Source of the DNA: Acidobacteriota bacterium
Lineage (GTDB): Bacteria; Acidobacteriota; Terriglobia; Terriglobales; Acidobacteriaceae
DNA length: 64,000 bases
Assembly: GCA_018268855.1 (NCBI GenBank)
Contig: JAFDVR010000017.1
Span: 1 to 64,000, forward strand
Direction: 5' to 3'
Shown here: one piece after another, positions 1-64,000 of the stretch
How the letters are laid out: every line of letters begins with the position of its first letter
Position numbering within the stretch: the stretch's first letter is position 1
Program-made: the position numbers and the translations under genes
Notes under the pieces: model-generated
What the model saw: only the letters and a program-made list of their open reading frames with translations
What the model was told of the DNA's origin: nothing
Database searches by the model: none

Positions 1-195
1 GCAGGCTCCGGCCCACAAGTCTTTACCAACGGAGCCGCATCGTCCGTTTCGCAGTCGGCGACGACTGTCTTGGACCGGTTCATGCAGATCCCTCCCACGA
101 TCACGATTCGGGAAGGACACCGCGTGAAGGTCTATATCACGCAAGACATGCTTCTGCCTGGCTACGAACATCACACGATCCCCGGATCGTTTTAA
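1..195 (+). CDS. VirB10/TrbI-like T4SS protein, C-terminal end only
   Basis: An open frame enters from the left edge and stops with TAA at 193-195. The 64 visible residues contain PPTITIREGHRVKVYITQDM, the typical C-terminal end of VirB10/TrbI, the envelope-spanning scaffold of type IV secretion systems. In this family the C-terminal beta-barrel helps form the outer-membrane core complex. The N-terminal part lies outside the window. The gene is followed after 9 bases by a lipoprotein gene and then VirB5-, VirB6- and VirB8-like genes on the same strand, so it is part of the mating-pair-formation operon. Only the last section is seen, so completeness cannot be judged. Confidence 0.85.
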   Translation, partial: AGSGPQVFTNGAASSVSQSATTVLDRFMQIPPTITIREGHRVKVYITQDMLLPGYEHHTIPGSF

Positions 196-204
196 GGAGC
201 CAAC

Positions 205-447
205 ATGCGGTCTCGCTTAATTATTTGCTGCTTCGCGATTGTGATCTTCACCGCAGGATGTGAATCGCACCAGGCACGTATCGACAAACTGCAGCAGGAC
301 TATGACCAGCTCGGGCAGCAATTTCAGAAAGACTGCTCCGGAGAAATGTTGAACATGCCTGCCAAGCTCAGTCCCAAATGCCAGGACGAGAAAACGAAGC
401 AGGAAGAGGCTTGGAAGCGTTTAGAAGCTGAACGCGCCAAGAAGTAA
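205..447 (+). CDS. Small lipoprotein of the T4SS operon
   Basis: 80 residues. A short signal peptide ends in a lipobox (TAGC, Cys at about residue 19), predicting a lipidated periplasm-facing protein. The remainder is charged and probably helical or coiled (KLQQDYDQLGQQFQKD, KTKQEEAWKRLEAERAKK) with two further Cys. AAGGAG lies 6-7 bases before the ATG. The place between VirB10/TrbI and VirB5/TrbJ is where small lipoproteins such as VirB7, TrbH or TrbK-like entry-exclusion proteins often lie, but sequence alone does not say which. Real gene likely; function inferred from position only. Confidence 0.7.
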   Translation: MRSRLIICCFAIVIFTAGCESHQARIDKLQQDYDQLGQQFQKDCSGEMLNMPAKLSPKCQDEKTKQEEAWKRLEAERAKK

Positions 448-468
448 CACAAACAACAAGGAGGAACG

Positions 469-1278
469 ATGAAGGGCGCTATGTTCATAAGCGTCATAGC
501 CCTTGCTGTCTCTACGACAGGGGCTAGAGCGCAATTCGGCTCCGGTATCGTGCTAGACCCAACTCAGTCAGCACATGCCGCCCAGCAGATTCTTCAGGCT
601 AACCAACTCTACACAACCACCGTAGAGACCAGCCGTAACGTCATCGGTGCGTACAACCTTGCGCAAAAGATGGCGAACCTCCCCCAGAACTACTACACCG
701 TCTACAACAATATGGGCCGCCAGCAATGGAACACGCTGCAGCAGCCCGCCAACACCTACGGCAACTCTGCCCCTTGGATGACTTCGGCTTCCACCGGCTA
801 CGGTGCAGCCGCAGCTAACCAGACAGCCAGCATTTCACGCCCGGCACAGATTCAGGGTTACAGTTCGTTATCCGTCACCGGACAGCAGGAAATCGCTGCG
901 AGGGGTGCAACTGTAGACCTGTCTGACTCCGTGAACATCTCGAACTTGCAGGCGCTCGGAACCATCCGTGCGAACGCAAACCAGCGTGAGACGGACATCA
1001 GCCAGCTTGAATCGCAGACTCACTCTGCCGACCCTGCACAACACACGGAAATGGCTACCTTGCAACGCATCAACCAGGCGTTGCTTATCGAACTTCGCAC
1101 GCAGCAGGAGACTAACCAGATCCTGCAGGCTCAAGCACTTCAGACGATGGTCGGTCAGAAGGCGCAGCAAGACAACCTGAAAACGCTTTTCCAGACCGGC
1201 AACACGTATCAACAAACGTTCAACACAGTCACGCCGCAGCAATCCACGGCCGGGACTCGATGGGCGTTTCACTACTGA
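469..1278 (+). CDS. trbJ: TrbJ/VirB5-like conjugal transfer protein
   Basis: 269 residues with a cleavable signal peptide ending near ARA-Q (about residue 22). The mature part is rich in Gln, Asn and Ala and mostly helical, with a central low-complexity stretch and a coiled C-terminal half (residues 150-250, many QQ and NQ pairs). This matches TrbJ/VirB5 proteins, periplasmic minor pilus components that also act in adhesion or entry exclusion. A strong AAGGAGG-type ribosome site precedes the ATG. It sits directly ahead of the VirB6/TrbL gene (15-base gap), the usual trbJ-trbL order. The family call rests on composition, signal peptide and context rather than on a catalytic motif. Confidence 0.75.
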   Translation: MKGAMFISVIALAVSTTGARAQFGSGIVLDPTQSAHAAQQILQANQLYTTTVETSRNVIGAYNLAQKMANLPQNYYTVYNNMGRQQWNTLQQPANTYGNSAPWMTSASTGYGAAAANQTASISRPAQIQGYSSLSVTGQQEIAARGATVDLSDSVNISNLQALGTIRANANQRETDISQLESQTHSADPAQHTEMATLQRINQALLIELRTQQETNQILQAQALQTMVGQKAQQDNLKTLFQTGNTYQQTFNTVTPQQSTAGTRWAFHY

Positions 1279-1293
1279 AATAAGGAGACGGCG

Positions 1294-2145
1294 ATGGACT
1301 TCCTCATCCTCATCAAGAACGGCTGCGACAATCTCACAGCAACCGTCGCTCTATCGGTAGATTCGCTGGGGCTCCACATGGTTCTGTCGCTCGCGACGAT
1401 CATGCTGGTCTGGTTCGGCGTGCAGGAAGCCCTCGCGTCTTCACAGGGAGCCGGTGGCTTCAGCATGGCAAAGTTCCTGAACTTCTTCCTGCTCATCACC
1501 TTTGCCTACTGCTTTGTGAAGTTCTATGACGGCGCTATTCCGGGCATTGGTTATTCACTCAAGGGATTCATCAGTGGAGGGACAAGCAGCCTGGTGGACT
1601 ACATCGGCCAAGATTCAACGCAAGAAGTTCAAAACACGATCCACAACGCTTTGAGCAACATGGGAACTCTGTCCCCATCTTTCACGGAACCATACACGTT
1701 GCTTTGCGTGTATACCATTCAGATTGTTCTTAGTATTCTGTCCGCTCTAATAGCGGTCATCATTGCATACGGTGCGATTGCAGCGACCATCATTGGCTTG
1801 CTTGGTCCGATCTTCATTCCATTCATGGTCTTCGATAAGACAGAATTTCTATTCTGGGGCTGGCTGCGCGCGTACCTCGGCTTCCAGTTTTACAAGGTAG
1901 TAGCAGCAGCTACGATGAGCGTCATCAGTCATTTGCTCATTACATATTTGACTAGCGGTGCGGCAAATGTTCAGAGTCCCAGAACATTAGTCGCGGTTAT
2001 GCCTGCATTACTGATGCTTTGCTTTGTTGCCGGCTTCATCTTGCTCAAGATCCCAGCGATGACGGCGACACTCTTCTCTGGCCACACCGGAGGCCATGAT
2101 GGCGGCCTTTCCATCGCAACCAGCGCCGCGGCGCTTATGAAGTAG
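1294..2145 (+). CDS. virB6: VirB6/TrbL-like polytopic inner-membrane protein of the T4SS
   Basis: 283 residues with about six hydrophobic segments (roughly 25-45, 60-80, 140-165, 168-190, 205-230, 235-255). The phrase around FIPFMVFDKTEFLFWGWLRAYLGF is typical of the conserved core of TrbL/VirB6, the inner-membrane channel protein that contacts DNA during transfer. Length is on the short side for TrbL but normal for VirB6. The preceding gene ends 15 bases upstream and the next starts 10 bases downstream with its own AGGAGG, so it is in the middle of the operon. Confidence 0.85.
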   Translation: MDFLILIKNGCDNLTATVALSVDSLGLHMVLSLATIMLVWFGVQEALASSQGAGGFSMAKFLNFFLLITFAYCFVKFYDGAIPGIGYSLKGFISGGTSSLVDYIGQDSTQEVQNTIHNALSNMGTLSPSFTEPYTLLCVYTIQIVLSILSALIAVIIAYGAIAATIIGLLGPIFIPFMVFDKTEFLFWGWLRAYLGFQFYKVVAAATMSVISHLLITYLTSGAANVQSPRTLVAVMPALLMLCFVAGFILLKIPAMTATLFSGHTGGHDGGLSIATSAAALMK

Positions 2146-2155
2146 GAGGCTCACT

Positions 2156-2839
2156 ATGTCTACGACGATGACACCCTCTCCGGAGATCACGCGAGCAGCG
2201 CAACGCTACCTTGAAGAGAACGCCGCACCACTGGTTGAAAGCACTTGGCAACGCATCGTGATTCTTGCGTTGATTGCAGTCTGTGGCGTGCTTGGGGCGC
2301 TAACGTACAAGAGCCAACGAGCGCTCGCTTCCATGCACCCGATGATTGTCCGAATCAATGACGTTGGACGTGCGGAAGCCATCGACTACAGGAACTTCGC
2401 GTACCGCCCGCAAGAAGCGGAAAACAAGTATTACCTGACGCGCTGGGCGGAACTGTATTTTAGTCGCAATCGCTTCACCATTGAACGTGACCAGACGAAT
2501 GCTCTGTACTTCCTGAATGGCGACGTGCAGCACGCCGTCATTGAGCAGGAACGCAAGGACAACTTCATCACGACGTATCGCAACGATGCGACGCTGCCAT
2601 ACGTGGATGTTGAAGTGAAGAACATCGTGCTGGATGACCTTCGCCAGTCGCCCTATTCGGCACGGATTGAATTCGAGAAGGTCTATACCAATCCCGCCGA
2701 TCATACGGAGCTGAAGCGGGAGCATTGGGTTGCTAGCGTTACGTATGTCTTTCGTGACGCTGTGAAGAACAACGAACTGGCCGTCAATCCACTCGGGCTC
2801 GCCATCGTCCGGTTCCGCGCCGACCAGGCATTCAATTAG
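2156..2839 (+). CDS. virB8: VirB8/TrbF-like T4SS inner-membrane scaffold
   Basis: 227 residues: short cytoplasmic N terminus, one membrane helix (about residues 35-55, VILALIAVCGVLGAL), then a periplasmic domain with the NTF2-like VirB8 fold. Family-typical features are the central region YYLTRWAELYFSRNRF and the C-terminal PLGLAIVRFRADQAF. VirB8 proteins link VirB6, VirB10 and pilus parts during assembly. AGGAGG ends 7 bases before the ATG. This completes a VirB10-VirB5-VirB6-VirB8 run; VirB4 and VirB9 must be upstream of the window if the system is intact. Confidence 0.85.
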   Translation: MSTTMTPSPEITRAAQRYLEENAAPLVESTWQRIVILALIAVCGVLGALTYKSQRALASMHPMIVRINDVGRAEAIDYRNFAYRPQEAENKYYLTRWAELYFSRNRFTIERDQTNALYFLNGDVQHAVIEQERKDNFITTYRNDATLPYVDVEVKNIVLDDLRQSPYSARIEFEKVYTNPADHTELKREHWVASVTYVFRDAVKNNELAVNPLGLAIVRFRADQAFN

Positions 2840-2855
2840 GAGAAAGGACACGCCA

Positions 2856-3140
2856 ATGCAGGAAAACGAAAGAATTGCACTCGAACGGTTGTTGGATCAT
2901 GCGGACGGTCTTAGCGGGCAGTCCTGCTACGTCGCAGACTTCCTCCTAGCGTGGTGGAATGCCGAGGAATGTGGCGGCTTTGATCTGACGAAGCTCTGGG
3001 CGCTCGACACAGCGATTGCAGCCGACGTTGTGACCGTGACCGGCCTGATTTCGAGAGTCCATCAATACCCGGACACCCTGGGCTATGGACCACGGTTCAA
3101 CCAGCTCATCCGTGCCTGGCGCGCACCAGCTATCGCCTGA
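2856..3140 (+). CDS. DUF7673-type small protein
   Basis: 94 residues, soluble and acidic. The stretch SCYVADFLLAWWNAEECGGF followed by DTAIAADVVTVTGLI and a HxYPD motif matches the small DUF7673 proteins that recur on plasmids and ICEs. No biochemical role is known to me. It lies 16 bases after virB8, with a good ribosome site (AGGAGAAAGG), and is probably co-transcribed with the T4SS genes. It is followed by about 500 bases without a gene. Conservation of the family on mobile DNA suggests a real accessory role in transfer or maintenance, but this is inference. Confidence 0.75.
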   Translation: MQENERIALERLLDHADGLSGQSCYVADFLLAWWNAEECGGFDLTKLWALDTAIAADVVTVTGLISRVHQYPDTLGYGPRFNQLIRAWRAPAIA

Positions 3141-3645
3141 GATTCCGAGGTCACTCTGATGTTCCCTCATGCTGCTAATCCGGCTGCACAGCCCAACTCG
3201 TCTCTACACGCGCCCCAGCAGCCGTCCTGCTGCAGCGCCGAAGAGCACGGTTACGGTGGCTCATTGCCGTCCTTCCCTGGACACGGTTGCAGCAGTGGAA
3301 AGTCTGCGGTTATGGCACATCTCCGTCACCGGGAAACGATGAGTGACTTGTGCCCATTGAAGCGTCTGCCGTCTCGTATCCCGTCCTCTGCTCGGGTTCA
3401 CGCTTCGGGGCCATTCCGGCGCCCTGCGGCACGGCGTCGTTCTGCTTCGGCTGCGCCGCCCTTTCAGGGTCTCGGTTCCTCCCAAAAGAAGTTTGAAAGC
3501 CGCAGCAAAGAACGCTGCATAAACTTCTTTCGGGCCCCGCCAAGAAAGCACTCCTTGGCACTTGGGAGCCGGGCCCACTCGCTCGCTTCGCTAGGTGTGA
3601 CCCGAGCAGGATACGGGAAATTCAAACGAAACGGAGATCATCACC
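3141..3645 (+). other. Hairpin-rich non-coding leader upstream of ssb
   Basis: 505 bases with no convincing gene. The open frames here have no ribosome site, unusual composition, and one runs into ssb in another frame. Several inverted repeats are visible: AAAGAAGTTT at 3485-3494 against AAACTTCTTT at 3521-3530 enclosing GCAGC (3502-3506) and GCTGC (3514-3518), and GCCAAG/CTTGGC near 3540-3563 flanked by two GGGCCC boxes. A long structured leader in front of an ssb gene on a conjugative element is compatible with a single-strand promoter or RNA control, which is inference. Confidence 0.5.
3485..3530 (+). promoter_or_regulatory. Nested stem-loop with embedded promoter-like boxes, ahead of ssb
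   Basis: A perfect 10-base inverted repeat (3485-3494 and 3521-3530) surrounds an inner 5-base stem (3502-3506 and 3514-3518, 7-base loop). TTGAAA at 3493-3498 and CATAAA at 3518-3523, 19 bases apart, resemble -35 and -10 boxes reading toward ssb. The match to consensus is only partial. The shape recalls single-stranded promoters (Frpo/ssi type) of leading regions; not shown here. Confidence 0.35.
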
Positions 3646-4023
3646 ATGTACACCAACAAAGTCACCCTCATCGGCTTCCTCGGAACGGATGCAGAAGTTC
3701 GCTCCAACGACGACCGCAGCTTCACCACCCTCTCACTCGCAACCAAGTCTTCCTACAAGAAGGACGGGAAGTATGTTGAGCACACTGAATGGCACCGTTG
3801 CATCGTCTTCGGCAAGAAGCTGGCGGAGTTCGCCGGCACGCTAAAGAAGGGCGCTCACCTGATGGTCGAGGGCGAGTTGCGCAGCCGGAAGTACGACAGC
3901 ACAAAGACCAACTCGGAAGTGACCATCTGGGAGATTCGAGTGGATTCCATTCTCAAGCTGGACCGCGCGGCTAAGGCCACCGCGGATGAGCAGGAAGAAG
4001 AGTCCGAGGACGTGGCCGCATAG
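3646..4023 (+). CDS. ssb: Single-stranded DNA-binding protein (element-encoded)
   Basis: 125 residues. The N-terminal OB fold (residues 1-110) has family features NKVTLIGFLGTDAEVR, TEWHRCIVFGKKLAEF and KKGAHLMVEGELRSRKY. The acidic tail EEEESEDVAA type end is short and lacks the DDDIPF tip used by chromosomal SSB to recruit partners, common in plasmid versions. It probably coats incoming single-stranded DNA after conjugation. A ribosome site (GGAG, 9-10 bases upstream) precedes the ATG. It lies between the T4SS structural genes and virB11, and a long hairpin-rich leader precedes it. Confidence 0.92.
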   Translation: MYTNKVTLIGFLGTDAEVRSNDDRSFTTLSLATKSSYKKDGKYVEHTEWHRCIVFGKKLAEFAGTLKKGAHLMVEGELRSRKYDSTKTNSEVTIWEIRVDSILKLDRAAKATADEQEEESEDVAA

Positions 4024-4034
4024 GCCACGTCTTT
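4009..4034 (+). terminator. Hairpin terminator overlapping the ssb stop codon
   Basis: GACGTGGCC (4009-4017), loop gcata (4018-4022), GGCCACGTC (4023-4031), then TTT. It is a perfect 9-base GC-rich stem with a short T run. The TAG stop of ssb (4021-4023) lies in the loop. It could end or attenuate the ssb transcript before virB11. Confidence 0.6.
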
Positions 4035-4088
4035 CACTATCTCGGAAGCTCGGCTAACGCCGGGCTTCGATCGCTGTGAGGTTCCGCT

Positions 4089-5066
4089 ATGAGCTTCGAT
4101 TTGATCCTCCCGTTCCTTCGGCCCATCGAGCAGTTGTTGCTTGACGACGGCGTGAGCGAGATCATGGGCAACCCCGATGGTTCGTGGTGGTTTGAAAAGG
4201 TGGGCAAGCTCACCTGCGCAGGGTCGGTTCGCTTCGATGCAAAGGCGCTTCGTACAGGACTTGAAATCATCGCCAATCACCTCGGAAAGCAGTTCGATGA
4301 ATCTCACCCGTTATTGAACGTACAACTCCCGGACGGAAGCCGTCTTGCGGCGGTGCTGCCGCCGGTCGTGCGCCCCGGTCCGTCGCTCACCATTCGCAAG
4401 TTTGCCAAGGTTCGCTATACCCTTGCCGACCTCATCGCGCGCGGTGCGCTCACTGAGGAAATGAGTGAGTTCCTGACAGAACAGATTCGCAGCGGAAAGA
4501 CGCTGCTCATCAGTGGCGGAACATCCAGTGGAAAGACCACTCTCCTGAATGCATTAGCGGATGCCATTCCAGAGGAAGAGCGCATCGTCGTGATCGAGGA
4601 TACGTCCGAGCTGCGCATCTCGAAGCCGAACGTTCTGGCCACCGAATGCCAGGTTGAGTCCCTTGCCGGAGTCGTGGACTTCGCCACGCTTCTGAAGGGC
4701 GCTTTGCGGTGGCGGCCAGACCGCATCATTTTGGGCGAGGTACGTGGCGAAGAAGCTCGCACGTTGCTGGATTCATTCAACACCGGGCACGGTGGCTCAT
4801 TGGCAACGATCCATGCCAATTCACCCACGAAGGCCCTGCGTCGATTCTGCGAGCTTGCTATGCGTTCGCACCAGCAATCGTTGCGCGATGACATCGCGGC
4901 GGAAGTTGCGGATTCCGTCGATTACGTCATCCAGGCGCAGCGTACTCAAGCTGGCCGTCGCATCACCGATGTTGCTCACGTCCAAGGTTTCTCGCGCGAA
5001 GCGAAATGCTTCTCGCTTGAGACGGTCTTTCCCAGCCTGCAAGAGTCATCTCTTTCCACCCACTAA
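4089..5066 (+). CDS. virB11: VirB11/TrbB-family secretion ATPase
   Basis: 325 residues. This hexameric traffic ATPase drives pilus assembly and substrate transfer at the inner-membrane base of the T4SS. The Walker A motif GGTSSGKTT starts at residue 143, a Walker B/Asp-box region IILGEVRGEE lies near 215, and the His-box SLATIHANSP near 238 follows. The N-terminal domain has the family phrase LLNVQLPDGSRLAAVLPP. Length is standard for TrbB/VirB11. GAGG before the ATG serves as ribosome site. Separation from virB5-virB6-virB8 by ssb is unusual but all genes share one direction. Confidence 0.93.
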   Translation: MSFDLILPFLRPIEQLLLDDGVSEIMGNPDGSWWFEKVGKLTCAGSVRFDAKALRTGLEIIANHLGKQFDESHPLLNVQLPDGSRLAAVLPPVVRPGPSLTIRKFAKVRYTLADLIARGALTEEMSEFLTEQIRSGKTLLISGGTSSGKTTLLNALADAIPEEERIVVIEDTSELRISKPNVLATECQVESLAGVVDFATLLKGALRWRPDRIILGEVRGEEARTLLDSFNTGHGGSLATIHANSPTKALRRFCELAMRSHQQSLRDDIAAEVADSVDYVIQAQRTQAGRRITDVAHVQGFSREAKCFSLETVFPSLQESSLSTH

Positions 5067-5077
5067 AGGAGGTTGTA

Positions 5078-5392
5078 ATGCCACTCATCGAAGTCACTCA
5101 AACCCGCCGCGTAACGGCCCACGTTCGGTTCAATGAACCCATCGTTATGCAGATCAACCAATACGCTGCTTTCATCGGTGCAACTCCCGATGAGGTCATC
5201 AACAAAGGTCTTGAATACCTGTTTGAAAAGGATCGCGAGTTTGCCACGTTCCGTACATCCGATCGTTGCAAGGATGTCCCAGAGCTATTGAAGGCCCGTC
5301 GCCCGAATGGTTCTAAGGCGTCTCGTGGACCTGCTAAGAAGCCCTCAACATCGGTGGAACCCGGTGAGTCTGTGGCGGTTCGGAAAGCATGA
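5078..5392 (+). CDS. Small DNA-binding-like protein next to the candidate oriT
   Basis: 104 residues. It begins 11 bases after virB11 with AGGAGG as ribosome site. Residues 12-55 (TAHVRFNEPIVMQINQYAAF, then a second helix ending in a charged segment) suggest a strand followed by two helices, as in ribbon-helix-helix proteins. The C-terminal third is basic and Pro/Ser-rich (KKPSTS), likely flexible. Position between virB11 and the transfer-origin region suggests a relaxosome or regulatory protein. I do not recognise a named family; the fold is a guess from pattern and needs a structure prediction to confirm. Confidence 0.55.
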   Translation: MPLIEVTQTRRVTAHVRFNEPIVMQINQYAAFIGATPDEVINKGLEYLFEKDREFATFRTSDRCKDVPELLKARRPNGSKASRGPAKKPSTSVEPGESVAVRKA

Positions 5393-5560
5393 TGCTCCAT
5401 CGAACCCCTCGGCAGTACGGGAACCATGCTACGCATGGGGTGAAAGTTTACACTTCACCCCTCCAAGGGTCATGCAGGGTGCACTTAGGTGCACCTATTT
5501 AGAAACAACCACTTACCAAAGTCAGGTGCACGTAGGTGCACCTGGGATTTTGAGGTTTCT
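5393..5560 (+). other. Candidate origin of transfer (oriT)
   Basis: This gene-free stretch lies immediately before a small RHH gene, virD4 and a MOBF relaxase, which is the oriT-trwA-trwB-trwC order of plasmid R388. It contains overlapping inverted repeats: CCATGC (5424-5429) with GCATGG (5433-5438), and GGGGTGAA (5437-5444) with TTCACCCC (5454-5461), 9-base spacer. Two pairs of GGTGCAC direct repeats follow at 5478-5494 and 5525-5541. Relaxase hairpin plus accessory-protein repeats is the usual build of an oriT. The nick site itself cannot be read from this sequence. Confidence 0.6.
5478..5542 (+). repeat. Four GGTGCAC repeats in two tandem pairs
   Basis: GGTGCAC occurs at 5478-5484, 5488-5494, 5525-5531 and 5535-5541. 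Within each pair the copies are 10 bases apart, one helical turn, and each core GTGCAC is a palindrome. Such phased repeats suit cooperative binding by ribbon-helix-helix dimers, such as the protein encoded from 5561. They could serve in the relaxosome, in autorepression, or both. Confidence 0.7.
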
Positions 5561-5941
5561 ATGGCTCTCCTCGATCAGGAAGCTGCGGTGCCAGAAGGCA
5601 CAGAACCAAACCAAAATCGCGTATGCCCCGTCACTGTGAAGCTTACGCAAGAAGAGCATCGCCGGATCACCGAATACGCTAACGCTTTGGGGCAAGCCCG
5701 CAGCGAATGGTTGCGCGACGTTGCTCTCAAAGAGTTGGAACGAGCTACCGACACAAACCGGTTGCGCCCAGAGCTGGTGGAATTGGTCGGATTGCGGATG
5801 ATCCTTACCAACCTTTTGCGCCCAATTTCGCAGGCGAAGCCCATCACAGAGGAACGCTTCGAAGCCATCATGGCAGAGGTTCGTCGCAGCAAAGTGCAGG
5901 TCGCAAGCGACCTGGTTGCGAAGACAGAAGGAGGCCGCTGA
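5561..5941 (+). CDS. TrwA/MobC-like ribbon-helix-helix relaxosome protein
   Basis: 126 residues. The ATG at 5561 is chosen because GAGG lies 6 bases before it and the operator-like repeats end just upstream; a longer frame to 5489 would run through the repeats. Residues 20-50 (RVCPVTVKLTQEEHRRITEY, then LGQARSEWLRDVAL) fit the strand-helix-helix of plasmid mobilisation RHH proteins. By analogy with R388 TrwA it probably binds oriT, bends the DNA for the relaxase, stimulates the coupling ATPase and represses its own operon. Its TGA overlaps the ATG of virD4 (TGATG), showing translational coupling. Confidence 0.78.
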   Translation: MALLDQEAAVPEGTEPNQNRVCPVTVKLTQEEHRRITEYANALGQARSEWLRDVALKELERATDTNRLRPELVELVGLRMILTNLLRPISQAKPITEERFEAIMAEVRRSKVQVASDLVAKTEGGR

Positions 5942-8007
5942 TGCCGACACAATGGGGCCGCAAGGAGACCATCATCTGGCCACCGCATTCGCCCATCTAT
6001 ACCTATGGGGCGACTTTCCTGGCCGTCGTTCTTATGGGCGCATTTCTCTACATGCGGTTCGCCTTTGCCATGACACCGCTACAGCAGTTCTACACGCCGA
6101 TCTACATGCGGACCTCGCTCTCCGCCGAGCTTGGTAAGACCCGCAAGGATAAGTACCGGATGCTCTTCGAGGCAGGAAAGAATGTTCCTACAAAGCCTGC
6201 CGTGGAACCAGATGTTCTGCCCGGGGTCACCGAGCAACCGGGAACGAAACCGATTCCGCTGACGCTGACCGAAACCGCAGCCCGGCAGGGGTACATTGCT
6301 CTTTATCGAGGCGCAGAAAACAGCTACTTCGATGTCCCGCTGCGCGATTATCTTCGCCAGAGCGTGTATGGTGGCAACACGCTATGGGACATCTATAAGC
6401 AGCCGTTTGGCTTCGGCTTGCTCGCCCTTCTGGCTCAGCTTCCTTTCTCCATTCGGAAGGACATGAAGCGCCGCCGCGAATTGAAATATGGCCGGCGCCT
6501 GAAAGGGCCGGTGATGCTCACGCCTAAGCAATTCAACGGAACGATCGCCGGCGAAGGCATCGGGTTCAAGACCACCGAGGCAAAAGATTTAATGCGGATT
6601 CCGGCGCGTTACGAGTCGCAGCACATCGAGTTGATGGGCGACACCGGAGCCGGAAAAACCACTCTGATTATGCAGATACTTCGGCAGATTCAAGGCCGGG
6701 GACACACGGCCATTGTGTACGACCCGGCGTGCGAGTTCATTCAGAGGTTCTATGACGAAGGCCGTGGCGATATCGTCCTGAATCCCCTCGACAAGCGTTG
6801 CCCGTATTGGGGGCCAGCCGAGGAACTGCGCAGCAAGGCCGAAGCAAAGACGCTCGCCAAATCGCTCTACCAGCCGACCGACACCCAAAAGGACGAGTTT
6901 TTTACCAAGACGCCGCAGAAGATTTTTGCCCATCTCCTGCGCACTGGTCCGACTCCCCATCAACTCGCAGAGTGGATGGCGAACCCGGCTGAAATCGACA
7001 AACAAGTCGTCGGTACGGAGATGGCAACCATGATTGCCAAGGATTCGCCGCCGCAGCGTAACGGCGTGTTGTCGTCTCTCGGATTGGTGGCGGACAGCCT
7101 ACGAATGCTTCCCACTCTGGAAGAAGCGGAGGGCCGAAGGTGGTGCGCCACGGAGTGGGCCGATCAGCGCAAAGGTTGGATCTTCATCACATCGCGTCCG
7201 ACCGAGCGCGACGCTCTGCAGCCGCTTCATAGCCTTTGGATTGACTGGCTCGTTTTGCGGCTCCTGAGTGCTCCGAAGGAACACCAAACCCCGGTCTGGT
7301 TTGTGTTGGATGAGCTGGCCAGCCTCCAGCGGTTGCCACAGCTTCATACCGCTATAACCGAAAATCGGAAGTCGAAAAATCCGCTGGTGCTGGGCTTCCA
7401 GGGCAAGGCACAGCTCGAAACCATCTACGGTCATCTTGCCGAGGTGATGCTGTCGCAGCCTGCCACCAAAATCTTCCTGAAGACCACAGAGCCGAAGGCT
7501 GCCGAATGGGTGTCCAATGCCATCGGGAAGGTCGAAATCGAACGCATGAAAGAGACGCACTTCGATGGCACGCGCAACGGGAAAAATTTCACCATCGACC
7601 GTCAGGTGGAACCGCTTGTGCTCGATTCCGAAATCAGCGGCCTTGAGGACCGGCGTGCGTACTTGAAGCTCGGCAATAACGTAGCTCGCTTCGCATTCGA
7701 TTACCTTGACCTGCCTGTTGTGGCAAAGGATTTTGACCGTCGTGCGGTGGCCGACGATGAACTGGACTATGACCCACAGCGTATGTCCAAAGCCATCGTC
7801 CCGCCGTCACCCACAGTCGATCTGGAAGACGAGGAAGCTCCGCACATTCCCGCCCCGCCAACAGTAGAAACGCCGATTGCGGTTGCCACTCAAGCGGAGA
7901 TGCCCAAGCCCGATCCTGTGATGCCGCTGCCTCAGCCCGACGACCTATCCACCCCCATCTTTCCTCAATTTGTCGTCGCAGGCGATGGTCGATTTGAGCA
8001 CGAGTAG
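5941..8007 (+). CDS. virD4: VirD4/TrwB-type coupling protein
   Basis: 688 residues from the ATG at 5941; an in-frame extension upstream overlaps the RHH gene and is not used. N-terminal membrane segments (about 20-40 and near 155-170) anchor a cytosolic hexameric ATPase. Walker A GDTGAGKTT starts at residue 233 and Walker B FVLDELASL at 454, in the TrwB/TraD DNA-binding AAA domain. It brings the relaxase-DNA complex to the secretion channel. The C-terminal about 100 residues are Pro- and acid-rich and probably disordered, possibly for partner recognition. It is flanked by the RHH and relaxase genes. Confidence 0.95.
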   Translation: MPTQWGRKETIIWPPHSPIYTYGATFLAVVLMGAFLYMRFAFAMTPLQQFYTPIYMRTSLSAELGKTRKDKYRMLFEAGKNVPTKPAVEPDVLPGVTEQPGTKPIPLTLTETAARQGYIALYRGAENSYFDVPLRDYLRQSVYGGNTLWDIYKQPFGFGLLALLAQLPFSIRKDMKRRRELKYGRRLKGPVMLTPKQFNGTIAGEGIGFKTTEAKDLMRIPARYESQHIELMGDTGAGKTTLIMQILRQIQGRGHTAIVYDPACEFIQRFYDEGRGDIVLNPLDKRCPYWGPAEELRSKAEAKTLAKSLYQPTDTQKDEFFTKTPQKIFAHLLRTGPTPHQLAEWMANPAEIDKQVVGTEMATMIAKDSPPQRNGVLSSLGLVADSLRMLPTLEEAEGRRWCATEWADQRKGWIFITSRPTERDALQPLHSLWIDWLVLRLLSAPKEHQTPVWFVLDELASLQRLPQLHTAITENRKSKNPLVLGFQGKAQLETIYGHLAEVMLSQPATKIFLKTTEPKAAEWVSNAIGKVEIERMKETHFDGTRNGKNFTIDRQVEPLVLDSEISGLEDRRAYLKLGNNVARFAFDYLDLPVVAKDFDRRAVADDELDYDPQRMSKAIVPPSPTVDLEDEEAPHIPAPPTVETPIAVATQAEMPKPDPVMPLPQPDDLSTPIFPQFVVAGDGRFEHE

Positions 8008-8012
8008 ATGCC

Positions 8013-11000
8013 ATGTTCAAAGTCGCTCCAGAACCGCTCACGGCCGGGAAAGCGCAGGAGTATCACGTCAAAGAGTTCATTGCTGCCGAAAAGAACTACT
8101 GGAAAGAGCACGAACAAATTCCTACCGGATGGCAAGGAAAATTAGTGGACACCTTTGGTCTCAAAGGTGACGTCCGGGCCAGCCAATTTTCCTTACTGAG
8201 CGAAGGCCAGCATCCCATAACAGGCCAGCAGCTCATCCAGCATCGCGACGGGAAGGAATACACGAACGCCGAAGGCGAGACGGTCAAACCGCTTGAGCAT
8301 CGCGCCGCATGGGACGCTACTTTCTCCGCGCCGAAGTCCGTCTCTCTTACGGCTCTGGTAGGTAGGGACAATCGCGTGCGGGAAGCACATCGCGAAGCCG
8401 TCTCGATTGCGCTGACGGAGTTGGAGCGGTACACGCAGGCCCGGCTAGGCGGCAACCGCCCTGCCGAGACTACGGGTCGTTTTCTCGTCGCAAAATTTGA
8501 ACATGACACAGCGAGGCCGGTTGATGGCTACGCCGCGCCGCAGCTCCACACGCACACCGTCATCTTCAATATGACGACGCGGGAGGATGGTTCTTTCCGC
8601 GCTCTTCAATCCCACAGCTACTATGCGTCCCAGCAGTTTGCGACCGCCGTGTATCAAGCCGAACTGATGTACCGCCTGCGGAACCTTGGCTATGAAATCC
8701 AGGCCGGAAAGAGCGGAGCACCGGAGATCAAAGGCTACACGCAGGATTACTTGGACGCTTCCAGTTTACGCCGCCAGAAGATCGAAGAAGAGATGGCCAA
8801 GCGTGGTCAGAGCGGCCCGGAAGCGGCTCAGTTTGCCGCGCTCACCACCCGCGACCGCAAACAGCACCTTGGCCCGGAAGAGACTTTAGCCGCGCATCGC
8901 AAGCTGGCCGAAGAGTATGGCAACCAGCCCGAGAAAGTTATCGCTGCCGCACAGGAACGAATGCAGCAGCGCGGCCAGGAACAGGCACACAAGCCCGACG
9001 AGCAACAGCAGCGCGTGCGCGAAAGCGTGAGCTTTGCGAAGGCCCGCAACTTTGAGCGCGAGGCCATCACCGACGACCGAGGCATCATGCGCGACGCCTT
9101 ACGTCGCGGCATGGGCGATGTGACGTATGCCGAGATTCGCGAGAATTTCCGGCGCCGAGAAGCGATGGGCGAGTTCTTGAAGGTCGATAGTCCACGGCAC
9201 TATGCCGGGCAGCGGTATACCACTCGCGACATGCTCCAGGCCGAGCGCAGCAATATCGAGTTCATGAAGCGTGGGCAGGCCGTCGTGACGCCGATCATGT
9301 CAGCGGAAAGTGCCCGCTCTCATGCTGCGGAGCAGGAGCGGTTGAATCCTGCCCAACGTCGCGTTGTGGAGGAGGTACTGAGCACTACCGACCGCGTACA
9401 CGGTTTGCAGGGTTACGCGGGTTCAGGCAAGACCGAGAGCTTACGAACCATCCGGGCCGGGGCCGAGGCCGAGGGCTTTGCCGTCGAGGGTTTCGCACCG
9501 ACGAACCGTGCTGCGAACCAGCTCCGTGACGCCGGAATCAACGCGGAAACCTTGCAGCGGTTTCTTGCTCGCGGTGCAACGGGCGAGACAGCGGGAGATC
9601 CCGCCAGCCGCCATCTCTACATGGTCGATGAGTCCAGTTTGACAAGCACGAAACAGATGCAGGCGTTCATGGAGAAGCTGGGGCCGCAAGATCGGGTTCT
9701 GTTGATTGGTGACATTCGCCAGCACCAGGGCGTGGATGCGGGAAAGCCCTTTGAGCAACTGCAAGCGGAAGGGATGCGTACTTCGCAGCTTGACCAGATC
9801 ATGCGCCAGAAAGAACAGCCGGAATTGCTCCGTGCTGTCGAATTACTTTCGCAAAACCACACCGTGGACGGAGTGCAGTTATTGCAGGAGCAAGGGCGCG
9901 TGCAAGAGTATGCGGGACGCCCCGAACGCATCGCTGCGATTGCCCGCGCCTACGTCACGCAGTCAGAGAACACGCTTGTCATCTCGCCCGACAACGCCAG
10001 CCGCATGGAGCTGAACCAGGCGATCCGCGCGGAGCTGCGAACGGTGGAAGCGCTGCGCGGAATTGACCGCGAATTCGCTGTGCTCATGCCCCGATCCGAC
10101 CTCAGCAGCGCAGATCGAGTTTGGGCGGCGCAGTATCAGCCCGGCGATGTCCTCCAATACACACGCGGCAGCAAGGAATTGGGCTTGGAGCCGTACAGCT
10201 ACGCGACCGTACGTGACGTGGATACGAAGCTGAATCAGATCACCGTGGAGCGTGAGGACTGCGGTCAGGTTTCCTATGACCCGAAGCGGCTGCAAGGCAT
10301 TACCGCCTATCGGGAAGTGACACGCGAGTTTGCGGAGGGCGACCGGATTCAGTTCACGACCAACAACCGTGAACTGCAAATTGCCAATCGCCAACTCGGA
10401 ACCATCGAGAGTATTCGTCCGCACGAAATGACCGTGCGCGTTGAGGGGCAAACAGCGCGCTCGGTTTCATTCGATCCTCAGCAAATGAGGCACTTCGATC
10501 ATGGCTATGCAGTGACATCGCATAGCTCGCAAGGATTGACGGCAGACCGTGTGCTTATCAACGTGGAGGTCTCCGCTCACCGCGACCTCATCAACCAACG
10601 CTTCGCCTACGTCGCGGTCTCTCGCGCGGCGCATGATGTGCAGCTCTATACCGACAACGCCGCGCGGCTGACCAAAGACCTTAGCCGCGATGTCTCAAAG
10701 ACTGCGGCGTTAGAACCCACTCAACAAAAAGCCGAACAGCCAAGAGGTGAGATGATGACCTACCGCAAAGAACACGTGGAAGGGATGCAGCCCTATCAAC
10801 CAACTTCCCATGTGCCGCCATCCGTCTATGCCACGTCTCTTGACCGGGAGACCGTACTTACCGATCTTCGGTGGTCGCAGGAGCAAGCCAGAAATGGAGT
10901 AGACCCTGCTGACACCGCACGCGCCATCACGGAACGGCATCAGCATGATTCTGAGCCGGAGCACAATCAGCGTGCACTCATCGAGCGCTATGCTGACCGC

Positions 11001-11366
11001 GTTACAGAACTTGCCTACAGAGGGCCAGACATTCCGGTAGACCTGCAAGCCACGCACCTTGAACCGACTGCCGAGGAAAGGCGGCATTGGGAGCCGTTGG
11101 TTCAATCTATCGGGATAGAACATGCGGAGCCATTTGCATGGCGGAAAGAGCATGCGGAAATTCAAAGCTATCGGAATGACCAGAATCCCGGCTGGCTACA
11201 CATCGACGCGCATGGCCAATTCTTCGACCGAAACGCGCAGCCCATCGCTGCGCAGGCGGCGCTGGAACCATTTGGACTCTCAACGGCAATCACACGAGGC
11301 AACGAACAAAGCGCAGGAATCAACAAAGACGGACCAACGGACAGCGGATACGGCATTTCGCTCTAA
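8013..11366 (+). CDS. traI: MOBF (TrwC/TraI) relaxase-helicase
   Basis: 1117 residues. The N-terminal TrwC relaxase domain (about 1-300) has a candidate catalytic Tyr17 (EYHVKEF) with Tyr29 as second tyrosine, and the metal-binding PQLHTH motif with His179 and His181. A second domain is a RecD-like helicase with Walker A GYAGSGKT at 467-474 and DESSLTS near 540; the UvrD-C-like motif HSSQGLTADRVLIN lies near 835. The C-terminal 200 residues are unlike known domains to me. It nicks oriT, stays attached to the 5' end and unwinds the strand for transfer. It starts 5 bases after virD4 and the ribosome site is weak, so coupling is likely. Confidence 0.95.
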   Translation: MFKVAPEPLTAGKAQEYHVKEFIAAEKNYWKEHEQIPTGWQGKLVDTFGLKGDVRASQFSLLSEGQHPITGQQLIQHRDGKEYTNAEGETVKPLEHRAAWDATFSAPKSVSLTALVGRDNRVREAHREAVSIALTELERYTQARLGGNRPAETTGRFLVAKFEHDTARPVDGYAAPQLHTHTVIFNMTTREDGSFRALQSHSYYASQQFATAVYQAELMYRLRNLGYEIQAGKSGAPEIKGYTQDYLDASSLRRQKIEEEMAKRGQSGPEAAQFAALTTRDRKQHLGPEETLAAHRKLAEEYGNQPEKVIAAAQERMQQRGQEQAHKPDEQQQRVRESVSFAKARNFEREAITDDRGIMRDALRRGMGDVTYAEIRENFRRREAMGEFLKVDSPRHYAGQRYTTRDMLQAERSNIEFMKRGQAVVTPIMSAESARSHAAEQERLNPAQRRVVEEVLSTTDRVHGLQGYAGSGKTESLRTIRAGAEAEGFAVEGFAPTNRAANQLRDAGINAETLQRFLARGATGETAGDPASRHLYMVDESSLTSTKQMQAFMEKLGPQDRVLLIGDIRQHQGVDAGKPFEQLQAEGMRTSQLDQIMRQKEQPELLRAVELLSQNHTVDGVQLLQEQGRVQEYAGRPERIAAIARAYVTQSENTLVISPDNASRMELNQAIRAELRTVEALRGIDREFAVLMPRSDLSSADRVWAAQYQPGDVLQYTRGSKELGLEPYSYATVRDVDTKLNQITVEREDCGQVSYDPKRLQGITAYREVTREFAEGDRIQFTTNNRELQIANRQLGTIESIRPHEMTVRVEGQTARSVSFDPQQMRHFDHGYAVTSHSSQGLTADRVLINVEVSAHRDLINQRFAYVAVSRAAHDVQLYTDNAARLTKDLSRDVSKTAALEPTQQKAEQPRGEMMTYRKEHVEGMQPYQPTSHVPPSVYATSLDRETVLTDLRWSQEQARNGVDPADTARAITERHQHDSEPEHNQRALIERYADRVTELAYRGPDIPVDLQATHLEPTAEERRHWEPLVQSIGIEHAEPFAWRKEHAEIQSYRNDQNPGWLHIDAHGQFFDRNAQPIAAQAALEPFGLSTAITRGNEQSAGINKDGPTDSGYGISL

Positions 11367-11771
11367 TCACGTCGCTATCTCTTCGATTCCCGTCTTCTTA
11401 AGGCGCACTTCAAATACGAAGAAGACCGGCATAATTTCGTTGTGCAAACAATCGCCCGGCCCCTCTCGAAGCGATTCCCAATAGAAATGCTGCCCTGGTG
11501 GCAAACATGGCAGCACGGCATCCAATAAATCCCGGTCACTGGGGCCGCTGTATCGGTCTCGAAAGTGCGAGTCCGTCATTGAATTCAAATCGGTTTCAAG
11601 AGCCATTCTTGCTAAGTGCAGTTTGGCGCCTTGAGAGCCAAGAATAGATTCGAGCAGAGTAAGTTGTTCCGGCGAGAATCCCCCGACCGATTTGAGATTT
11701 GTGGTTATCTCAAATTCGCCGTAGAACTTCAGTTCAACCGGTGCTGTTAAGAGACGGCAGAATGGTTCCAT
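11367..11771 (-). CDS. Unknown protein convergent with the relaxase gene
   Basis: 134 residues from the ATG at 11771, which has GGAGG 10 bases upstream; a GTG at 11792 would add seven residues but overlaps that ribosome site. The stop codon directly abuts the relaxase stop (11366/11367), so the two genes converge with no terminator between them. The protein is soluble, with no membrane segment or known motif; it contains GGFSPEQLTLLESIL and LPPGQHFYWESLREGPGDC. I do not recognise it. Genes behind a relaxase on the opposite strand are often cargo or immunity genes, but there is no direct sign of function. Confidence 0.55.
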   Translation of the reverse strand: MEPFCRLLTAPVELKFYGEFEITTNLKSVGGFSPEQLTLLESILGSQGAKLHLARMALETDLNSMTDSHFRDRYSGPSDRDLLDAVLPCLPPGQHFYWESLREGPGDCLHNEIMPVFFVFEVRLKKTGIEEIAT

Positions 11772-11837
11772 TGCGCCCAACCTCCGTGTCACGTACCGAA
11801 TGCACGTTGCGATTCGTTTCGTACATCCAAGGCAGAA

Positions 11838-12122
11838 CTACGACTCAATCGTTTCCTGAATATTGAGCGCGTAGCGGTGGTGCAATTTCATGCTGGCGGC
11901 CGAGAGGATCATGCGCAGCGAGCGCGCTGTGCGGCCTCGCTTGCCAATGAGCTTGCCGGTGTCGGACGGAGCGACATGGACATTGAGCGTCGTAACGCCG
12001 TCGTTGCCGTCCAGACAATCTACTCGGATAGCGGCTTCATCGTCCACCAGATAGCGGACAATCTCATGCATGAGCCTCTGCATCGACGGTTCTTCCTTAC
12101 ATACAGGCTGGGAAAGTGTCAT
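11838..12122 (-). CDS. khpA: KhpA-like KH-domain RNA-binding protein
   Basis: 94 residues. The ATG at 12122 is chosen because it overlaps the stop of the HD gene (ATGA), a longer upstream frame being a shadow of that gene. The core RLMHEIVRYLVDDEAAIRV and the KH GxxG loop in LIGKRGRTARSLR match KhpA (YlqC). Chromosomal khpA normally sits in the rpsP-rimM-trmD operon; here a second copy rides on a mobile element, coupled to an HD-GYP gene. KhpA with KhpB binds many RNAs and affects cell growth in other bacteria. Why it is paired with a phosphodiesterase-like protein is unknown. Confidence 0.8.
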   Translation of the reverse strand: MTLSQPVCKEEPSMQRLMHEIVRYLVDDEAAIRVDCLDGNDGVTTLNVHVAPSDTGKLIGKRGRTARSLRMILSAASMKLHHRYALNIQETIES

Positions 12123-12811
12123 GTTTTCTTTTTCCTTAAACGGTTTCCCAGCGGACCGAACCGCTTTTTCGGCGCGTGTAATGCCGTCATCATTGTGGCA
12201 AAACCGGCTAAGAGATCGTGGTCGAGCCGGTTGCGCATCTTCGCCATAGTTGCCAACGCTTCGTCCCATTTCATAGCGGCAACATACGGACGCGGCTCCG
12301 TCATGGCCGCGAAAACATCACATAGAGTCACAATCCGGACGGCTGCGGAAATTTCGGGAGCCGTGAGCTGCCGGGGATAACCGCTGCCATCAAGCCGCTC
12401 ATGGTGGTCGCGGGTTGTCGTCAGTAGCAATTCGTCCGTTTCGCCGTTTTCGAGCAGCATCTCGTATCCGAGGTATGTATGAGCCTGAACAATTGTTGTC
12501 TCTTCCGGCGTGAGAGGCGAAGGCTTTTGCAGGATGGCGGCTGGGAGTTTGAGCTTTCCAATGTCATGCAGTAACCCGGAACGCTTTAAGGCGGTTTGCT
12601 GGTCTAGCGGCAGATTCAGGAAGGCGGAGAAGCATGCGCACAGTTCGGATACGTGCACGCAGTGCAGATGCAAAGTCGGGTCATGCGCACGTGCCGCGTT
12701 CATCCAGTACGTGTTACGGCGCGCCTCGTGTTTAGCCTCAAGAGGGATCAAGCTCGGCTCCTCGACAACGGTCCAAGAGCAACGACGCTTGCGGTGCGCC
12801 CCCGCAAACAT
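12119..12811 (-). CDS. HD-GYP-domain phosphohydrolase
   Basis: 230 residues. The HD pair HDIGK (about residue 82) and the GYP-type motif HHERLDGSGYP (about 135) are present, with further conserved DVFAAMTEPRPY. This is the HD-GYP form of c-di-GMP phosphodiesterases. No receiver or sensor domain precedes it, so input is unknown. The ATG at 12811 has a weak ribosome site; a TTG at 12751 follows GAGGAG with good spacing and would give 210 residues, still holding the whole domain. The last bases overlap the KH gene start. About 385 bases of structured non-coding DNA precede it. Confidence 0.82.
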   Translation of the reverse strand: MFAGAHRKRRCSWTVVEEPSLIPLEAKHEARRNTYWMNAARAHDPTLHLHCVHVSELCACFSAFLNLPLDQQTALKRSGLLHDIGKLKLPAAILQKPSPLTPEETTIVQAHTYLGYEMLLENGETDELLLTTTRDHHERLDGSGYPRQLTAPEISAAVRIVTLCDVFAAMTEPRPYVAAMKWDEALATMAKMRNRLDHDLLAGFATMMTALHAPKKRFGPLGNRLRKKKT

Positions 12812-13196
12812 TGCTCTATGAACCCAAGGTCGGGGAGTTCGAAAGCCGTTAGTGCGCGGCTCCTGTGACCTTTAGCTTTAGGGGCCTGGACATACGTCAC
12901 AGGCTCCCCGACGCCAAAGGCATAGAGAGTTCCACGCGCCCGTAAGCGCGATTCGCACTAAGGGGTTTCGACACCCCAAGACGGTGCGTACCCGTCCCAC
13001 CCTCCATCATCGTTGAAAAGCCGCGGGTTCAGCAAGGGCAGGATCTTTTGCTCCTTGGCCGCGTCGCGTCCAGGTTGCGTTGTCCGGCTGTTTGCCCACG
13101 CCGTATGGCGAGTACGTCCCTCCCAGCTAAGCTGGCCACCTGATGGGCGCAGGGATCTTCAAAAGCCTCCTCTGCGCCCGCGAAGACAAGCGATAA
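12812..13196 (-). promoter_or_regulatory. Structured leader of the HD-GYP/KH operon
   Basis: No gene is supported in this 385-base stretch. Inverted repeats include CCTGTGAC (12862-12869) with GTCACAGG (12896-12903), GGGGCCTG (12881-12888) with CAGGCTCC (12900-12907, one mismatch) and GGGGT/ACCCC (12962-12977). The first two share bases and exclude each other, as in switching leaders. On the minus strand GGGCAAAC (13097-13090) and GGACGC (13071-13066) weakly recall the c-di-GMP-I riboswitch core, but the expected docking tetraloop is not seen. Confidence 0.35.
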
Positions 13197-13541
13197 TCAG
13201 GCTGCTCGACTCATCTGGAGGCACGACTCCGCGCAGATTCTGCAGGATCGGGCGCACTCCGCCATTTGCTGATCGTCGCCCACCGCTTCACAGTTCTCCG
13301 CACAGGTTGTGCAGATTTCGGCGCAGAGGGCGCATGTCTTCGAATGGAAAGAAGACTTGCGCAGCATGAAGTGGACCGAGCGCTCACAACTTTCGGCGCA
13401 GTCGAGGAGGGCTCGAATGTGGCCGGCTTCAGCGTGCTTGCCACCTTGTTGCAAACAGTAAAGGAGAGTTGAAGTGCAAATTTGGTGGCACTGGGTACAG
13501 TCGGCTATACACTTTTGCATTGCATCAGGGGTCTGAGACAT
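13197..13541 (-). CDS. csp: Csp-type four-helix copper storage protein
   Basis: 114 residues from the ATG at 13541 (AGGAG 8 bases upstream). About 16 Cys are spaced as CxxxC and CxxC along predicted helices (CIADCTQCHQIC; CALCAEICTTCAENC; CARSCRICAESC), the hallmark of Csp proteins that load many Cu(I) ions inside a four-helix bundle. There is no Tat or Sec signal, so it is a cytosolic, Csp3-like form. It is divergent from the copper efflux cluster that begins at 13730 and shares its 188-base upstream region. It would buffer cytosolic copper before the ATPase and the RND pump export it. Confidence 0.9.
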   Translation of the reverse strand: MSQTPDAMQKCIADCTQCHQICTSTLLYCLQQGGKHAEAGHIRALLDCAESCERSVHFMLRKSSFHSKTCALCAEICTTCAENCEAVGDDQQMAECARSCRICAESCLQMSRAA

Positions 13542-13729
13542 GGCGGTACTCCTATTCGGTTGTCCCCTGGACCAGCGCCTACAGCCAGTCCGATTCCCGC
13601 ACGGTTCAATTCGTTGCACCAAAGGGCAAACAAGGACCGACGAAATGCGTCAGTGACGGATTGGTGCTACAACTTTAACTGCGGGCTTGCCATCGCAGTT
13701 TGATAAGCACGCGGATTCCAGGAGCGACG

Positions 13730-14173
13730 ATGAGGCTTCGAGCAATGACCGGAGGAGTATTGGCAGTCTTTCTGCTGGTCTTTTCCTGCGTGTCTGCTCG
13801 GTGTGAAGTTGTTTGCGAAACGGGTCCTTTCCACATGCATACGCAGGTTGAGTCCGCGAAGGCCGATACGAATCAACAGGCTTCCATGGACGACATGCCG
13901 GGCATGGACTGTGATGGTCCCAGCGCGAAATCCTCTCAAAACGGTGGGATCCAACTCAGCGCAAATATCAATTGCGACCACCATGCGTGTGAGCATGAAT
14001 CCGTCGTCACGCAGCCTGAGCATACGTTGAAACTGGCTGCCTTCGTCGCGGTGTACGTTGCAACTCTGCATCCGCAGAAGCTGCAACTCGCCATCGGCTC
14101 TTTAGCAGCTTTCGAGACGCCGCCTCTGCGTGGCCTTACTCCCCTCGAACTGAATTCCATCCTTCGCGTCTAG
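13730..14173 (+). CDS. Small secreted Met/Cys/His-rich protein heading the copper cluster
   Basis: 147 residues from the ATG at 13730 with AGGAG just upstream; an in-frame TTG at 13700 lacks a site. A signal peptide (about 1-27, cleavage near ARC) is followed by MDDMPGMDC, then INCDHHACEHE, a likely metal-binding Cys/His cluster, and a hydrophobic stretch near 105-125. No named family is recognised. A similar plan (signal, Cys/His cluster, hydrophobic or Pro-rich tail) is seen in small genes at 21992 and 40041, each ahead of a TolC/RND set. A periplasmic copper-binding or sensing role is inferred. Confidence 0.6.
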   Translation: MRLRAMTGGVLAVFLLVFSCVSARCEVVCETGPFHMHTQVESAKADTNQQASMDDMPGMDCDGPSAKSSQNGGIQLSANINCDHHACEHESVVTQPEHTLKLAAFVAVYVATLHPQKLQLAIGSLAAFETPPLRGLTPLELNSILRV

Positions 14174-14194
14174 TCCATCGCACTTAGCCATCAC

Positions 14195-14210
14195 TGACAT
14201 GTTTATGTCA
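14195..14210. promoter_or_regulatory. Inverted repeat ahead of the multicopper oxidase gene
   Basis: TGACAT (14195-14200), spacer gttt, ATGTCA (14205-14210). It lies in the 147-base gap before the oxidase gene at 14321. It could be an operator or a weak hairpin. No regulator in the window can be assigned to it. Confidence 0.25.
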
Positions 14211-14320
14211 CTGGCCGGAGTGCGTTGCTTTGTCTCCACTACCCCTGGACCTTTGCTCCTGCACTTCGTGCCAGTGGCGCCAGAATCATTTGGCTTCACT
14301 TACCCACGGAGTTCTAAACC

Positions 14321-15841
14321 ATGGCGAATCGCCGTTCTTTCTTACAGAGCGCGTTCGGTCTGGGTGCCGCATTGTTTTCGGCAGACCGGCTGTCCGCATC
14401 CACATCTCCATCCGCTGCTGAGCACCTGAAGAAGAGCCGCACGCGCGACCGTCGCGGTGCTTCCCATATCCCGGTGGTCACCACCGATATCGGCGATCTT
14501 CCCTACACCATGGATGGCGACGTCAAGGTATTCCACCTGATCGCGCAGGTTGTGAAGCAACAGATCGCTCCCGACAAGTACATCCATGCCTGGGGCTTCA
14601 ACGGGTCGGCCCCGGGGCCGACCATTCAGGTGACCCAAGGCGACCGGGTCCGTGTGATCTTCGACAACCAGCTCCCGGAGCCGAGTTCGATCCACTGGCA
14701 TGGGTTCGAGGACCAGATCCAGTTCGACGGTCAGCCCGGTGTCAGCCAGCCTCCAGTCAAGCCGGGCGGCCGGTTCGTCTACGAGTTCACGATCCATCAG
14801 GAAGGCACGTACTTCTATCACTCCCACATGGCGATGCAGGAGATGGCGGGGATGCTGGGCGCGTTCATCATGCATCCGAAGGAACCTTACCGCCCCCACT
14901 GTGACAAGGACTACCTCATCCATTTGCAGGAATACGCGGTACTGCCGAACAACACGGTGCCGAACACCATGAACATGGAGTTCAACTGGCTTGTCTTCAA
15001 CGGCAAAGCCGGGCCGGCGACGACACCCTTGATCGCTCGTTTAGGCGACCGGGTGCGGATCAGGTTCGTGAATCTGGGGATGGACCACCATCCCATGCAT
15101 CTGCACGGCCACACCTTCTACACCACTGGGACGGAAGGTGGCCGAATCCCCGAAAGCGCTTGGTGGCCGGGCAACACGGTTCTTGTAGGTGTGGCCCAGG
15201 CCCGGGATGTTGAATTCGTTGCCAATAATCCGGGCGACTGGATGGTGCATTGCCATCTGCCGCACCACATGATGAACCAGATGTCGTCGAACGTGGGCCG
15301 GATGACTCGCATGAGCGGTGGTATGCCCGCTGGCGGGGATATGAACACAGGGATGGGCATGCTCCGGGGAACCCCCGGAGCCCCTACCGGAGAAGACTAC
15401 GGTCCGGCCCTCGGACAAGGTCTGGGTGGAGTCGGAAACGGCAACGATGTTTCGACCACCAACGGCCCTCTCTCGCCGGGGAAAGCACAGTCCGCGATGT
15501 CGGGCATGGACCATGCAAACATGCCGGGAATGCAACACGACAACATGCCTGGCATGGACATGTCTGGGATGCAGATGGAATCCGGAGACATCGCTCCGAA
15601 TGCAACCAACGTGCCCAACTTCCCGCAGGACGCGTACATGGAAGGGCCGATGATGGCGATGGACAAGATGGTAGACCGCCCAGAGAACTATGGCCTCAAT
15701 CCGGGATGGAGCCAGTTCATGCAGGGGATGATGACCTTCATCCGCGTGCTTCCCCCTGACAAGTATGACGAAGTGATCTCGCGGATGCGCGATGCCAATC
15801 GTCCCAACGATCCTTACGCGTCTGTACTCAACCGCGGCTGA
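14321..15841 (+). CDS. Periplasmic multicopper oxidase with Met-rich tail
   Basis: 506 residues. The N terminus has a Tat-type RRSFLQ motif and hydrophobic stretch. Copper ligands are complete: HWHG (125-128), HSH (167-169), HPMHLHGH (257-264) and HCHLPHHMMNQM (310 on), where Met near 320 may be the type 1 axial ligand. With about 330 residues before the tail, it looks like a two-domain or compact laccase-type enzyme rather than the classic three-domain CopA. Residues about 385-430 repeat MPGM and MSGM. It probably oxidises Cu(I) to less toxic Cu(II) in the periplasm. Its stop lies 23 bases before the next start. Confidence 0.9.
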   Translation: MANRRSFLQSAFGLGAALFSADRLSASTSPSAAEHLKKSRTRDRRGASHIPVVTTDIGDLPYTMDGDVKVFHLIAQVVKQQIAPDKYIHAWGFNGSAPGPTIQVTQGDRVRVIFDNQLPEPSSIHWHGFEDQIQFDGQPGVSQPPVKPGGRFVYEFTIHQEGTYFYHSHMAMQEMAGMLGAFIMHPKEPYRPHCDKDYLIHLQEYAVLPNNTVPNTMNMEFNWLVFNGKAGPATTPLIARLGDRVRIRFVNLGMDHHPMHLHGHTFYTTGTEGGRIPESAWWPGNTVLVGVAQARDVEFVANNPGDWMVHCHLPHHMMNQMSSNVGRMTRMSGGMPAGGDMNTGMGMLRGTPGAPTGEDYGPALGQGLGGVGNGNDVSTTNGPLSPGKAQSAMSGMDHANMPGMQHDNMPGMDMSGMQMESGDIAPNATNVPNFPQDAYMEGPMMAMDKMVDRPENYGLNPGWSQFMQGMMTFIRVLPPDKYDEVISRMRDANRPNDPYASVLNRG

Positions 15842-15864
15842 TGAGCTTCCGCAGGAGAAATGAA

Positions 15865-17607
15865 ATGAGACTTCCGTTGATGGTAGCCGCGCTTGTACTT
15901 GCGACAGGAGCCGCCGCCCAGGACAATTCGATGCCCGGTATGCAGATGCCGGCCAAGAGCCCGGCCAAACCGGCAAAGCAGCAAAGCCGTCCGGCTCCGA
16001 AGGCGAAGCAGCCTGCCAAGGGTCACGACATGTCCGGTATGGACATGGGACAGCACACCGGGCATACGACACCGCAACACGACATGGACAACATGCCTGG
16101 GATGCGGATGGACCACACCGGCCACGATGGAATGCAGGGTACGGACATGGGCCAGCATGATGCGGGAAAGCCATCGAAAGGCACCGACATGCAGAACATG
16201 CAGGGCATGCACATGGACATGCCCATGGCTGAAGCCCCACAACAGGGTTCCGTCACCCATGACACGCTCAGCTTGCAGGAACCGGAAAATCCCAGCCGGA
16301 AGACGGGCAAGAATGACCCGGTCCCGGAGCTGCTCAAAGATGTCGTAACGCGACCTCGGCAGAGCCTTGCCGACTTCCTGGCAATGTCGGATCGGTCGAA
16401 CCCGACGGTGTCCCAAGCCAATGCGCTCGCGCAGCGTTCCGCCGCTCAGGCAAAGCAGGCGGGACTCTATCCGAATCCCAGCATCGGCTATCAGGGGGAT
16501 CAGATACGTGGCGGAAGCTACGGGGGCGGCGAGCATGGCGCCTATGTTCAGCAGACCATTGTGCTAGGGGGAAAGCTAGGAGCTCGTCGCGATATCTATC
16601 GACAGCAACAGCGATCCGATGAGATTGGCGTGGAGGCGCAGACCTTCCGGGTACATGGCGATGTCTCTCGTGCCTTCTACGCTGCCCTAACCGCGCAGGC
16701 TCTCGTCGATGTCCGCCGCAGACTTCTAGGCGTTGCCTTGGATGCGGTCGAGACCGTTCACCAGCTGGCAAATGTGGGACAAGCCGATGCGCCCGATATT
16801 TTGCAAACTGAAGTCGAAGCAGAACAGGCAAAAGTTGACTTCCTATCGGCGCAACAGGAATTCCTTCAGCGTTTTCGCACTTTGGCCGCATACGCCGGTC
16901 AACGTTCCTTAGCTCCTTCTCTGCTTGCGGGAGACCTTGAGCATCCGCCTGAGATCGACACCGAACAACAGGTCGCCAACATCATCGCCAACAGTCCGGA
17001 GGTGCGCCGCGCCCAGCAGGAGATCGCAGTTGCGGAAGCGCGCCTCAAGGACGCCCGACGTGAGCCGATTCCAGACCTCACGTTGCGCGCGGGAGAGCAG
17101 TACAACGGAGAGCTGGTGCGTGAAAACCCCAACGTGCACGCCGGCCCCCAAAGCATTGCGAGCGCGAACCTCGCGATACCGCTCTGGAACCGCAATCAAG
17201 GCAACAAAGACGCCGCCAGGGTTGAGCTGGAACGGGCGCGACAAAGCGTGGCCCGTACCCAGCTCTTCCTGCAACAGCAAACAGCGCCGGTGGCGCAGTC
17301 CTACCAGACCGCACGCTTTACAGCGAACCGCTATCGCGAGGAGTTGATCCCGCGTGCGCAGCGCGCCTACCAACTCTACTTGCAGAAGTATCAGGCGATG
17401 GCACAAGCCTATCCTCAGGTTCTTGTCTCCCAGCGCACGCTTTTCCAACTGCAGGTCGGCTATCTCAATGCGCTCCATGAGGCGTGGGACAGCGCGGTCA
17501 TGCTCCAGAACTTCAACCTGTCGGGCGGGCTTACCGAGCCAGAGCCAAGCGGCAGCGGTACTACCACCATCAACCTGCCTGCGACCGGCTCCGGCAGCAA
17601 CGAATAG
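15865..17607 (+). CDS. TolC-family outer-membrane protein with Met-rich N-terminal extension
   Basis: 580 residues from the ATG at 15865 (AGGAG 7 bases upstream); an ATG at 15841 overlapping the oxidase stop is less likely as it delays the signal peptide. After the signal (MRLPLMVAALVLATGAAAQ) comes a domain of about 110 residues with repeated MPGM, MSGMDM, MQGMHMDM and His-rich patches, then a standard outer-membrane efflux fold (two OEP repeats, residues about 170-560). TolC partners normally lack such an extension. It probably binds Cu(I) in the periplasm and hands it to the exit duct. No RND genes follow directly; the CusBA pair lies at 23691-28406. Confidence 0.85.
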   Translation: MRLPLMVAALVLATGAAAQDNSMPGMQMPAKSPAKPAKQQSRPAPKAKQPAKGHDMSGMDMGQHTGHTTPQHDMDNMPGMRMDHTGHDGMQGTDMGQHDAGKPSKGTDMQNMQGMHMDMPMAEAPQQGSVTHDTLSLQEPENPSRKTGKNDPVPELLKDVVTRPRQSLADFLAMSDRSNPTVSQANALAQRSAAQAKQAGLYPNPSIGYQGDQIRGGSYGGGEHGAYVQQTIVLGGKLGARRDIYRQQQRSDEIGVEAQTFRVHGDVSRAFYAALTAQALVDVRRRLLGVALDAVETVHQLANVGQADAPDILQTEVEAEQAKVDFLSAQQEFLQRFRTLAAYAGQRSLAPSLLAGDLEHPPEIDTEQQVANIIANSPEVRRAQQEIAVAEARLKDARREPIPDLTLRAGEQYNGELVRENPNVHAGPQSIASANLAIPLWNRNQGNKDAARVELERARQSVARTQLFLQQQTAPVAQSYQTARFTANRYREELIPRAQRAYQLYLQKYQAMAQAYPQVLVSQRTLFQLQVGYLNALHEAWDSAVMLQNFNLSGGLTEPEPSGSGTTTINLPATGSGSNE

Positions 17608-17671
17608 CGCGTGAGGAGACCCATTGTGAGAAATCACACCCTTTGGAAAACGGTGCTTTGTAGCGCCTTGT

Positions 17672-17680
17672 GGAGGTGAT
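17672..17680 (+). promoter_or_regulatory. Unusually strong ribosome-binding site
   Basis: GGAGGTGAT, a long match to the 3' end of 16S rRNA, stands 5 bases before the ATG of the cytochrome gene at 17686. It suggests high translation after a 78-base gap behind the TolC gene. Confidence 0.6.
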
Positions 17681-17685
17681 CCAGA

Positions 17686-18309
17686 ATGCAAAAGCGCACG
17701 ATCATTCTTGGAACTGCAATCGCCGCCTTGCTGCTGGCAGTCGGCGCGTTTCTCTACATGAAGTACGCCATGCGTGGATTCAGCGCACGGGCGGAACCGT
17801 CCCATGTGGAGGCGATGCTTGCCGTGTACGCGCGGAGTACCGCGATGCCTTCTTCTGCCAAAGGGACCACCAATCCGGTCGCCGACTCGCCCGAAGTCGA
17901 GCACGATGCGATGGCGCATTTCGCAGATCATTGTGCGGTCTGCCATGCCAACAATGGCAGCGGGGACACTATGTTCGGTCGCGGTTTATATCCGAAGGTT
18001 CCGGATCTGAGAGCAAGAACGCAAACACTGACCGATGGTGAAATCTTCTACATCATCGAAAACGGAATCCGCATGTCCGGCATGCCCGCCTTCGGCGGTC
18101 AAGATTCGGCTGAAGACAGCTGGAAGCTGGTGCGCTTCATCCGCCACCTTCCTCAACTGACTTCAGCTGATGCACAGCAGATGGAAACGATGAATCCAAA
18201 AACTCCTGCAGACATGGAAGAGGAGAAAGAGGAAGAAGAGTTTCTGAACGGGGGCAGCAACGATGCTGCTCCGCACACAAATCACTCAAGGAAAGGTCAT
18301 CACCAATGA
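17686..18309 (+). CDS. Class I c-type cytochrome, membrane-anchored
   Basis: 207 residues. An N-terminal hydrophobic helix (about 6-26) anchors a periplasmic domain. The heme site CAVCH is at 83-87 and GIRMSGMPAFGG (about 126-137) offers the distal Met. The C terminus is acidic (EEEKEEEEF) and ends in a His-rich tail (HTNHSRKGHHQ), which may bind metal. Between a multicopper oxidase and copper efflux genes it could pass electrons to or from the oxidase, which is inference. Its stop overlaps the next ATG by 4 bases. Confidence 0.85.
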   Translation: MQKRTIILGTAIAALLLAVGAFLYMKYAMRGFSARAEPSHVEAMLAVYARSTAMPSSAKGTTNPVADSPEVEHDAMAHFADHCAVCHANNGSGDTMFGRGLYPKVPDLRARTQTLTDGEIFYIIENGIRMSGMPAFGGQDSAEDSWKLVRFIRHLPQLTSADAQQMETMNPKTPADMEEEKEEEEFLNGGSNDAAPHTNHSRKGHHQ

Positions 18310-18665
18310 AACGTATCCTCATCGTACTTACCGCCATCCTGGCGCTTGCCGGCGCGGCTTATGCCCATAACGGAGTCGAACATGTCATGGGTACAGTCAC
18401 CGCAATCACAACGACGAATATCACGGTGAAGACGACCGACGGCAAGACGCAAACCGTCACGTTGACTGCCACAACAAAGGTGTCCAAGGGAACGGCGCAG
18501 GCCAGTCTCAAGGATGTGAAGGTGGGTGATCACGTAGTCGTCAATGCAACGAAGAAGGACAGCCAACTGGTCGCTGTCGAAGTCAAGCTCGGGTCTATGG
18601 ATGGCATGAAAGGCATGCACGGCAACATGGCCGGTATGGACATGAGCGGCGCCAAGAGCCACTGA
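18306..18665 (+). CDS. Secreted DUF5666-like protein with Met-rich tail
   Basis: 119 residues. A signal peptide (MKRILIVLTAILALAGAAYA) precedes an OB-like beta domain typical of DUF5666: VMGTVTAITTTNITVKTTDG, then LKDVKVGDHVVVNATK. The last 25 residues are MDGMKGMHGN and MAGMDMSG, a copper-binding type motif shared with neighbouring proteins. ATGA overlap with the cytochrome gene shows coupling. A periplasmic copper carrier or buffer role is plausible; no direct evidence. Confidence 0.75.
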   Translation: MKRILIVLTAILALAGAAYAHNGVEHVMGTVTAITTTNITVKTTDGKTQTVTLTATTKVSKGTAQASLKDVKVGDHVVVNATKKDSQLVAVEVKLGSMDGMKGMHGNMAGMDMSGAKSH

Positions 18666-18674
18666 TGCGAGGAC

Positions 18675-18697
18675 GGCTCCGGAGGGGTAACGGAGCC
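18675..18697 (+). terminator. Intra-operon hairpin before the sigma factor gene
   Basis: GGCTCCG (18675-18681), 9-base loop, CGGAGCC (18691-18697). The 7-base GC stem is followed by only a short T stretch, so it may attenuate rather than stop transcription, or protect the upstream mRNA. Confidence 0.4.
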
Positions 18698-18725
18698 CAC
18701 CTTTGCAAGTGGAAGGAGGAAACAG

Positions 18726-19283
18726 ATGATGGATCACGTTGAAGCGCGAGAGATTTCGTTCGAAAGCCTGTTGGCGCTTCGCCAACGGTTCCTCGGATTC
18801 CTGCGCCAAAGAGTGGGTGACGAGGCCACCGCAGAGGACATCTTGCAATCCGCGTATTTGAAAGCAGTCGCCCATCAGGATGCGCTGGAAGCCGAGAGCA
18901 GCGTCGTGGCCTGGTTTTATCGCATCCTGCGCAACGCCGTGATCGATCATTACCGGCGCACCACAACGAAAAACGCAGCCCATGAGAACTACGCGAAAGA
19001 GCTGAGCCCCAGCTATGAGCTGGAACTGGAGGCACAGATCTGCTCCTGCGTTCATGAAGTCATCGAAGAATTGAAGCCCGCATATCGAGAGGTGATCCAG
19101 CAGATCGATCTCGGCGACCAGACCGTAGAGAGCTTCGCAAGGACCCATGACACCACGCAAAACAATGCTTCCGTCCGGCTGCACCGCGCACGCAAAGCCA
19201 TCGCAAAACAACTGACCTCGGTCTGTGGTGCCTGCGCAGAGCACAAATGCCTGGATTGTTCCTGCCGCCGGGCGCGGGTGTAA
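18726..19283 (+). CDS. CorE-like ECF sigma factor with Cys-rich C-terminal domain
   Basis: 185 residues; AAGGAGG precedes ATGATG. Sigma-2 (AEDILQSAYLKAVAHQDALE, WFYRILRNAVIDHYRR) and sigma-4 (LKPAYREVIQQIDL, ASVRLHRARKAIAKQL) regions are clear. The C terminus adds Cys167, 170, 175, 178 and 180 in CGACAEHKCLDCSC. This fits the CorE group (ECF44/ECF238-like), whose Cys-rich domain senses copper directly and replaces an anti-sigma factor; none is seen nearby. It probably switches on the copper genes around it. Whether it responds to copper or to another metal cannot be told from sequence. Confidence 0.85.
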   Translation: MMDHVEAREISFESLLALRQRFLGFLRQRVGDEATAEDILQSAYLKAVAHQDALEAESSVVAWFYRILRNAVIDHYRRTTTKNAAHENYAKELSPSYELELEAQICSCVHEVIEELKPAYREVIQQIDLGDQTVESFARTHDTTQNNASVRLHRARKAIAKQLTSVCGACAEHKCLDCSCRRARV

Positions 19284-19331
19284 GAGATTGCCCGATCGTG
19301 CGTCTGCAGTAATGAAACGAGGAGAAACGCC

Positions 19332-21947
19332 ATGTGCTGCTGCAATACAAAAAGCTCGGAGATCAAAGATCCGGTCTGCGGCATGACCGTTCAGCCCGAG
19401 CGGGCTGCGGGCTCAAGTACTTACCGCGGAACAACCTTCCACTTCTGCTCTAAAAGTTGCAAGACCAAGTTCGATGCTGATCCAGAACACTTTGCACCAA
19501 GTCCGGGCGGTTGCTGCGCGCCGACTCCGGGAGCTCCGCAGGCTGCGGAGATCGATCCGGTTTGCGGCATGAAGGTCATACCCGAGAAGGCAGCGGGACA
19601 CTCCGACCACCAGGGCAGGCGTTTCTTCTTTTGCAGCCTTGGATGTAAGAAGAAATTTGATGCCGAACCCAGACGGTATCTGGAACCGCAGAGATCGGGC
19701 GAGGTTGCAAGACCGGATGGGCGCAGTCCACAGGTGGAGTACATCTGCCCCGTGGACCCGGAAGTCCATCAGATGGGACCCGGCTCCTGTCCAAAGTGTG
19801 GGATGGCGCTTGAGCCAGCGACCGTAGCTCCACCCTCCGTGCGAACGGAATACACCTGCCCCATGCATCCGGAGATCGTTCGTTCGGAACCGGGCAACTG
19901 CCCTATCTGCGGGATGGCTTTGGAGCCACGCGAAATCACTGGCGATGAAGCTAATCCCGAACTAAGGGATATGACACGTCGTTTCTGGACAAGCGTCGTG
20001 ATGACGATCCCGCTGCTGCTGCTCATGGTTTCGGAGATGCTGCCGTCAATGCCGTTGCAGCATATGCTCTCCGGTAAGGTCTGGGCGTGGATTGAGTTTG
20101 CATTTGCTACTCCGGTGGTGTGGTGGTGTGGTTGGCCGTTCTTTGAGCGAGCGTGGCAATCGATTGCGAACCGCAGCCTGAATATGTTTACTCTGATCGG
20201 CCTCGGTACGGGAGCAGCCTATCTCTATAGCTTGGTAGCCACCGTCGCGCCCCAGATCTTTCCAGCCACAGCACGGAATGGGGATGGGCAGATCGGTCTG
20301 TACTACGAGCCAGCGGCAGTGATCGTCGCGCTGGTACTTCTTGGTCAGGTCATGGAACTCCGGGCGCGCGGCCAGACCAGCAGCGCCCTGCGTTCGCTGC
20401 TTGGGCTCGCCCCAAAGAGTGCACGCAGGATCGATTCTCAGGGCAGCGAATCCGATGTCCCGCTTGACCAGGTCTCCCTCGGGGATATCCTTCGCGTCCG
20501 CCCCGGCGAGAAAGTCCCCGTGGACGGTGAGGTGGTTGATGGCAGAAGCTCTGTCGATGAGTCGATGGTCTCCGGTGAACCCATCCCGGTGGAGAAAGCA
20601 TCTGGAGCGAAGGTGGTCGGGGGGACCATCAATGGAACAGGAGCATTCACCATGCGCGCTGAACGGATCGGCGCGGACACATTGCTCTCGCAGATCGTCA
20701 AAATGGTGAGCGCGGCGCAACGCACCCGCGCCCCTATCCAGCGCGTTGCCGATCGTATCTCGGCGTATTTCGTTCCGGCCGTCCTTGTGGCAGCTGTGCT
20801 CACGTTCGCACTCTGGTACATGCTTGGGCCGCAGCCGCGCCTGGCGCACGCGGTCGTAAGTGCAGTAGCGGTCCTGATCGTGGCCTGTCCCTGTGCCCTC
20901 GGTCTCGCCACACCGATGGCCATCATGGTGGGTACGGGGCGCGGAGCTGGTGCAGGCATTCTTGTGCGTAACGCGGAGGCGTTGGAGCTTTTTGGCAAAG
21001 TGAACACCTTGCTCGTCGATAAAACCGGAACCTTAACTGAGGGCAAACCCACGCTCACTGCCGTCCAAGCCGCTGCAGGCATTGAGGAAAGCGAGCTTCT
21101 AGCCTGGGTCGCCAGTCTCGAACGCTCCAGTGAACATCCACTCGCCGCCGCGATCGTCCGGGGAGCGGAGGCGCGCCAGCTCTCCTTGCGGAGTGTGAGC
21201 GAATTCTCGTCGGTCCCGGGCAAGGGGGTGCGCGGCGTGATCGACGGCAAGAATCTTGCCATCGGCAACGCGGAAATGCTTCGCGAGATTGGTGTCGACG
21301 TCGATGGTCTCACCCGAGAAGCCGACGCCCTGCGTCATCAAGGAATGACCGTCATGCTCGCTGCTGTGGACGAAAAGCCTGCGGGCTTGGTGGCCGTCTC
21401 TGACCCGATCAAAGAATCGACACCCGAGGCGATTCGCGACCTGAAAGCCGCTGGTCTGAACGTCATCATGGTGACGGGGGACAACGCAACGACAGCGAAG
21501 GCGGTCGCAGACACGCTGGGGGTCGCGTTTGAGGCGGACGTATTGCCGGAACAGAAGGCCGAGGTCGTCAAACGACACCAGCAACGGGGAGAGATCGTTG
21601 CGATGGCGGGCGACGGCGTCAACGATGCTCCAGCTCTTGCCCAGGCGCAGGTTGGGATTGCAATGGGAACGGGGACCGACGTTGCCATGGAGGCGGGCGG
21701 TATCACGCTGGTGCGAGGTGATCTGCGGGGTTTGGTGCGTGCTCGCAAGTTGAGCCAGGCGACGATGCGGAACATCCGGCAAAATCTGTTCTTCGCATTC
21801 ATCTACAACGTGCTGGGTGTACCTTTGGCGGCCGGGGTTCTGTTCCCACTTTTCGGCGTGGTTCTTAGCCCGATGATCGCGGCAGCAGCTATGAGTTTTA
21901 GTTCTGTGTCCGTGATCGCGAACTCCTTGCGGCTGCGAAATCAGTAG
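19332..21947 (+). CDS. copA: Copper-exporting P1B-type ATPase with YHS and heavy-metal-binding N terminus
   Basis: 871 residues. In place of HMA domains the N terminus carries two YHS domains (about 12-50 and 75-115, each with DPVCGM and a later FCSxxCKxKF) and two heavy-metal-binding boxes ([11 protein letters not shown] near 138; [10 protein letters not shown] near 175). Then follow eight membrane helices, the actuator motif SGEPIPVEK, the transport motif CPC at 519-521, phosphorylation site DKTGT at 563, and [10 protein letters not shown]. It pumps Cu(I) from cytosol to periplasm. It starts 48 bases after the sigma factor gene with a good ribosome site (GAGGAG). Confidence 0.95.
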
Positions 21948-21991
21948 GCCGGAATGGATTACGTATCATGCATCGTCCGGAGTAAACTGAG

Positions 21992-22354
21992 GTGACCGTG
22001 GGACGCGCACGACAACTCGGAGCCTTGTTCCTCCTGCTCGTTTGGTCTTTCGTACCGGCGATGGCCTGCTCGTTGCCGGAGGAACCCATGACGCCGGTGG
22101 AGCATTCCTGCTGCGTGCAGATGCACCATCATTGTGGGGACATGGACATGCCCTGCTGCCACAAGCAGGTGCGGACCGAGCTTTCTGCGGTGACGGCGAA
22201 ACAGCAACATGCGCCACTGCTGCTTCCAGCGATTACCCATCCAACAGCTTTCGTTCCGATTCTCTGGCCGACGTTCTACGCGCTCCCAGTAATCCTGGCA
22301 GATGTTTCACCACCGCCGTCTCCACCCGTCTCGATCACCATCCTCAGAATCTGA
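21992..22354 (+). CDS. Small secreted Cys/His-rich protein ahead of the RND copper pump
   Basis: 120 residues from a GTG at 21992 (GTG 21998 is an alternative). A hydrophobic leader ends near FVPAMAC, then a metal-type cluster HSCCVQMHHHCGDMDMPCCHK, then a Pro-rich hydrophobic tail. The plan resembles the small proteins at 13730 and 40041. It lies 44 bases after copA and 92 before the TolC-like gene. A periplasmic copper chaperone or sensor is the natural guess. I do not recognise a named family. Confidence 0.55.
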   Translation: MTVGRARQLGALFLLLVWSFVPAMACSLPEEPMTPVEHSCCVQMHHHCGDMDMPCCHKQVRTELSAVTAKQQHAPLLLPAITHPTAFVPILWPTFYALPVILADVSPPPSPPVSITILRI

Positions 22355-22446
22355 TTCTCTGTTTTCGCTCATCTTGCGCGATTGCGTGCGATCCGGTATC
22401 GGCGCGTCTGCGTGAACTGTTGGATGAATGAAAAGGGAGACTTTCA

Positions 22447-23694
22447 ATGCAGGTATCTGCTTGGCGTATCGCCATGTTTGCCCTCGCTGTCGCGACATCC
22501 GCCGCGGCGCAGCAAGCTACGCCTCTTGCCACACTCGTGGACGAGGCTAAAACTCAGAACAGTAGTATCGCCGCCGCCGATCATGCGGCCCGCGCTGCCC
22601 GGCTGGTAGCGCCGCAAAAAAGCGCACTGCCTGATCCCACCTTTACACTGCAGCAGTTCAGCGTCGGAAGTCCTCGCCCGTTCGCGGGTTACTCCAACAG
22701 CGATTTCGCTTACATCGGTCTAGGCGTATCTCAAGAGCTGCCGTACCCAGGAAAATTGAGACTACGTGCCGAGATCGCTGACCGGGAAGCTGACACCAAG
22801 GTCGTGGAGACTCTTGCTCTGGGCTCTGACATTGCAGGAGCGGTAAAAGCGGATTATCTACAACTCGCCTATCTGCAACAGACACTCGCGATCTTGGTGC
22901 AGAGCCGCGACCTTCTGGATCAGATACTCGCGGATGCGACCGAACGCTACAAGGTCGGTCAGGGGATGCAACAGGACATCCTGCAGGCTCAGGTCGAACG
23001 CACCGGATTGACACGCGAAGTCACGATGCACCATCAGGAGGTGAGCGCGATCCAAGCTCATCTCAAGGGTTTGCTCCACCGGGAGCAAAGTTCGCCCGAT
23101 ATCATCCCAGTCGATCTCGCGGAAACTCCTCTGCAGAGAACCGGCGTGGAATTGCTGGCCATGATCGAGAAGCAGAATCCACAAGTGCAGATTGATGCGA
23201 GCCAGGTACGCAAGCAGGATGCTCAACTGGCATCAGCGAAACGGGAAAGCAAACCGGACTTCGCGCTCGGATATCAGTACGAAAACACGGATCGTAAATA
23301 CCGCGATTACTACATGCTGACGCTCAGCCTCCGTCTGCCCAGAAAGAAGCGCGTGGACGCGGAGATTGGCGAGGCAGTGGAGATGCTGGCGCAATCCAAG
23401 GCCACCCTTGATGCTCACCTGCAACAGCAGCTTGCGGAAGCCCAGCAAGCCTACGTGAAAGTCACCGGCGACGCCGAACTGCTCAAGGAATATCGCGAAG
23501 GCCTCGTGCCGCAGTCCGAGGCAGTCCAACGGGCCATGCTGAGCGCCTATGGATCGAACAAGGAACAATTCACGCGCGTGCTGCAATCCTTTGCGAGTGT
23601 CCTACAGCTCAAGCTCAGCTACGCACAGACGCTGCAAGACCACGAAGCGGCCCTCGTCCGCCTCGAAACGCTGACGGGAGCGACACTTCGATGA
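22447..23694 (+). CDS. CusC/CzcC-like outer-membrane factor
   Basis: 415 residues. Signal peptide to about residue 21 (AAAQQ), then the TolC/OEP fold with two helical-barrel repeats; family-like phrases are GVSQELPYPGKLRLRAEIA and ERYKVGQGMQQDILQAQVE. No Met-rich extension, unlike the TolC protein at 15865. AAGGGAG precedes the ATG. The last codons overlap the start of the adaptor gene by 4 bases, so it forms one operon with the following adaptor and pump and is their exit duct. Confidence 0.88.
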   Translation: MQVSAWRIAMFALAVATSAAAQQATPLATLVDEAKTQNSSIAAADHAARAARLVAPQKSALPDPTFTLQQFSVGSPRPFAGYSNSDFAYIGLGVSQELPYPGKLRLRAEIADREADTKVVETLALGSDIAGAVKADYLQLAYLQQTLAILVQSRDLLDQILADATERYKVGQGMQQDILQAQVERTGLTREVTMHHQEVSAIQAHLKGLLHREQSSPDIIPVDLAETPLQRTGVELLAMIEKQNPQVQIDASQVRKQDAQLASAKRESKPDFALGYQYENTDRKYRDYYMLTLSLRLPRKKRVDAEIGEAVEMLAQSKATLDAHLQQQLAEAQQAYVKVTGDAELLKEYREGLVPQSEAVQRAMLSAYGSNKEQFTRVLQSFASVLQLKLSYAQTLQDHEAALVRLETLTGATLR

Positions 23695-25262
23695 ACAAAT
23701 ACATCGTTCGTACTTCTTTGGTCTGGATGGCGTTGCTTGCAGCCGTTGCTGGCGTGGCCTTCTATCGCTCGCGGAAGGCAAGTTCTTTTCCCCGCGGTGA
23801 GAATCCAAGTGCCGTCCAGCCGGTCGCATCCGGCCCTGCCGACGATACCCGACCGGCAACCTCTCCGACACCGATGGCGGACAATCTGGCACCTCTTGTC
23901 CCCGTTCAACTCTCGCCGGAACGCATGCAGAGTATCGGTGTGAAGATCGGCTCCGTCGAGTACAAGCAACTGACCGATGACATCCGTGCTACTGGAACGG
24001 TCGCGATCGATGAGCGGCGAATCGCCTACGTGCAGACCCGGTTTCCGGGGTACATCCGGCAGGTCTTCGCCAATGCCACCTATCAGTATGTCCGCAAAGG
24101 GCAACCGCTCTTCACCATCTATAGTCCGGAACTGGTTGCAACCCAGCAGGAGTATCTGCTGGCGCAACAGAATCAGAGAGCCTTAGCAGCAAGCACCGTA
24201 AGTGGTGTCGCTGCGGGAGCTGCCACCCTCGTCGATGCGGCAGAACAGAGGCTCGCCCAATGGGACGTCCCCGCAAGCGAATTGTCGAAACTGAAACAGA
24301 CTGGTAAGCCAATCACCGACCTCGCCTTTAATGCCCCAGCGTCCGGATACATCACGGAATTCAACGCTTTGCCGAATCTCTATGTTGAGCCGTCAACGCG
24401 GCTCTACACCCTTGCCGATCTTGCGGAGGTTTGGGTAGTAGCGCAGGTGTTTCAGGACGACGTGGGACGAGTCCGTCCAGGACAGTCGGCACAGGTCACG
24501 GTCGATGCGTATCCAGGCCGGAATTTCAGCGGTCGCGTCGAACAGGTCCTGCCTCAGGTCGATTTGGCGACGCGCACCGTGCATGTTCGGCTCGCAATCA
24601 GCAACCCGTCCATCCAACTTAAGCCAGGCATGTTTGTAAACGTCGCGCTCAAAACGAATCTTGGGAGACAGCTTGCCATTCCTGCTTCGGCAGTCATGCG
24701 TTCGGGAACACGCACGCTTGTCTTTCTTTACAGCGGGAACGGAAGAATTGAGCCCAAAGAAATCGCGCTGGGCGCACCATCCGGCGACAGCTTCGTCGTG
24801 ACGAAGGGGCTGGACGCAGGGCAGAAGATCGTGACCTCCGCTAATTTCCTCATCGACTCCGAGAGTCAGTTGCAGGCCGCCGCAGGCTCCTTCACGCCAC
24901 CGCCCCCAGGTGCGTCGGGCAAAGAGACTCTGACCGCATCGCAAGGAAAGATCGAATTCACCACCAGTCCCGATCCTCCGGCGCGAGGAGCAAACACCTT
25001 CCGTGTGCGTCTCGCCGACGCGAGCGGAGCGCCCGTGACCGGAGCCGACGTAACCGTGACCTTCTACATGGCCGCCATGCCGGCGATGGGAATGGCCGCG
25101 ATGAACACCGCTTCCAAACTCTCCGAAAAAAGCGCCGGTTTCTATGAAGGGTCCGGAGCCCTCGGTTCCGGGGGGACATGGCAGGTGACCGTTACGGCCA
25201 GGAAAGACGGCCGGACGATCGCGACCAAACAAATGAGTCTCAATGCGACGGGAGGCATGTAG
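23691..25262 (+). CDS. cusB: CusB-like periplasmic adaptor with extra C-terminal beta domain
   Basis: 523 residues. One N-terminal membrane helix (about 8-25), then barrel-sandwich, hairpin and beta-barrel domains of RND membrane-fusion proteins (YVQTRFPGYIRQVFANATYQ, GYITEFNALPNLYVEPSTRL, VDAYPGRNFSGRVEQV). Residues about 425-520 form an extra Ig-like region (NTFRVRLADASGAPVTGADV, Met-rich AAMPAMGMAAMN) resembling YtkA/FixH-type domains and possibly binding copper. The stop directly abuts the pump start. It links the inner-membrane pump to the outer-membrane factor and may deliver metal. Confidence 0.9.
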   Translation: MNKYIVRTSLVWMALLAAVAGVAFYRSRKASSFPRGENPSAVQPVASGPADDTRPATSPTPMADNLAPLVPVQLSPERMQSIGVKIGSVEYKQLTDDIRATGTVAIDERRIAYVQTRFPGYIRQVFANATYQYVRKGQPLFTIYSPELVATQQEYLLAQQNQRALAASTVSGVAAGAATLVDAAEQRLAQWDVPASELSKLKQTGKPITDLAFNAPASGYITEFNALPNLYVEPSTRLYTLADLAEVWVVAQVFQDDVGRVRPGQSAQVTVDAYPGRNFSGRVEQVLPQVDLATRTVHVRLAISNPSIQLKPGMFVNVALKTNLGRQLAIPASAVMRSGTRTLVFLYSGNGRIEPKEIALGAPSGDSFVVTKGLDAGQKIVTSANFLIDSESQLQAAAGSFTPPPPGASGKETLTASQGKIEFTTSPDPPARGANTFRVRLADASGAPVTGADVTVTFYMAAMPAMGMAAMNTASKLSEKSAGFYEGSGALGSGGTWQVTVTARKDGRTIATKQMSLNATGGM

Positions 25263-28200
25263 ATGCTGGCCAAGATCATCGAATCCTGTGCGCAAAACCG
25301 CTTTCTTGTCTTTACTCTCGTCCTGCTGCTGACGGTTGCTGGCATCTGGTCGTTGCAGCATGTTCCCGTGGACGCTCTTCCCGACATCTCCGATGTTCAG
25401 GTGATCGTTCATACCAACTGGAATGGTCAACCGCCGGATGTGATCGAAGACCAGGTGACCTATCCCATCGTGACCAGCTTGCTGGCCGCGCCACACGTCA
25501 AGGCCGTCCGGGCCCAAACGATGTTGAGCGACTCCTATGTGTACGTCGTTTTTGACGACAGCACCGACCTCTACTGGGCGCGCTCCCGTGTCGTCGAATA
25601 CCTTCAGCAGATTGGAGGGCGTCTTCCTCAGGATGTGCATCCGGTCATTGGACCGGACGCGACTGGAGCCGGATGGGTCTATGAGTACGCCATCGTGGAC
25701 AAGAGCCACCGCCATAGCCTTGCGGACCTGCGCAGTTTGCAGGATTGGCATCTGAGGTACGCGCTCGAAACCGTGTCCGGCGTATCCGAGGTGGCCAGCA
25801 TCGGCGGCTTTGTGCGGCAGTACCAGGTGCAACTTGACCCCAGTAAGCTGCTTGCCTCTGGTGTTCCGCTCTCCACAGTGATCGACCGTGTAAAGGCCAG
25901 CACCCATGAGACAGGCGGGCGCACGCTCGAAATGAGTGGCACGGCGTACATGATCCGCGGGCTTGGTTATCTGCGCTCGCTCGATGATCTGGCAAACGTT
26001 GCCGTGGGCAGCAAGAACGGAACACCCGTTCTGCTGCGCGATCTTGGCACTGTGACCTTTGGTCCTGATCTTCGCGAAGGTGTCGCCGAGTGGAACGGAG
26101 AGGGGGAAACAGTCGGCGGCATTGTCGTCATGCGGCAGGGACAGAACGCTTTGAATGTAATTGAAGGCGTGAAACAGAAGTTCAAGGAGATTGCTCCTTC
26201 GCTCCCAGCCGGCGTGGAGATTCTTCCGGCATACGACCGCTCCGGATTGATTCACGCTTCCATTCGGACGCTGCAGCGGGATTTGCTGGAAGAGGCTGTG
26301 ATCGTAAGCCTCGTGATCGTTTTGTTCCTGTTTCACTTCCGCTCGGCGCTCATCGCCATCCTGGCGTTGCCCATTGCCATCCTTGTCTCATTTCTGCCGA
26401 TGTATTGGCTTGGGGTGACCTCCAACATCATGTCCCTCGGCGGTCTGGCGTTGGCGATCGGCGTGCTCGTAGACGCTTCGATTGTGATGGTGGAGAATGG
26501 GTACCGCCATCTTGCTGAACGGCAGGAGCGGGATACGGCGCCGGTGACGAACGAGGAGCGGAAACACATTCTCATTCAATCCGCGAAACAAGTCGGTCCG
26601 GCACTCTTTTTCTCGTTGCTCATCATCGTGGTTTCGTTCCTTCCCGTGTTCCTGCTGGAAGCACAGGAAGGCCGGATGTTTCGTCCGTTGGCATGGACAA
26701 AAACGTTAGCCGTCGGCACGTCCTCCATCCTCGCCATCACACTCGTACCGGTTCTGATGGTGATCCTGATCCGGGGGCGGCTGCGCCCGGAGCGCGCGAA
26801 TCCGATCTCCCGTTTTACGCAGGCACTCTATCTGCCCATCCTTCGCTTTTGCCTGCGTCATCGCTGGCTCACAATTGTCGTCAACCTGATCTTTCTTGCG
26901 GTGACGGTACCGCTGGGTTTTCGCATGGGCAGCCAGTTTATGCCTTCGCTGTTTGAAGGTTCTGCGCTCTATATGCCCACGGCTTTACCGGGAATCTCGA
27001 TTGAACAAGCCAAGATCCTGTTGCAGGAGCAAGACCGCGTTCTTCGTAGCTTCCCAGAGGTTCAGAGTGTTTTCGGCTCAGTGGGGCGCTCCGACAGTGC
27101 TACCGATAATGCTCCGCTCGACATGTTCGATACCACTCTCATGCTCAAACCACGAGAGCAGTGGCGTGCTGGAATGACCTATGACCGTCTCATTCAAGAG
27201 ATGGATGCGAAACTCCAGTTTCCCGGACTTTCCAACACCTGGACGATGCCTGTTCAGAATCGTCTCGATATGGAGCTGACAGGCATCAAGACCCCGCTCG
27301 GTCTGAAGGTCCAAGGCTCAAGCGTGGCAGGCATAGAGCAGATCGCCGCTCAAATCCAGGCCGTGTTGGCTGCAATGCCGGAGGCCCGTTCTCTCTTCGC
27401 CGAGAAGGTCTCACAGGGTTTCTATGTGAACGTCGAAGTTGATCGTCAAGAGGCAGCGCGGTACGGACTCACCATTGCGGATGTGCAGACGGCCGTCTCT
27501 TCCGGGATCGGCGGAGAGAACGTCGCCGAGAACATCGAAGGCCGCGAACGCTATCCCATCAATGTCCGTTATCTACGGGACTTCCGCGACAGCCCAGAGA
27601 CGATGCGCAATGTGCTGATTGGAACGCCGACGGGAGCACAGATTCCACTGGGTCAGGTCGCCCATATCTCATTCTCACGAGGCCCCGCGATGATCCGCGA
27701 CGAAGACGGGAAACTTACCGGATACGTCTATGTCGATCTAAGAAATGCGAACTATGGTGGCTTTGTGACAGCGGCTAACCGTCAGTTGCAATCGAGGCTG
27801 AAATTACCGCCTGGCTACACCTATCAATGGGCGGGAGAGTATCAGTTCGAGCAGCGCGCGAAACAGCGACTCAGCCTGATTCTCCCTCTTGTCCTCTTCA
27901 CCATCTTCCTATTGCTGTACCTTGTCTTCCATTCGGTTACGGAAGCGCTGGTGCTCATTTTTCCCACCATCTATGCCTTGAGCGGCGGCCTGCTGCTGCA
28001 ATGGCTCCTGCACTATAACTTCAGCGTGGCGGTCGCTGTGGGCTACATCGCACTCTTCGGTATCGCCGTGGAGACGGGTGTCGTCATGGTGGTCTATCTG
28101 CATGAGGCGTTGCAGGATCGGGAGCGGGAGGGCCGCCTCCAGTCGGAAGAAGATATCGAGGCTGCGGCCATCGAGGGCGCGGTACACCGTCTGCGCCCGA

Positions 28201-28406
28201 AGCTCATGACCGTCGCTGCCGTGCTCGCCAGCCTGATCCCCATCCTTTGGGAGTCAGGCGTCGGTTCCGACGTGATGAAGCCCATTGCCGCGCCCATCGT
28301 CGGCGGCATGATTACCTCAACCATTCATGTTCTGATTCTGGTTCCCGTCTTCTTCGTCATGATGAAGGAAAGAGCTCTCAAGATGAAGAACTCGCGCACT
28401 CCCTAG
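25263..28406 (+). CDS. cusA: CusA-like heavy-metal RND pump
   Basis: 1047 residues with the 12-helix RND plan (first helix 13-33; clusters near 340-500 and 870-1020). Family motifs include VPVDALPDISDVQVIV and the HME-type LALAIGVLVDASIVMVEN. The CusA-type methionines are visible in LYMPTALPGISIEQA and RLDMELTGIKTPLGLKV, consistent with Cu(I)/Ag(I) rather than divalent ions. It uses proton flow to expel monovalent metal from periplasm or cytosol through the CusB/CusC-like partners. Complete and in frame. Confidence 0.93.
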   Translation: MLAKIIESCAQNRFLVFTLVLLLTVAGIWSLQHVPVDALPDISDVQVIVHTNWNGQPPDVIEDQVTYPIVTSLLAAPHVKAVRAQTMLSDSYVYVVFDDSTDLYWARSRVVEYLQQIGGRLPQDVHPVIGPDATGAGWVYEYAIVDKSHRHSLADLRSLQDWHLRYALETVSGVSEVASIGGFVRQYQVQLDPSKLLASGVPLSTVIDRVKASTHETGGRTLEMSGTAYMIRGLGYLRSLDDLANVAVGSKNGTPVLLRDLGTVTFGPDLREGVAEWNGEGETVGGIVVMRQGQNALNVIEGVKQKFKEIAPSLPAGVEILPAYDRSGLIHASIRTLQRDLLEEAVIVSLVIVLFLFHFRSALIAILALPIAILVSFLPMYWLGVTSNIMSLGGLALAIGVLVDASIVMVENGYRHLAERQERDTAPVTNEERKHILIQSAKQVGPALFFSLLIIVVSFLPVFLLEAQEGRMFRPLAWTKTLAVGTSSILAITLVPVLMVILIRGRLRPERANPISRFTQALYLPILRFCLRHRWLTIVVNLIFLAVTVPLGFRMGSQFMPSLFEGSALYMPTALPGISIEQAKILLQEQDRVLRSFPEVQSVFGSVGRSDSATDNAPLDMFDTTLMLKPREQWRAGMTYDRLIQEMDAKLQFPGLSNTWTMPVQNRLDMELTGIKTPLGLKVQGSSVAGIEQIAAQIQAVLAAMPEARSLFAEKVSQGFYVNVEVDRQEAARYGLTIADVQTAVSSGIGGENVAENIEGRERYPINVRYLRDFRDSPETMRNVLIGTPTGAQIPLGQVAHISFSRGPAMIRDEDGKLTGYVYVDLRNANYGGFVTAANRQLQSRLKLPPGYTYQWAGEYQFEQRAKQRLSLILPLVLFTIFLLLYLVFHSVTEALVLIFPTIYALSGGLLLQWLLHYNFSVAVAVGYIALFGIAVETGVVMVVYLHEALQDREREGRLQSEEDIEAAAIEGAVHRLRPKLMTVAAVLASLIPILWESGVGSDVMKPIAAPIVGGMITSTIHVLILVPVFFVMMKERALKMKNSRTP

Positions 28407-28456
28407 CGAGACCCTTCCGCTGTTCAACCCGATCAACCACATAAAGGAGACTGATA

Positions 28457-28780
28457 ATGCAATACAAACTGTTGACGTCCACGGCCATTCTGATACTTGG
28501 CGTTGCCCTCTCAGCCGCGCAAACAACACAAACCTTCACAGGCACGGTGAGCGATGCGATGTGCGGAGCGCACCACATGATGAAAGATGCGACCTCCGCG
28601 AAGTGCACCCGCGCATGTGTCAAGCAGGGCTCGGACTTCGCCCTCGTCAGTGATGGCAAAGTCTATATCTTGAAAGGCGACAAGGCGCAGATCGATAAAT
28701 TTGCCGGAGAAAAGGTCGTGGTAAAAGGGGCGATGTCAAAGAGCACAATTGTTGTCAATTCCATTGCCACATCCAAGTGA
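28457..28780 (+). CDS. Small secreted DUF5818-like protein
   Basis: 107 residues. Signal peptide (to about 21, SAAQ), then FTGTVSDAMCGAHHMM, KCTRACVKQGSDFALV and a strand-rich end (VYILKGDKAQIDKFAGEKVVVKG). Such small secreted proteins with a conserved Cys/His pattern are frequent in Acidobacteriota; their function is unknown. AAGGAG lies 6-8 bases before the ATG. It is 50 bases after cusA and closes the copper cluster. Cys and His residues could bind metal, which is inference. Confidence 0.7.
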   Translation: MQYKLLTSTAILILGVALSAAQTTQTFTGTVSDAMCGAHHMMKDATSAKCTRACVKQGSDFALVSDGKVYILKGDKAQIDKFAGEKVVVKGAMSKSTIVVNSIATSK

Positions 28781-28788
28781 CGTCTATT

Positions 28789-28840
28789 GAGCGTGGGGAC
28801 GCATTGTGGAGTGCTGCGATCCTTGTACGTGCCCACGCTC
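28789..28840 (+). terminator. Long inverted repeat after the copper cluster
   Basis: GAGCGTGGG (28789-28797) pairs with CCCACGCTC (28832-28840) across a 34-base loop. It follows the last copper gene by 9 bases. No T run follows, so termination is only a possibility. Confidence 0.35.
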
Positions 28841-28983
28841 GATTCCTAGGCCCGACCTCCGCTTTGAAAGAGAAATGGAGGTTGACAGCTTAGGGGAATG
28901 TTCGCAGAGAGGCCACCAGGCACATCGTGAGAGCAGGTTTTGGCATGCTGAAGGCGCCTGATCAAAGAGGGATATCGTGCTCT

Positions 28984-29379
28984 CTATAGCCTCTCGGTAG
29001 AGATCAACGCCCGTACTCGCTCTCGCACTTCGTCACGAATGCCTCGCACTTCTTCACTCGGTAACCCCTTGGGGTCACGGAGTGGCCAATCGTCGCGGCG
29101 CAGTCCTGGGACATAAGGGCACTTGTCCCCGCATCCCATCGTGATGAGCAGTTGGGCCTCCCTCGCCAGTTCCTCCGTTAACTTCTGAGGTTTCGCGCCG
29201 CTAAGGTCGATCCCAATTTCCTGCATCACCGCCTGTACTTCGGGGTGGACGCGCTCGCCGGGTTCCGTTCCGGCCGATATGGCCCTTGCCCTGTGCGTGT
29301 CTGCCAGATGGTTGAAGAATGCAGCGGCCATCTGAGACCGCCCAGCATTGTGTACACACGCAAAGATGACGTTAAACAT
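28984..29379 (-). CDS. arsC: Arsenate reductase of the low-molecular-weight phosphatase fold (second copy)
   Basis: 131 residues. Catalytic loop CVHNAGRSQ (Cys8, Arg14), a later TMGCGDKC pair (Cys near 82 and 86) and DWPLRDPKG with the general acid Asp. It reduces arsenate to arsenite with thiol partners. It overlaps the FAD oxidoreductase gene by 8 bases and is the last gene of the arsM operon. It differs from the other arsC (30736) in the active-site loop (VHNAG versus TGNSA) and spacing of resolving Cys, so the two are not recent duplicates. Confidence 0.88.
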   Translation of the reverse strand: MFNVIFACVHNAGRSQMAAAFFNHLADTHRARAISAGTEPGERVHPEVQAVMQEIGIDLSGAKPQKLTEELAREAQLLITMGCGDKCPYVPGLRRDDWPLRDPKGLPSEEVRGIRDEVRERVRALISTERL

Positions 29380-30727
29380 GAACTCCTCCAGAGATGGGTT
29401 TGTGAGTGTTGGACCATGCCTGACATGCCATTTGGACGGGGTCCCATGGACTGCTCAGCGGTGGAGTATAGCTGAGGTCGAGGTCCGAAACCTGATCGAC
29501 CGTCATTCTGTGAAAAAGTGCTGTGGCGAAGATGTCGATGCGCTTGGCGACCTCCGCTTTGTAAGCTCCGATCATTTGCGCGCCCAGCAGCTTTCCGCTC
29601 TCGCGATCCGCAGTGACTCGAATCTGAATGGGCGTCGCGCCGGGATAGTAGGCTTTGTGGTCATTCACAACGATGTCGGTCGTGTATGGCGCACGACCCG
29701 CAGCTCGTGCCTCGTGCTCACGCAGCCCGGTTCGCGCAATCACCAGGTCGAATATCTTGACGACCTGTGTTCCCAATGAGCCAGCGAACTCACGGCTTCC
29801 GCCAAGCATGTTTTCTCCGGCGACCCGCCCCTGTTTATGAGCTGTGGTGCCAAGCGGAAGATAGATGTTGCGCTCTAAGAGGCGGTGCCACGTCTCCCCG
29901 CAATCGCCCGCGACAAAGACATCCGGGACGCCTGTCCGCATCTGCCGATCTACCCGCAACGCTCCGCCTTCGCCAGTCGGGAAACCCGCTTGTTCGCCAA
30001 GAATGGTGTTGGGGATGACGCCCGCTGCGACCAGTACCATCTCGCAGTCCCGGTACCCCACAGAGGTAAGCACGCGAAGATGGTCGCCTGCCTGTGTAAT
30101 CTCACGCACCTCTGTGCTGGCGAGGACATCCACACCATGCTTTCGCAGCTCAGTGGCGACCTTCTCTCCCAATGGCGCATCGACCGTGGGGAGGGTGGTT
30201 GCTGGACGGCTTATGACAGTGACTTCGATTCCGCGGTGGGTCAGTGCATCCGCCATCTCCAGTCCGATGTAACCTGCTCCGACAATCACAGCCCGCTTTG
30301 GTTTGGCCTCCTCCAGAAAGTCGTTAACGCGGAAGCTGTCCTTCATGGTGTGCAGCAGAAAGACTCCAGGCAGTTCTTCACCCGGAATGCTTAATTGTCT
30401 TGGACGAGCGCCTGTGCCCAGCAGCAACCTGTCGTAAGAGAACTCCCGCGCTCCAGCGGAATGGGTGACGTACACTTTGCGTTTGGCTAAGTCAATCCTT
30501 TCGGCGCGGTGTTCGGGATGTATCGTGATGCCGTCGAAGGTCGTGCGGTGAGCCAGCATGTGCCAGTCCGGCGTCTCGCCACTGAGAAAGAAGGGCAGGC
30601 CACAGATACTGTAATTCGGAAACGCATCCGCCAACACGAGGTCAATCGCGACCTCCGGTTCAAGTTCATGCGCCCGAAGAGCGGCGCTGATTCCCGCATC
30701 ACTTCCACCAATCACTAGCAGTCGCAC
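29372..30727 (-). CDS. FAD/NAD(P)-dependent oxidoreductase (CoA-disulfide reductase/NADH oxidase family)
   Basis: 451 residues. N-terminal FAD motif LLVIGGSDAGISAA, the redox Cys of the NADH oxidase/CoA-disulfide reductase family in FPNYSICGLPFFLS (about residue 44), NAD motif VIVGAGYIGLEMA (about 146), FAD motif DVFVAGDCGE, and a C-terminal dimerisation domain. It lies between two arsC genes with tight spacing, so it may recycle a thiol reductant for arsenate reduction or act on an arsenic compound. The substrate cannot be read from sequence. Confidence 0.85.
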   Translation of the reverse strand: MRLLVIGGSDAGISAALRAHELEPEVAIDLVLADAFPNYSICGLPFFLSGETPDWHMLAHRTTFDGITIHPEHRAERIDLAKRKVYVTHSAGAREFSYDRLLLGTGARPRQLSIPGEELPGVFLLHTMKDSFRVNDFLEEAKPKRAVIVGAGYIGLEMADALTHRGIEVTVISRPATTLPTVDAPLGEKVATELRKHGVDVLASTEVREITQAGDHLRVLTSVGYRDCEMVLVAAGVIPNTILGEQAGFPTGEGGALRVDRQMRTGVPDVFVAGDCGETWHRLLERNIYLPLGTTAHKQGRVAGENMLGGSREFAGSLGTQVVKIFDLVIARTGLREHEARAAGRAPYTTDIVVNDHKAYYPGATPIQIRVTADRESGKLLGAQMIGAYKAEVAKRIDIFATALFHRMTVDQVSDLDLSYTPPLSSPWDPVQMACQAWSNTHKPISGGVHV

Positions 30728-30735
30728 GATGATGG

Positions 30736-31224
30736 CTACTCTTTCCCGATCTCACCGATCTTCTTTTGAATGGCCATCGAATCCAGGCTTGCCAGCGGAA
30801 GGCAGAGAAACAAGGAAATGCGCCGTTCGAGGGTGCGGAACGCCTGCGAGTAAGCATGGACAGATTCCGCAGTGCCTTCCGGCAATGCGACAGGATCAGG
30901 GATGCCCCAATGCGCCGTGAGCGGCTGGCCCGGCCACACCGGGCAGACCTCATTCGCAGCGTTATCGCAAACTGTGAAGACGAAATCGAGATGAGGCGAG
31001 TCCGGCTGGGCAAACTCATCCCAGGACTTGCTGCGGAGATTTTCTGTCGGCAGCCCTGCCTCTGCGATCTGTTTCAGCGCTTCAGGACGCACGATGCCGG
31101 AGGGATGACTTCCGGCACTGTACGCGGTGAAGTTCGGTCTGCCTCGCCAGTTCATGAGCGCTTCCGCCATGATCGAGCGTGCTGAATTGCCCGTGCAAAG
31201 AAACAAGACGTTGTAGTGCTTCAT
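30736..31224 (-). CDS. arsC: Arsenate reductase, thioredoxin-coupled type
   Basis: 162 residues. FLCTGNSARSIMAEAL is the Cx5R loop (Cys10, Arg16); resolving Cys pair in VCDNAANEVCP (about 85 and 93), followed by HWGIPDP with the catalytic Asp. This is the pI258-type ArsC pattern. The C-terminal part (FRTLERRISLFLCLPLASL) is typical for this form. It is second in the operon, 40 bases after arsM and 8 before the FAD oxidoreductase. It turns arsenate into arsenite for export by the Acr3 protein or methylation by ArsM. Confidence 0.92.
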   Translation of the reverse strand: MKHYNVLFLCTGNSARSIMAEALMNWRGRPNFTAYSAGSHPSGIVRPEALKQIAEAGLPTENLRSKSWDEFAQPDSPHLDFVFTVCDNAANEVCPVWPGQPLTAHWGIPDPVALPEGTAESVHAYSQAFRTLERRISLFLCLPLASLDSMAIQKKIGEIGKE

Positions 31225-31264
31225 CGGTCTGTACTCGCTTTCTACTTACCCTGTGGTCGTTCAA

Positions 31265-32155
31265 TCAGGAACAGCAGTTCGGCCCGCAGCATGCTTGACC
31301 AGATGGCTTGAGCGCATAAATCTTTACGCTGGCCGCTCCCTGATTCACGTCATAGGTGGACAACACCTCGGTAAGCTCTTCGTGGAAGCTGGCGGCCGTA
31401 AGTGCGCAGCAGCTTGTGGCGTTGTCGCCGTCCATCGCCGGGGAGCAGCAGCCCGACTGGTTCTCCACCTTCGCGTAGGCGTTCAGGTCGGCGCCGCTGT
31501 CGATAATCTGGATGTGTTCGAGGCCGGCCTTCGCTAGACCGTTGCGATAGTCCTCCATGAGCACTGCGCCTGCAATGCAGCCCACATACGCAGCCATGCT
31601 CTTTGCCACTGCCTCCGGTAGTTCTTCTTTCAGCGCGATGTCGCTGATGGCAACCCTCCCGCCCGGCTTGAGAACACGGGCGATTTCCTGAAAGACAGCC
31701 TGCTTGTCGGGAGCGAGATTGATGACGCAGTTGCTGATGACGCAATCGACCGAATCATCCGGCAACGGAATGCGGTCAATCGTCGATTGGCAGAACTCAA
31801 CGTTCGTATAGCCACCCTTCGCTGCGTTCTCACGCGCACGCTCGATCATCGAGGGCGTCATGTCGATGCCGATGGCGCGTCCGGTTGGACCGACCATGCG
31901 GGCAGCCAGGAAGACATCGAGGCCACCGCCAGAGCCGAGGTCTACGACTACTTCGCCCGGACGGATGTTTGCCGTCGCCGTGGGATTGCCACAAGAGAGA
32001 CCCATGTTGGCCTCGGCAGGAATCGAGGTCAACTCTTCGGCGCTGTATCCAAATGCCTCCGCCACCGCGCGGACACCCTCGTCATTCGTCGACAGGGTGC
32101 TCTCTGCGACCGCACCATACTTCGACTTCACCGATTCCAAGACTTCGTTGGCCAT
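31265..32155 (-). CDS. arsM: Arsenite S-adenosylmethionine methyltransferase
   Basis: 296 residues from the ATG at 32155, which has GGAGG 4 bases upstream; a longer frame would run through the promoter. SAM motif [16 protein letters not shown] (about 78), then [10 protein letters not shown]. Conserved thiol positions are visible in [15 protein letters not shown] and VGCIAGAV. The C terminus is Cys-rich ([19 protein letters not shown]) and may bind arsenic. It methylates arsenite to volatile or less retained forms. Transcription is from a promoter that overlaps that of arsR. Confidence 0.93.
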
Positions 32156-32167
32156 GCCACCTCCAAT

Positions 32168-32221
32168 ACATACGTTTTCCCGAATGTATCCCTTGCGGAC
32201 ACATACGTCAAGGCGTATAAG
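32168..32221. promoter_or_regulatory. Overlapping divergent promoters and repeats between arsM and arsR
   Basis: Minus strand toward arsM: -35 TTGACG (32211-32206), 17-base spacer, -10 TACATT (32188-32183). Plus strand toward arsR: -35 TTGCGG (32193-32198), 17-base spacer, -10 TATAAG (32216-32221). ACATACGT occurs twice (32168-32175 and 32201-32208), and AATGTAT at 32183-32189 is related. These are good candidates for ArsR binding sites covering both promoters. Confidence 0.7.
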
Positions 32222-32227
32222 TAAGGC

Positions 32228-32647
32228 ATGGCGGCAAAGGCTTCGCATTTCAACATGGAACTCTTCTTTCAGGCGCTCGGCGACAACACCCGTCTCCGAT
32301 TGTTGAACCTTATGGGCGACCAGGAGATTTGTGTCTGTTACTTCGTCGAGATTCTGGGGCAGTCACAGCCCAAAATTTCCCGTCATCTGGCCTATCTTCG
32401 CCGGGCCGGAATCGTCGAAGCGCGGCGCGAAGGCAAGTGGATGCACTATCGCATCGTGATGCCGTCCAACATCGGTGCTGCCCAGGTCTTTCATCAGACT
32501 CTCGCATGGCTCAAGGAAGACAAAGCCATGCAAAGTGACCGCGCCAAGCTCACGAAGGCATGTTGCAGTCCCGCAACGTTCGTAGCCTTGCAAGGTGCCC
32601 CTCTCCCCATTCCCAACGAATCGCTTGTCAGTCTGGAAGGCAAATAA
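32228..32647 (+). CDS. arsR: ArsR-family arsenite-responsive repressor
   Basis: 139 residues. Winged helix-turn-helix with DNA-recognition helix [19 protein letters not shown] (about 45-63). The metal site EICVCYF (Cys near 35 and 37) matches the classic ArsR CxC; a further CC lies at about 114. It would release DNA on arsenite binding. The -10 box ends only 6 bases before the ATG, so the transcript is probably leaderless. It is followed without gap by acr3 and divergent from arsM. Confidence 0.93.
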
Positions 32648-33769
32648 ATGTCCACTGCTCCGATGACCCAAGGACGTGTCTGCGCCCCTCACCAACGGAA
32701 GAAGCTGTCGTTTTTGGACCGCTTTCTGACGCTCTGGATCTTTCTCGCCATGGCCATCGGTGTCGGCATCGGCCACTTCATCCCCGGTTCTGCATCGTTC
32801 GTGAATCGTTTTCAGACGGGCACGACGAATATCCCGATCGCCATCGGCCTCATCATCATGATGTTTCCACCGTTGGCGAAGGTGCGCTACGAAAAGCTGG
32901 GCGAGGTCTTCCGCAACAAGCGGGTGCTTGGACTGTCACTGGTACAGAACTGGCTCATCGGCCCAGCACTGATGTTTGTCCTCGCGGTCGTGTTTCTGCG
33001 CAGCGAACCGGCCTACATGCGCGGCCTCATCCTGATTGGTATTGCCCGCTGCATTGCGATGGTGCTGGTCTGGAATGAACTGGCCGAAGGCGATACGGAT
33101 TACGTTGCCGGACTGGTCGCCATCAACAGCGTCTTTCAGGTTCTCTTTTACAGCCTCTACGCCTGGGCCTTCCTAACCGTACTTCCCAAGTGGTTCGGTC
33201 TGGAAGGCAGCGTGGTCGAGATCGGGATTGGACAGATTGCTAAGAGTGTCGGCCTCTACCTCGGGGTTCCGTTTGTCGCCGGTTTTCTGACACGCTTTGT
33301 CCTTATCCGCGCCAAAGGCGAAGAGTGGTATCGCACCACGTTCATTCCGCGCATCAGCCCGCTCACACTCATCGCATTGCTGTTCACCATCCTAGTTATG
33401 TTCTCGTTGAAGGGTGACCTCATCGTGCGGTTGCCCCTTGACGTGGTCAAAATTGCCGTGCCGCTCGTCGTGTACTTTCTCATCATGTTCTTGGTCAGCT
33501 TCTGGATGGGCAAGAAGCTGGGGGCTGATTACGCCCAGTCAGCCACGCTCTCATTCACGGCTGCAGGCAACAACTTCGAGCTGGCCATTGCGGTTGCCGT
33601 CGCTGTCTTCGGGCTGAATTCGGGAGAGGCGTTCGTCGGCGTGGTTGGGCCATTGATCGAAGTTCCAGCGCTCATCGGGCTTGTGAATGTTGCCTTCTGG
33701 ATGCGCAAGCGCTATTTCGCTCTCGCAAACGATGGTTTCGAAGTGCATCCTGCGGAAGATGCTCCCTGA
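32648..33769 (+). CDS. acr3: ACR3-family arsenite efflux permease
   Basis: 373 residues, about ten membrane helices. Motifs of Acr3 are present: [13 protein letters not shown], the conserved Cys in [16 protein letters not shown] (about 138), and [20 protein letters not shown]. It moves arsenite out of the cell using the proton motive force. The start codon directly follows the arsR stop (TAA then ATG), so the pair is translated together. It converges with the cation transporter gene at 33777 after 7 bases. Confidence 0.94.
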
Positions 33770-33776
33770 TACAGCT

Positions 33777-34406
33777 CTAATCACAAGTGCACAGTTCCCC
33801 ACGTCGTGCCCGATTCGCTTCACGAAGGACAAGCGGCAAGAGAAGGAGAGCCGCTACCGAATCAGCCCACGCGACGTGGAAGATGGCATTCGCCAAGAGT
33901 CCCCCCAGCCCAATCCAAGCCATGTAGGCACAGATTGAGGTCTGTGCCGCATCGGCCTGAAGCGCCGCGCTTGCGGTGCTCTGCGCCAGCCGCCTCTTTG
34001 CCTTTCCGAGTAACGGCATTCCGATGGCCGCGATGAGGAGTAAGACAATCCCAACGCCGCTGGCTTCCGGTCGGAGTGCAGGGACGAGTAAGCCCAAGGT
34101 CGATGTCGTCACAATGTATACGGCGATGATGTAAAGCAGGATTGCGGAAAGGAAGGCGGCGCGCCGTTCTCCTGCAGGGCCGACTTGGAATCTCCGTAGT
34201 ACGACCAAGGCGGAGATGAGTTCCACCAAGCTATCCGCTCCGAACGCTGTCAAAGCAACGCTCCGGGCGCGAATCCCTTCGCCTATGCCCAGGATTACTT
34301 CCAAGGACATCCATGCGATCGAAATATACTGCAGTCTTCGCACGGCCCGGCTATCCGCCTCAGAGTGTGGAGAGCCGGTGCAACACGCTTTGTCTTCACA
34401 AGTCAT
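33777..34406 (-). CDS. Short CDF-like cation transporter
   Basis: 209 residues from the ATG at 34406 (AAGGGA 6 bases upstream). A much longer open frame exists but runs antisense to the czcA coding part and is not used. The N terminus is Cys-rich (MTCEDKACCTG). About five membrane helices follow with ALTAFGADSLVELISALVVL, related to the CDF motif where Asp residues bind Zn/Cd. The usual C-terminal cytosolic domain is missing, normal for this short type found beside czc genes. It is 11 bases after czcA and ends the czc operon. Confidence 0.78.
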   Translation of the reverse strand: MTCEDKACCTGSPHSEADSRAVRRLQYISIAWMSLEVILGIGEGIRARSVALTAFGADSLVELISALVVLRRFQVGPAGERRAAFLSAILLYIIAVYIVTTSTLGLLVPALRPEASGVGIVLLLIAAIGMPLLGKAKRRLAQSTASAALQADAAQTSICAYMAWIGLGGLLANAIFHVAWADSVAALLLLPLVLREANRARRGELCTCD

Positions 34407-34417
34407 CTGCGTTCCCT

Positions 34418-37400
34418 TCATCTTGCCTGAGGTGACATGCGAAGGCCACCTCTCTCTGCGCTTCTGCGCCGAGCGCGTTCCTCGATCCACGAGAACAGAG
34501 TTGGAAGCACGACCAGCGTCAGTGCTGTGGACGTAACAAGCCCGCCAATCACAACCGTGGCGAGAGGGCGTTGTACTTCTGCTCCAGCTCCGTGGGAGAC
34601 AGCCATCGGGATAAAGCCGAGGCTGGCGACAAGGGCTGTCATGAGCACAGGACGGAGACGGGTCTCGGCCCCTTGCTCCGCTGCTTCGCGCGGCGGCTTG
34701 CCTTCCTGTTGTAGTTCTCGAATGTACGTCAGCAGGACGATGCCATTGAGAACGGCGATTCCGAAGAGCGCAATAAACCCTACGCCAGCAGAGATGCTGA
34801 ACGGCATGCCGCGCAAGAGCAGTGCGACGATTCCGCCCGTGGCGGCGAGCGGAATATTGAGAAAGATCAGTACCGCCGGCATCACCGCCCGGAAGTTGAA
34901 ATAGAGCAAAGCGAAGATCAAAAGAAGCGCCGCCGGTACAACAATCATGAGTCTCCGGCTGGCACTCTGCAGCTGTTCGAACTGGCCGCCCCATTGCAAT
35001 TCGTAGCCGCTCGGGATTCTCACGTTCGCCGAAACCGCCTTTTGTGCGTCCGCAACAAAGCTTGCCAGATCACGGCCGCGGACGTTCAGTTCGACCGTAA
35101 TCCGTCGTTGACCTCCTTCGCGGCTGATCTGGGCGGGGCCTTCTTCATCCTGGATGTCAGCCAATTGCCCAAGCGGTACGAAATGCCCCTCGTTATCACC
35201 GACGCGGAGATTGCTGACGGCTTGAGTGCTCTCCCGCTGCTGCAACGGAAAGCGCACTTGCATGTCAAACCGCTTGTTGCCTTCGACGATGGTTCCCACC
35301 GTCTTGCCGCCAATCGACTCAATCGTATCGAGAACAGACGCGGCGTCGAGGCCATGACGAGCAAGCTCGTCCCGGCGCAGGCGAATGCGCAGGTACGGAA
35401 GTCCGGCGACGCGTTCGGCCCGGACATCTGCTGCACCACGCACCTTCGCGACGGTGGCTGCGATTTGATCCGCAGTCCGACGCAAGGTGTCCAGGTCTTC
35501 ACCATAGAGCTTGATGGCAAGATCACTGCGGGAGCCGCCTTCCATCAACTCTTGCATGCGCATCTGGATTGGCTGCGAGAAACTGTACACCGCGCCCGGG
35601 GCCTCTTCTTCGAGACGCTTCTTCATGGCCCCAATGAGATCGTCTTTGCTCCGCTTCTTGGGCCAATCGTCCATCGGCTTGAGCGTGACGTATACGTCGC
35701 TTTGATCGATGGCCATCGGGTCGGTCGCGACCTCCGGGCTTCCCGTTCGACTGACAACCCGCTGCACCTCCGGGAACTCGCGAAGCACCGTCTCGACGAT
35801 TTCATTCCCGTGGAGCGATTCCGTGATCGAGATGCCGGGAACGCGGTACATCTGCACCAGGATAGAACCCTCATCCAGGGACGGAATGAATTCGGCACCT
35901 AGAAACGGAATACCAATCAGGGAGATGGCAAAAAGACCGACCGCAATTCCTCCGGTCAGAAGCGGGCGCGCAAGAGCGTGCTGCAGGACAGGCCGATACC
36001 ATGCATCGATCTTCCGCATGATGCGCGTCGGTCCTTCTTCTGTTTGGTTGCGAAGAACATACCAACTAAGCACTGGCATTAGGACAAGGGCGACAACGAG
36101 CGAGGCAACAAGTGCGAATAACACCGTCGCAGCCATCGGCTTGAACATCTTGCCCTCCACGCCACTCAGGGTGAGGATCGGTACGTACACGAGAAAGATG
36201 ATGGCCACGCCGAAGAAGATCGGCTTTGCCACCTCGGCACCCGCGCGCCGAATTGTCTCTTCGACGGGCTCCTCCGGCTTGCGCTCGTGCAGTCTCCGAA
36301 GAATGTTCTCGATGATGACGACCGAGCCATCGACAATGAGTCCAAAATCGATGGCCCCCAGGCTCATCAGATTGCCAGATATCTTCGCTTGCACCATGCC
36401 TGTCACCGCAACCAGCATGGAGAGCGGAATTGCCAGCGAGACCATGGCTCCCGCGCGGAAACTGCCCAGCAGGAGTAAGAGCACCGCGATGACGAGAATG
36501 CCACCCTCGATCAGATTTCTGCGCACGGTTTGGATGGTGCGATTCACAAGATCCTTGCGGTCGTAGAGTGTCTCGATTTTGACGCCGGGAGGAAGCGTCT
36601 TTTGGAGTTCGGCAAGCTCCTCCTTCACGCGGTCGGCAACCGCACGCGAGTTTTCCCCGAGCAGCATCATGGCTACTCCGACGACGATTTCTCCCTTTCC
36701 GTCCTGCGTCGCAAATCCGCGCCGCACCATGGGCGCAAACTGTACGTTCGCGATATTGCGAATGAAGATCGGTGTTCCCGTAGGAGAGTTGGCGACGACG
36801 ATGTTCTCAATATCGTCGAGGCTTCCAATCAACCCTTCTCCACGAATCAGGGATTGTTGCTCAGAATGCTCCAGGTAGGCGCCGCCTGCATTGGCATTAT
36901 TCTTGCCCAGGGCCTCAATCACGCGACTAAGAGGCAGATGGTAGGACGCAAGTTTCTCGTTATCCACCTCCACTTGGTACGTCTTCAATTCGCCGCCCTG
37001 GCTGTTGACCTCGACCACACCGGGGACGAGACGCATCTTGGGCGCGATATTCCAGTCAAGGATGGTGCGCAACTCCATCAGGCTGCGACCGGGACCAGTC
37101 ACTTTGAATTGATAGATCTCACCCAGCCCGGTTGAGATCGGGCCAAGTTCCGGCACGCCGACGTTGGGCGGGACGGCCTCTTTGGCTTGCGCCAGCCGCT
37201 CATTGACCAACTGGCGGCAGAAGTATGGATCCATGTCATCGTTGAAGTACACCGCGACATACGAGAGTCCGTACTTGGAGACCGACTGAATCCTGCGCGT
37301 TCCGGGCAGGCCGCTCATCGCTGTCTCGACGGGAAACGAGATCAGCTGTTCCACTTCCAACGGGGAGAGGCTTGGAGCCCTCGTCAGCACGAGAACTTGA

Positions 37401-37531
37401 TTTGGAGTGATATCCGGCTCGACATCGATCGCCAAGTTGTTTAGCGACACAATCCCCATTGCCGCGATGAACAAGGTGCCGAGCAGGACGAGGACGCGGT
37501 AGCGCAGAGCGAGATCAACAAGGCGTCCCAT
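34418..37531 (-). CDS. czcA: CzcA-like heavy-metal RND pump
   Basis: 1037 residues, RND plan. LAIDVEPDITPNQVLV at the first periplasmic loop and the HME motif AIDFGLIVDGSVVIIEN in the helix 4 region (about 400-416), with Asp and Glu for proton relay. The central region lacks the CusA methionine set (here LVQMYRVPGISITES), so divalent ions (Co, Zn, Cd, Ni) are more likely substrates. The start overlaps the czcB stop by one base, and it works with the czcB and czcC products. Confidence 0.92.
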   Translation of the reverse strand: MGRLVDLALRYRVLVLLGTLFIAAMGIVSLNNLAIDVEPDITPNQVLVLTRAPSLSPLEVEQLISFPVETAMSGLPGTRRIQSVSKYGLSYVAVYFNDDMDPYFCRQLVNERLAQAKEAVPPNVGVPELGPISTGLGEIYQFKVTGPGRSLMELRTILDWNIAPKMRLVPGVVEVNSQGGELKTYQVEVDNEKLASYHLPLSRVIEALGKNNANAGGAYLEHSEQQSLIRGEGLIGSLDDIENIVVANSPTGTPIFIRNIANVQFAPMVRRGFATQDGKGEIVVGVAMMLLGENSRAVADRVKEELAELQKTLPPGVKIETLYDRKDLVNRTIQTVRRNLIEGGILVIAVLLLLLGSFRAGAMVSLAIPLSMLVAVTGMVQAKISGNLMSLGAIDFGLIVDGSVVIIENILRRLHERKPEEPVEETIRRAGAEVAKPIFFGVAIIFLVYVPILTLSGVEGKMFKPMAATVLFALVASLVVALVLMPVLSWYVLRNQTEEGPTRIMRKIDAWYRPVLQHALARPLLTGGIAVGLFAISLIGIPFLGAEFIPSLDEGSILVQMYRVPGISITESLHGNEIVETVLREFPEVQRVVSRTGSPEVATDPMAIDQSDVYVTLKPMDDWPKKRSKDDLIGAMKKRLEEEAPGAVYSFSQPIQMRMQELMEGGSRSDLAIKLYGEDLDTLRRTADQIAATVAKVRGAADVRAERVAGLPYLRIRLRRDELARHGLDAASVLDTIESIGGKTVGTIVEGNKRFDMQVRFPLQQRESTQAVSNLRVGDNEGHFVPLGQLADIQDEEGPAQISREGGQRRITVELNVRGRDLASFVADAQKAVSANVRIPSGYELQWGGQFEQLQSASRRLMIVVPAALLLIFALLYFNFRAVMPAVLIFLNIPLAATGGIVALLLRGMPFSISAGVGFIALFGIAVLNGIVLLTYIRELQQEGKPPREAAEQGAETRLRPVLMTALVASLGFIPMAVSHGAGAEVQRPLATVVIGGLVTSTALTLVVLPTLFSWIEERARRRSAERGGLRMSPQAR

Positions 37532-38718
37532 CAGTCCTGGTCTCCAAGTTCGCCACCCGCGAGGATGGACTTAAGGTGAAATGCCCCTTGGGAAACCACC
37601 TGTTCTCCCGGTTTCAGTCCACTGACTACCTCCGTCAGGTCGTTGACTGTCACGCCCTTTTCGACCGGACGTACCTCAAACCGGGTTGGAGCTAGCTGCA
37701 CAAACACAACGTTCTTTCCCTCTACTTCCTGCAGGGCGCTGGATGGAACGGCAAGGGTTTGTTTGCTGAATCGAGTGGGGAGTTCAATGTTCGCGAACAT
37801 ATCGGTCTTCAGGCGCATGTCGCGGTTATCAACCTCGCACCGCACCCGTGCCGTTCTTGTTTGAGGATCGAGAACGTCGCTGATATACGCGACTCGACCT
37901 CCGAAGGTTTCGTTCGGATACGTATCGACTCGTATCGAGGCGTCTTGTCCCAAGCGAATCCGGCCCAGGTCTTTCTCATACACCTCAGCTTGAACCCATA
38001 CACGCGAAAGGTCCGCGACCGTAAACGTCTCCCGTCCCGGTTCAATGACTTCGCCAGACGAGACAGGGGCCTTGGTGACCACGCCGCTGAACGGCGCTTT
38101 GAGAGCGGTAATGGAACCTTCGGCGCTGGAAGTCGCGCCGTAACGATGCAGGCGTTGTTGTATTCCGCGAAGAACCGCTTGCTGGGATTCGATGCTTGCT
38201 CGGATGCCTTGTTCTTCCGCCTTGCTGGACTCCGCTTCTTTCTCCGGGCTCGCGCCGATATCGGCCAAGTGGCGTGAGCGCTCCGTCTGCCGCGTGGCCG
38301 GAACAAGTTGAGCATTGAGCTTTGCAATCTCGGCTCGTGCCGATTGTTCCTGCGCGGACAGATCAATCGCTTCCAGGTTGTCGAACAGCGCGAGGGTCTG
38401 ACCGGCGCGAACGCGATCACCGACCTTCGCTTTCACTTCCACGATGCGGCCACGTGAGAGCGGGGAGACCTCCGCGACCCGGCTGTCGATCGGTTGCACC
38501 GTCCCGACTGCGCGGAAGTATTCGTTTAAGGCCGTGATGTTGGCCGCCGCAACCTTGAGCCCGATATGCCCTTGCGCAGGCAACAACATCTCGACTTCAT
38601 TTTTCTTTTCGATCGTTTCGGCTTCACTCGTCTTTGTTTCATCCGGTTCCGGCTTGTGCTTGCAGCCAGACAGAAGAATCGAGCCCAACAGGAGAAAGAG
38701 CACAACAAAGTTCTTCAC
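37531..38718 (-). CDS. czcB: CzcB-like adaptor lipoprotein
   Basis: 395 residues. Lipobox LLSGC (Cys19) predicts lipid anchoring. Barrel-sandwich halves (SPLSRGRIVEVKAKVGDRVR; ALKAPFSGVVTKAPVSSGEV) flank a helical hairpin, followed by a beta-barrel domain (VDTYPNETFGGRVAYISDV) and a membrane-proximal domain. The early His/acidic stretch (CKHKPEPDETKTSEAE) may bind metal. Overlaps czcC by 4 bases and czcA by 1, showing a coupled operon. Confidence 0.9.
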   Translation of the reverse strand: MKNFVVLFLLLGSILLSGCKHKPEPDETKTSEAETIEKKNEVEMLLPAQGHIGLKVAAANITALNEYFRAVGTVQPIDSRVAEVSPLSRGRIVEVKAKVGDRVRAGQTLALFDNLEAIDLSAQEQSARAEIAKLNAQLVPATRQTERSRHLADIGASPEKEAESSKAEEQGIRASIESQQAVLRGIQQRLHRYGATSSAEGSITALKAPFSGVVTKAPVSSGEVIEPGRETFTVADLSRVWVQAEVYEKDLGRIRLGQDASIRVDTYPNETFGGRVAYISDVLDPQTRTARVRCEVDNRDMRLKTDMFANIELPTRFSKQTLAVPSSALQEVEGKNVVFVQLAPTRFEVRPVEKGVTVNDLTEVVSGLKPGEQVVSQGAFHLKSILAGGELGDQD

Positions 38719-39998
38719 GGGAGATTGCCTCCAATCACGCGTTCTACGTCTGCCCAGCTTTTCGCCTCGTCCATCTCGCCGTCGATCAAGGCAAGGCGGT
38801 TGTCCACCATGCGACGTTGTTCATTGATTACGTCGAGGAGACGAAGCTGGCCGAGGCGATAGGCTTCCTGGACCACCTGCAGGTTTTGCGTCGAGAGATC
38901 GACCACACCGGAACGGAGCAAGTCCACCGACTGAAGGTTCGCCTGCCATTGTCGGTACGAAGAATCGACCTCAATCGGGATTGTCTTTTCCAGATACTCC
39001 CGGCGAAGCCGGGCTGCATTGCCGCGCGCGGTCGCCGCTTCGACATCGCCCCGAACACTCCGGCTGCTTCGGAGTGGGATCGATACCCCGAAGGTCAGCA
39101 GGTCGTCCTTGTCTCTGAGCGGAGCGATCGTACCGTTCGCACTCTGACCGTAGAGATCGTCAAATTGACTGTTCTGCTTGGTGTATCCCGCATTGAAGGT
39201 TACGTCAGGCCGGCCGTTGGCGCGGGCGAGGGAGATGCTGGCCATCCCTTGGCCTTCGGAGGCCCGTGCCAGAGCGAGGTCTGCCCGACGTTGTATAGCT
39301 GCCTGCTTCAACTCGTCCAAGGAGAGCGTGGAACCGGGCACCGCTTTCACCTCGGATAGTGGGGCGTCCGCTCCGAGACCCAGAAGCTTACGCAAATTCG
39401 CCTCCGCAACCACGAGACGCGCTTGTGCGCCTCTGCGCTGCACGAGCGTCCGGTTCACCTCCACCCGGAGGAGGTTTTCATCCAGCCGCGCGGTATCGCC
39501 TTCCCCGACTCGGGCTTCCGTGAGCCGCAATGCCTCTTGATTCAGGCGGAGAAGGTCGTCGAAGAGCTTGACCTTCTGCCTTTCTGCCAGCCGATCTGCG
39601 AATGCGCCTCGAATCTGAAATGCGATTTCGGACGAGCGCTGTTGCAATTCCGCGTCGGCTTGGGCGATCTCGAAGGTTGCAACCTCGATCCGCTTCGAGC
39701 GTTTGCCGGATGTCTCGACCGTTTGCGAAAAATCTGCGCCGTATTGTTCCTCGCCCACGGTTCCAAGGGGACGGCCAGTTGTCCCTCGCGCTGTGACCGT
39801 GGGAGCTGGTCGTACTCCCGCCTGCCGCACCGATCCTCGCGCCTCTGTAAGCCGTTCGCGAACGGCGAGGAGTTCTCTATTGCTTGCAAGCCCGATGCGG
39901 ACATAGTCCTCCACCGTCACCGGCGGAGTCTGCTGCGCCCACGAACAAAGGGGTGGCGACAGCAAAGCGCAGAGGGCAAACACACGAATGCGTGTCAT
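38715..39998 (-). CDS. czcC: CzcC-like outer-membrane factor
   Basis: 427 residues. Signal peptide (to about 21, CSWAQQ) and OEP repeats with ARVGEGDTARLDENLLRVEV and LGVSIPLRSSRSVRGDVEAA, typical of CzcC. It forms the outer-membrane duct of the CzcCBA pump. It lies 42 bases after the small secreted protein gene at 40041 with AGGAGACAGG as ribosome site. A 4-base overlap couples it to czcB. Confidence 0.9.
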   Translation of the reverse strand: MTRIRVFALCALLSPPLCSWAQQTPPVTVEDYVRIGLASNRELLAVRERLTEARGSVRQAGVRPAPTVTARGTTGRPLGTVGEEQYGADFSQTVETSGKRSKRIEVATFEIAQADAELQQRSSEIAFQIRGAFADRLAERQKVKLFDDLLRLNQEALRLTEARVGEGDTARLDENLLRVEVNRTLVQRRGAQARLVVAEANLRKLLGLGADAPLSEVKAVPGSTLSLDELKQAAIQRRADLALARASEGQGMASISLARANGRPDVTFNAGYTKQNSQFDDLYGQSANGTIAPLRDKDDLLTFGVSIPLRSSRSVRGDVEAATARGNAARLRREYLEKTIPIEVDSSYRQWQANLQSVDLLRSGVVDLSTQNLQVVQEAYRLGQLRLLDVINEQRRMVDNRLALIDGEMDEAKSWADVERVIGGNLP

Positions 39999-40040
39999 AC
40001 CTGTCTCCTAATCGAAATCTTCTAAAGAGCGGAAGAGCGA

Positions 40041-40382
40041 CTAGGAGAGTTGAGGTGGACGCTCGATGTCAGAGGGAAAAAGAATCGGGGTGCCAATGCT
40101 GCGCACGGTGAAACTTGGCAGTGTCAGGCGTAGCGGAGAGAGGACAAGCATCGGCTGCACCAAGGTATGGGCGCAGCAGCAAATGCAGTCGTCATCAGTA
40201 TCCGGAGTCGTGGCTGAATGCCTGCTGACGTCGATCTTAGGAGTACCGGAAGTGAGAACTTTCGCCGCAGTGCTTACAACGGAACAGGGGCTGCTCGGCA
40301 ATTCACACGTCGCCATCTCCGTCCCAATGAGGAGGAGCAGCATTACGGCCGCAAACCGGAACCATTTGGAGACCATCCCCAT
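40041..40382 (-). CDS. Small secreted Cys/His protein leading the czc operon
   Basis: 113 residues. A hydrophobic leader (FRFAAVMLLLLIGTEMATC) is followed by SRHSATTPDTDDDCICCCAHT, a dense acid/Cys/His cluster, and a hydrophobic Pro-rich tail. Position recalls the small CzcI/DUF2946-like genes before czcC elsewhere, though I cannot confirm family. GAGGAGT stands 11 bases before the ATG and is part of the pairing structure described at 40394-40439. ATG at 40376 is an alternative start. A periplasmic sensor or chaperone of divalent metals is inferred. Confidence 0.6.
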   Translation of the reverse strand: MGMVSKWFRFAAVMLLLLIGTEMATCELPSSPCSVVSTAAKVLTSGTPKIDVSRHSATTPDTDDDCICCCAHTLVQPMLVLSPLRLTLPSFTVRSIGTPILFPSDIERPPQLS

Positions 40383-40393
40383 CGCTTCATCAT

Positions 40394-40439
40394 ACTCCTC
40401 TTAGCTCCAGCCTCTCTGGAGGGAGGAGTTTCACTCCTC
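40394..40439 (-). promoter_or_regulatory. czc leader with competing GAGGAGT/ACTCCTC pairings
   Basis: Read on the minus strand: GAGGAGT (40439-40433), gaa, ACTCCTC (40429-40423), then CTCCAG (40421-40416), loop, CTGGAG (40410-40405), then GAGGAGT (40400-40394), which is the ribosome site of the first czc gene. The middle ACTCCTC can pair perfectly with either copy of GAGGAGT. One fold leaves the ribosome site free, the other hides it. This suggests translational control, not proven. Confidence 0.5.
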
Positions 40440-40524
40440 GCCTGTCTTCAGCCACCACTTCAGCGGCCTTCCATGACAAGGCCCGAGTGTTTGCAAGCTA
40501 CGCCCTGTGCTAGCCTCGGACGGA

Positions 40525-41085
40525 ATGGCCGCCCCTGCAGCAATCTTGACCGCAAGCGTCACCACCTTCGCGGCGACGAACATCGATGACATTGTTCTGC
40601 TGACCCTGTTCTTCGCACGACGCGTACCCACGCGGAAGATAGTCGCAGGACAATATCTCGGATTTCTGGCGATCATTCTTCTCAGCTGCCTCGGACTTCT
40701 CTTGACGCTAGCAATCCCGCACCAGTGGATTCGTGCTCTGGGACTGATTCCACTGTTGCTAGGTCTAAAGCAATTCGTCCTGCTATTCCGAAAGGCTGAC
40801 GAAGAGGAGGATGTACCGGCTGGTCGCGCAGGCGTACTGTCCATCGCCTTTGTGACACTCTCGAACGGTTCCGATAATGTCGGCGTTTACATCCCATTCT
40901 TTAGCATCAACCGTGGCCATCTCTGGCTGGTTCTTCTCTCCTATGCCGTTCTCGTTGCATTCTGGTGTTGCATCGGCAAGTGGCTCGGCAATCGAAGAGT
41001 CATCCTCAAAGCGGTTGACCGCGTCGGCCATTTGCTTGTTCCGCTCGTGTTTATCGCGCTTGGTCTTTACATCCTCGCCTTTTGA
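40525..41085 (+). CDS. cadD: CadD-type cadmium resistance transporter
   Basis: 186 residues from the ATG at 40525 with a GGACGGA ribosome site; a GTG at 40507 would add six residues. Five or six membrane helices. TFAATNIDDIVLLTLFF near the start and FVTLSNGSDNVGVYIPFF in the middle are the signature of the CadD/LysE-like cadmium transporters, with Asp pairs in the membrane. It is divergent from the czc operon and shares the intergenic region with the czc leader. A long imperfect hairpin lies after its stop (41107-41160). Confidence 0.88.
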   Translation: MAAPAAILTASVTTFAATNIDDIVLLTLFFARRVPTRKIVAGQYLGFLAIILLSCLGLLLTLAIPHQWIRALGLIPLLLGLKQFVLLFRKADEEEDVPAGRAGVLSIAFVTLSNGSDNVGVYIPFFSINRGHLWLVLLSYAVLVAFWCCIGKWLGNRRVILKAVDRVGHLLVPLVFIALGLYILAF

Positions 41086-41449
41086 TTGTTCTCACCGACG
41101 TTGTCGCCAGACGGAGATCGCGTGCATCTTTGCAACGATCGCTTCATCTCCGATGTCTGGAAGCGTTTGATCCAAGGCGAGTGTGTGCCGGTCTGCCCAA
41201 ATCTAGGCCAATAGTGAATGTCTTCCTGGGACTCTCTGGAAGACGTGTCATCATCTGGCAACGCAATCCAAGGTGACTCTTGGTACGCCCTTGTCATCCC
41301 CCTGTTCGAGAGCTGGGAATGGCTTGGCGGAAGACAATCAAGCCCGGAGCTTCTAGGGCGATCGTTTATCCATAACATTTGAGGGTCGGGCGACCAAGCA
41401 CGACCCCTGGCTATGCGCTAAATGTGGAGATGCCGCAGCCATTCAAGCT
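41086..41449. other. Gene-free stretch with hairpins after cadD
   Basis: 364 bases without a convincing gene; the open frames present lack ribosome sites and known motifs. A long imperfect hairpin is visible: CCAGAC (41107-41112) with GTCTGG (41155-41160), GGAGAT (41113-41118) with ATCTCC (41146-41151). A smaller repeat GGGTCG/CGACCC lies near 41384-41407. The first could end the cadD transcript. Nothing else is seen. Confidence 0.5.
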
Positions 41450-41809
41450 CTAATTTTGAATGAGCCGCACGAGTGTGCCATCGGGATCAATCAACGCACC
41501 CACACGGCCTCCCCACTCCTCGACTCTAGGCGGATGGAGCCGCGGTTTTCCCTTGCATCCCTCTGACAATCCAGCTGCCTTACAAACTGCGTAGAAGGAG
41601 TCGAGATCGTCCAGTCTCAGGCAGCAACTGAACCACGTGGTCAAGGGGTCTATTTCGGGATGCGAGAAAAACTCCAGGGTCAAGTCGCCCCGCTTTAGAA
41701 TCATCCAGCCTTCATCACGCCATCCCTCAGAGAATCCGAGAGCTGCATAGAAACGAGAGGTAATTTCAAAGTTGCGCGATGGAAGATTCGGCGTAGCAGC
41801 ATCACTCAT
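41450..41809 (-). CDS. VOC-family bleomycin-resistance-like protein
   Basis: 119 residues from the ATG at 41809 (GGAG about 9 bases upstream); eight more residues are possible from 41833. Sequence NLPSRNFEITSRFYAALGFSE, LTLEFFSHPE and RVGALIDPDGTLVRLIQN fits the BLMA/glyoxalase fold of proteins that bind bleomycin-type drugs as dimers. Metal-binding His/Glu positions of glyoxalase I are not evident, consistent with a binding rather than catalytic role. Such genes often travel with mer or czc cargo. The true ligand is unknown. Confidence 0.8.
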   Translation of the reverse strand: MSDAATPNLPSRNFEITSRFYAALGFSEGWRDEGWMILKRGDLTLEFFSHPEIDPLTTWFSCCLRLDDLDSFYAVCKAAGLSEGCKGKPRLHPPRVEEWGGRVGALIDPDGTLVRLIQN

Positions 41810-41851
41810 AGCAACGACTCCGACACACTTCAAAATCCCGATGAAGCGAAA

Positions 41852-42070
41852 CTAGGGGCAGCACCGGCCCTGCAATTGTATCGGCGGACACTTTACGGAA
41901 CCGAACGAGCAGAAGACACAGCAGTCTCCTGCCAATGGGCGCATCAGCGTATGGCAGGCAGCGCACTCATGAAAGAACCGGCAGGAATCGAGTGGCATCT
42001 CTTCCAATGCGGCGTGTCCGCACTTAGGGCAAGTCAACATCGATTGGAGCATTGCGGTTGCGGTTCCCAT
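41852..42070 (-). CDS. Small Cys-rich GDCCVFCSYG-type protein of the mer locus
   Basis: 72 residues. An N-terminal CPKCGH zinc-ribbon-like pair, a CAAC pair, then GDCCVFCSFGSVKCPPIQ, a motif of small proteins that recur directly behind merTP in many bacteria. Total Cys count is 11, so metal binding is likely. Start ATG overlaps the merP stop by one base (TAATG). Its role in mercury handling is unknown; it may be a cytosolic carrier. Confidence 0.75.
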   Translation of the reverse strand: MGTATAMLQSMLTCPKCGHAALEEMPLDSCRFFHECAACHTLMRPLAGDCCVFCSFGSVKCPPIQLQGRCCP

Positions 42071-42357
42071 TACTTCTTGGCTCCCCCATGAAGAGTCGAA
42101 GGAAAGCCAGCCTTCGTCGTTGCGTTCACGAGGGCAGCAGGGTTTGTCTTGTCCGCGTCGTACTTCACGGTCGCTGTCTTATGGTCATAGTCCACTTTCG
42201 CGTCCATCACTCCCGGAACTTTTTCAAGCGCCTTATGAATGGTGATCGAGCACATGGAGCAAGTCATGTTCTGTACGTCGAGCACAGCGGTTTCCGGTGT
42301 TGCTGCAAAGGCGGATGCCGGTAAGGAGAGTAGCAGAGCAGCGATGAGCTTACGCAT
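42070..42357 (-). CDS. merP: Periplasmic mercuric-ion-binding protein
   Basis: 95 residues. Signal peptide (to about 19, AFAA) then one HMA domain. The metal motif reads MTCSMC rather than the usual MTCAAC of MerP. Rest of fold (VLDVQNMTC, VDYDHKTATVKYD, NATTKAGFPS) is standard. MerP picks up Hg(II) in the periplasm and passes it to MerT. Gap of 12 bases to merT. The SM variant keeps both Cys. Confidence 0.9.
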   Translation of the reverse strand: MRKLIAALLLSLPASAFAATPETAVLDVQNMTCSMCSITIHKALEKVPGVMDAKVDYDHKTATVKYDADKTNPAALVNATTKAGFPSTLHGGAKK

Positions 42358-42369
42358 GGTTCATTCCTT

Positions 42370-42729
42370 TCAACGGTAGAAGAGAGGCAAAATCCAGGGG
42401 CTTGCGACTGAGGCGAGCGAGAGCGGCACGAAGATCCAAAACAGGATTCTTTGCGCACGTCTCGTGCGATCAGCAAGGCAATCGCCTTCCGCAGCGCAGG
42501 CTTGGGGAACGAGATAAAGCTTGCGGAACGCCAGGCCGAGAAACAGGACGGTCAGCGCAATGAAGATGGGTCGGTAAGGTTCGAGAGCAGTCAAATGACC
42601 GATCCACGCTCCCCCGATGCCCAGACTGAGAAGCAGAAGCGGCCCTACACAACACGCCGAAGCCCCGATCCCTGCAAGCAGGCCCCCAGCAAGAGCTAGT
42701 CTCGTATTCGCATTCGATGACGACTGCAT
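42370..42729 (-). CDS. merT: Mercuric-ion transporter
   Basis: 119 residues, three membrane helices. LAGIGASACCVGPLLLLSLG has the vicinal Cys pair of helix 1 (about 25-26) and the cytosolic loop has CAAEGDC (about 77-83), the second Cys pair. This matches MerT, which brings Hg(II) into the cytosol for reduction. No merA is found in the window, so fate of the ion is open. Promoter is the MerR site at 42752-42782. Confidence 0.92.
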   Translation of the reverse strand: MQSSSNANTRLALAGGLLAGIGASACCVGPLLLLSLGIGGAWIGHLTALEPYRPIFIALTVLFLGLAFRKLYLVPQACAAEGDCLADRTRRAQRILFWIFVPLSLASVASPWILPLFYR

Positions 42730-42751
42730 TGGACCATCCTTCCTTATTTCA

Positions 42752-42782
42752 CCTTAAACTCCGTACTATGGAACGGAGTCAA
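42752..42782 (-). promoter_or_regulatory. MerR operator and merT promoter
   Basis: On the minus strand -35 TTGACT (42782-42777) and -10 TTAAGG (42757-42752) are 19 bases apart, the long spacing that MerR-type activators correct. Between them lies the dyad ACTCCGT/ACGGAGT (42758-42764 and 42773-42779). Read at TAAGGT the spacer is 20. Confidence 0.8.
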
Positions 42783-42790
42783 GAAGACAC

Positions 42791-43189
42791 ATGAGCAAGA
42801 AACTGACGATTGGAACCTTGGCAGAGCGCGGCGGGGTGAGCGTTGAGACGATTCGCTACTATCAACGACGCGCGCTCCTGGACGAGCCAGTGAAGCCCCC
42901 TGGAGGCTTTCGGCAGTACCCGGAAGAATCGGTGAAGCGACTTCTCTTCATCAAGCGAGCTCAGGCGTTGGGATTCACGCTAGAGGAGATTCAAGATCTC
43001 CTTGCTCTCGATCAACGGAAGGGCTGTCTGGAAACGCGAGAGATCGCAGCTCATAAGGTGGAGCTGATCGCACAGAAGATTGCTGACCTGTCAAAGATGA
43101 AAAAATCGCTGGCTCGCCTCGTACGGTCCTGTGACACGTCTGCTGCGGATGCACCTTGTCCCATCATTCACTTGTTGGCCGATGAGTAG
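42791..43189 (+). CDS. merR: MerR-family mercury-responsive regulator
   Basis: 132 residues. N-terminal winged helix (TIGTLAERGGVSVETIRYYQ), dimer helix, and three conserved Cys: KGCLETREIA (about 82), RSCDTSAADAPC (about 115 and 124), the Hg(II) site of true MerR. It binds the dyad at 42758-42779 and controls merTP in the opposite direction as well as itself. The start is 9 bases after the -35 of merT. Confidence 0.93.
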   Translation: MSKKLTIGTLAERGGVSVETIRYYQRRALLDEPVKPPGGFRQYPEESVKRLLFIKRAQALGFTLEEIQDLLALDQRKGCLETREIAAHKVELIAQKIADLSKMKKSLARLVRSCDTSAADAPCPIIHLLADE

Positions 43190-43577
43190 CGGATCGCCAG
43201 ACCGACCCGCGAGAACGCGAATTCTCATGAGATGCATCGGTTCGGGACGGAAGGAAGTTTCCTTCCGCGCTGCAGCCGCGTTCCGCGTCTTGGCTCCTTT
43301 CTCTAGCGGGCCTGTTCCTGCCCGCAACGCCGGCCCTTGCTTCTAGGGGCGCTTCGCACGCAATAAGGAAGACAAGCCTCGCTAAGGGGCGCTGCCCCGA
43401 TCGCGCTCTCCAAGGCCATCCGCCCTCCGGGTTTTGGCTCCCCCGCAAGCGGTCCCCCCAAAAAGCTTCGCTCCGAGACCTTTCCGTTTGCTACCCCCGC
43501 CTTCGCCAGGAGGCGTTCGGCATATGCATGCCGCGATTTCACGCGGAAAAGCAAAAGCCAACCAAGGAGCAGACACC
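43190..43577 (+). other. Hairpin-rich non-coding leader upstream of ardC
   Basis: 388 bases without a supported gene. Stems: GAGAA/TTCTC (43211-43226), CGGAAGGAA/TTCCTTCCG (43248-43267), GGGGC/GCCCC (about 43386-43398), GGCAT/ATGCC (43519-43532) and CCGCG/CGCGG (43531-43546). The first two could end the merR transcript. The last two sit 30-60 bases before ardC. Length and density of hairpins mirror the ssb leader. Confidence 0.5.
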
Positions 43578-44486
43578 ATGACCACACCCGCCGCCACCCC
43601 CATCGACAGCAAGAAGCCAAGCACCAAGCAGGAACTCATCGCCGCCAACGTCAAGCTCTTGATTGAGCAGTTGGAAGCCGGACACTCCGGTGCCCTCACC
43701 GACTACCTCACGGCCATGAGCCGCTTTCATAACTACAGCTTCGGAAACGTGCTGGAGATCGCACGGCAGATGCCCACCGCAACCCGTGTTGCCGGGTTCT
43801 GGACGTGGAAGCAACTTGGTCGCAACGTGAAGGCCGGGCAAAAAGGCATCCGCATTTTGGCTCCCATCGTGGGCGTTCGTCGCAAGAAAGACGAGGAAGC
43901 CAACAAGGACATCACCAAGCAGAATGAACGGGTCTTAGTTGGGTTCCGCAATGCCTACGTCTTCGACGTGTCGCAGACCGAAGGCGCAGACCTACCGGAG
44001 ATGCGCGGAATTTCCGGCGACCCCGGCGAGAACTCGGAACGGCTTGCCGCCTTTGTCCGTTCGCGCGGCATCACGCTTGTCTATAACCCGAACATCGCGC
44101 CAGCCCTCGGCATGAGCTACGGCGGACGCATTGCCATCTTGCCCGGACAGTCCAAGGCCGAGGAGTTTTCGACGCTGGTGCATGAGACAGCGCATGAGCT
44201 GCTGCACAAGGCGGAGCGACGCACCGCGACCACGAAGACCGTACGCGAGACAGAGGCCGAGGCTGTGGCTTTTGTCGTGGGTAAAGCCGTGGGTTTGGTG
44301 ACGGGTTCCGCCTCCGCCGATTACATCCACCTGTATCACGGCAACGCATCGCTTCTGGCCGAGAGCTTGGAAGTCATTCAGCAGACCGCCGCCGTCATCC
44401 TTGCAGCGTTGGAGCCACCTGCTGAGGATGAGGAAGAAGAGACAACCTCCACCGAAACCCCGGAACTCGCGGAGGTGGCGGCATGA
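43578..44486 (+). CDS. ardC: ArdC-family antirestriction protein
   Basis: 302 residues from the ATG at 43578 (AGGAG 8 bases upstream); an in-frame extension lies in the hairpin leader. The N-terminal ArdC ssDNA-binding domain (about 10-130: LSRFHNYSFGN-type phrase, GFWTWKQLGRNVKAGQKGI, ILAPI) is followed by a zincin-like domain with HETAHE at 202-207 and downstream ETEAEAVAF. ArdC protects incoming plasmid strands from host restriction. It overlaps the next gene by 4 bases. Confidence 0.92.
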   Translation: MTTPAATPIDSKKPSTKQELIAANVKLLIEQLEAGHSGALTDYLTAMSRFHNYSFGNVLEIARQMPTATRVAGFWTWKQLGRNVKAGQKGIRILAPIVGVRRKKDEEANKDITKQNERVLVGFRNAYVFDVSQTEGADLPEMRGISGDPGENSERLAAFVRSRGITLVYNPNIAPALGMSYGGRIAILPGQSKAEEFSTLVHETAHELLHKAERRTATTKTVRETEAEAVAFVVGKAVGLVTGSASADYIHLYHGNASLLAESLEVIQQTAAVILAALEPPAEDEEEETTSTETPELAEVAA

Positions 44487-44896
44487 AAACCATCCTTGCC
44501 ATCTTGCACAAGGCCGGAGGTTGGCGACCCAACCTCTACGTCAAGATTGAGAACCCGCCCTATCTGCCGCTAGTCATCGAAGCGGCGGATGAATCTGGCC
44601 CGCTCGGTCTGCCCTCGCTCTCCGTCGCGCACTACAGCCAGCAGAATGGCGATCCCATGCGGGACCCGGAGATGTGCTTTGAGTTGGGCTTCGCCGGGAG
44701 CGCACACCTGATTCCGTACTACTGGCGTAATGACTACGTTGCGGTCGAGCAATGGAGCCGCAACATCATCCGCGACCACTATGTGGCCCTGTTGGAGTTG
44801 CAGAAGCAGCACGAGAAGTTTGCGGAGACATGGGACAACAATCTCCGCTTGCAGGGCTACGAAGCAGCCTTCACGGACAAGTGCATTCTCGGCTAG
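44483..44896 (+). CDS. DUF6908-type protein
   Basis: 137 residues, soluble. KIENPPYLPLVIEA, PLGLPSLSVAHYSQQNGDPM and RDPEMCFEL match DUF6908 proteins, which recur next to ardC and parB-like genes on plasmids and ICEs. Function unknown. It is coupled to ardC by an ATGA overlap, suggesting use at the same stage of transfer, possibly antirestriction. The protein is acidic and has no visible catalytic motif. Confidence 0.75.
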   Translation: MKTILAILHKAGGWRPNLYVKIENPPYLPLVIEAADESGPLGLPSLSVAHYSQQNGDPMRDPEMCFELGFAGSAHLIPYYWRNDYVAVEQWSRNIIRDHYVALLELQKQHEKFAETWDNNLRLQGYEAAFTDKCILG

Positions 44897-44981
44897 TCCG
44901 CTCCCTTGGAGCGGAACCCATGCCCGACGTGCGCCGCTCTGTGACCATCCCCCCGCAACCGCTCGAAAGGAGCACACCATC

Positions 44982-46577
44982 ATGCAAACCCAAGTTATCA
45001 ACGCCACCGAATATCGCGACGTTTCGCTCTCGCTGTTGTCCGAGTCCAAGACCAACCCGCGCCGCATCTTTGAGGACGCTGCATTAAAAGAACTGGCCGC
45101 GTCCATCCGCAGTCAAGGCGTCCTGTCTCCCTTACTTGTGCGTCCGCTCACGGAACACGGCTTTGAGATTGTGGCAGGTGCCCGACGCTTCCGCGCCGCG
45201 CAGATGGCCGAAGCGGAGACGGTGCCCGTTCGCATCGTGGACTTGAGCGATGCCCAGGCGCTAGAAGCGCAGTTGATTGAGAACCTGCAACGCAAGGACG
45301 TTCACCCGATGGAAGAGGCCCAAGGCTTCCGTGCGCTTCTGAACTTGGAGGAGCCGAAATACACCGTCGAGCAGATAGCAGCCAAGATGGGCAAAAGTCC
45401 CGCATACGTGACCACGCGCCTCAAACTTACCGACCTTGCGCCCGCTGTCGTCGAAGCGTTCTACGCGGAAGAGATTGGCGTCGGCCATGCTCTCTTGTTG
45501 GCGAAGCTCCAACCCGATCAGCAGGAACAGGCACTCTCCGCTTGCTTCAAAGAGGTCTACAACGGCGAACGCAAACCGACACGCATTCTGCTGCCTGTCC
45601 GCAACCTGCAATTCTGGATTGACACCAACATCGTCCTCGCGCTGAAAGAAGCTCCGTTCGATAGGAAGGATGCGCAGCTTGTGCCAGCAGCCGGAAGCTG
45701 CATCGACTGCCCCAAGCGCACAGGCCACAACAAGCTCCTGTTCTCGGACATTGGCGGCAAACTCGATTCCTGCACCGACCCCACCTGCTATCAAGCGAAG
45801 GTTGCGGCGCACGTCTCCAAAACCATCGCGGCGAAACCGAACCTTGTTCAGATCAGCACCGCCTACGGTCAACAGAAGGAAGATAGCGCGGTACTCCCAC
45901 GCAATCGGTACACGGAGATTCGTGCGGAGAAGCCAGCCGATAGGGACGAGGCGAAACGGCCTGAGTTCAAGTCGTGCAAGTTCACCTCGGATGCGATTGT
46001 GACCGATGGAACGGAAGTCGGAACCATGCGCAAGGTCTGCACCAATTCCGCTTGCCCTGTCCATCATCCTCAGCCACAACGCAATGACCGGGATGAGGAG
46101 AAGTGGAAGGCCGAGCAGGAGAAGCGCCGCCGCGACGAGGCCATTGCCAACACAACCGGGCTTCGCGTTCTCGCCGCCATCAGTGCCGCCGTCCCGGTGC
46201 GTCTGATGAAGCGTGACCTTCTCTTCATCAATACCCAACTCGCGGAGCTTGTCGGAGAACCGCGTCTGGAAGTCCTGGCCAAGCAGCACGGCATCAAGCG
46301 GTCAAAGGATGCGGACAACATCGGCAAACTCTTCGCTGCCTATCTTCGCCGTGCCGATGAAGGCGCTCTCTCCCGCATTGTCGTGGAGCTGACCATCATT
46401 CTGACCGCCGCGCGGACGAATGCGCCGAGCATTCTTCGCGAAGCGGCCACCATCTACAAGGTGGATACCGATACCATCGCGCAGAAGGTCAAGGCGGAAT
46501 TTGCAGCCAAGGCAAAGGCAAAGAAAGAGGCCAAGCCAGCCGTCAAGGTGCCGCCCAAAGTTAAGAAAGCGGCATAG
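44982..46577 (+). CDS. parB: ParB/RepB/Spo0J-family protein with zinc-like Cys motifs
   Basis: 531 residues from the ATG at 44982 (AAAGGAG 9 bases upstream). The nuclease-like ParB N domain has LKELAASIRSQGVLSPLLVR, GARRFRAA and ENLQRKDVHPMEEAQG; a helix-turn-helix follows (YTVEQIAAKMGKSPAYVTTR). Then come CIDCPKRTG with SCTDPTCY, and later CTNSACPVHH, probably zinc sites, absent from chromosomal ParB. The C terminus is Lys/Ala-rich. No parA is seen, so it may regulate or aid element maintenance rather than classic partition. Confidence 0.88.
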   Translation: MQTQVINATEYRDVSLSLLSESKTNPRRIFEDAALKELAASIRSQGVLSPLLVRPLTEHGFEIVAGARRFRAAQMAEAETVPVRIVDLSDAQALEAQLIENLQRKDVHPMEEAQGFRALLNLEEPKYTVEQIAAKMGKSPAYVTTRLKLTDLAPAVVEAFYAEEIGVGHALLLAKLQPDQQEQALSACFKEVYNGERKPTRILLPVRNLQFWIDTNIVLALKEAPFDRKDAQLVPAAGSCIDCPKRTGHNKLLFSDIGGKLDSCTDPTCYQAKVAAHVSKTIAAKPNLVQISTAYGQQKEDSAVLPRNRYTEIRAEKPADRDEAKRPEFKSCKFTSDAIVTDGTEVGTMRKVCTNSACPVHHPQPQRNDRDEEKWKAEQEKRRRDEAIANTTGLRVLAAISAAVPVRLMKRDLLFINTQLAELVGEPRLEVLAKQHGIKRSKDADNIGKLFAAYLRRADEGALSRIVVELTIILTAARTNAPSILREAATIYKVDTDTIAQKVKAEFAAKAKAKKEAKPAVKVPPKVKKAA

Positions 46578-46646
46578 AACTGCTGACTTCAGAGGAGGCC
46601 GCGAACCTACGGCCTTCTCGCATTTTCGGTCACAGATTGCGGCGCA

Positions 46647-46671
46647 GGGAGAGACCGCTTCGGTTTCTCCC
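46647..46671 (+). terminator. Hairpin after the parB gene
   Basis: GGGAGA (46647-46652), ACCG (46654-46657), loop ctt, CGGT (46661-46664), TCTCCC (46666-46671). It is a 10-pair stem with one mismatch, 70 bases after the stop codon. The T run is short. Confidence 0.4.
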
Positions 46672-46825
46672 TTGAACCCTCATCCCGCCTGGCTCCGGCC
46701 CCCGCTCGCCGGCTGCGCGGCAGGACGACGTTCCCCCTTCCTGCACTTTTCCCCTTTACTGCCTCCGGCGGTGCGACACTAGAGCTGACCTTAGCAGTAC
46801 CGGATGCTGGGCAAGGAGGCGGGTA

Positions 46826-47614
46826 GTGCCGACAGCAGAAGAGCAGTTCCTCGAGACCTTCCGCAGATTCAACAACAACTGGAATCTCGTCCTGTCTTTG
46901 CGGCAATTCATCGCAGCGACGGGCAGCATCGCGCCATTGGCAGTTCAGGAATACCACGCGAGCCTCATGGAGGCAGCGGCGACCGAACCCGACTTTAGGC
47001 GAATCTTCGGTGATGCCGACAAACCTACCGATCCCGAAGTGTTGTCGTTCCTTCAGACACAGATAACCCAGATGGTGTTGACGAACGCATCGACAGCAAT
47101 CGATGCCGCCTCCCTCGTCTTTGCGCAATCCATTCTGGACGATGCGGCGTGGTCTTATCTCAAAGTGTGTGCGACAACGGACCCCGCGGCTTGGGAATAC
47201 ATGTTCGAGAACAAACAGGTCAGCATGAAGGATTTCAAGACCAAGACCTTCGAGCAGCTTCGTGCGGACTTTATTGAGGACCGTCTCAAGCAGATCGGGC
47301 GCGAATCGCTTCTCGTCAAAATCAATCTCTTGTTCAAGCTATGCACGCCGCCTAAAGACTACGCGCCGATAAACAACTACCAATACAGTGAGGATCGACT
47401 CAAGACCATCGACGGCCAGCGGCATCGCGTCATTCACGAGAATGCGGCAGGAACGCCACTCCCGACGCTTGCCGATGATCTCGAATACTTGCAAAAGACC
47501 GCGTGGTTCCTAATGGGTCTTGTGAATCAAAAGTACAAACTCCAGATCGACATGAGGCAGTATTTCAACCTCCAGACCGCGACATCACAAGAAGTGACAC
47601 CGTCGGACTCCTAA
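46826..47614 (+). CDS. HEPN-like protein of unknown function
   Basis: 262 residues from a GTG at 46826 with an excellent AAGGAGG 6 bases upstream. Mostly helical. Residues around 198 read GQRHRVIHEN, an Rx4H motif as in the HEPN ribonuclease fold, near the C terminus as usual. N-terminal half has no recognised domain. It converges with the defence-like minus-strand operon that ends at 47653. An RNase toxin or defence effector is possible; no antitoxin (MNT) gene is adjacent. The HEPN call rests on one motif and helical content. Confidence 0.55.
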   Translation: MPTAEEQFLETFRRFNNNWNLVLSLRQFIAATGSIAPLAVQEYHASLMEAAATEPDFRRIFGDADKPTDPEVLSFLQTQITQMVLTNASTAIDAASLVFAQSILDDAAWSYLKVCATTDPAAWEYMFENKQVSMKDFKTKTFEQLRADFIEDRLKQIGRESLLVKINLLFKLCTPPKDYAPINNYQYSEDRLKTIDGQRHRVIHENAAGTPLPTLADDLEYLQKTAWFLMGLVNQKYKLQIDMRQYFNLQTATSQEVTPSDS

Positions 47615-47652
47615 GCTATTTCGGTAATGCGCCTACCCAATATAGAGAAGAA

Positions 47653-47946
47653 TCAGTCTTTGTCTTCAGGAATGGGAACTTGTGCAACTGAGGTGAGAGG
47701 GTGTCCGATGTGCTCATGCAAAATCGCCCCGACTTTCGTAGCGGTTTTTTCGTCGAGTTGATGGAAGTGATAGAAAACGGAGTCGCCCTTGAATTTGCAG
47801 GAGAAAAGCAGCGTGTTCGTTGCATAGGTAATCACGCGCTCGATAGTCACTTCGTCCGTCGAGATAGGAAACGTGCTTCCCGGCTTCGTCGCGCCGCCTG
47901 GCTGTGGAGCCCAACCGGGGAGGTCCATTACACGCTTCGGCAGCAT
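47653..47946 (-). CDS. Unknown small protein, last gene of the Gabija-like operon
   Basis: 97 residues from the ATG at 47946, two bases after the stop of the membrane protein gene (TGACATG). Contains MDLPGWAPQPGGATKPG, then a mixed strand/helix domain with VFYHFHQLDEKTATKVGAIL and a C-terminal acidic end. No membrane segment or known motif. Tight coupling to the upstream gene suggests joint function. Confidence 0.55.
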   Translation of the reverse strand: MLPKRVMDLPGWAPQPGGATKPGSTFPISTDEVTIERVITYATNTLLFSCKFKGDSVFYHFHQLDEKTATKVGAILHEHIGHPLTSVAQVPIPEDKD

Positions 47947-47947
47947 G

Positions 47948-48148
47948 TCAGTTGCCCTGTAATGTAAGCTTGGGATTTGCGTCGGCAATATCAGTCCAGA
48001 TGCTCTCGCGCTTCGCCTTGAACTTGAAGCCTAGAGGATTGAGCGAAAAGGCGCCTTCGAAGACATCGTATTTGTCAGCGATGATGAGGACCGCTACAAC
48101 GAACGCGAAGAGGATCAGCGCAAGCTGGCCGTGAGAGAGATTCTTCAT
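47948..48148 (-). CDS. Tiny single-pass membrane protein
   Basis: 66 residues. One N-terminal membrane helix (about 8-25, LALILFAFVVAVLIIA) and a soluble tail of about 40 residues. GGAGG lies 5 bases before the ATG. It stands between a DUF5677 gene (48-base gap) and the unknown protein. Small membrane proteins in defence operons can act as effectors, but nothing here proves it. Confidence 0.6.
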   Translation of the reverse strand: MKNLSHGQLALILFAFVVAVLIIADKYDVFEGAFSLNPLGFKFKAKRESIWTDIADANPKLTLQGN

Positions 48149-48196
48149 AAAACCTCCATGTGGGACGGCACCATTGTACCTTGCTGGCTCTCGGGT

Positions 48197-49054
48197 CTAT
48201 TCGCCGCAGCCGTCGCTATGCGAGACTTTGGCTTTATGTTTCTTGCGATGATTGCTATGGTCTTCATTCGCCACGTTTGCCAGATGCTCAGCGATTACTG
48301 CGGCTTCATTGAACGGCTGTCTGGCTGTATCGTACTTGCGATTGAAGTAGCGTCCGAGGTTGATCAAAACCAGAGCGACACCATGGATTGCATTGTTGGT
48401 TCCGAACAGCATCCGGAGGGGATGCTCTTTCTTGCCGTGTAGTAGCCAATTGGCATGTCTGTGTAGAGTTTTGTACGTGGTGTGGACGTAACCGCTGCCT
48501 GTGACATAGATGTTAGCCATTAGCATAGCCAAATCATCGCCGCCTACAGCCTTGTCCACACTAACAGCTCTCTTAAACAGGTTTTTCTTGCTCCAGTCTC
48601 GCGAGCCTAGAGGAAGATTTGACGCTGCACTTGCGTCAGTTGCAAACTTCGTCGTTCTCTCTGCGAGTTCCTTTGGAATCCTTAGCCTTCCGCCCGACGC
48701 CCGCTCCAAATCTGTCATAGCTGTGTGGTTATTGATTGGGTCAAAGTGGAGGTACTTCCACACTTCATCATCGCTTGCTTGCTGCAGGTAACATGCATTC
48801 ACCACCAGCTCCAGCATTGATCGAAGAAGAACCTGCATCTCGTCAATTGCGTCGAGAGACCTGATTTGTAGAATCACGCGGGCGAGTTCATTGAGCTTGG
48901 AAACCGATGAAGAGAGGATAAGAGACCTCTCCGTTACGTTGGGCTCGCGATTCTTTATGTCATTTGCTTGATCGGTGACAACCTGCCTCAGCCTGTTAAC
49001 AAGGGCAACCAGTTCCTTCTGGCATTCCTTTTGAACATCGAGTTCCTCTGTCAT
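48197..49054 (-). CDS. DUF5677-family protein
   Basis: 285 residues, helical. IDEMQVLLRSMLELVVNACYL followed by WKYLHFDPI and a later SGYVHTTYKTLHRHAN match the DUF5677 family, a HEPN-related helical fold of unknown activity found often in defence islands. The C terminus is basic (NHRKKHKAKVSH). It starts 34 bases after the helicase gene with the same direction and is therefore a probable operon member. Confidence 0.75.
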   Translation of the reverse strand: MTEELDVQKECQKELVALVNRLRQVVTDQANDIKNREPNVTERSLILSSSVSKLNELARVILQIRSLDAIDEMQVLLRSMLELVVNACYLQQASDDEVWKYLHFDPINNHTAMTDLERASGGRLRIPKELAERTTKFATDASAASNLPLGSRDWSKKNLFKRAVSVDKAVGGDDLAMLMANIYVTGSGYVHTTYKTLHRHANWLLHGKKEHPLRMLFGTNNAIHGVALVLINLGRYFNRKYDTARQPFNEAAVIAEHLANVANEDHSNHRKKHKAKVSHSDGCGE

Positions 49055-49088
49055 GCTTTACCGCCCCTGCGAGTCTAAGATAGTGAAT

Positions 49089-50801
49089 CTATGCGGGGCC
49101 AACTAAGGATCTTGCGCCGTGAGGGCGGAGGATGGTGACGCGACTCCTCGCGCGAGTCAGTCCGACACGCAATAGCCTTCTGCTGCGTTCGTATGGGTAC
49201 ACTTCTTTTCTCTCATCGAAGAACTGCGATTTAAATGCCCCCTCAATCAGCACAACACCGTCAAATTCTTTGCCTTTGGACTTGTGAATGTTCATCAGAA
49301 TGCAACCGCGCGGATCGCGTTCGACGGCGATCAGCTTCTCTTGTTCGAGAATGCCTTGGACAAGATCGCTGACGCCCTCATAGTTGCCGCTGGCAAGCCA
49401 CTTGTTCAACAGGCCACTTGCCAGTGCATCGGTCGCTCTGAACAGCCGGACAAGTCTCACCTCACGGAACAATTCACCTAAAGCGGAAATATCTTGTAGG
49501 ACGCGGCGCGCGCTCTTCCAATCAACAACGGGATCTCCAACCAGCTGAAGGCCTCTTTGGTGCAACGCCAGCATCTCTTTCGCGGCATTGATGCGGGGCT
49601 TCTCCTCACCGGCCACTTTCGCCGCCGCGGCCTCATATTTCTGTGCAACCTCGGCCGCAGTCTTCGTGGGTTCTTCTGCGTTCTTCAGTTTGTAATAAGC
49701 CGCGATGCAGCGAAGGGTTTTCGAGACCGACTTCTGCGATGGCTGCGTCGGCCATTCCAGGATGGATGCCACGACGATCGCGGCAGCCGCGGACAACTCC
49801 GCATCCCAGACAACATCGTGCTCGATGACAGGCAAATCCCGTCCGTTGTAGGAATGAGACTCCGAAAGAATCATCGAAATGTCAGAAACCAGCGCGTTGC
49901 TGCGTGAAAGGACTGCAATGCTCGGATTCTGTACACCCAATTTCCGAAGCTCAGAAAACGTGAAGACCACGCAAGCATGCACGGTTGAGGCAAATGCGCG
50001 CGGCCAGTAGCGGACTTGCGTGATGTCTTCTGTCTCGGGAAGGGGCGTCTGATTGTGCAGCACCGCATTCGCGAACTTTAGAATCCCTGCATTGGGACTT
50101 CGATGATTCTCGCCTCCGAGATCGAACTCGCGAGGCGCGAGCGCTGTACGCAGCCCATCGACGCGCAGCGGATCGATATCGTCCCTGTAATCGAAGATTC
50201 TCTGATCGGGGTCGGCGAGACAGAAGATGTCCGCCACCTTGGACAACTGCGCGACGATGCGCCACTGGTTGTCATCCGTGTCCTGGAATTCATCGACAAT
50301 GATCATCGGAAAGCTGTCGCCGATCAGGTTTCGTAGTGCTGTGCATCTCTCTAACAGCTCTGCTGTACCGTGCGCGAACAGATCGAAACAGTAGACTCCT
50401 GCTTCCTTTGCCTGTCTCTGCCGTTCTACCTCCCAATCTCCATCAAAGGCAGCTTTCTGTAGCCGCTCGTCGCCGGGATACAGGAAACGAACTGGACGTC
50501 CTACCAACAGTCGCCCGTGGGCACGCAGGATATCCATACAGAAGGAGTGATAGGTCTGGACTGTTACGGCGCGTCTCTCTGCTGGCTTCAGAATTTCCTT
50601 GCAACGAAGCAACACCTGGCGGATTGCAGCTCGCGAGAAACTCAGGAAGAGGATCTCCTGGCCCGGCTTCAGTGTGGGGAAACGCTTTTGTGCTTTGAAC
50701 AACGCAACTGTCGTCTTACCAGACCCCGGCCCTCCGAGGACGAGAAGGTGACCCGGCTCCGCGATGATCGCTTTGCGTTTATCACACAGCTGAAAGTTCA
50801 T
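49089..50801 (-). CDS. UvrD-like helicase, GajB-type partner
   Basis: 570 residues. SF1 helicase motifs: Q-region, Walker A GGPGSGKTT (about 23), Ia YHSFCMDIL, II IIVDEFQDTDD (about 165), III ADPDQRIFDYRDD, and the C-terminal IHKSKGKEFDGVVLIEG and LRVGLTRARS. Its start overlaps the OLD gene by 4 bases. In Gabija systems the helicase GajB joins the GajA nuclease into one complex that cuts phage DNA when nucleotide levels fall. Size is a little above usual GajB (about 490-500 residues). Confidence 0.88.
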   Translation of the reverse strand: MNFQLCDKRKAIIAEPGHLLVLGGPGSGKTTVALFKAQKRFPTLKPGQEILFLSFSRAAIRQVLLRCKEILKPAERRAVTVQTYHSFCMDILRAHGRLLVGRPVRFLYPGDERLQKAAFDGDWEVERQRQAKEAGVYCFDLFAHGTAELLERCTALRNLIGDSFPMIIVDEFQDTDDNQWRIVAQLSKVADIFCLADPDQRIFDYRDDIDPLRVDGLRTALAPREFDLGGENHRSPNAGILKFANAVLHNQTPLPETEDITQVRYWPRAFASTVHACVVFTFSELRKLGVQNPSIAVLSRSNALVSDISMILSESHSYNGRDLPVIEHDVVWDAELSAAAAIVVASILEWPTQPSQKSVSKTLRCIAAYYKLKNAEEPTKTAAEVAQKYEAAAAKVAGEEKPRINAAKEMLALHQRGLQLVGDPVVDWKSARRVLQDISALGELFREVRLVRLFRATDALASGLLNKWLASGNYEGVSDLVQGILEQEKLIAVERDPRGCILMNIHKSKGKEFDGVVLIEGAFKSQFFDERKEVYPYERSRRLLRVGLTRARSRVTILRPHGARSLVGPA

Positions 50802-52645
50802 TCTGCGGCAGGCTCCGGCGTAAGCAGTGCGGGCGCTGCAATTTCTTCGGGAACCGCTTGGAGTTCCTTGTGGATCGTCGTGAGGATGTCACGGATAGTC
50901 TTGGGCAATTCGTCTGCGGTCTTGCACTGGCCAATCAAAAGCGCGGCGTACCCATATGCATCGCCCTTTCTGGCCTTCAGCACTTTGAGTGCAAGCGCCA
51001 GGACGGTGTCGTCGGTCATTGCAGCGTCATACTTTGGTTCGTTCGGGTAGTCGGCCTTGTCTTTCGCTGTATCGAGGAAGCGGCGGACAACAGCAATCGG
51101 CATTTCATCCAGAAGAAGGGCTTCAATTCCTTTTTGCGGAGACTCCCAATATTGCGTATAGCTAGCAAGGTTCTTCGTAGCCTCCTCTGTGAGCGCAGCG
51201 TTGGGCTGATCGTAGAAGCCGAATGACAGTTTGCCCAGTGCGGAGAATGTGGGGCCGTAGCGAGGAACCGCACCATCGCCTCCAGCGTTGAAGACTGTTA
51301 CGCCCGCCAAATCCAGATGCATGTAATCCTCAGGCGGCAGCTTCTCTTCGAGGACCGTGGAGGCAATGGGAAACAGCGAGGCCTCGGTTGAACCTTCCAC
51401 TACCAGGACCGCACGGCTCAGAATCGCCTCGGCGAACTGACGCCGTTCGACGCGGAAACTCTTCGGCTTGATCGCCGTGTGATCGATTGGTTTTCCTGTC
51501 AGTTGGCCGTCATGGTCACGGTCAAGAATCACAATTTGCGTAGGCTCGAACTGCTCAATGACGTAGGGAGAGTGGGAGGTGACGATAGATTGTCCCATCT
51601 CCGCCAATACAAAACGGGTCACTCTTCGCTGCGTGTGAGGTGGTAAAGCAATCTCAGGCTCTTCCATAGCGAAAATGACGGACTGCTTATCCTTCAATTC
51701 CGCAATGAAGGTGAGTAAAGCGAAGACGAGAAGATTTATGGAACCAGTGCCGAGACGCCCAAACGGGACAAGATGCTTGCCCGGCTGAGCGGCAATGAAC
51801 AAGCGGACAACTTCGCGCACATGCTCACGCGTGAGATCGGATGCGAAGAAGCCGGTTGATTCGTCGCCGGCTGCGAGATTCACGAAACGTCCCATGCGGG
51901 CACGAATCTCTTCACGAATCTGTTTGAGCTGTGCGATGTCTCCGATTGCTGGGTCAAGGGCCTGGAGCCGCCCGAGGGTGTCTTGCCACATCTCGACCGA
52001 GCCTGAGCCGCCAAGCCGCAACACGCTGTCCAGAAGGGAACCTCTCTGAAGGCTTAGCGCTCGGGAGCCCGTCCGCAACGTTCGCAGAAAGACGAAGCCG
52101 CAAAGTCGCTTGTGACCGCGATTGAATGGCGCGCGACCTTGGCCTAATCTGCTTTCCACTTCATCATCCAGGGCATCTGCTTCGCCCAGGGGATGATCGA
52201 AAAAGGTGTTGCCAACAAAATCGTCCTCATCTTTGTCATATCTTCCAATGAAGACCAGCGGTAGAGCCCAAATCATGCCTTCGCCATCGGCCTTGTCAAC
52301 TGCTTCAGCAGCTTCATCGAGGAATGCGCACTTTTTGTCGTCCCAACGGCGAGCGTGTCCACGGAATCGGCGCTGGGCTTCCTCGGAGAGATCAACGAGT
52401 ATTGCTTCAATGCGAATCTCAATCGGATTACCATCGTTGTCCAGGTAACGGCCGCAGTAAAAGTCATGCTCATCGACGACCGGACGTCGGAATAGTCTCT
52501 CCGGGCCGAGAACCAGATCGAGCGCTTCGCAGATTGTTGACTTGCCGATGTTGTTGCCACCGACAAGCAATGTATGCCCGCTGAAGTCAACGGTTCCTTC
52601 GGCAACGCCACGGAAGTGGGAGATCTTCAACCGTCGTACACGCAT
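50798..52645 (-). CDS. OLD-family ATPase-TOPRIM nuclease, GajA-like
   Basis: 615 residues. N-terminal ABC-type ATPase: Walker A GGNNIGKST (29-37), Walker B FAMEEPEIALPP (about 325), His switch VTSHSPYVIEQF (about 356). TOPRIM domain: AVLVVEGSTEASLFP (about 415), NAGGDGAVPRYGP (about 460). This is a class 2 OLD protein because a UvrD-like gene follows directly. With it forms a Gabija-like anti-phage pair. It is the first gene of a minus-strand cluster to 47653 and lies next to the tRNA. Confidence 0.88.
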   Translation of the reverse strand: MRVRRLKISHFRGVAEGTVDFSGHTLLVGGNNIGKSTICEALDLVLGPERLFRRPVVDEHDFYCGRYLDNDGNPIEIRIEAILVDLSEEAQRRFRGHARRWDDKKCAFLDEAAEAVDKADGEGMIWALPLVFIGRYDKDEDDFVGNTFFDHPLGEADALDDEVESRLGQGRAPFNRGHKRLCGFVFLRTLRTGSRALSLQRGSLLDSVLRLGGSGSVEMWQDTLGRLQALDPAIGDIAQLKQIREEIRARMGRFVNLAAGDESTGFFASDLTREHVREVVRLFIAAQPGKHLVPFGRLGTGSINLLVFALLTFIAELKDKQSVIFAMEEPEIALPPHTQRRVTRFVLAEMGQSIVTSHSPYVIEQFEPTQIVILDRDHDGQLTGKPIDHTAIKPKSFRVERRQFAEAILSRAVLVVEGSTEASLFPIASTVLEEKLPPEDYMHLDLAGVTVFNAGGDGAVPRYGPTFSALGKLSFGFYDQPNAALTEEATKNLASYTQYWESPQKGIEALLLDEMPIAVVRRFLDTAKDKADYPNEPKYDAAMTDDTVLALALKVLKARKGDAYGYAALLIGQCKTADELPKTIRDILTTIHKELQAVPEEIAAPALLTPEPAAE

Positions 52646-53022
52646 ACAAACTGACTCCGCATAGGGTTTGTTGGTCGGATAATGATAGCGACAAATTCTT
52701 CAACATCGAACAATGCTCGTGACGTTCGGGAGTCAGATTGCGGGACGAGCAATAGCGAACTAAAGGGGACAACTGCCACACTGTCGAGAGTGAATTCTGA
52801 GAAATCGGTCCGGTGAGAGGGGATGTGGACACCAAACTCTGCTACACTAGGTTCATCGCTGGTTGAGGCGGTTTTGGTGTCCAGTTTGGTGTCCACTTGG
52901 TGTCCAAAAAGACCCGAAATCTGGTCCAAACCAGCGAAAAGGTAGAAACAGAGCGAAATTTGCGAAAGCTGCGAAATGCCTGATTCTATGTGACTTAATT
53001 CCATCTTGTTGAAAAACAAGCT
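52646..53022. other. Non-coding boundary region between defence operon and tRNA-Asp
   Basis: 377 bases without a supported gene. It holds the promoter region of the OLD gene, the TTGGTGTCCA repeats (52826-52906) and a CTTGTT/AACAAG hairpin (53005-53020) just before the tRNA. A minus-strand open frame across it and the tRNA is the well-known artefact reading GTTGLEPATSAVTG from tRNA antisense. I see no integrase remnant. Confidence 0.55.
52826..52906 (+). repeat. TTGGTGTCCA repeats next to the tRNA
   Basis: Three direct copies of TTGGTGTCCA start at 52874, 52886 and 52897 (11 to 12 bases apart) and one inverted copy TGGACACCAA lies at 52826-52835. Phased short repeats beside a tRNA look like arm sites for an integrase or excisionase. 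No integrase gene is present in the window to support this. Confidence 0.55.
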
Positions 53023-53099
53023 GGGGACGTAGCTCAGTTGGTCAGAGCGCTGCCCTGTCACGGCAGAGGTCGCGGGTTCGAGCCCCGTCGTCCCCGCCA
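53023..53099 (+). tRNA. tRNA-Asp (anticodon GTC)
   Basis: 77 bases including an encoded CCA. Acceptor GGGGACG pairs with CGTCCCC, the D arm has AGCTCAGTTGGTCAGAGC, the anticodon stem CTGCC/GGCAG holds loop CTGTCAC, and the T arm has GGTTCGAGCC. The gene is intact. It separates the accessory block from chromosomal genes and may be the integration site, though no copy of its 3' end is seen elsewhere in the window. Confidence 0.97.
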
Positions 53100-53259
53100 T
53101 TCAATCGCAGATAGCCGATGAATGGAAAATCATAAACCAAACCTAATAAATACATACGTACGATAGCCGTTTCTATTCTGCTCATTCATTTTTTGGATGA
53201 TAATGGAAATTTTGACTGGCTTTGATGAGTGAGTGCAGATTTCTGTCTAGAGGATGTTT

Positions 53260-53727
53260 ATGGCCACATCTGGAAGATTCAGTGCCGGACTGCTGATGTA
53301 TCGCGAGAGAAAGAACGGCGTTGAAGTTTTCCTTGTGCATCCTGGCGGCCCTTTCTGGAAGAAAAAGAATGAGGGTGCCTGGACAATCCCCAAGGGGGAA
53401 TACGATGCAACCGAAAGCCCTCTTGCAGCCGCGCAGCGAGAGTTTACAGAAGAGACTGGCTTTAGTACGGAGCCCCCTTTTTTTGAATTAGGCTCAGTAC
53501 GTCAAAAAAGCGGAAAGATGGTAATGGCGTGGGCTTTCGAAGGAGACTGTGATCCGGCATCGCTCCACAGCAATACATGCATGATTCAGTGGCCACCGCG
53601 ATCTGGAAAACAGATGGAAATTGCTGAGATCGATCGTGGAGAGTGGTTCACACTTGCCGAGGCACACAAGCATATTCGCGAGGAGCAGAAAGTATTGCTG
53701 GAGCGATTGTCTGAGTTGCTGATCTGA
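53260..53727 (+). CDS. Nudix hydrolase (Ap4A/bis-phosphate type)
   Basis: 155 residues. ATG at 53260 has AGAGG 6 bases upstream, better than the ATG at 53254. The Nudix box GEYDATESPLAAAQREFTEETGF is complete with REFTEETG. The phrase SAGLLMYRERKNGVEVFLVHPGGPF and WTIPKGE match the group of DNA- and Ap4A-related Nudix enzymes. It hydrolyses a nucleoside diphosphate derivative, substrate unknown. First chromosomal gene after the tRNA; convergent with the ABC transporter gene 7 bases on. Confidence 0.88.
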   Translation: MATSGRFSAGLLMYRERKNGVEVFLVHPGGPFWKKKNEGAWTIPKGEYDATESPLAAAQREFTEETGFSTEPPFFELGSVRQKSGKMVMAWAFEGDCDPASLHSNTCMIQWPPRSGKQMEIAEIDRGEWFTLAEAHKHIREEQKVLLERLSELLI

Positions 53728-53734
53728 TTGGCCG

Positions 53735-55483
53735 CTAGGCTTCGACAGCGATCTCTTCTTCCAACTGCTGTTTTTCATACAGGCCGCGATAATAACCATG
53801 CTTTGCGAGTAGCTCTTCATGGGTTCCGTATTCTGCGATGCGGCCATCTACGAGCACTGCGATGCGGTCCGCGTGTTGTGCCGTGGAGAAACGGTGCGAG
53901 ATGAAGATGGTTGTACGTCCCTGCATCTGTTCGCGTAGACCGGCGAGGATGCGGTCTTCCGTGTAGGTATCCACACTGGCAAGGGCATCGTCCAGGATGA
54001 GAATGCGCGGATCGCGAATGAGCGCACGGGCTATCGCAGTGCGCTGCCTCTGTCCCCCGGAGAGTGTGACACCTCGTTCGCCGACTAGAGTGCCGAAGCC
54101 CTGCGGAAATTCCAGAATTTCGGTGGCTATATGCGCGGTCTGCGCGGCGCGGATGACTTCTTCTTCCTTAGCGGTTTCCATACCGAAGGTGACGTTGTCG
54201 TGAATGGAGTTGGAGAAGAGGAATGTCTCCTGCGGAACGAAACCGATGTTGCGGCGCAGAACGTCCAGCTTCCATTCGCGAATCGGGTGCCCATCGATTC
54301 GTACCATGCCGGGATCGGCATCGAGCAGACGCGGGATGAGATGCACGAGTGTGGATTTGCCTGAACCCGTCGGGCCCACGATCGCCAGGCTGGTTCCGGC
54401 AGGAATGTGCAATGAGATGTTACGCAATACCTCGGGACCTTTTGCATAACGGAACGTGAGTTTGCGGAACTCAATATCTCCATGAACGGTGGTAGGGCTC
54501 GTTTTTGCTTCTGGAGTGTCCCAGATGGTGGGCTGAACATGTAGCAATTCTTCAATGCGCAATACCGATGCTGTTCCGCGCTGGAAGAGATTGACCACAT
54601 ACCCGAGGGCGATCATGGGAAATGTAAGCTGCACCATGTAGACGAGATACGCTGCGAAATCTCCTGCGGTAATGCGGCCTTGCGTTACTTCGCGTCCCCC
54701 GACGAGCAAGGTGAGAACAAGTGTAATGCCGAGCACGAACTCCAGCGTGGGCCAGAGCATGGCCATCAGGCGTACAAGGCGCAGCGCGCGGCTGATGTAT
54801 TCCTTATTTGCCGTCTCAAAACTGGCGATTTCGGCTTCTTCCTGCGCGAAGGCTCGCACGAGGCGTGCTCCTGAGAAGTTCTCCTGTGCTTTGGAGGAGA
54901 TGTCGGAGAACATGGCCTGGATGCGCTCAAAACGCTGGTGAATCTTGCGGCCCATGTACTGCACCAGTACGCTTGCGATGGGCAGCGGAACAAAAGCGAA
55001 GAGCGTGAGGCGCGGTGAAATCTTCCACATAAACGGAAGGGCCGCCGCAGTGAAGAAGATGGTGTTGGCCGAATACATAATGGCCGGGCCGAGGAGCTGA
55101 CGCACGGCGCTCAGGTCGTTGGTCGTGCGTGCCATAATATCGCCCGTGCGGTTCTCGTGATAGAAGCTGGCGGGCTGGCGTTCGAGGTTGGAGAAGAGAT
55201 CATTGCGCAGATCGTACTCGATCTCACGTGACGCGCCGATGATAATCCACCGCTGGAAGTAGAGAAAGACACCTGCAGCCACAGCCGCGGCGAGCAGCCA
55301 GATGACGTAGAGCGCGACGACATGCTGTCCGCGCCCGTGCGTCATGGCATCGACTGCCTGACCGATAAATTTTGGAATAAGGACCTTTGCCGCGTTGTAT
55401 AAGACGACCGACAGCGCTCCCCACACCATCGCGGAGCGATAGCGGCGAAGGTATGGGAAGAGCGGCCGAAGTTTTTTGAGCAT
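53735..55483 (-). CDS. ABC exporter half-transporter with Asp at catalytic position
   Basis: 582 residues: six-helix membrane domain (about 20-310) and ATPase domain. Walker A GPTGSGKST (about 373), signature LSGGQRQR, Walker B ILILDDALASVD. The catalytic Glu after Walker B is Asp, as in MdlA-type halves of heterodimeric exporters. No partner gene is next to it, so it may form a homodimer or pair with a distant protein. A lipid or drug exporter is likely. H-loop ISHRF is present. Confidence 0.9.
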   Translation of the reverse strand: MLKKLRPLFPYLRRYRSAMVWGALSVVLYNAAKVLIPKFIGQAVDAMTHGRGQHVVALYVIWLLAAAVAAGVFLYFQRWIIIGASREIEYDLRNDLFSNLERQPASFYHENRTGDIMARTTNDLSAVRQLLGPAIMYSANTIFFTAAALPFMWKISPRLTLFAFVPLPIASVLVQYMGRKIHQRFERIQAMFSDISSKAQENFSGARLVRAFAQEEAEIASFETANKEYISRALRLVRLMAMLWPTLEFVLGITLVLTLLVGGREVTQGRITAGDFAAYLVYMVQLTFPMIALGYVVNLFQRGTASVLRIEELLHVQPTIWDTPEAKTSPTTVHGDIEFRKLTFRYAKGPEVLRNISLHIPAGTSLAIVGPTGSGKSTLVHLIPRLLDADPGMVRIDGHPIREWKLDVLRRNIGFVPQETFLFSNSIHDNVTFGMETAKEEEVIRAAQTAHIATEILEFPQGFGTLVGERGVTLSGGQRQRTAIARALIRDPRILILDDALASVDTYTEDRILAGLREQMQGRTTIFISHRFSTAQHADRIAVLVDGRIAEYGTHEELLAKHGYYRGLYEKQQLEEEIAVEA

Positions 55484-55495
55484 GGGGCGAAGAGC

Positions 55496-56146
55496 CTACT
55501 TCTGCGAGGAATCCGTTGCAGGTTTGGATGCTTCTGGCTTCTGCGTCGATTCCGATTGTGGGGCTGGTTCAGGCTTCGTCTGCGATGGCGCAGGCGGATG
55601 CGGTGGTGTGTCGGACTGGCCCAGGAACTCCACGTCAAAGATCAGTGTTGCGCGCTCCGGAATGTCCGGCGGATGCCCGAAGACGCCGTAGGCGAGCTGA
55701 TAGGGCACGATCAGACGACGCTTGCCACCAACGCGCATGCCTTCAAAGCCTGTATCCCAGCCTGTGATGACACGGTGGGCGCCGTACGGAAAGACGAAAG
55801 GCTCACGGCCGGGATTGAGCGATGAATCGAACTTTTTACCATCGAGCGTCCAGCCGGTGTAGTTGACTGTGTACCACTTGTGGGGTTGCGCCAACTCTCC
55901 TGTGCCGATCAGGGTATCCACGTATTTCAGTGCGTAGAGTTCGGAGACTTTGCCTGTGACGGCGGGTATATCGCCTACAGCTGCAAGGCCGATTTCAGAG
56001 GTTTCCGATTTCATAGCAGGAGTTTTCTTCACGGCAGTGCGGGTATGTATCGTCTTATGCGTTGTGCTGTGGGTGGTTATGGGTTTCTTGGTTTGTGCTG
56101 CGAGGGGCAGCGTGGCAAGTGTGAGAAAACAGAGTGCGTTGCGCAA
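55496..56146 (-). CDS. FKBP-type peptidyl-prolyl isomerase, periplasmic
   Basis: 216 residues. Signal peptide (to about 17), a Thr/Lys-rich linker, then an FKBP domain (about 85-180: VNYTGWTLDGKKFDSSL, FVFPYGAHRVITGWDTGFEGM, RRLIVPYQLAYG) and a Pro/Ser/Glu-rich disordered tail. It helps protein folding in the periplasm. Lies 12 bases after the ABC gene start region and is on the same strand; may be co-transcribed. Confidence 0.9.
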   Translation of the reverse strand: MRNALCFLTLATLPLAAQTKKPITTHSTTHKTIHTRTAVKKTPAMKSETSEIGLAAVGDIPAVTGKVSELYALKYVDTLIGTGELAQPHKWYTVNYTGWTLDGKKFDSSLNPGREPFVFPYGAHRVITGWDTGFEGMRVGGKRRLIVPYQLAYGVFGHPPDIPERATLIFDVEFLGQSDTPPHPPAPSQTKPEPAPQSESTQKPEASKPATDSSQK

Positions 56147-56182
56147 GCGAATATCTCCTGCGATTATTTTCGCAGAATCGTG

Positions 56183-58528
56183 TCAGGTAGGTGTCCGAAG
56201 AAGCAGGTAGGTGCCCGCCAGGCCAAAGAGCAGATCGGGACTCCAGGCTGCAAGCATAGGAGGAAGCGCATTGACGTTGCCCATAGCCTCAAAAAGACTC
56301 GACACGACCGAATACGCAATCGCCATGCCGACGGCGACGGCGATTCCAGCCAATGACCCTTTTTTGCCCATCGAGAGCGCGAAGGGAACAGCAAAGATAG
56401 ACATGACCAGCGTGACCAGCGGATAGGCCAGTTTATGGTTGAGCTGCACACGCATGCGCATAGTGTCAAAGCCGCTCTGTTTGAGATCGCGGATGTAGCG
56501 GGAGAGTTCGTTGTAACTCATCTCCTGTGACTGGCGGCTCTCTTTTTTAAAGTAAGAGGGCTGTTCTCGGACCTCTGGAAATGTGCTGAGGGTGAATGGT
56601 TGATAATCGCTCACCGTCTCACCATGGAAAGAGCGCTGCCATCCATTTTCAAGTTCCCACTGCCGGATGTTTGGGTTCCAGTGTGCACTGGAGGCGAAGA
56701 TGCGCCGCTCCAGCATAAAGGTGCCGGGTTGGAACTCAAAGATGGTGAGATTGGCGAAGACGTCCTTGTCTGGATCAAAGAACTGATAATAAAAGATGCG
56801 CGTAGGCTCGCCTGCTGAATCCTGTTGGCCGCTCATCCACTTGCGGTCTGGCCGCAAAAACGTTTGCGCCGGTTTACCTTTGATCGAGCTACGCAGCGCC
56901 TCCTGACGGCGGTTCGCCTGGGGCAGATATAGTTCATCGAACGCGAAGAGACCTACGGCAAGCATCGCTGCGAGAACCAGTACTGGAGTGATGATGCGGT
57001 AGAGACTGATGCCACTGGCCTTCATCGCTGTCATCTCACTGGAGCGGTTGAGCGCGCCAAAAGTGATGAGCACCGCGATCAATGCACAGAGCGGCGTGAG
57101 GTTATAGAGCATGAACGGAATGAGGTTCAGCAGGTAATCGCCGACGGTGATGAGTGGGGTGCGATTGCGGATGATATCGCCGGTGAGTTCGAAGAAGTTG
57201 AAGACCAGGCTCAGAGTAACGAAGGAGAAGAGTACGAGCGCGAGGTTCATCAGGAACTCGCGCATGACGTAATCGTCAAAAATGAGAGGAAATTGCGTGT
57301 TGAGCAGACGGCGGCTTGAGCGCATCAGCCTTTCGAATAACGATGGTGCAGCTTCGTCTTCTTTGCGCGGGCGCAGACGCTGGATGGCATTTTGAATGAA
57401 AACACCGAGCATTGCGATGCGGCCAAGGACGAATCCGCCGCGCGTAAGCTGATACAGCAGCGCGATACCCGCGGTCACAAAGACGATGTTGGCGGTCCAC
57501 ACGCCAAGTATGGGTGAGATGCGTCCCTGCTTGGCCATCGCTACTCCCACGGAAGAGAAGAAGTAGTAGACGAAAACCAGCAGAATGGTGAGCACAAAGC
57601 CAGTGCTTTTGCCGCCGCGGCGCGATGAGAGGCCGAGGGGGACGCCGACCAGCATCAGCACAAGACACGCAAACGGATAGCTGAACCGCTTGTTCAGTTC
57701 AATCATGTAGAAGCGGCCTTTGCTCTCGTTTCGGTGGTTCCACAGTTCGCGCGCGGACATGGCCATAATGGGAGCATCCATGCGACTGAGCTTGGTATCT
57801 TCCTGCATGCCAGCCTGAATAGGAACATCGGTTTCGCTGAAGGTGGAGATGTTGTACTGATTCGGGTCGCGGGGTGAGATGTCGTGTTGTGAGCCGTCGC
57901 GGAAGTGCAGGCGGAGCGTCTGGTTGGGGCCGTTCACCACGATAGCCTGTTCTGCCGTAATGATGTGCGGCGAGGCGGGCTGCGTGAGGTCCGCGAGGAA
58001 GACATGGCGCCATAGTGATGCGCCTTGTGCGGGCTGCGTGTCCTGCACGTAGAGAACGTAATTTTTGAAATCTTCGTAAAAGACGCGGGGTTGCACTTCG
58101 AAGGAGGCCTGCTGCGTCTTTAGGTCATTCTCGAGCCGAAGGAGAGCTGCCGTACTGCGTGGTGCAATGTAGAGAGAATTGAGCAGGCCAAACAGAAGGG
58201 CCACTCCGGCAGCAATCGAAACCACCCGCACAAACTGCATCACGCCAAAGCCGCTGGCGCGCATGGCGGTTACTTCGCTGTCTGCGGAAAGGCGGCTGAA
58301 TCCGAGCAGGATTCCGACGAGCACGGCCATGGGAATGGTGAGGGTGAGCGTACTAGGCAGCGAGTAGGCAAGAATGCGTAAGACATCTTCTGCGCTGGCA
58401 GAGCCGCGGACGGCAAGCTCCAGGATGCGGCCGAGATCGCGCATGAACAGCACAAAGGTGAAGAGCGCTCCGCCAAGGAGGGCATGCGAGACGATTTCGC
58501 GCAGGATGTATCGTGTCAGAATTCGCAC
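56183..58528 (-). CDS. Fused LptF-LptG lipopolysaccharide export permease
   Basis: 781 residues, twice the length of LptF or LptG. Residues 1-380 (MRILTRYILREIVSHALLGG, periplasmic jellyroll about 150-280, then helices) and 400-781 (FDDYVMREFLMNLALVLFSF, second jellyroll, helices) are two YjgP/YjgQ units in one chain. LptF and LptG take lipopolysaccharide from the inner membrane with LptB. The fusion would fix a 1:1 ratio. LptB, LptC and LptA are not in the window. Confidence 0.9.
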   Translation of the reverse strand: MRILTRYILREIVSHALLGGALFTFVLFMRDLGRILELAVRGSASAEDVLRILAYSLPSTLTLTIPMAVLVGILLGFSRLSADSEVTAMRASGFGVMQFVRVVSIAAGVALLFGLLNSLYIAPRSTAALLRLENDLKTQQASFEVQPRVFYEDFKNYVLYVQDTQPAQGASLWRHVFLADLTQPASPHIITAEQAIVVNGPNQTLRLHFRDGSQHDISPRDPNQYNISTFSETDVPIQAGMQEDTKLSRMDAPIMAMSARELWNHRNESKGRFYMIELNKRFSYPFACLVLMLVGVPLGLSSRRGGKSTGFVLTILLVFVYYFFSSVGVAMAKQGRISPILGVWTANIVFVTAGIALLYQLTRGGFVLGRIAMLGVFIQNAIQRLRPRKEDEAAPSLFERLMRSSRRLLNTQFPLIFDDYVMREFLMNLALVLFSFVTLSLVFNFFELTGDIIRNRTPLITVGDYLLNLIPFMLYNLTPLCALIAVLITFGALNRSSEMTAMKASGISLYRIITPVLVLAAMLAVGLFAFDELYLPQANRRQEALRSSIKGKPAQTFLRPDRKWMSGQQDSAGEPTRIFYYQFFDPDKDVFANLTIFEFQPGTFMLERRIFASSAHWNPNIRQWELENGWQRSFHGETVSDYQPFTLSTFPEVREQPSYFKKESRQSQEMSYNELSRYIRDLKQSGFDTMRMRVQLNHKLAYPLVTLVMSIFAVPFALSMGKKGSLAGIAVAVGMAIAYSVVSSLFEAMGNVNALPPMLAAWSPDLLFGLAGTYLLLRTPT

Positions 58529-58569
58529 AATGTGCCCGATGTTGCTGCCGTTTCAGTGTACGTTGTCTG

Positions 58570-59301
58570 CTATGCAGGCATGAAGCGGTAACCCACCCCG
58601 CGTACGGTGAGCAGATGAGTCGGATGTGCGGGATCGTCTTCAATATAACGGCGGAGACGCACGATGAAGTTGTCGATGGCGCGCGTGTCGGTATCTTCGC
58701 GGACGCGCCAGACCTCCTCCAGAATTTCTTTGCGTGAGACGATCTTGCCTGCGCGCTCCACGAGGTAGCGTAGAAGATCGGCCTCCATAAGTGTGAGATG
58801 AATGACAGTGTCTTTGCTATGGAGCTCGAGCGTGTCCCAATGGATACAGCGGGCATTGCCGAAATCATAGACGTTTGCCTGCTCTGTTTCCGTTTCAGAA
58901 TGGACGTGCTCTGCCCGTTGCCAGCGCATGCGGCGTAAAAGGCCAGACACGCGGGCCAAAAGAATGGCGAGATCAAATGGCTTGTTCAGGTAATCGTCAG
59001 CCCCGGATGCGAAGCCTTCCAGAACGTCCTGCGGATGGTTGCGCGCCGTAAGCATCAGGATAGGTGTGTAGATCTTTGCCTCGCGTAATGCGCGCGCAAT
59101 CTCAAACCCATCGCGGCCAGGGAGCATCACGTCGAGCAGGATGACGCCAATGGATTCGTTCGCGTGGAGAAGATAGTCGAAGGCTGATGTGCCGTCCGCT
59201 TCGTGGTGAACACGGTAGCCTTCCGCTTCGAGATTGAAGATGAGGCCCTGTGCGAGGTGTTCTTCGTCTTCGACGAGAACAATCAGCGTGGGTTCCGGCA
59301 T
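58570..59301 (-). CDS. OmpR/PhoB-type response regulator
   Basis: 243 residues. Receiver domain with DVMLPG (phospho-Asp about 57), acidic EDEEH pocket near 11, Thr in MLTARNH and Lys in NKPFD. A winged-helix domain follows (ALVERAGKIVSRKEILEEVW, RAIDNFIVRLRRYIEDD, RGVGYRF). It is 11 bases after the kinase gene. It regulates unknown targets on phosphorylation. Confidence 0.93.
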   Translation of the reverse strand: MPEPTLIVLVEDEEHLAQGLIFNLEAEGYRVHHEADGTSAFDYLLHANESIGVILLDVMLPGRDGFEIARALREAKIYTPILMLTARNHPQDVLEGFASGADDYLNKPFDLAILLARVSGLLRRMRWQRAEHVHSETETEQANVYDFGNARCIHWDTLELHSKDTVIHLTLMEADLLRYLVERAGKIVSRKEILEEVWRVREDTDTRAIDNFIVRLRRYIEDDPAHPTHLLTVRGVGYRFMPA

Positions 59302-59312
59302 CAGAGGTTCTC

Positions 59313-60230
59313 CTAATGATGTCCGCCAGCGAGCGGGAGTTCGAGGGTGATGGTTGTGCCTTTGCCTATTCCAAAGCTCTGCGCCGTGGCATCGCCCCCG
59401 TGCTGCCGAGCGATGGTACGGACAATGAAAAGTCCCAGACCGGTGCCTTTTACGTGAGTGGCATCGCGCCTTGTTACACGGTAAAAGCGATTGAAGACGC
59501 GCTTAAGGCTAGCGGGCGGAATGCCGATGCCTTTGTCCGTTACACGAACGGCGAGTCGATTGACATTGGTCATATCAAGCTGCACCGTAATATCTATCAC
59601 GCCAGTGGTAGAGTACTTCACCGCATTATCAAGCAAATTGAGTAGCGCACTGCGAAGATCACCTGCATTTCCTTCAACGATCAAAGCGGAACCGCCAGTT
59701 TTGTCTGCAATTCGAACTGCATCATCTGCCAAATGGTGGCGACGTGCCGTTTCTTCTACGCAGGCTGAGATCAAAGTGCGCATATCCAGAGGCAGACGCA
59801 CCGCAGATGCTTTGCGTTGGCTGGCTTCGCCCGCACGCAGAATCTGCTCCACCGTGGCAAGCAGCCGGTCGTTGTCCTCCAGCATCATGCGATAGAACTT
59901 CTGCCGCTGCGCTTCATCGACGGGCCGGTGCATGAGTGTTTCGAGATACAGTCGGACAGAAGCGATGGGAGTTTTCAACTCGTGTGTGACGGCATTGAGA
60001 AAGCTGTCCTGACGCTCTGACCGACGGATTTCACGCACCAGGAAGATGGTGTTGATGATCATGCCAGCGATCATCAACATAAAGAGAATGATGCCCAGAA
60101 CTAGCAGCACGGGGTGAAGGCGTCCATTGACCACAATCCACCCGACGTTGAGCACGACCGCAGCAGCCACCAGACAGATGCCTAGCACCAGAAAGAACGT
60201 AATCGCACCGCGCCTGCGCGTGATTTTCAT
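59313..60230 (-). CDS. Sensor histidine kinase with two N-terminal membrane helices
   Basis: 305 residues. Two membrane helices at about 10-33 and 37-60 with almost no periplasmic loop, then a short linker, HELKTPIASVRLYLETL (His about 88), and an ATP domain with NLLDNAVKYS, DKGIGIPPA and GTGLGLFIV. The lack of a sensor domain suggests membrane or partner-based sensing. It pairs with the response regulator gene downstream. Confidence 0.92.
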   Translation of the reverse strand: MKITRRRGAITFFLVLGICLVAAAVVLNVGWIVVNGRLHPVLLVLGIILFMLMIAGMIINTIFLVREIRRSERQDSFLNAVTHELKTPIASVRLYLETLMHRPVDEAQRQKFYRMMLEDNDRLLATVEQILRAGEASQRKASAVRLPLDMRTLISACVEETARRHHLADDAVRIADKTGGSALIVEGNAGDLRSALLNLLDNAVKYSTTGVIDITVQLDMTNVNRLAVRVTDKGIGIPPASLKRVFNRFYRVTRRDATHVKGTGLGLFIVRTIARQHGGDATAQSFGIGKGTTITLELPLAGGHH

Positions 60231-60271
60231 GCTCTGTGATTATCCGGCACAGACCATGCTAGCGTGAAGAC

Positions 60272-61117
60272 ATGACAAGCAGGATTCGTATATTTGCCGT
60301 CTTGATAGTTCTCTGCGCGGTTCAGATGGCTCGTGCAGAAGTGAAGATAAGTGATTGGATACCGGAGTTTGCAGGCGTGGAAAGCGCAATGGGCTCGATA
60401 GACGGGCCCCACTCAAGCGTTTTTTACGCAATGAGAATAGACCTGAAGGCGAAGGGTATTTCGCTTTACTCTTCACCGCAGTCAGGACCGCTGGATACCA
60501 TCGCAACTACAACCTCGGCCTTTCTTATGAAGAACCATCTTCAGGTTGCAATTAATAGTGGTTTCTTCGATCCATGCTGCAAGGCTGTGGCGGAACCGAA
60601 GGACGTTATGGGTCTGGCCATTTCACAGGGGCAGCTTGTTTCGCATCCTTCATCAACCAGTTCTTATGATGTTGCGCTGGTGATACGTCATGGCGAGGCG
60701 AGCATTGCACATGTGTCGCCGGTGCAGAGTCTGAAGGGAATTGAGACTGCCATTGCAGGCTCGGCCATCATAGTGCAGGACGGAAGGAACAATGACACAG
60801 TCAATAAGCTGCATGGCGCTGATGTGTCCAATCCGCGAACGGTCATCGGTCTTTCGAAGGACCACCAATACCTGTACTTCGTGGTGATCGACGGTCGTAA
60901 ACCGGGATACAGCATCGGAACAACGAATGTGGAGTCCGCCGAAATTATGCTGAAGATAGGCGCATTTACTGCCATGAACGTAGATGGCGGCGGATCGACA
61001 GCCATGATAAAGGACGATGGCAAAGGCGGATTCATCACCGTAAATAAACCCAGCGGAGGGAAAGAACGGTGGGATGCCATCCAACTCGGCGTACGTGCTA
61101 TGCCACTCAGAAAGTAG
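60272..61117 (+). CDS. Secreted phosphodiester glycosidase-family (NAGPA) protein
   Basis: 281 residues. Signal peptide to about 22, then NAGPA-type domain: INSGFFDP (about 92), SNPRTVIGLSKD, FVVIDGR and MNVDGGGSTAMI (about 235), the glycine-rich end of the active site. Such proteins cut N-acetylglucosamine or related groups from phosphodiesters. Substrate in this organism is unknown. A perfect 20-base terminator follows the stop. Confidence 0.85.
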   Translation: MTSRIRIFAVLIVLCAVQMARAEVKISDWIPEFAGVESAMGSIDGPHSSVFYAMRIDLKAKGISLYSSPQSGPLDTIATTTSAFLMKNHLQVAINSGFFDPCCKAVAEPKDVMGLAISQGQLVSHPSSTSSYDVALVIRHGEASIAHVSPVQSLKGIETAIAGSAIIVQDGRNNDTVNKLHGADVSNPRTVIGLSKDHQYLYFVVIDGRKPGYSIGTTNVESAEIMLKIGAFTAMNVDGGGSTAMIKDDGKGGFITVNKPSGGKERWDAIQLGVRAMPLRK

Positions 61118-61120
61118 CTC

Positions 61121-61165
61121 CGCAAATAAGAAAGCCCGGCTTTGTGCCGGGCTTTCTTATTTGCG
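61121..61165. terminator. Bidirectional terminator with perfect 20-base stem
   Basis: The arms at 61121-61140 and 61146-61165 are exact reverse complements with a 5-base loop (tttgt). The GC-rich inner part AAGCCCGGC with AT-rich outer part gives T runs in both directions. It serves the glycosidase gene and the convergent desaturase gene. Confidence 0.9.
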
Positions 61166-61170
61166 ACAAC

Positions 61171-62157
61171 TTACGCACCCGCAGGCTTGGGATCCGCAGG
61201 ATCGAACTTAGCAATCTGTACTTTCTTCGCAAGCCCGAGCTTTTGCATCACCCAGATACCGTAGTAATTCACATCGAACTCATACCACGTAAGTCCATGG
61301 CGGGCAGAAACCGGATGCGCATGATGATTGTTGTGCCAGCCCTCACCACCCGTCAGCAGAGCAACCCACCAGCTATTGCGTGAGTCGTCCTTTGTTTCAA
61401 AGCGGCGTGAACCGAACATGTGCGAAGCGGAGTTGACCAGCCATGTGGCATGCAAACCGACTACCGTGCGAAGGAATGTTCCCCAGAGAACCATACCGAG
61501 CGCTCCTGCGAGGCGATGTCCCGGAGCAGCAAGTGCAGCGCCGATGCCAATCTGCAGGAAGCCGACAAGCGTAAGTGGGAGCCAATGATATTTGCTGAGC
61601 CACACCTGGGCCCGGTCCCGCGTAAGGTCGGGAGCGTATCGGCTAAGCAGTGCCGTCTCCGAGTGCAAGGCGCGGCCGGAGATAATCCAGCCAGCATGCG
61701 ACCACCAGGTGCCGTCGTGCGGAGTATGCGGATCGCCTTCATCGTCACTGTATTGATGATGTACGCGGTGCGTGGCCACCCAGAAGATCGGTCCGCCCTC
61801 AAGCGCCAGTGTGCCGCATGCGGTCAAAAAGATTTCGAGCCAGCGGGGTACGCGATATCCGCGATGCGTGAGCAGGCGGTGATAGCACATGCCGATGCCG
61901 ACGTTGATCGCGAAGAAATAAGTAATGACTGCTGCGGCCACGTTCTTCCATGAAAAGAAAAAGAACGCAGCAATTGCGAGCACATGAAAAATACTCATCG
62001 CAATCGTCGTAATCCAATTGACGCTGCCTTCCTGGTATTCGCGGCCCATGGAAAGTTCCTGACGCACGCGCTGGCGTGTGTCTGAGGCAGCAATGCCTCC
62101 ACGGAGGGGAAGGACGGGAGTGGTCTGTTGCGGTGTTTCAGTAACAACTGGCGACAT
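61171..62157 (-). CDS. Membrane acyl-CoA/fatty-acid desaturase
   Basis: 328 residues. Histidine boxes HRLLTH (about 92), HRVHH (about 130) and HNNHH (about 268) coordinate the di-iron site; four membrane helices flank them. It introduces a double bond (probably delta-9) in membrane acyl chains, with an oxygen and electron-carrier requirement. Length and spacing match the bacterial stearoyl-CoA desaturase-like group. It ends 6 bases from the shared terminator. Confidence 0.93.
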   Translation of the reverse strand: MSPVVTETPQQTTPVLPLRGGIAASDTRQRVRQELSMGREYQEGSVNWITTIAMSIFHVLAIAAFFFFSWKNVAAAVITYFFAINVGIGMCYHRLLTHRGYRVPRWLEIFLTACGTLALEGGPIFWVATHRVHHQYSDDEGDPHTPHDGTWWSHAGWIISGRALHSETALLSRYAPDLTRDRAQVWLSKYHWLPLTLVGFLQIGIGAALAAPGHRLAGALGMVLWGTFLRTVVGLHATWLVNSASHMFGSRRFETKDDSRNSWWVALLTGGEGWHNNHHAHPVSARHGLTWYEFDVNYYGIWVMQKLGLAKKVQIAKFDPADPKPAGA

Positions 62158-62309
62158 AAATTTGGCGAATCCTCTATGTGCGGAATGCTTTTTACGAGCT
62201 ACTCCTCCAACCTAACAGGCAAGTCGGCTGAGTAGATGTAACAGTTTTGTAAGCGCGGTTTGAGCCGTAAAATCAATACATATCTCTGTTTGAGAAAAGA
62301 GCATTTTTG

Positions 62310-63278
62310 ATGTCGAATCCTGCATTGGCACCCTTCCGTCTGCGCCCATTTTTCAGTCCTCGTCCATGGGGACGACGCAATCTGGCACCGTGGTATTCGG
62401 CACAACAAACAGGGGAACAGGCTGAACCGATCGGCGAGGCATGGCTCACCGGTCCTCAATCTGTTGCAGAGACAGGCGCGTGTACAGGCAAGACATTGGC
62501 CGAGATTGCAAAAGAATATCCAGAAGAACTTCTGGGCGCGTGGAGAGAGGAAGGCGAGTTTCCTTTGTTGGTCAAACTTCTTTTTCCAGACGATAAACTT
62601 TCGGTCCAGGTGCATCCTGACGATGCCAAAGCCCAGGCCATTGGTCAGAAGCGCGGCAAGACAGAGTGTTGGTACACCCTTCAGGCTGAGCCCGGTGCAA
62701 GTGTCTCATGCGGACTGAAGCCCGGGATTACCGCAGATGATCTACGCGCTGCAGTAACCAGCAACAGCATGGAAGATTTGCTGCAGCAGATTGTGCTGAG
62801 CAAAGGAGATATGGTGTTTGTGGATGCCGGCACTGTCCACGCGATCGGTCCCGGCCTCACCTTGCTTGAAACGCAACAGACATCCGACACTACCTACCGC
62901 ATGTATGACTATGGTCGTCCACGCGAGCTGCACCTGGAACAGGGAATTGCAGCCATGCGAGAGAAAACGGAAGCTGGCTTGGTTACTCCTGAGGTACTCC
63001 CGAGTGCGAACGGCACAGCTACACGTCTTATCAAACAGCGCTACTTCACCGTCGATCGCTTCGATATGTCGCAGGGAAACCAGCTCGCAATAACAGACGT
63101 CGCAGGTAAACCGCACTGCATCATCCCGATCGAAGGTAGCGGGGTGCTCATTGATAGCCATGGCACCCGAACGGAACTGCTGCCCGGTACAGCGACAGTT
63201 GTTCCAGCTTCGGAAGCGGCTTACAGGATTATGGCGGATAAAGGAGACGATTTTTCCTTCATTCGCTCTACGCCGTAA
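62310..63278 (+). CDS. manA: Class I mannose-6-phosphate isomerase
   Basis: 322 residues from the ATG at 62310; TTG at 62307 is adjacent but less likely. FSPRPWGRRNLAPWY at the start, LVKLLFPDDKLSVQVHPDD (zinc-binding His) near 90, GTVHAIGPGLTLLETQQTSDT near 173, and RMYDYGRP match type I ManA. It interconverts mannose-6-P and fructose-6-P, feeding mannosyl and exopolysaccharide synthesis. Zinc ligands seem complete. Confidence 0.92.
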   Translation: MSNPALAPFRLRPFFSPRPWGRRNLAPWYSAQQTGEQAEPIGEAWLTGPQSVAETGACTGKTLAEIAKEYPEELLGAWREEGEFPLLVKLLFPDDKLSVQVHPDDAKAQAIGQKRGKTECWYTLQAEPGASVSCGLKPGITADDLRAAVTSNSMEDLLQQIVLSKGDMVFVDAGTVHAIGPGLTLLETQQTSDTTYRMYDYGRPRELHLEQGIAAMREKTEAGLVTPEVLPSANGTATRLIKQRYFTVDRFDMSQGNQLAITDVAGKPHCIIPIEGSGVLIDSHGTRTELLPGTATVVPASEAAYRIMADKGDDFSFIRSTP

Positions 63279-63311
63279 TTCACAAACACAATTGCATAAA
63301 GAGGAGAGAAG

Positions 63312-64000
63312 TTGATTGCACGTCTAAGTAAAGTTGTTGCCGCAGTGTTGCTGTCTACGAGTGTGGTGTTTGCGAGTTCTAATCCGGACTGGACGGCTCC
63401 GTTGGAGCCTTTTCACATTGCGGGAAACTTGTATTACGTAGGCAGTCGCGATCTCGCAGCTTATCTCATCGTAACTCCACGTGGAAATATTCTCATCAAT
63501 GCAAACTTGGAAAGCTCGCCGCCATTGATTAGGCAAAGCGTGGAGAAGCTCGGATTCAAGTGGAGTGACACAGCAATTCTCCTTAGCAGCCAGGCTCATT
63601 TCGACCACGTTGGTGGAGCGGCTGAAGTTCAGCGGGAAACACACGCGAAGTACATGGTGATGGATAGCGATGTCAAAGTCGTAGAGTCCGGCGGTGCAGC
63701 CTCCTTCGATCTGCCGGATATGCATTTCCCAAAGGCGCACGTAGACCGCGTCTTGCACGATGGCGATGCAATTCGCCTCGGCGGAAGCGAGATCATTGCA
63801 CACAAAACAGCCGGTCACACAGAAGGTTGTACCAGCTTTACCTTCCGCGTGAAAGAGGACGGTAGGCCCTTTGACGTCGTGATTGTTGGCGGATGGAGCT
63901 CAAATCCTGGTGTGCGATACGTGGCAGCCGATGGCAAGTTGCCTTCGTATCCTTCCATTGAGCAGGATTTCCGGCACACATTTAAGACGCTGGCGCATCT
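63312..64000 (+). CDS. Subclass B3-like metallo-beta-lactamase, partial at the right edge
   Basis: Starts at TTG 63312 with GAGGAG 5-6 bases upstream; open to the window end. Signal peptide (to about 22, VVFASS), then the MBL domain: NLYYVGSRDLAAYLIVTPRG, QAHFDHVGG at 94-102 and AGHTEGCTSF near 170. In the B3 scheme the first zinc ligand His116 is Gln here, as in GOB-type enzymes. It may hydrolyse beta-lactams or another substrate. The last zinc ligand is beyond the window. Confidence 0.85.
   Translation, partial: MIARLSKVVAAVLLSTSVVFASSNPDWTAPLEPFHIAGNLYYVGSRDLAAYLIVTPRGNILINANLESSPPLIRQSVEKLGFKWSDTAILLSSQAHFDHVGGAAEVQRETHAKYMVMDSDVKVVESGGAASFDLPDMHFPKAHVDRVLHDGDAIRLGGSEIIAHKTAGHTEGCTSFTFRVKEDGRPFDVVIVGGWSSNPGVRYVAADGKLPSYPSIEQDFRHTFKTLAH

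What the first reader, a model, noticed from the sequence alone, without database searches (positions are those of the whole stretch)
5393..5560. Candidate oriT in an R388-like oriT-RHH-virD4-relaxase module
Two overlapping inverted repeats (5424-5438 and 5437-5461) and two phased repeat pairs stand immediately before a small RHH gene, a TrwB-like gene and a MOBF relaxase gene, the same order as oriT-trwA-trwB-trwC of R388. The hairpin GGGGTGAA/TTCACCCC with 9-base spacer is a natural relaxase target.
Basis: partly seen in the sequence, partly recalled or inferred. Interest (0 to 1): 0.7.

Follow-up and report, generated by a model that had tools for sequence, protein, structure and literature searches.

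The report
Conjugation start site, Acidobacteriaceae family
This is very probably the DNA start site for conjugation of a metal-resistance mobile element in an Acidobacteriaceae soil bacterium; it belongs to a previously unmapped, family-wide set of such sites, and some copies sit alone beside bacterial toxin genes.

Summary
The gap 5393-5560 lies between VirB11 plus an RHH-like gene and an RHH, TrwB/TraD-type, MOBF-relaxase operon. Its core (5424-5469) recurs upstream of related relaxases: in 32 near-complete Acidobacteriaceae genomes, 64 of 69 MOBF hits have it within 9 kb, and 63 of 66 pairs share one orientation. The GGGGTGAA/TTCACCCC hairpin is not conserved. What is conserved lies on the minus strand: a short stem (CCCT-NNN-AGGG), then exactly 9 nt (GTGAAGTGT here; GGG.TG..GTGT invariant in 34/34), fitting the R388 and F MOBF rule (GTATTGTCT/A, GTGGGGTGT/G). 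I place nic on the minus strand between 5450 and 5449. Unexpectedly, relaxase-less copies sit at the 3' end of RHS polymorphic-toxin loci, pointing into them (18 RHS clusters versus 0.14 expected). Whether those are mobilisable or relics is open. Nicking and transfer remain untested.

The parts
5424..5469 (-). oriT core: conserved from the covarying hairpin to the GGG arm
   Evidence: Aligned in 34 loci; 87 dereplicated sites show conservation starting about 33 nt upstream of the ACAC anchor (top strand) and fading past the GGG arm.
5459..5469 (-). Short inverted repeat 5' of nic on the transferred strand: CCCT-TGG-AGGG (probable relaxase IR)
   Evidence: 94% of cells paired in 34 loci, but mostly invariant G-C, so little covariation.
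5450..5458 (-). Nine-nt relaxase recognition stretch GTGAAGTGT
   Evidence: GGG.TG..GTGT invariant in 34/34; same length and position as GTATTGTCT (R388, PMC4814116, PMC4176350) and GTGGGGTGT (pSU233/F12, PMC7755788).
5449..5450 (-). Predicted nic: minus strand, between 5450 (5' side, T) and 5449 (3' side, A)
   Evidence: By alignment to the R388 and F-type nic sites; inferred, not tested.
5424..5438 (-). Hairpin CCATGC-GTA-GCATGG, 11 nt 3' of nic on the transferred strand, GNA triloop
   Evidence: Covaries: whole-structure cells changed on both sides 28 versus 5.0 in shuffles, 24 of them in this helix; GNA loop on this strand in 55/72 sites, reverse orientation 0/72.
5437..5461 (+).
   Evidence: 70.6% paired versus 69.3% shuffled; only close relatives keep it.
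5478..5543 (.). Two pairs of 10-bp phased GGTGCAC repeats: probable RHH binding sites, accessory oriT and operator
   Evidence: Repeats are kept with a similar RHH (L072) and replaced by GCGC-type repeats in L070, where RHH is 45% identical but the coupling protein 91%.
5561..5941 (+). RHH accessory protein (NikA/TrwA-like)
   Evidence: PF21983 NikA-like, 1.7e-7, over cut-off.
5941..8007 (+). Coupling protein, TrwB/TraD type
   Evidence: PF10412, 7.4e-80.
8013..11366 (+). MOBF relaxase-helicase, 1117 aa
   Evidence: PF08751 5.9e-82; NF041492 over cut-off; R388 TrwC structure 1omh E 4.5e-35 with PQLHTH aligned.
5078..5392 (+). Conserved small gene on the other side of oriT; RHH-like
   Evidence: Conserved next to oriT in most related modules; model has helices 20-33 and 37-51; top structure matches are mostly RHH proteins (CopG, Arc, PutA) but E is 0.6 or worse.
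4089..5066 (+). VirB11/TrbB-type ATPase of the transfer system
   Evidence: PF00437 6e-43; TIGR02782 2.9e-73, below its cut-off.

Best explanation
5393-5560 is the origin of transfer of a MOBF conjugative element in an Acidobacteriaceae genome. Shown by sequence: position, module order, family-wide conservation, fixed orientation, covariation. Inferred: the RHH dimer binds the phased GGTGCAC repeats (bending the site and repressing its own operon). The MOBF relaxase recognises the minus-strand AGGG arm plus GTGAAGTGT and nicks between 5450 and 5449, staying on the 5' end. The transferred strand therefore runs leftwards (VirB11 side first, coupling protein and relaxase last). Its first feature, 11 nt in, is the stable GNA-loop hairpin at 5438-5424; its role is unknown. 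It may shape or limit the single-stranded region where the helicase part loads, or be a second relaxase contact.
For: 64 of 69 MOBF hits in 32 genomes have the site within 9 kb; 63/66 in the same place and orientation, median 2.58 kb upstream. Model hits in 148/300 family genomes, 34/79 sampled genera. GGG.TG..GTGT invariant in 34/34; 9-nt spacing as in R388 and pSU233/F12 nic sites (PMC4814116, PMC4176350, PMC7755788). The stretch that an opposite-strand nic would need (9 nt after the strong hairpin) is variable, while the minus-strand stretch is near-invariant. Hairpin covariation. GNA loops only on the minus strand. Relaxase matches TrwC structures at 4.5e-35. Orientation agrees with the general rule that the relaxase operon enters last (established knowledge).
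Against: No nicking or transfer data. Most relatives have C just after the predicted nic, whereas R388 needs a purine there (PMC4176350); the window itself has A. The 5' stem is only 4 bp and shows almost no covariation. A hairpin 3' of nic is not part of the R388 or F minimal nic site. Rule plus stem occurs by chance about 0.8 times per 64 kb, so the rule alone proves nothing.
Confidence: 0.8

Rival explanations
1. oriT as above, but nic is on the plus strand, 3' of the strong CCATGC hairpin acting as the relaxase inverted repeat.
For: That hairpin is the best-supported helix, and an IR 5' of nic is the MOBF rule.
Against: The nucleotides that would then touch the relaxase are variable; the transfer direction would send the relaxase operon first; GNA loops lie on the minus strand only.
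Confidence: 0.1
2. One reading: the GGGGTGAA/TTCACCCC hairpin is the relaxase target.
For: Perfect 8-bp repeat in the window and its closest relatives.
Against: Not kept across the family.
Confidence: 0.04
3. Only a promoter/operator of the RHH operon, no transfer origin.
For: GGTGCAC repeats abut the RHH start codon and change with the RHH protein.
Against: The core is kept apart from those repeats, keeps a MOBF-type nic motif, and also occurs without the operon.
Confidence: 0.03

Closest known systems
R388 oriT-trwABC (MOBF11)
   Same: Order oriT, RHH gene, coupling protein, MOBF relaxase; short IR, 9 nt, nic (GGTGC-GTATTGTCT/A); the minus-strand assignment puts the operon last in transfer.
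   Different: 9-nt sequence GTGAAGTGT rather than GTATTGTCT; shorter 5' stem; extra conserved GNA hairpin 3' of nic; T4SS genes also on the leading side; relaxase only distantly similar.
F-type (MOBF12) nic, e.g. pSU233 GTGGGGTGT|GG
   Same: Family consensus GTGGAGTGT is 8/9 identical to GTGGGGTGT; window version GTGAAGTGT 7/9; nic after the final T by alignment.
   Different: Base after nic A or C, not G; the RHH operon order is R388-like, not F-like.
Granulicella tundricola pACIX903/pACIX905 and Acidisarcina polymorpha pACPOL1
   Same: Same gene order and the same oriT core upstream; MOB-suite types pACIX903 and pACIX905 as MOBF conjugative; relaxase 49-58% identical.
   Different: Hairpin arms and RHH sites differ in sequence; no oriT was annotated in the stretches read (the plasmid gene tables list proteins only).
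Relaxase-less oriT copies on S. aureus plasmids (pWBG749 family; PMC4652767)
   Same: Precedent for oriT copies used in trans; comparable to the solo copies noticed here.
   Different: Unrelated relaxase family; those are plasmid-borne and shown to work.

Membership tests
MOBF relaxase (TrwC/TraI) | TrwC relaxase domain plus SF1 helicase | tested here: met
   PF08751 5.9e-82, AAA_30, UvrD_C_2; NF041492 MobF over its cut-off.
MOBF relaxase (TrwC/TraI) | Metal-binding histidine motif | tested here: met
   PQLHTH aligns with TrwC PQLHTH.
MOBF relaxase (TrwC/TraI) | Two catalytic tyrosines near the N-terminus | tested here: inconclusive
   Y17 and Y29 are candidates by eye; the local alignment starts after them or at Y29.
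MOBF nic site | IR, then about 8-9 nt, then nic after T on one strand | tested here: met
   CCCT-NNN-AGGG, 9 nt, GTGT; PMC4814116, PMC4176350.
MOBF nic site | Purine just 3' of nic (R388 requirement) | tested here: inconclusive
   A in the window, C in most relatives.
MOBF nic site | Cleavage by the cognate relaxase | not testable with these tools
   Needs biochemistry.
R388 Dtr module | Order oriT-RHH-coupling protein-relaxase | tested here: met
R388 oriT itself | Recognisable R388 nic sequence GTATTGTCT/ATAG | tested here: not met
   Window has GTGAAGTGT/AAAC; works like it, is not an R388 oriT.

The most novel reading that the evidence does not exclude
Acidobacteriaceae RHS polymorphic-toxin loci carry a MOBF oriT just behind the toxin-immunity region, oriented so that the immunity gene and toxin tip would be the first DNA to enter a recipient. 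A conjugative element supplying the relaxase in trans could then spread new toxin tips between cells, with the conserved RHS core available for homologous recombination.
Probability: 0.35. Interest if true: 0.82.

Novelty: new variant of a known kind. Interest (0 to 1): 0.56.

Why it matters
A nic site predicted to the base across a whole family makes mobility in Acidobacteria, abundant soil bacteria, directly testable and lets oriT be found without a relaxase gene. It gives a MOBF origin with an extra conserved hairpin on the leading end of the transferred strand. It also exposes relaxase-less origins attached to RHS toxin loci, which would be missed by relaxase typing and bear on how polymorphic toxin tips spread.

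Tried and rejected
Folding energy as evidence: weak on both strands. The 9-nt rule alone: about 0.8 chance hits per 64 kb. DNA similarity to plasmids at the nucleotide level: none for the 701-bp query. Rfam: no match. Papers searched for an acidobacterial oriT or an RHS-oriT link: none found in this open-access library, which lacks most subscription papers. An extended CAC/GTG pairing around the short stem was considered by eye and dropped as unsupported.

Full report
Setting. The window is the first 64 kb of a 790,714-bp contig of a 3.52-Mb genome. The nearest named relatives of its relaxase are Acidobacteriaceae plasmids: Granulicella tundricola pACIX903 and pACIX905, and Acidisarcina polymorpha pACPOL1. 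The gap 5393-5560 lies inside a transfer cluster: VirB6/TrbL, VirB8 and VirB11 to the left, then a 104-aa RHH-like gene, the gap, an RHH gene, a TrwB/TraD-type coupling protein and a 1117-aa MOBF relaxase.

Observation. Their folding energy alone is not exceptional, so I judged them by conservation.

Family. Most upstream regions of related relaxases carry a recognisable core. Read on the minus strand it is: CCCT-NNN-AGGG, then (G/A)TGnnGTGT, then about 11 nt, then a 6-bp hairpin. In 34 aligned loci GGG.TG..GTGT is invariant. Two nic classes recur on the plus strand, ACACTCCAYCCC and ACACGTCAYCCC; the second is the commoner one next to the more distant relaxases. A covariance model finds the window site at E 1e-18 as the only good hit, though that sequence is part of the model. 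It hits 148 of 300 family genomes in 34 of 79 genera sampled, and 15 of 199 genomes across the phylum, 12 of them from this family.

Link to relaxases. In 32 near-complete genomes, 64 of 69 PF08751 hits have a core within 9 kb; 63 of the 66 core-relaxase pairs have the core upstream with its conserved strand antisense to the relaxase gene, median 2.58 kb away.

Where is nic? R388 TrwC recognises a hairpin and the following 9 nt (GGTGC-GTATTGTCT/ATAG; PMC4814116, PMC4176350), and the F-type pSU233 nic is GTGGGGTGT|GG (PMC7755788). The minus strand here reads AGGG-GTGAAGTGT/AAAC in the window and mostly AGGG-GTGGAGTGT/C in relatives. This puts nic between 5450 and 5449. On the plus strand the stretch after the strong hairpin is variable, which argues against a plus-strand nic. 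The short stem is nearly invariant, so it cannot show covariation; its role is inferred from position.

The hairpin 5424-5438. Arms change together across relatives (CCATGC/GCATGG, CGGTGC/GCACCG, CGCTGC/GCAGCG, ATGCGC/GCGCAT): whole-structure cells changed on both sides are 28 against 5.0 in shuffles, 24 of them in this helix. In 72 sites with a 3-nt loop, the minus-strand loop is GNA in 55 and the reverse type in 0; the 4-nt loops are all GNNA. GNA loops make unusually stable DNA minihairpins (Yoshizawa 1997, cited in PMC6479982). This points to selection on single-stranded minus-strand DNA, the predicted transferred strand. Its job is not known; in F, TraI in its helicase form binds single-stranded DNA 3' of nic (PMC12117103), so shaping that region is one possibility.

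GGGGTGAA/TTCACCCC pairs no better than shuffled columns across the family. It is a feature of the closest relatives only.

RHH sites. GGTGCAC pairs occur with RHH proteins whose N-terminal strand reads NRVCPVTVKL (window, L072). In L070 the coupling protein is 91% identical but RHH only 45% (FRVITAGTKL), and the repeats are replaced by GCGC-type ones. This natural swap fits the repeats being RHH sites; it is one case.

Solo origins and RHS toxins. 28 model hits in the 32 genomes have no MOBF relaxase within 9 kb. I read 20 flanks: 18 of these hits plus two found by DNA similarity (L066, L075). Two are modules with a broken or missing relaxase (L107, L109). Of the other 18, 14 lie just behind an RHS/YD-repeat gene or toxin tip in the same orientation, 13 of them by YD-repeat density and L075 by its tip alone; four were checked by Pfam. 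Most, not all, have a separate small ORF called between RHS and oriT; for L110 and L111 my gene caller found none. Genome-wide, 18 of 45 RHS hit clusters have a core on their 3' side, antisense, against 0.14 expected; 3 other arrangements occur. RHS cores resemble each other in 62 of 66 pairs, tips in 0 of 66, as in polymorphic toxins. Complete or partial Dtr modules with RHS upstream also exist (L133, L143, L173), and L120 and L174 keep only pieces of a coupling protein, so decay of RHS-carrying elements is a serious alternative to active mobilisation. Hit lists were filtered by the model, so intactness of solo cores is not evidence of selection.

Limits. No experiment; model E-values are rough; the 32 genomes were chosen for contiguity and for having a hit, which inflates the oriT-relaxase co-occurrence; the literature library is open-access only.

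Verdict. oriT: very likely (about 0.95). Minus-strand nic at 5450/5449: about 0.8. New variant of a known kind.

Noticed in passing
L066, L075, L110, L111, L113-L115, L117-L123 (relaxase-less loci); own genome G000:C15:67154-67212: Solo oriT cores at the 3' end of RHS toxin loci, pointing into them; 18 of 45 RHS hit clusters in 32 genomes versus 0.14 expected.
   Followed up: partly
own genome G000: C8:5420, C20:188042, C17:73299, C15:67154: Four oriT cores; the first three have a MOBF relaxase, the fourth lies in an array of RHS ends.
   Followed up: partly
window 14321-41085: Cargo: multicopper oxidase, two AcrB-type pumps, P-type ATPase with heavy-metal domains, methyltransferase and low-molecular-weight phosphatase (arsenic-type by inference), Cad transporter.
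   Followed up: partly
window 49089-52645: Gabija anti-phage pair: GajB 1.1e-210 and GajA 1.9e-242.
   Followed up: yes
window 43434-46577: ArdC-type anti-restriction domain protein and a ParB-like protein, typical plasmid/ICE genes.
   Followed up: no
window 53023-53099: tRNA-Asp next to the Gabija genes; possible element boundary, not tested.
   Followed up: no
window 5078-5392: Conserved gene left of oriT looks RHH-like, so oriT may be flanked by two RHH genes; structural matches weak.
   Followed up: partly
L173 (Edaphobacter lichenicola M8US30): RHS, immunity-like ORF, oriT, RHH, coupling protein and relaxase start in one locus: an RHS-carrying Dtr module.
   Followed up: partly
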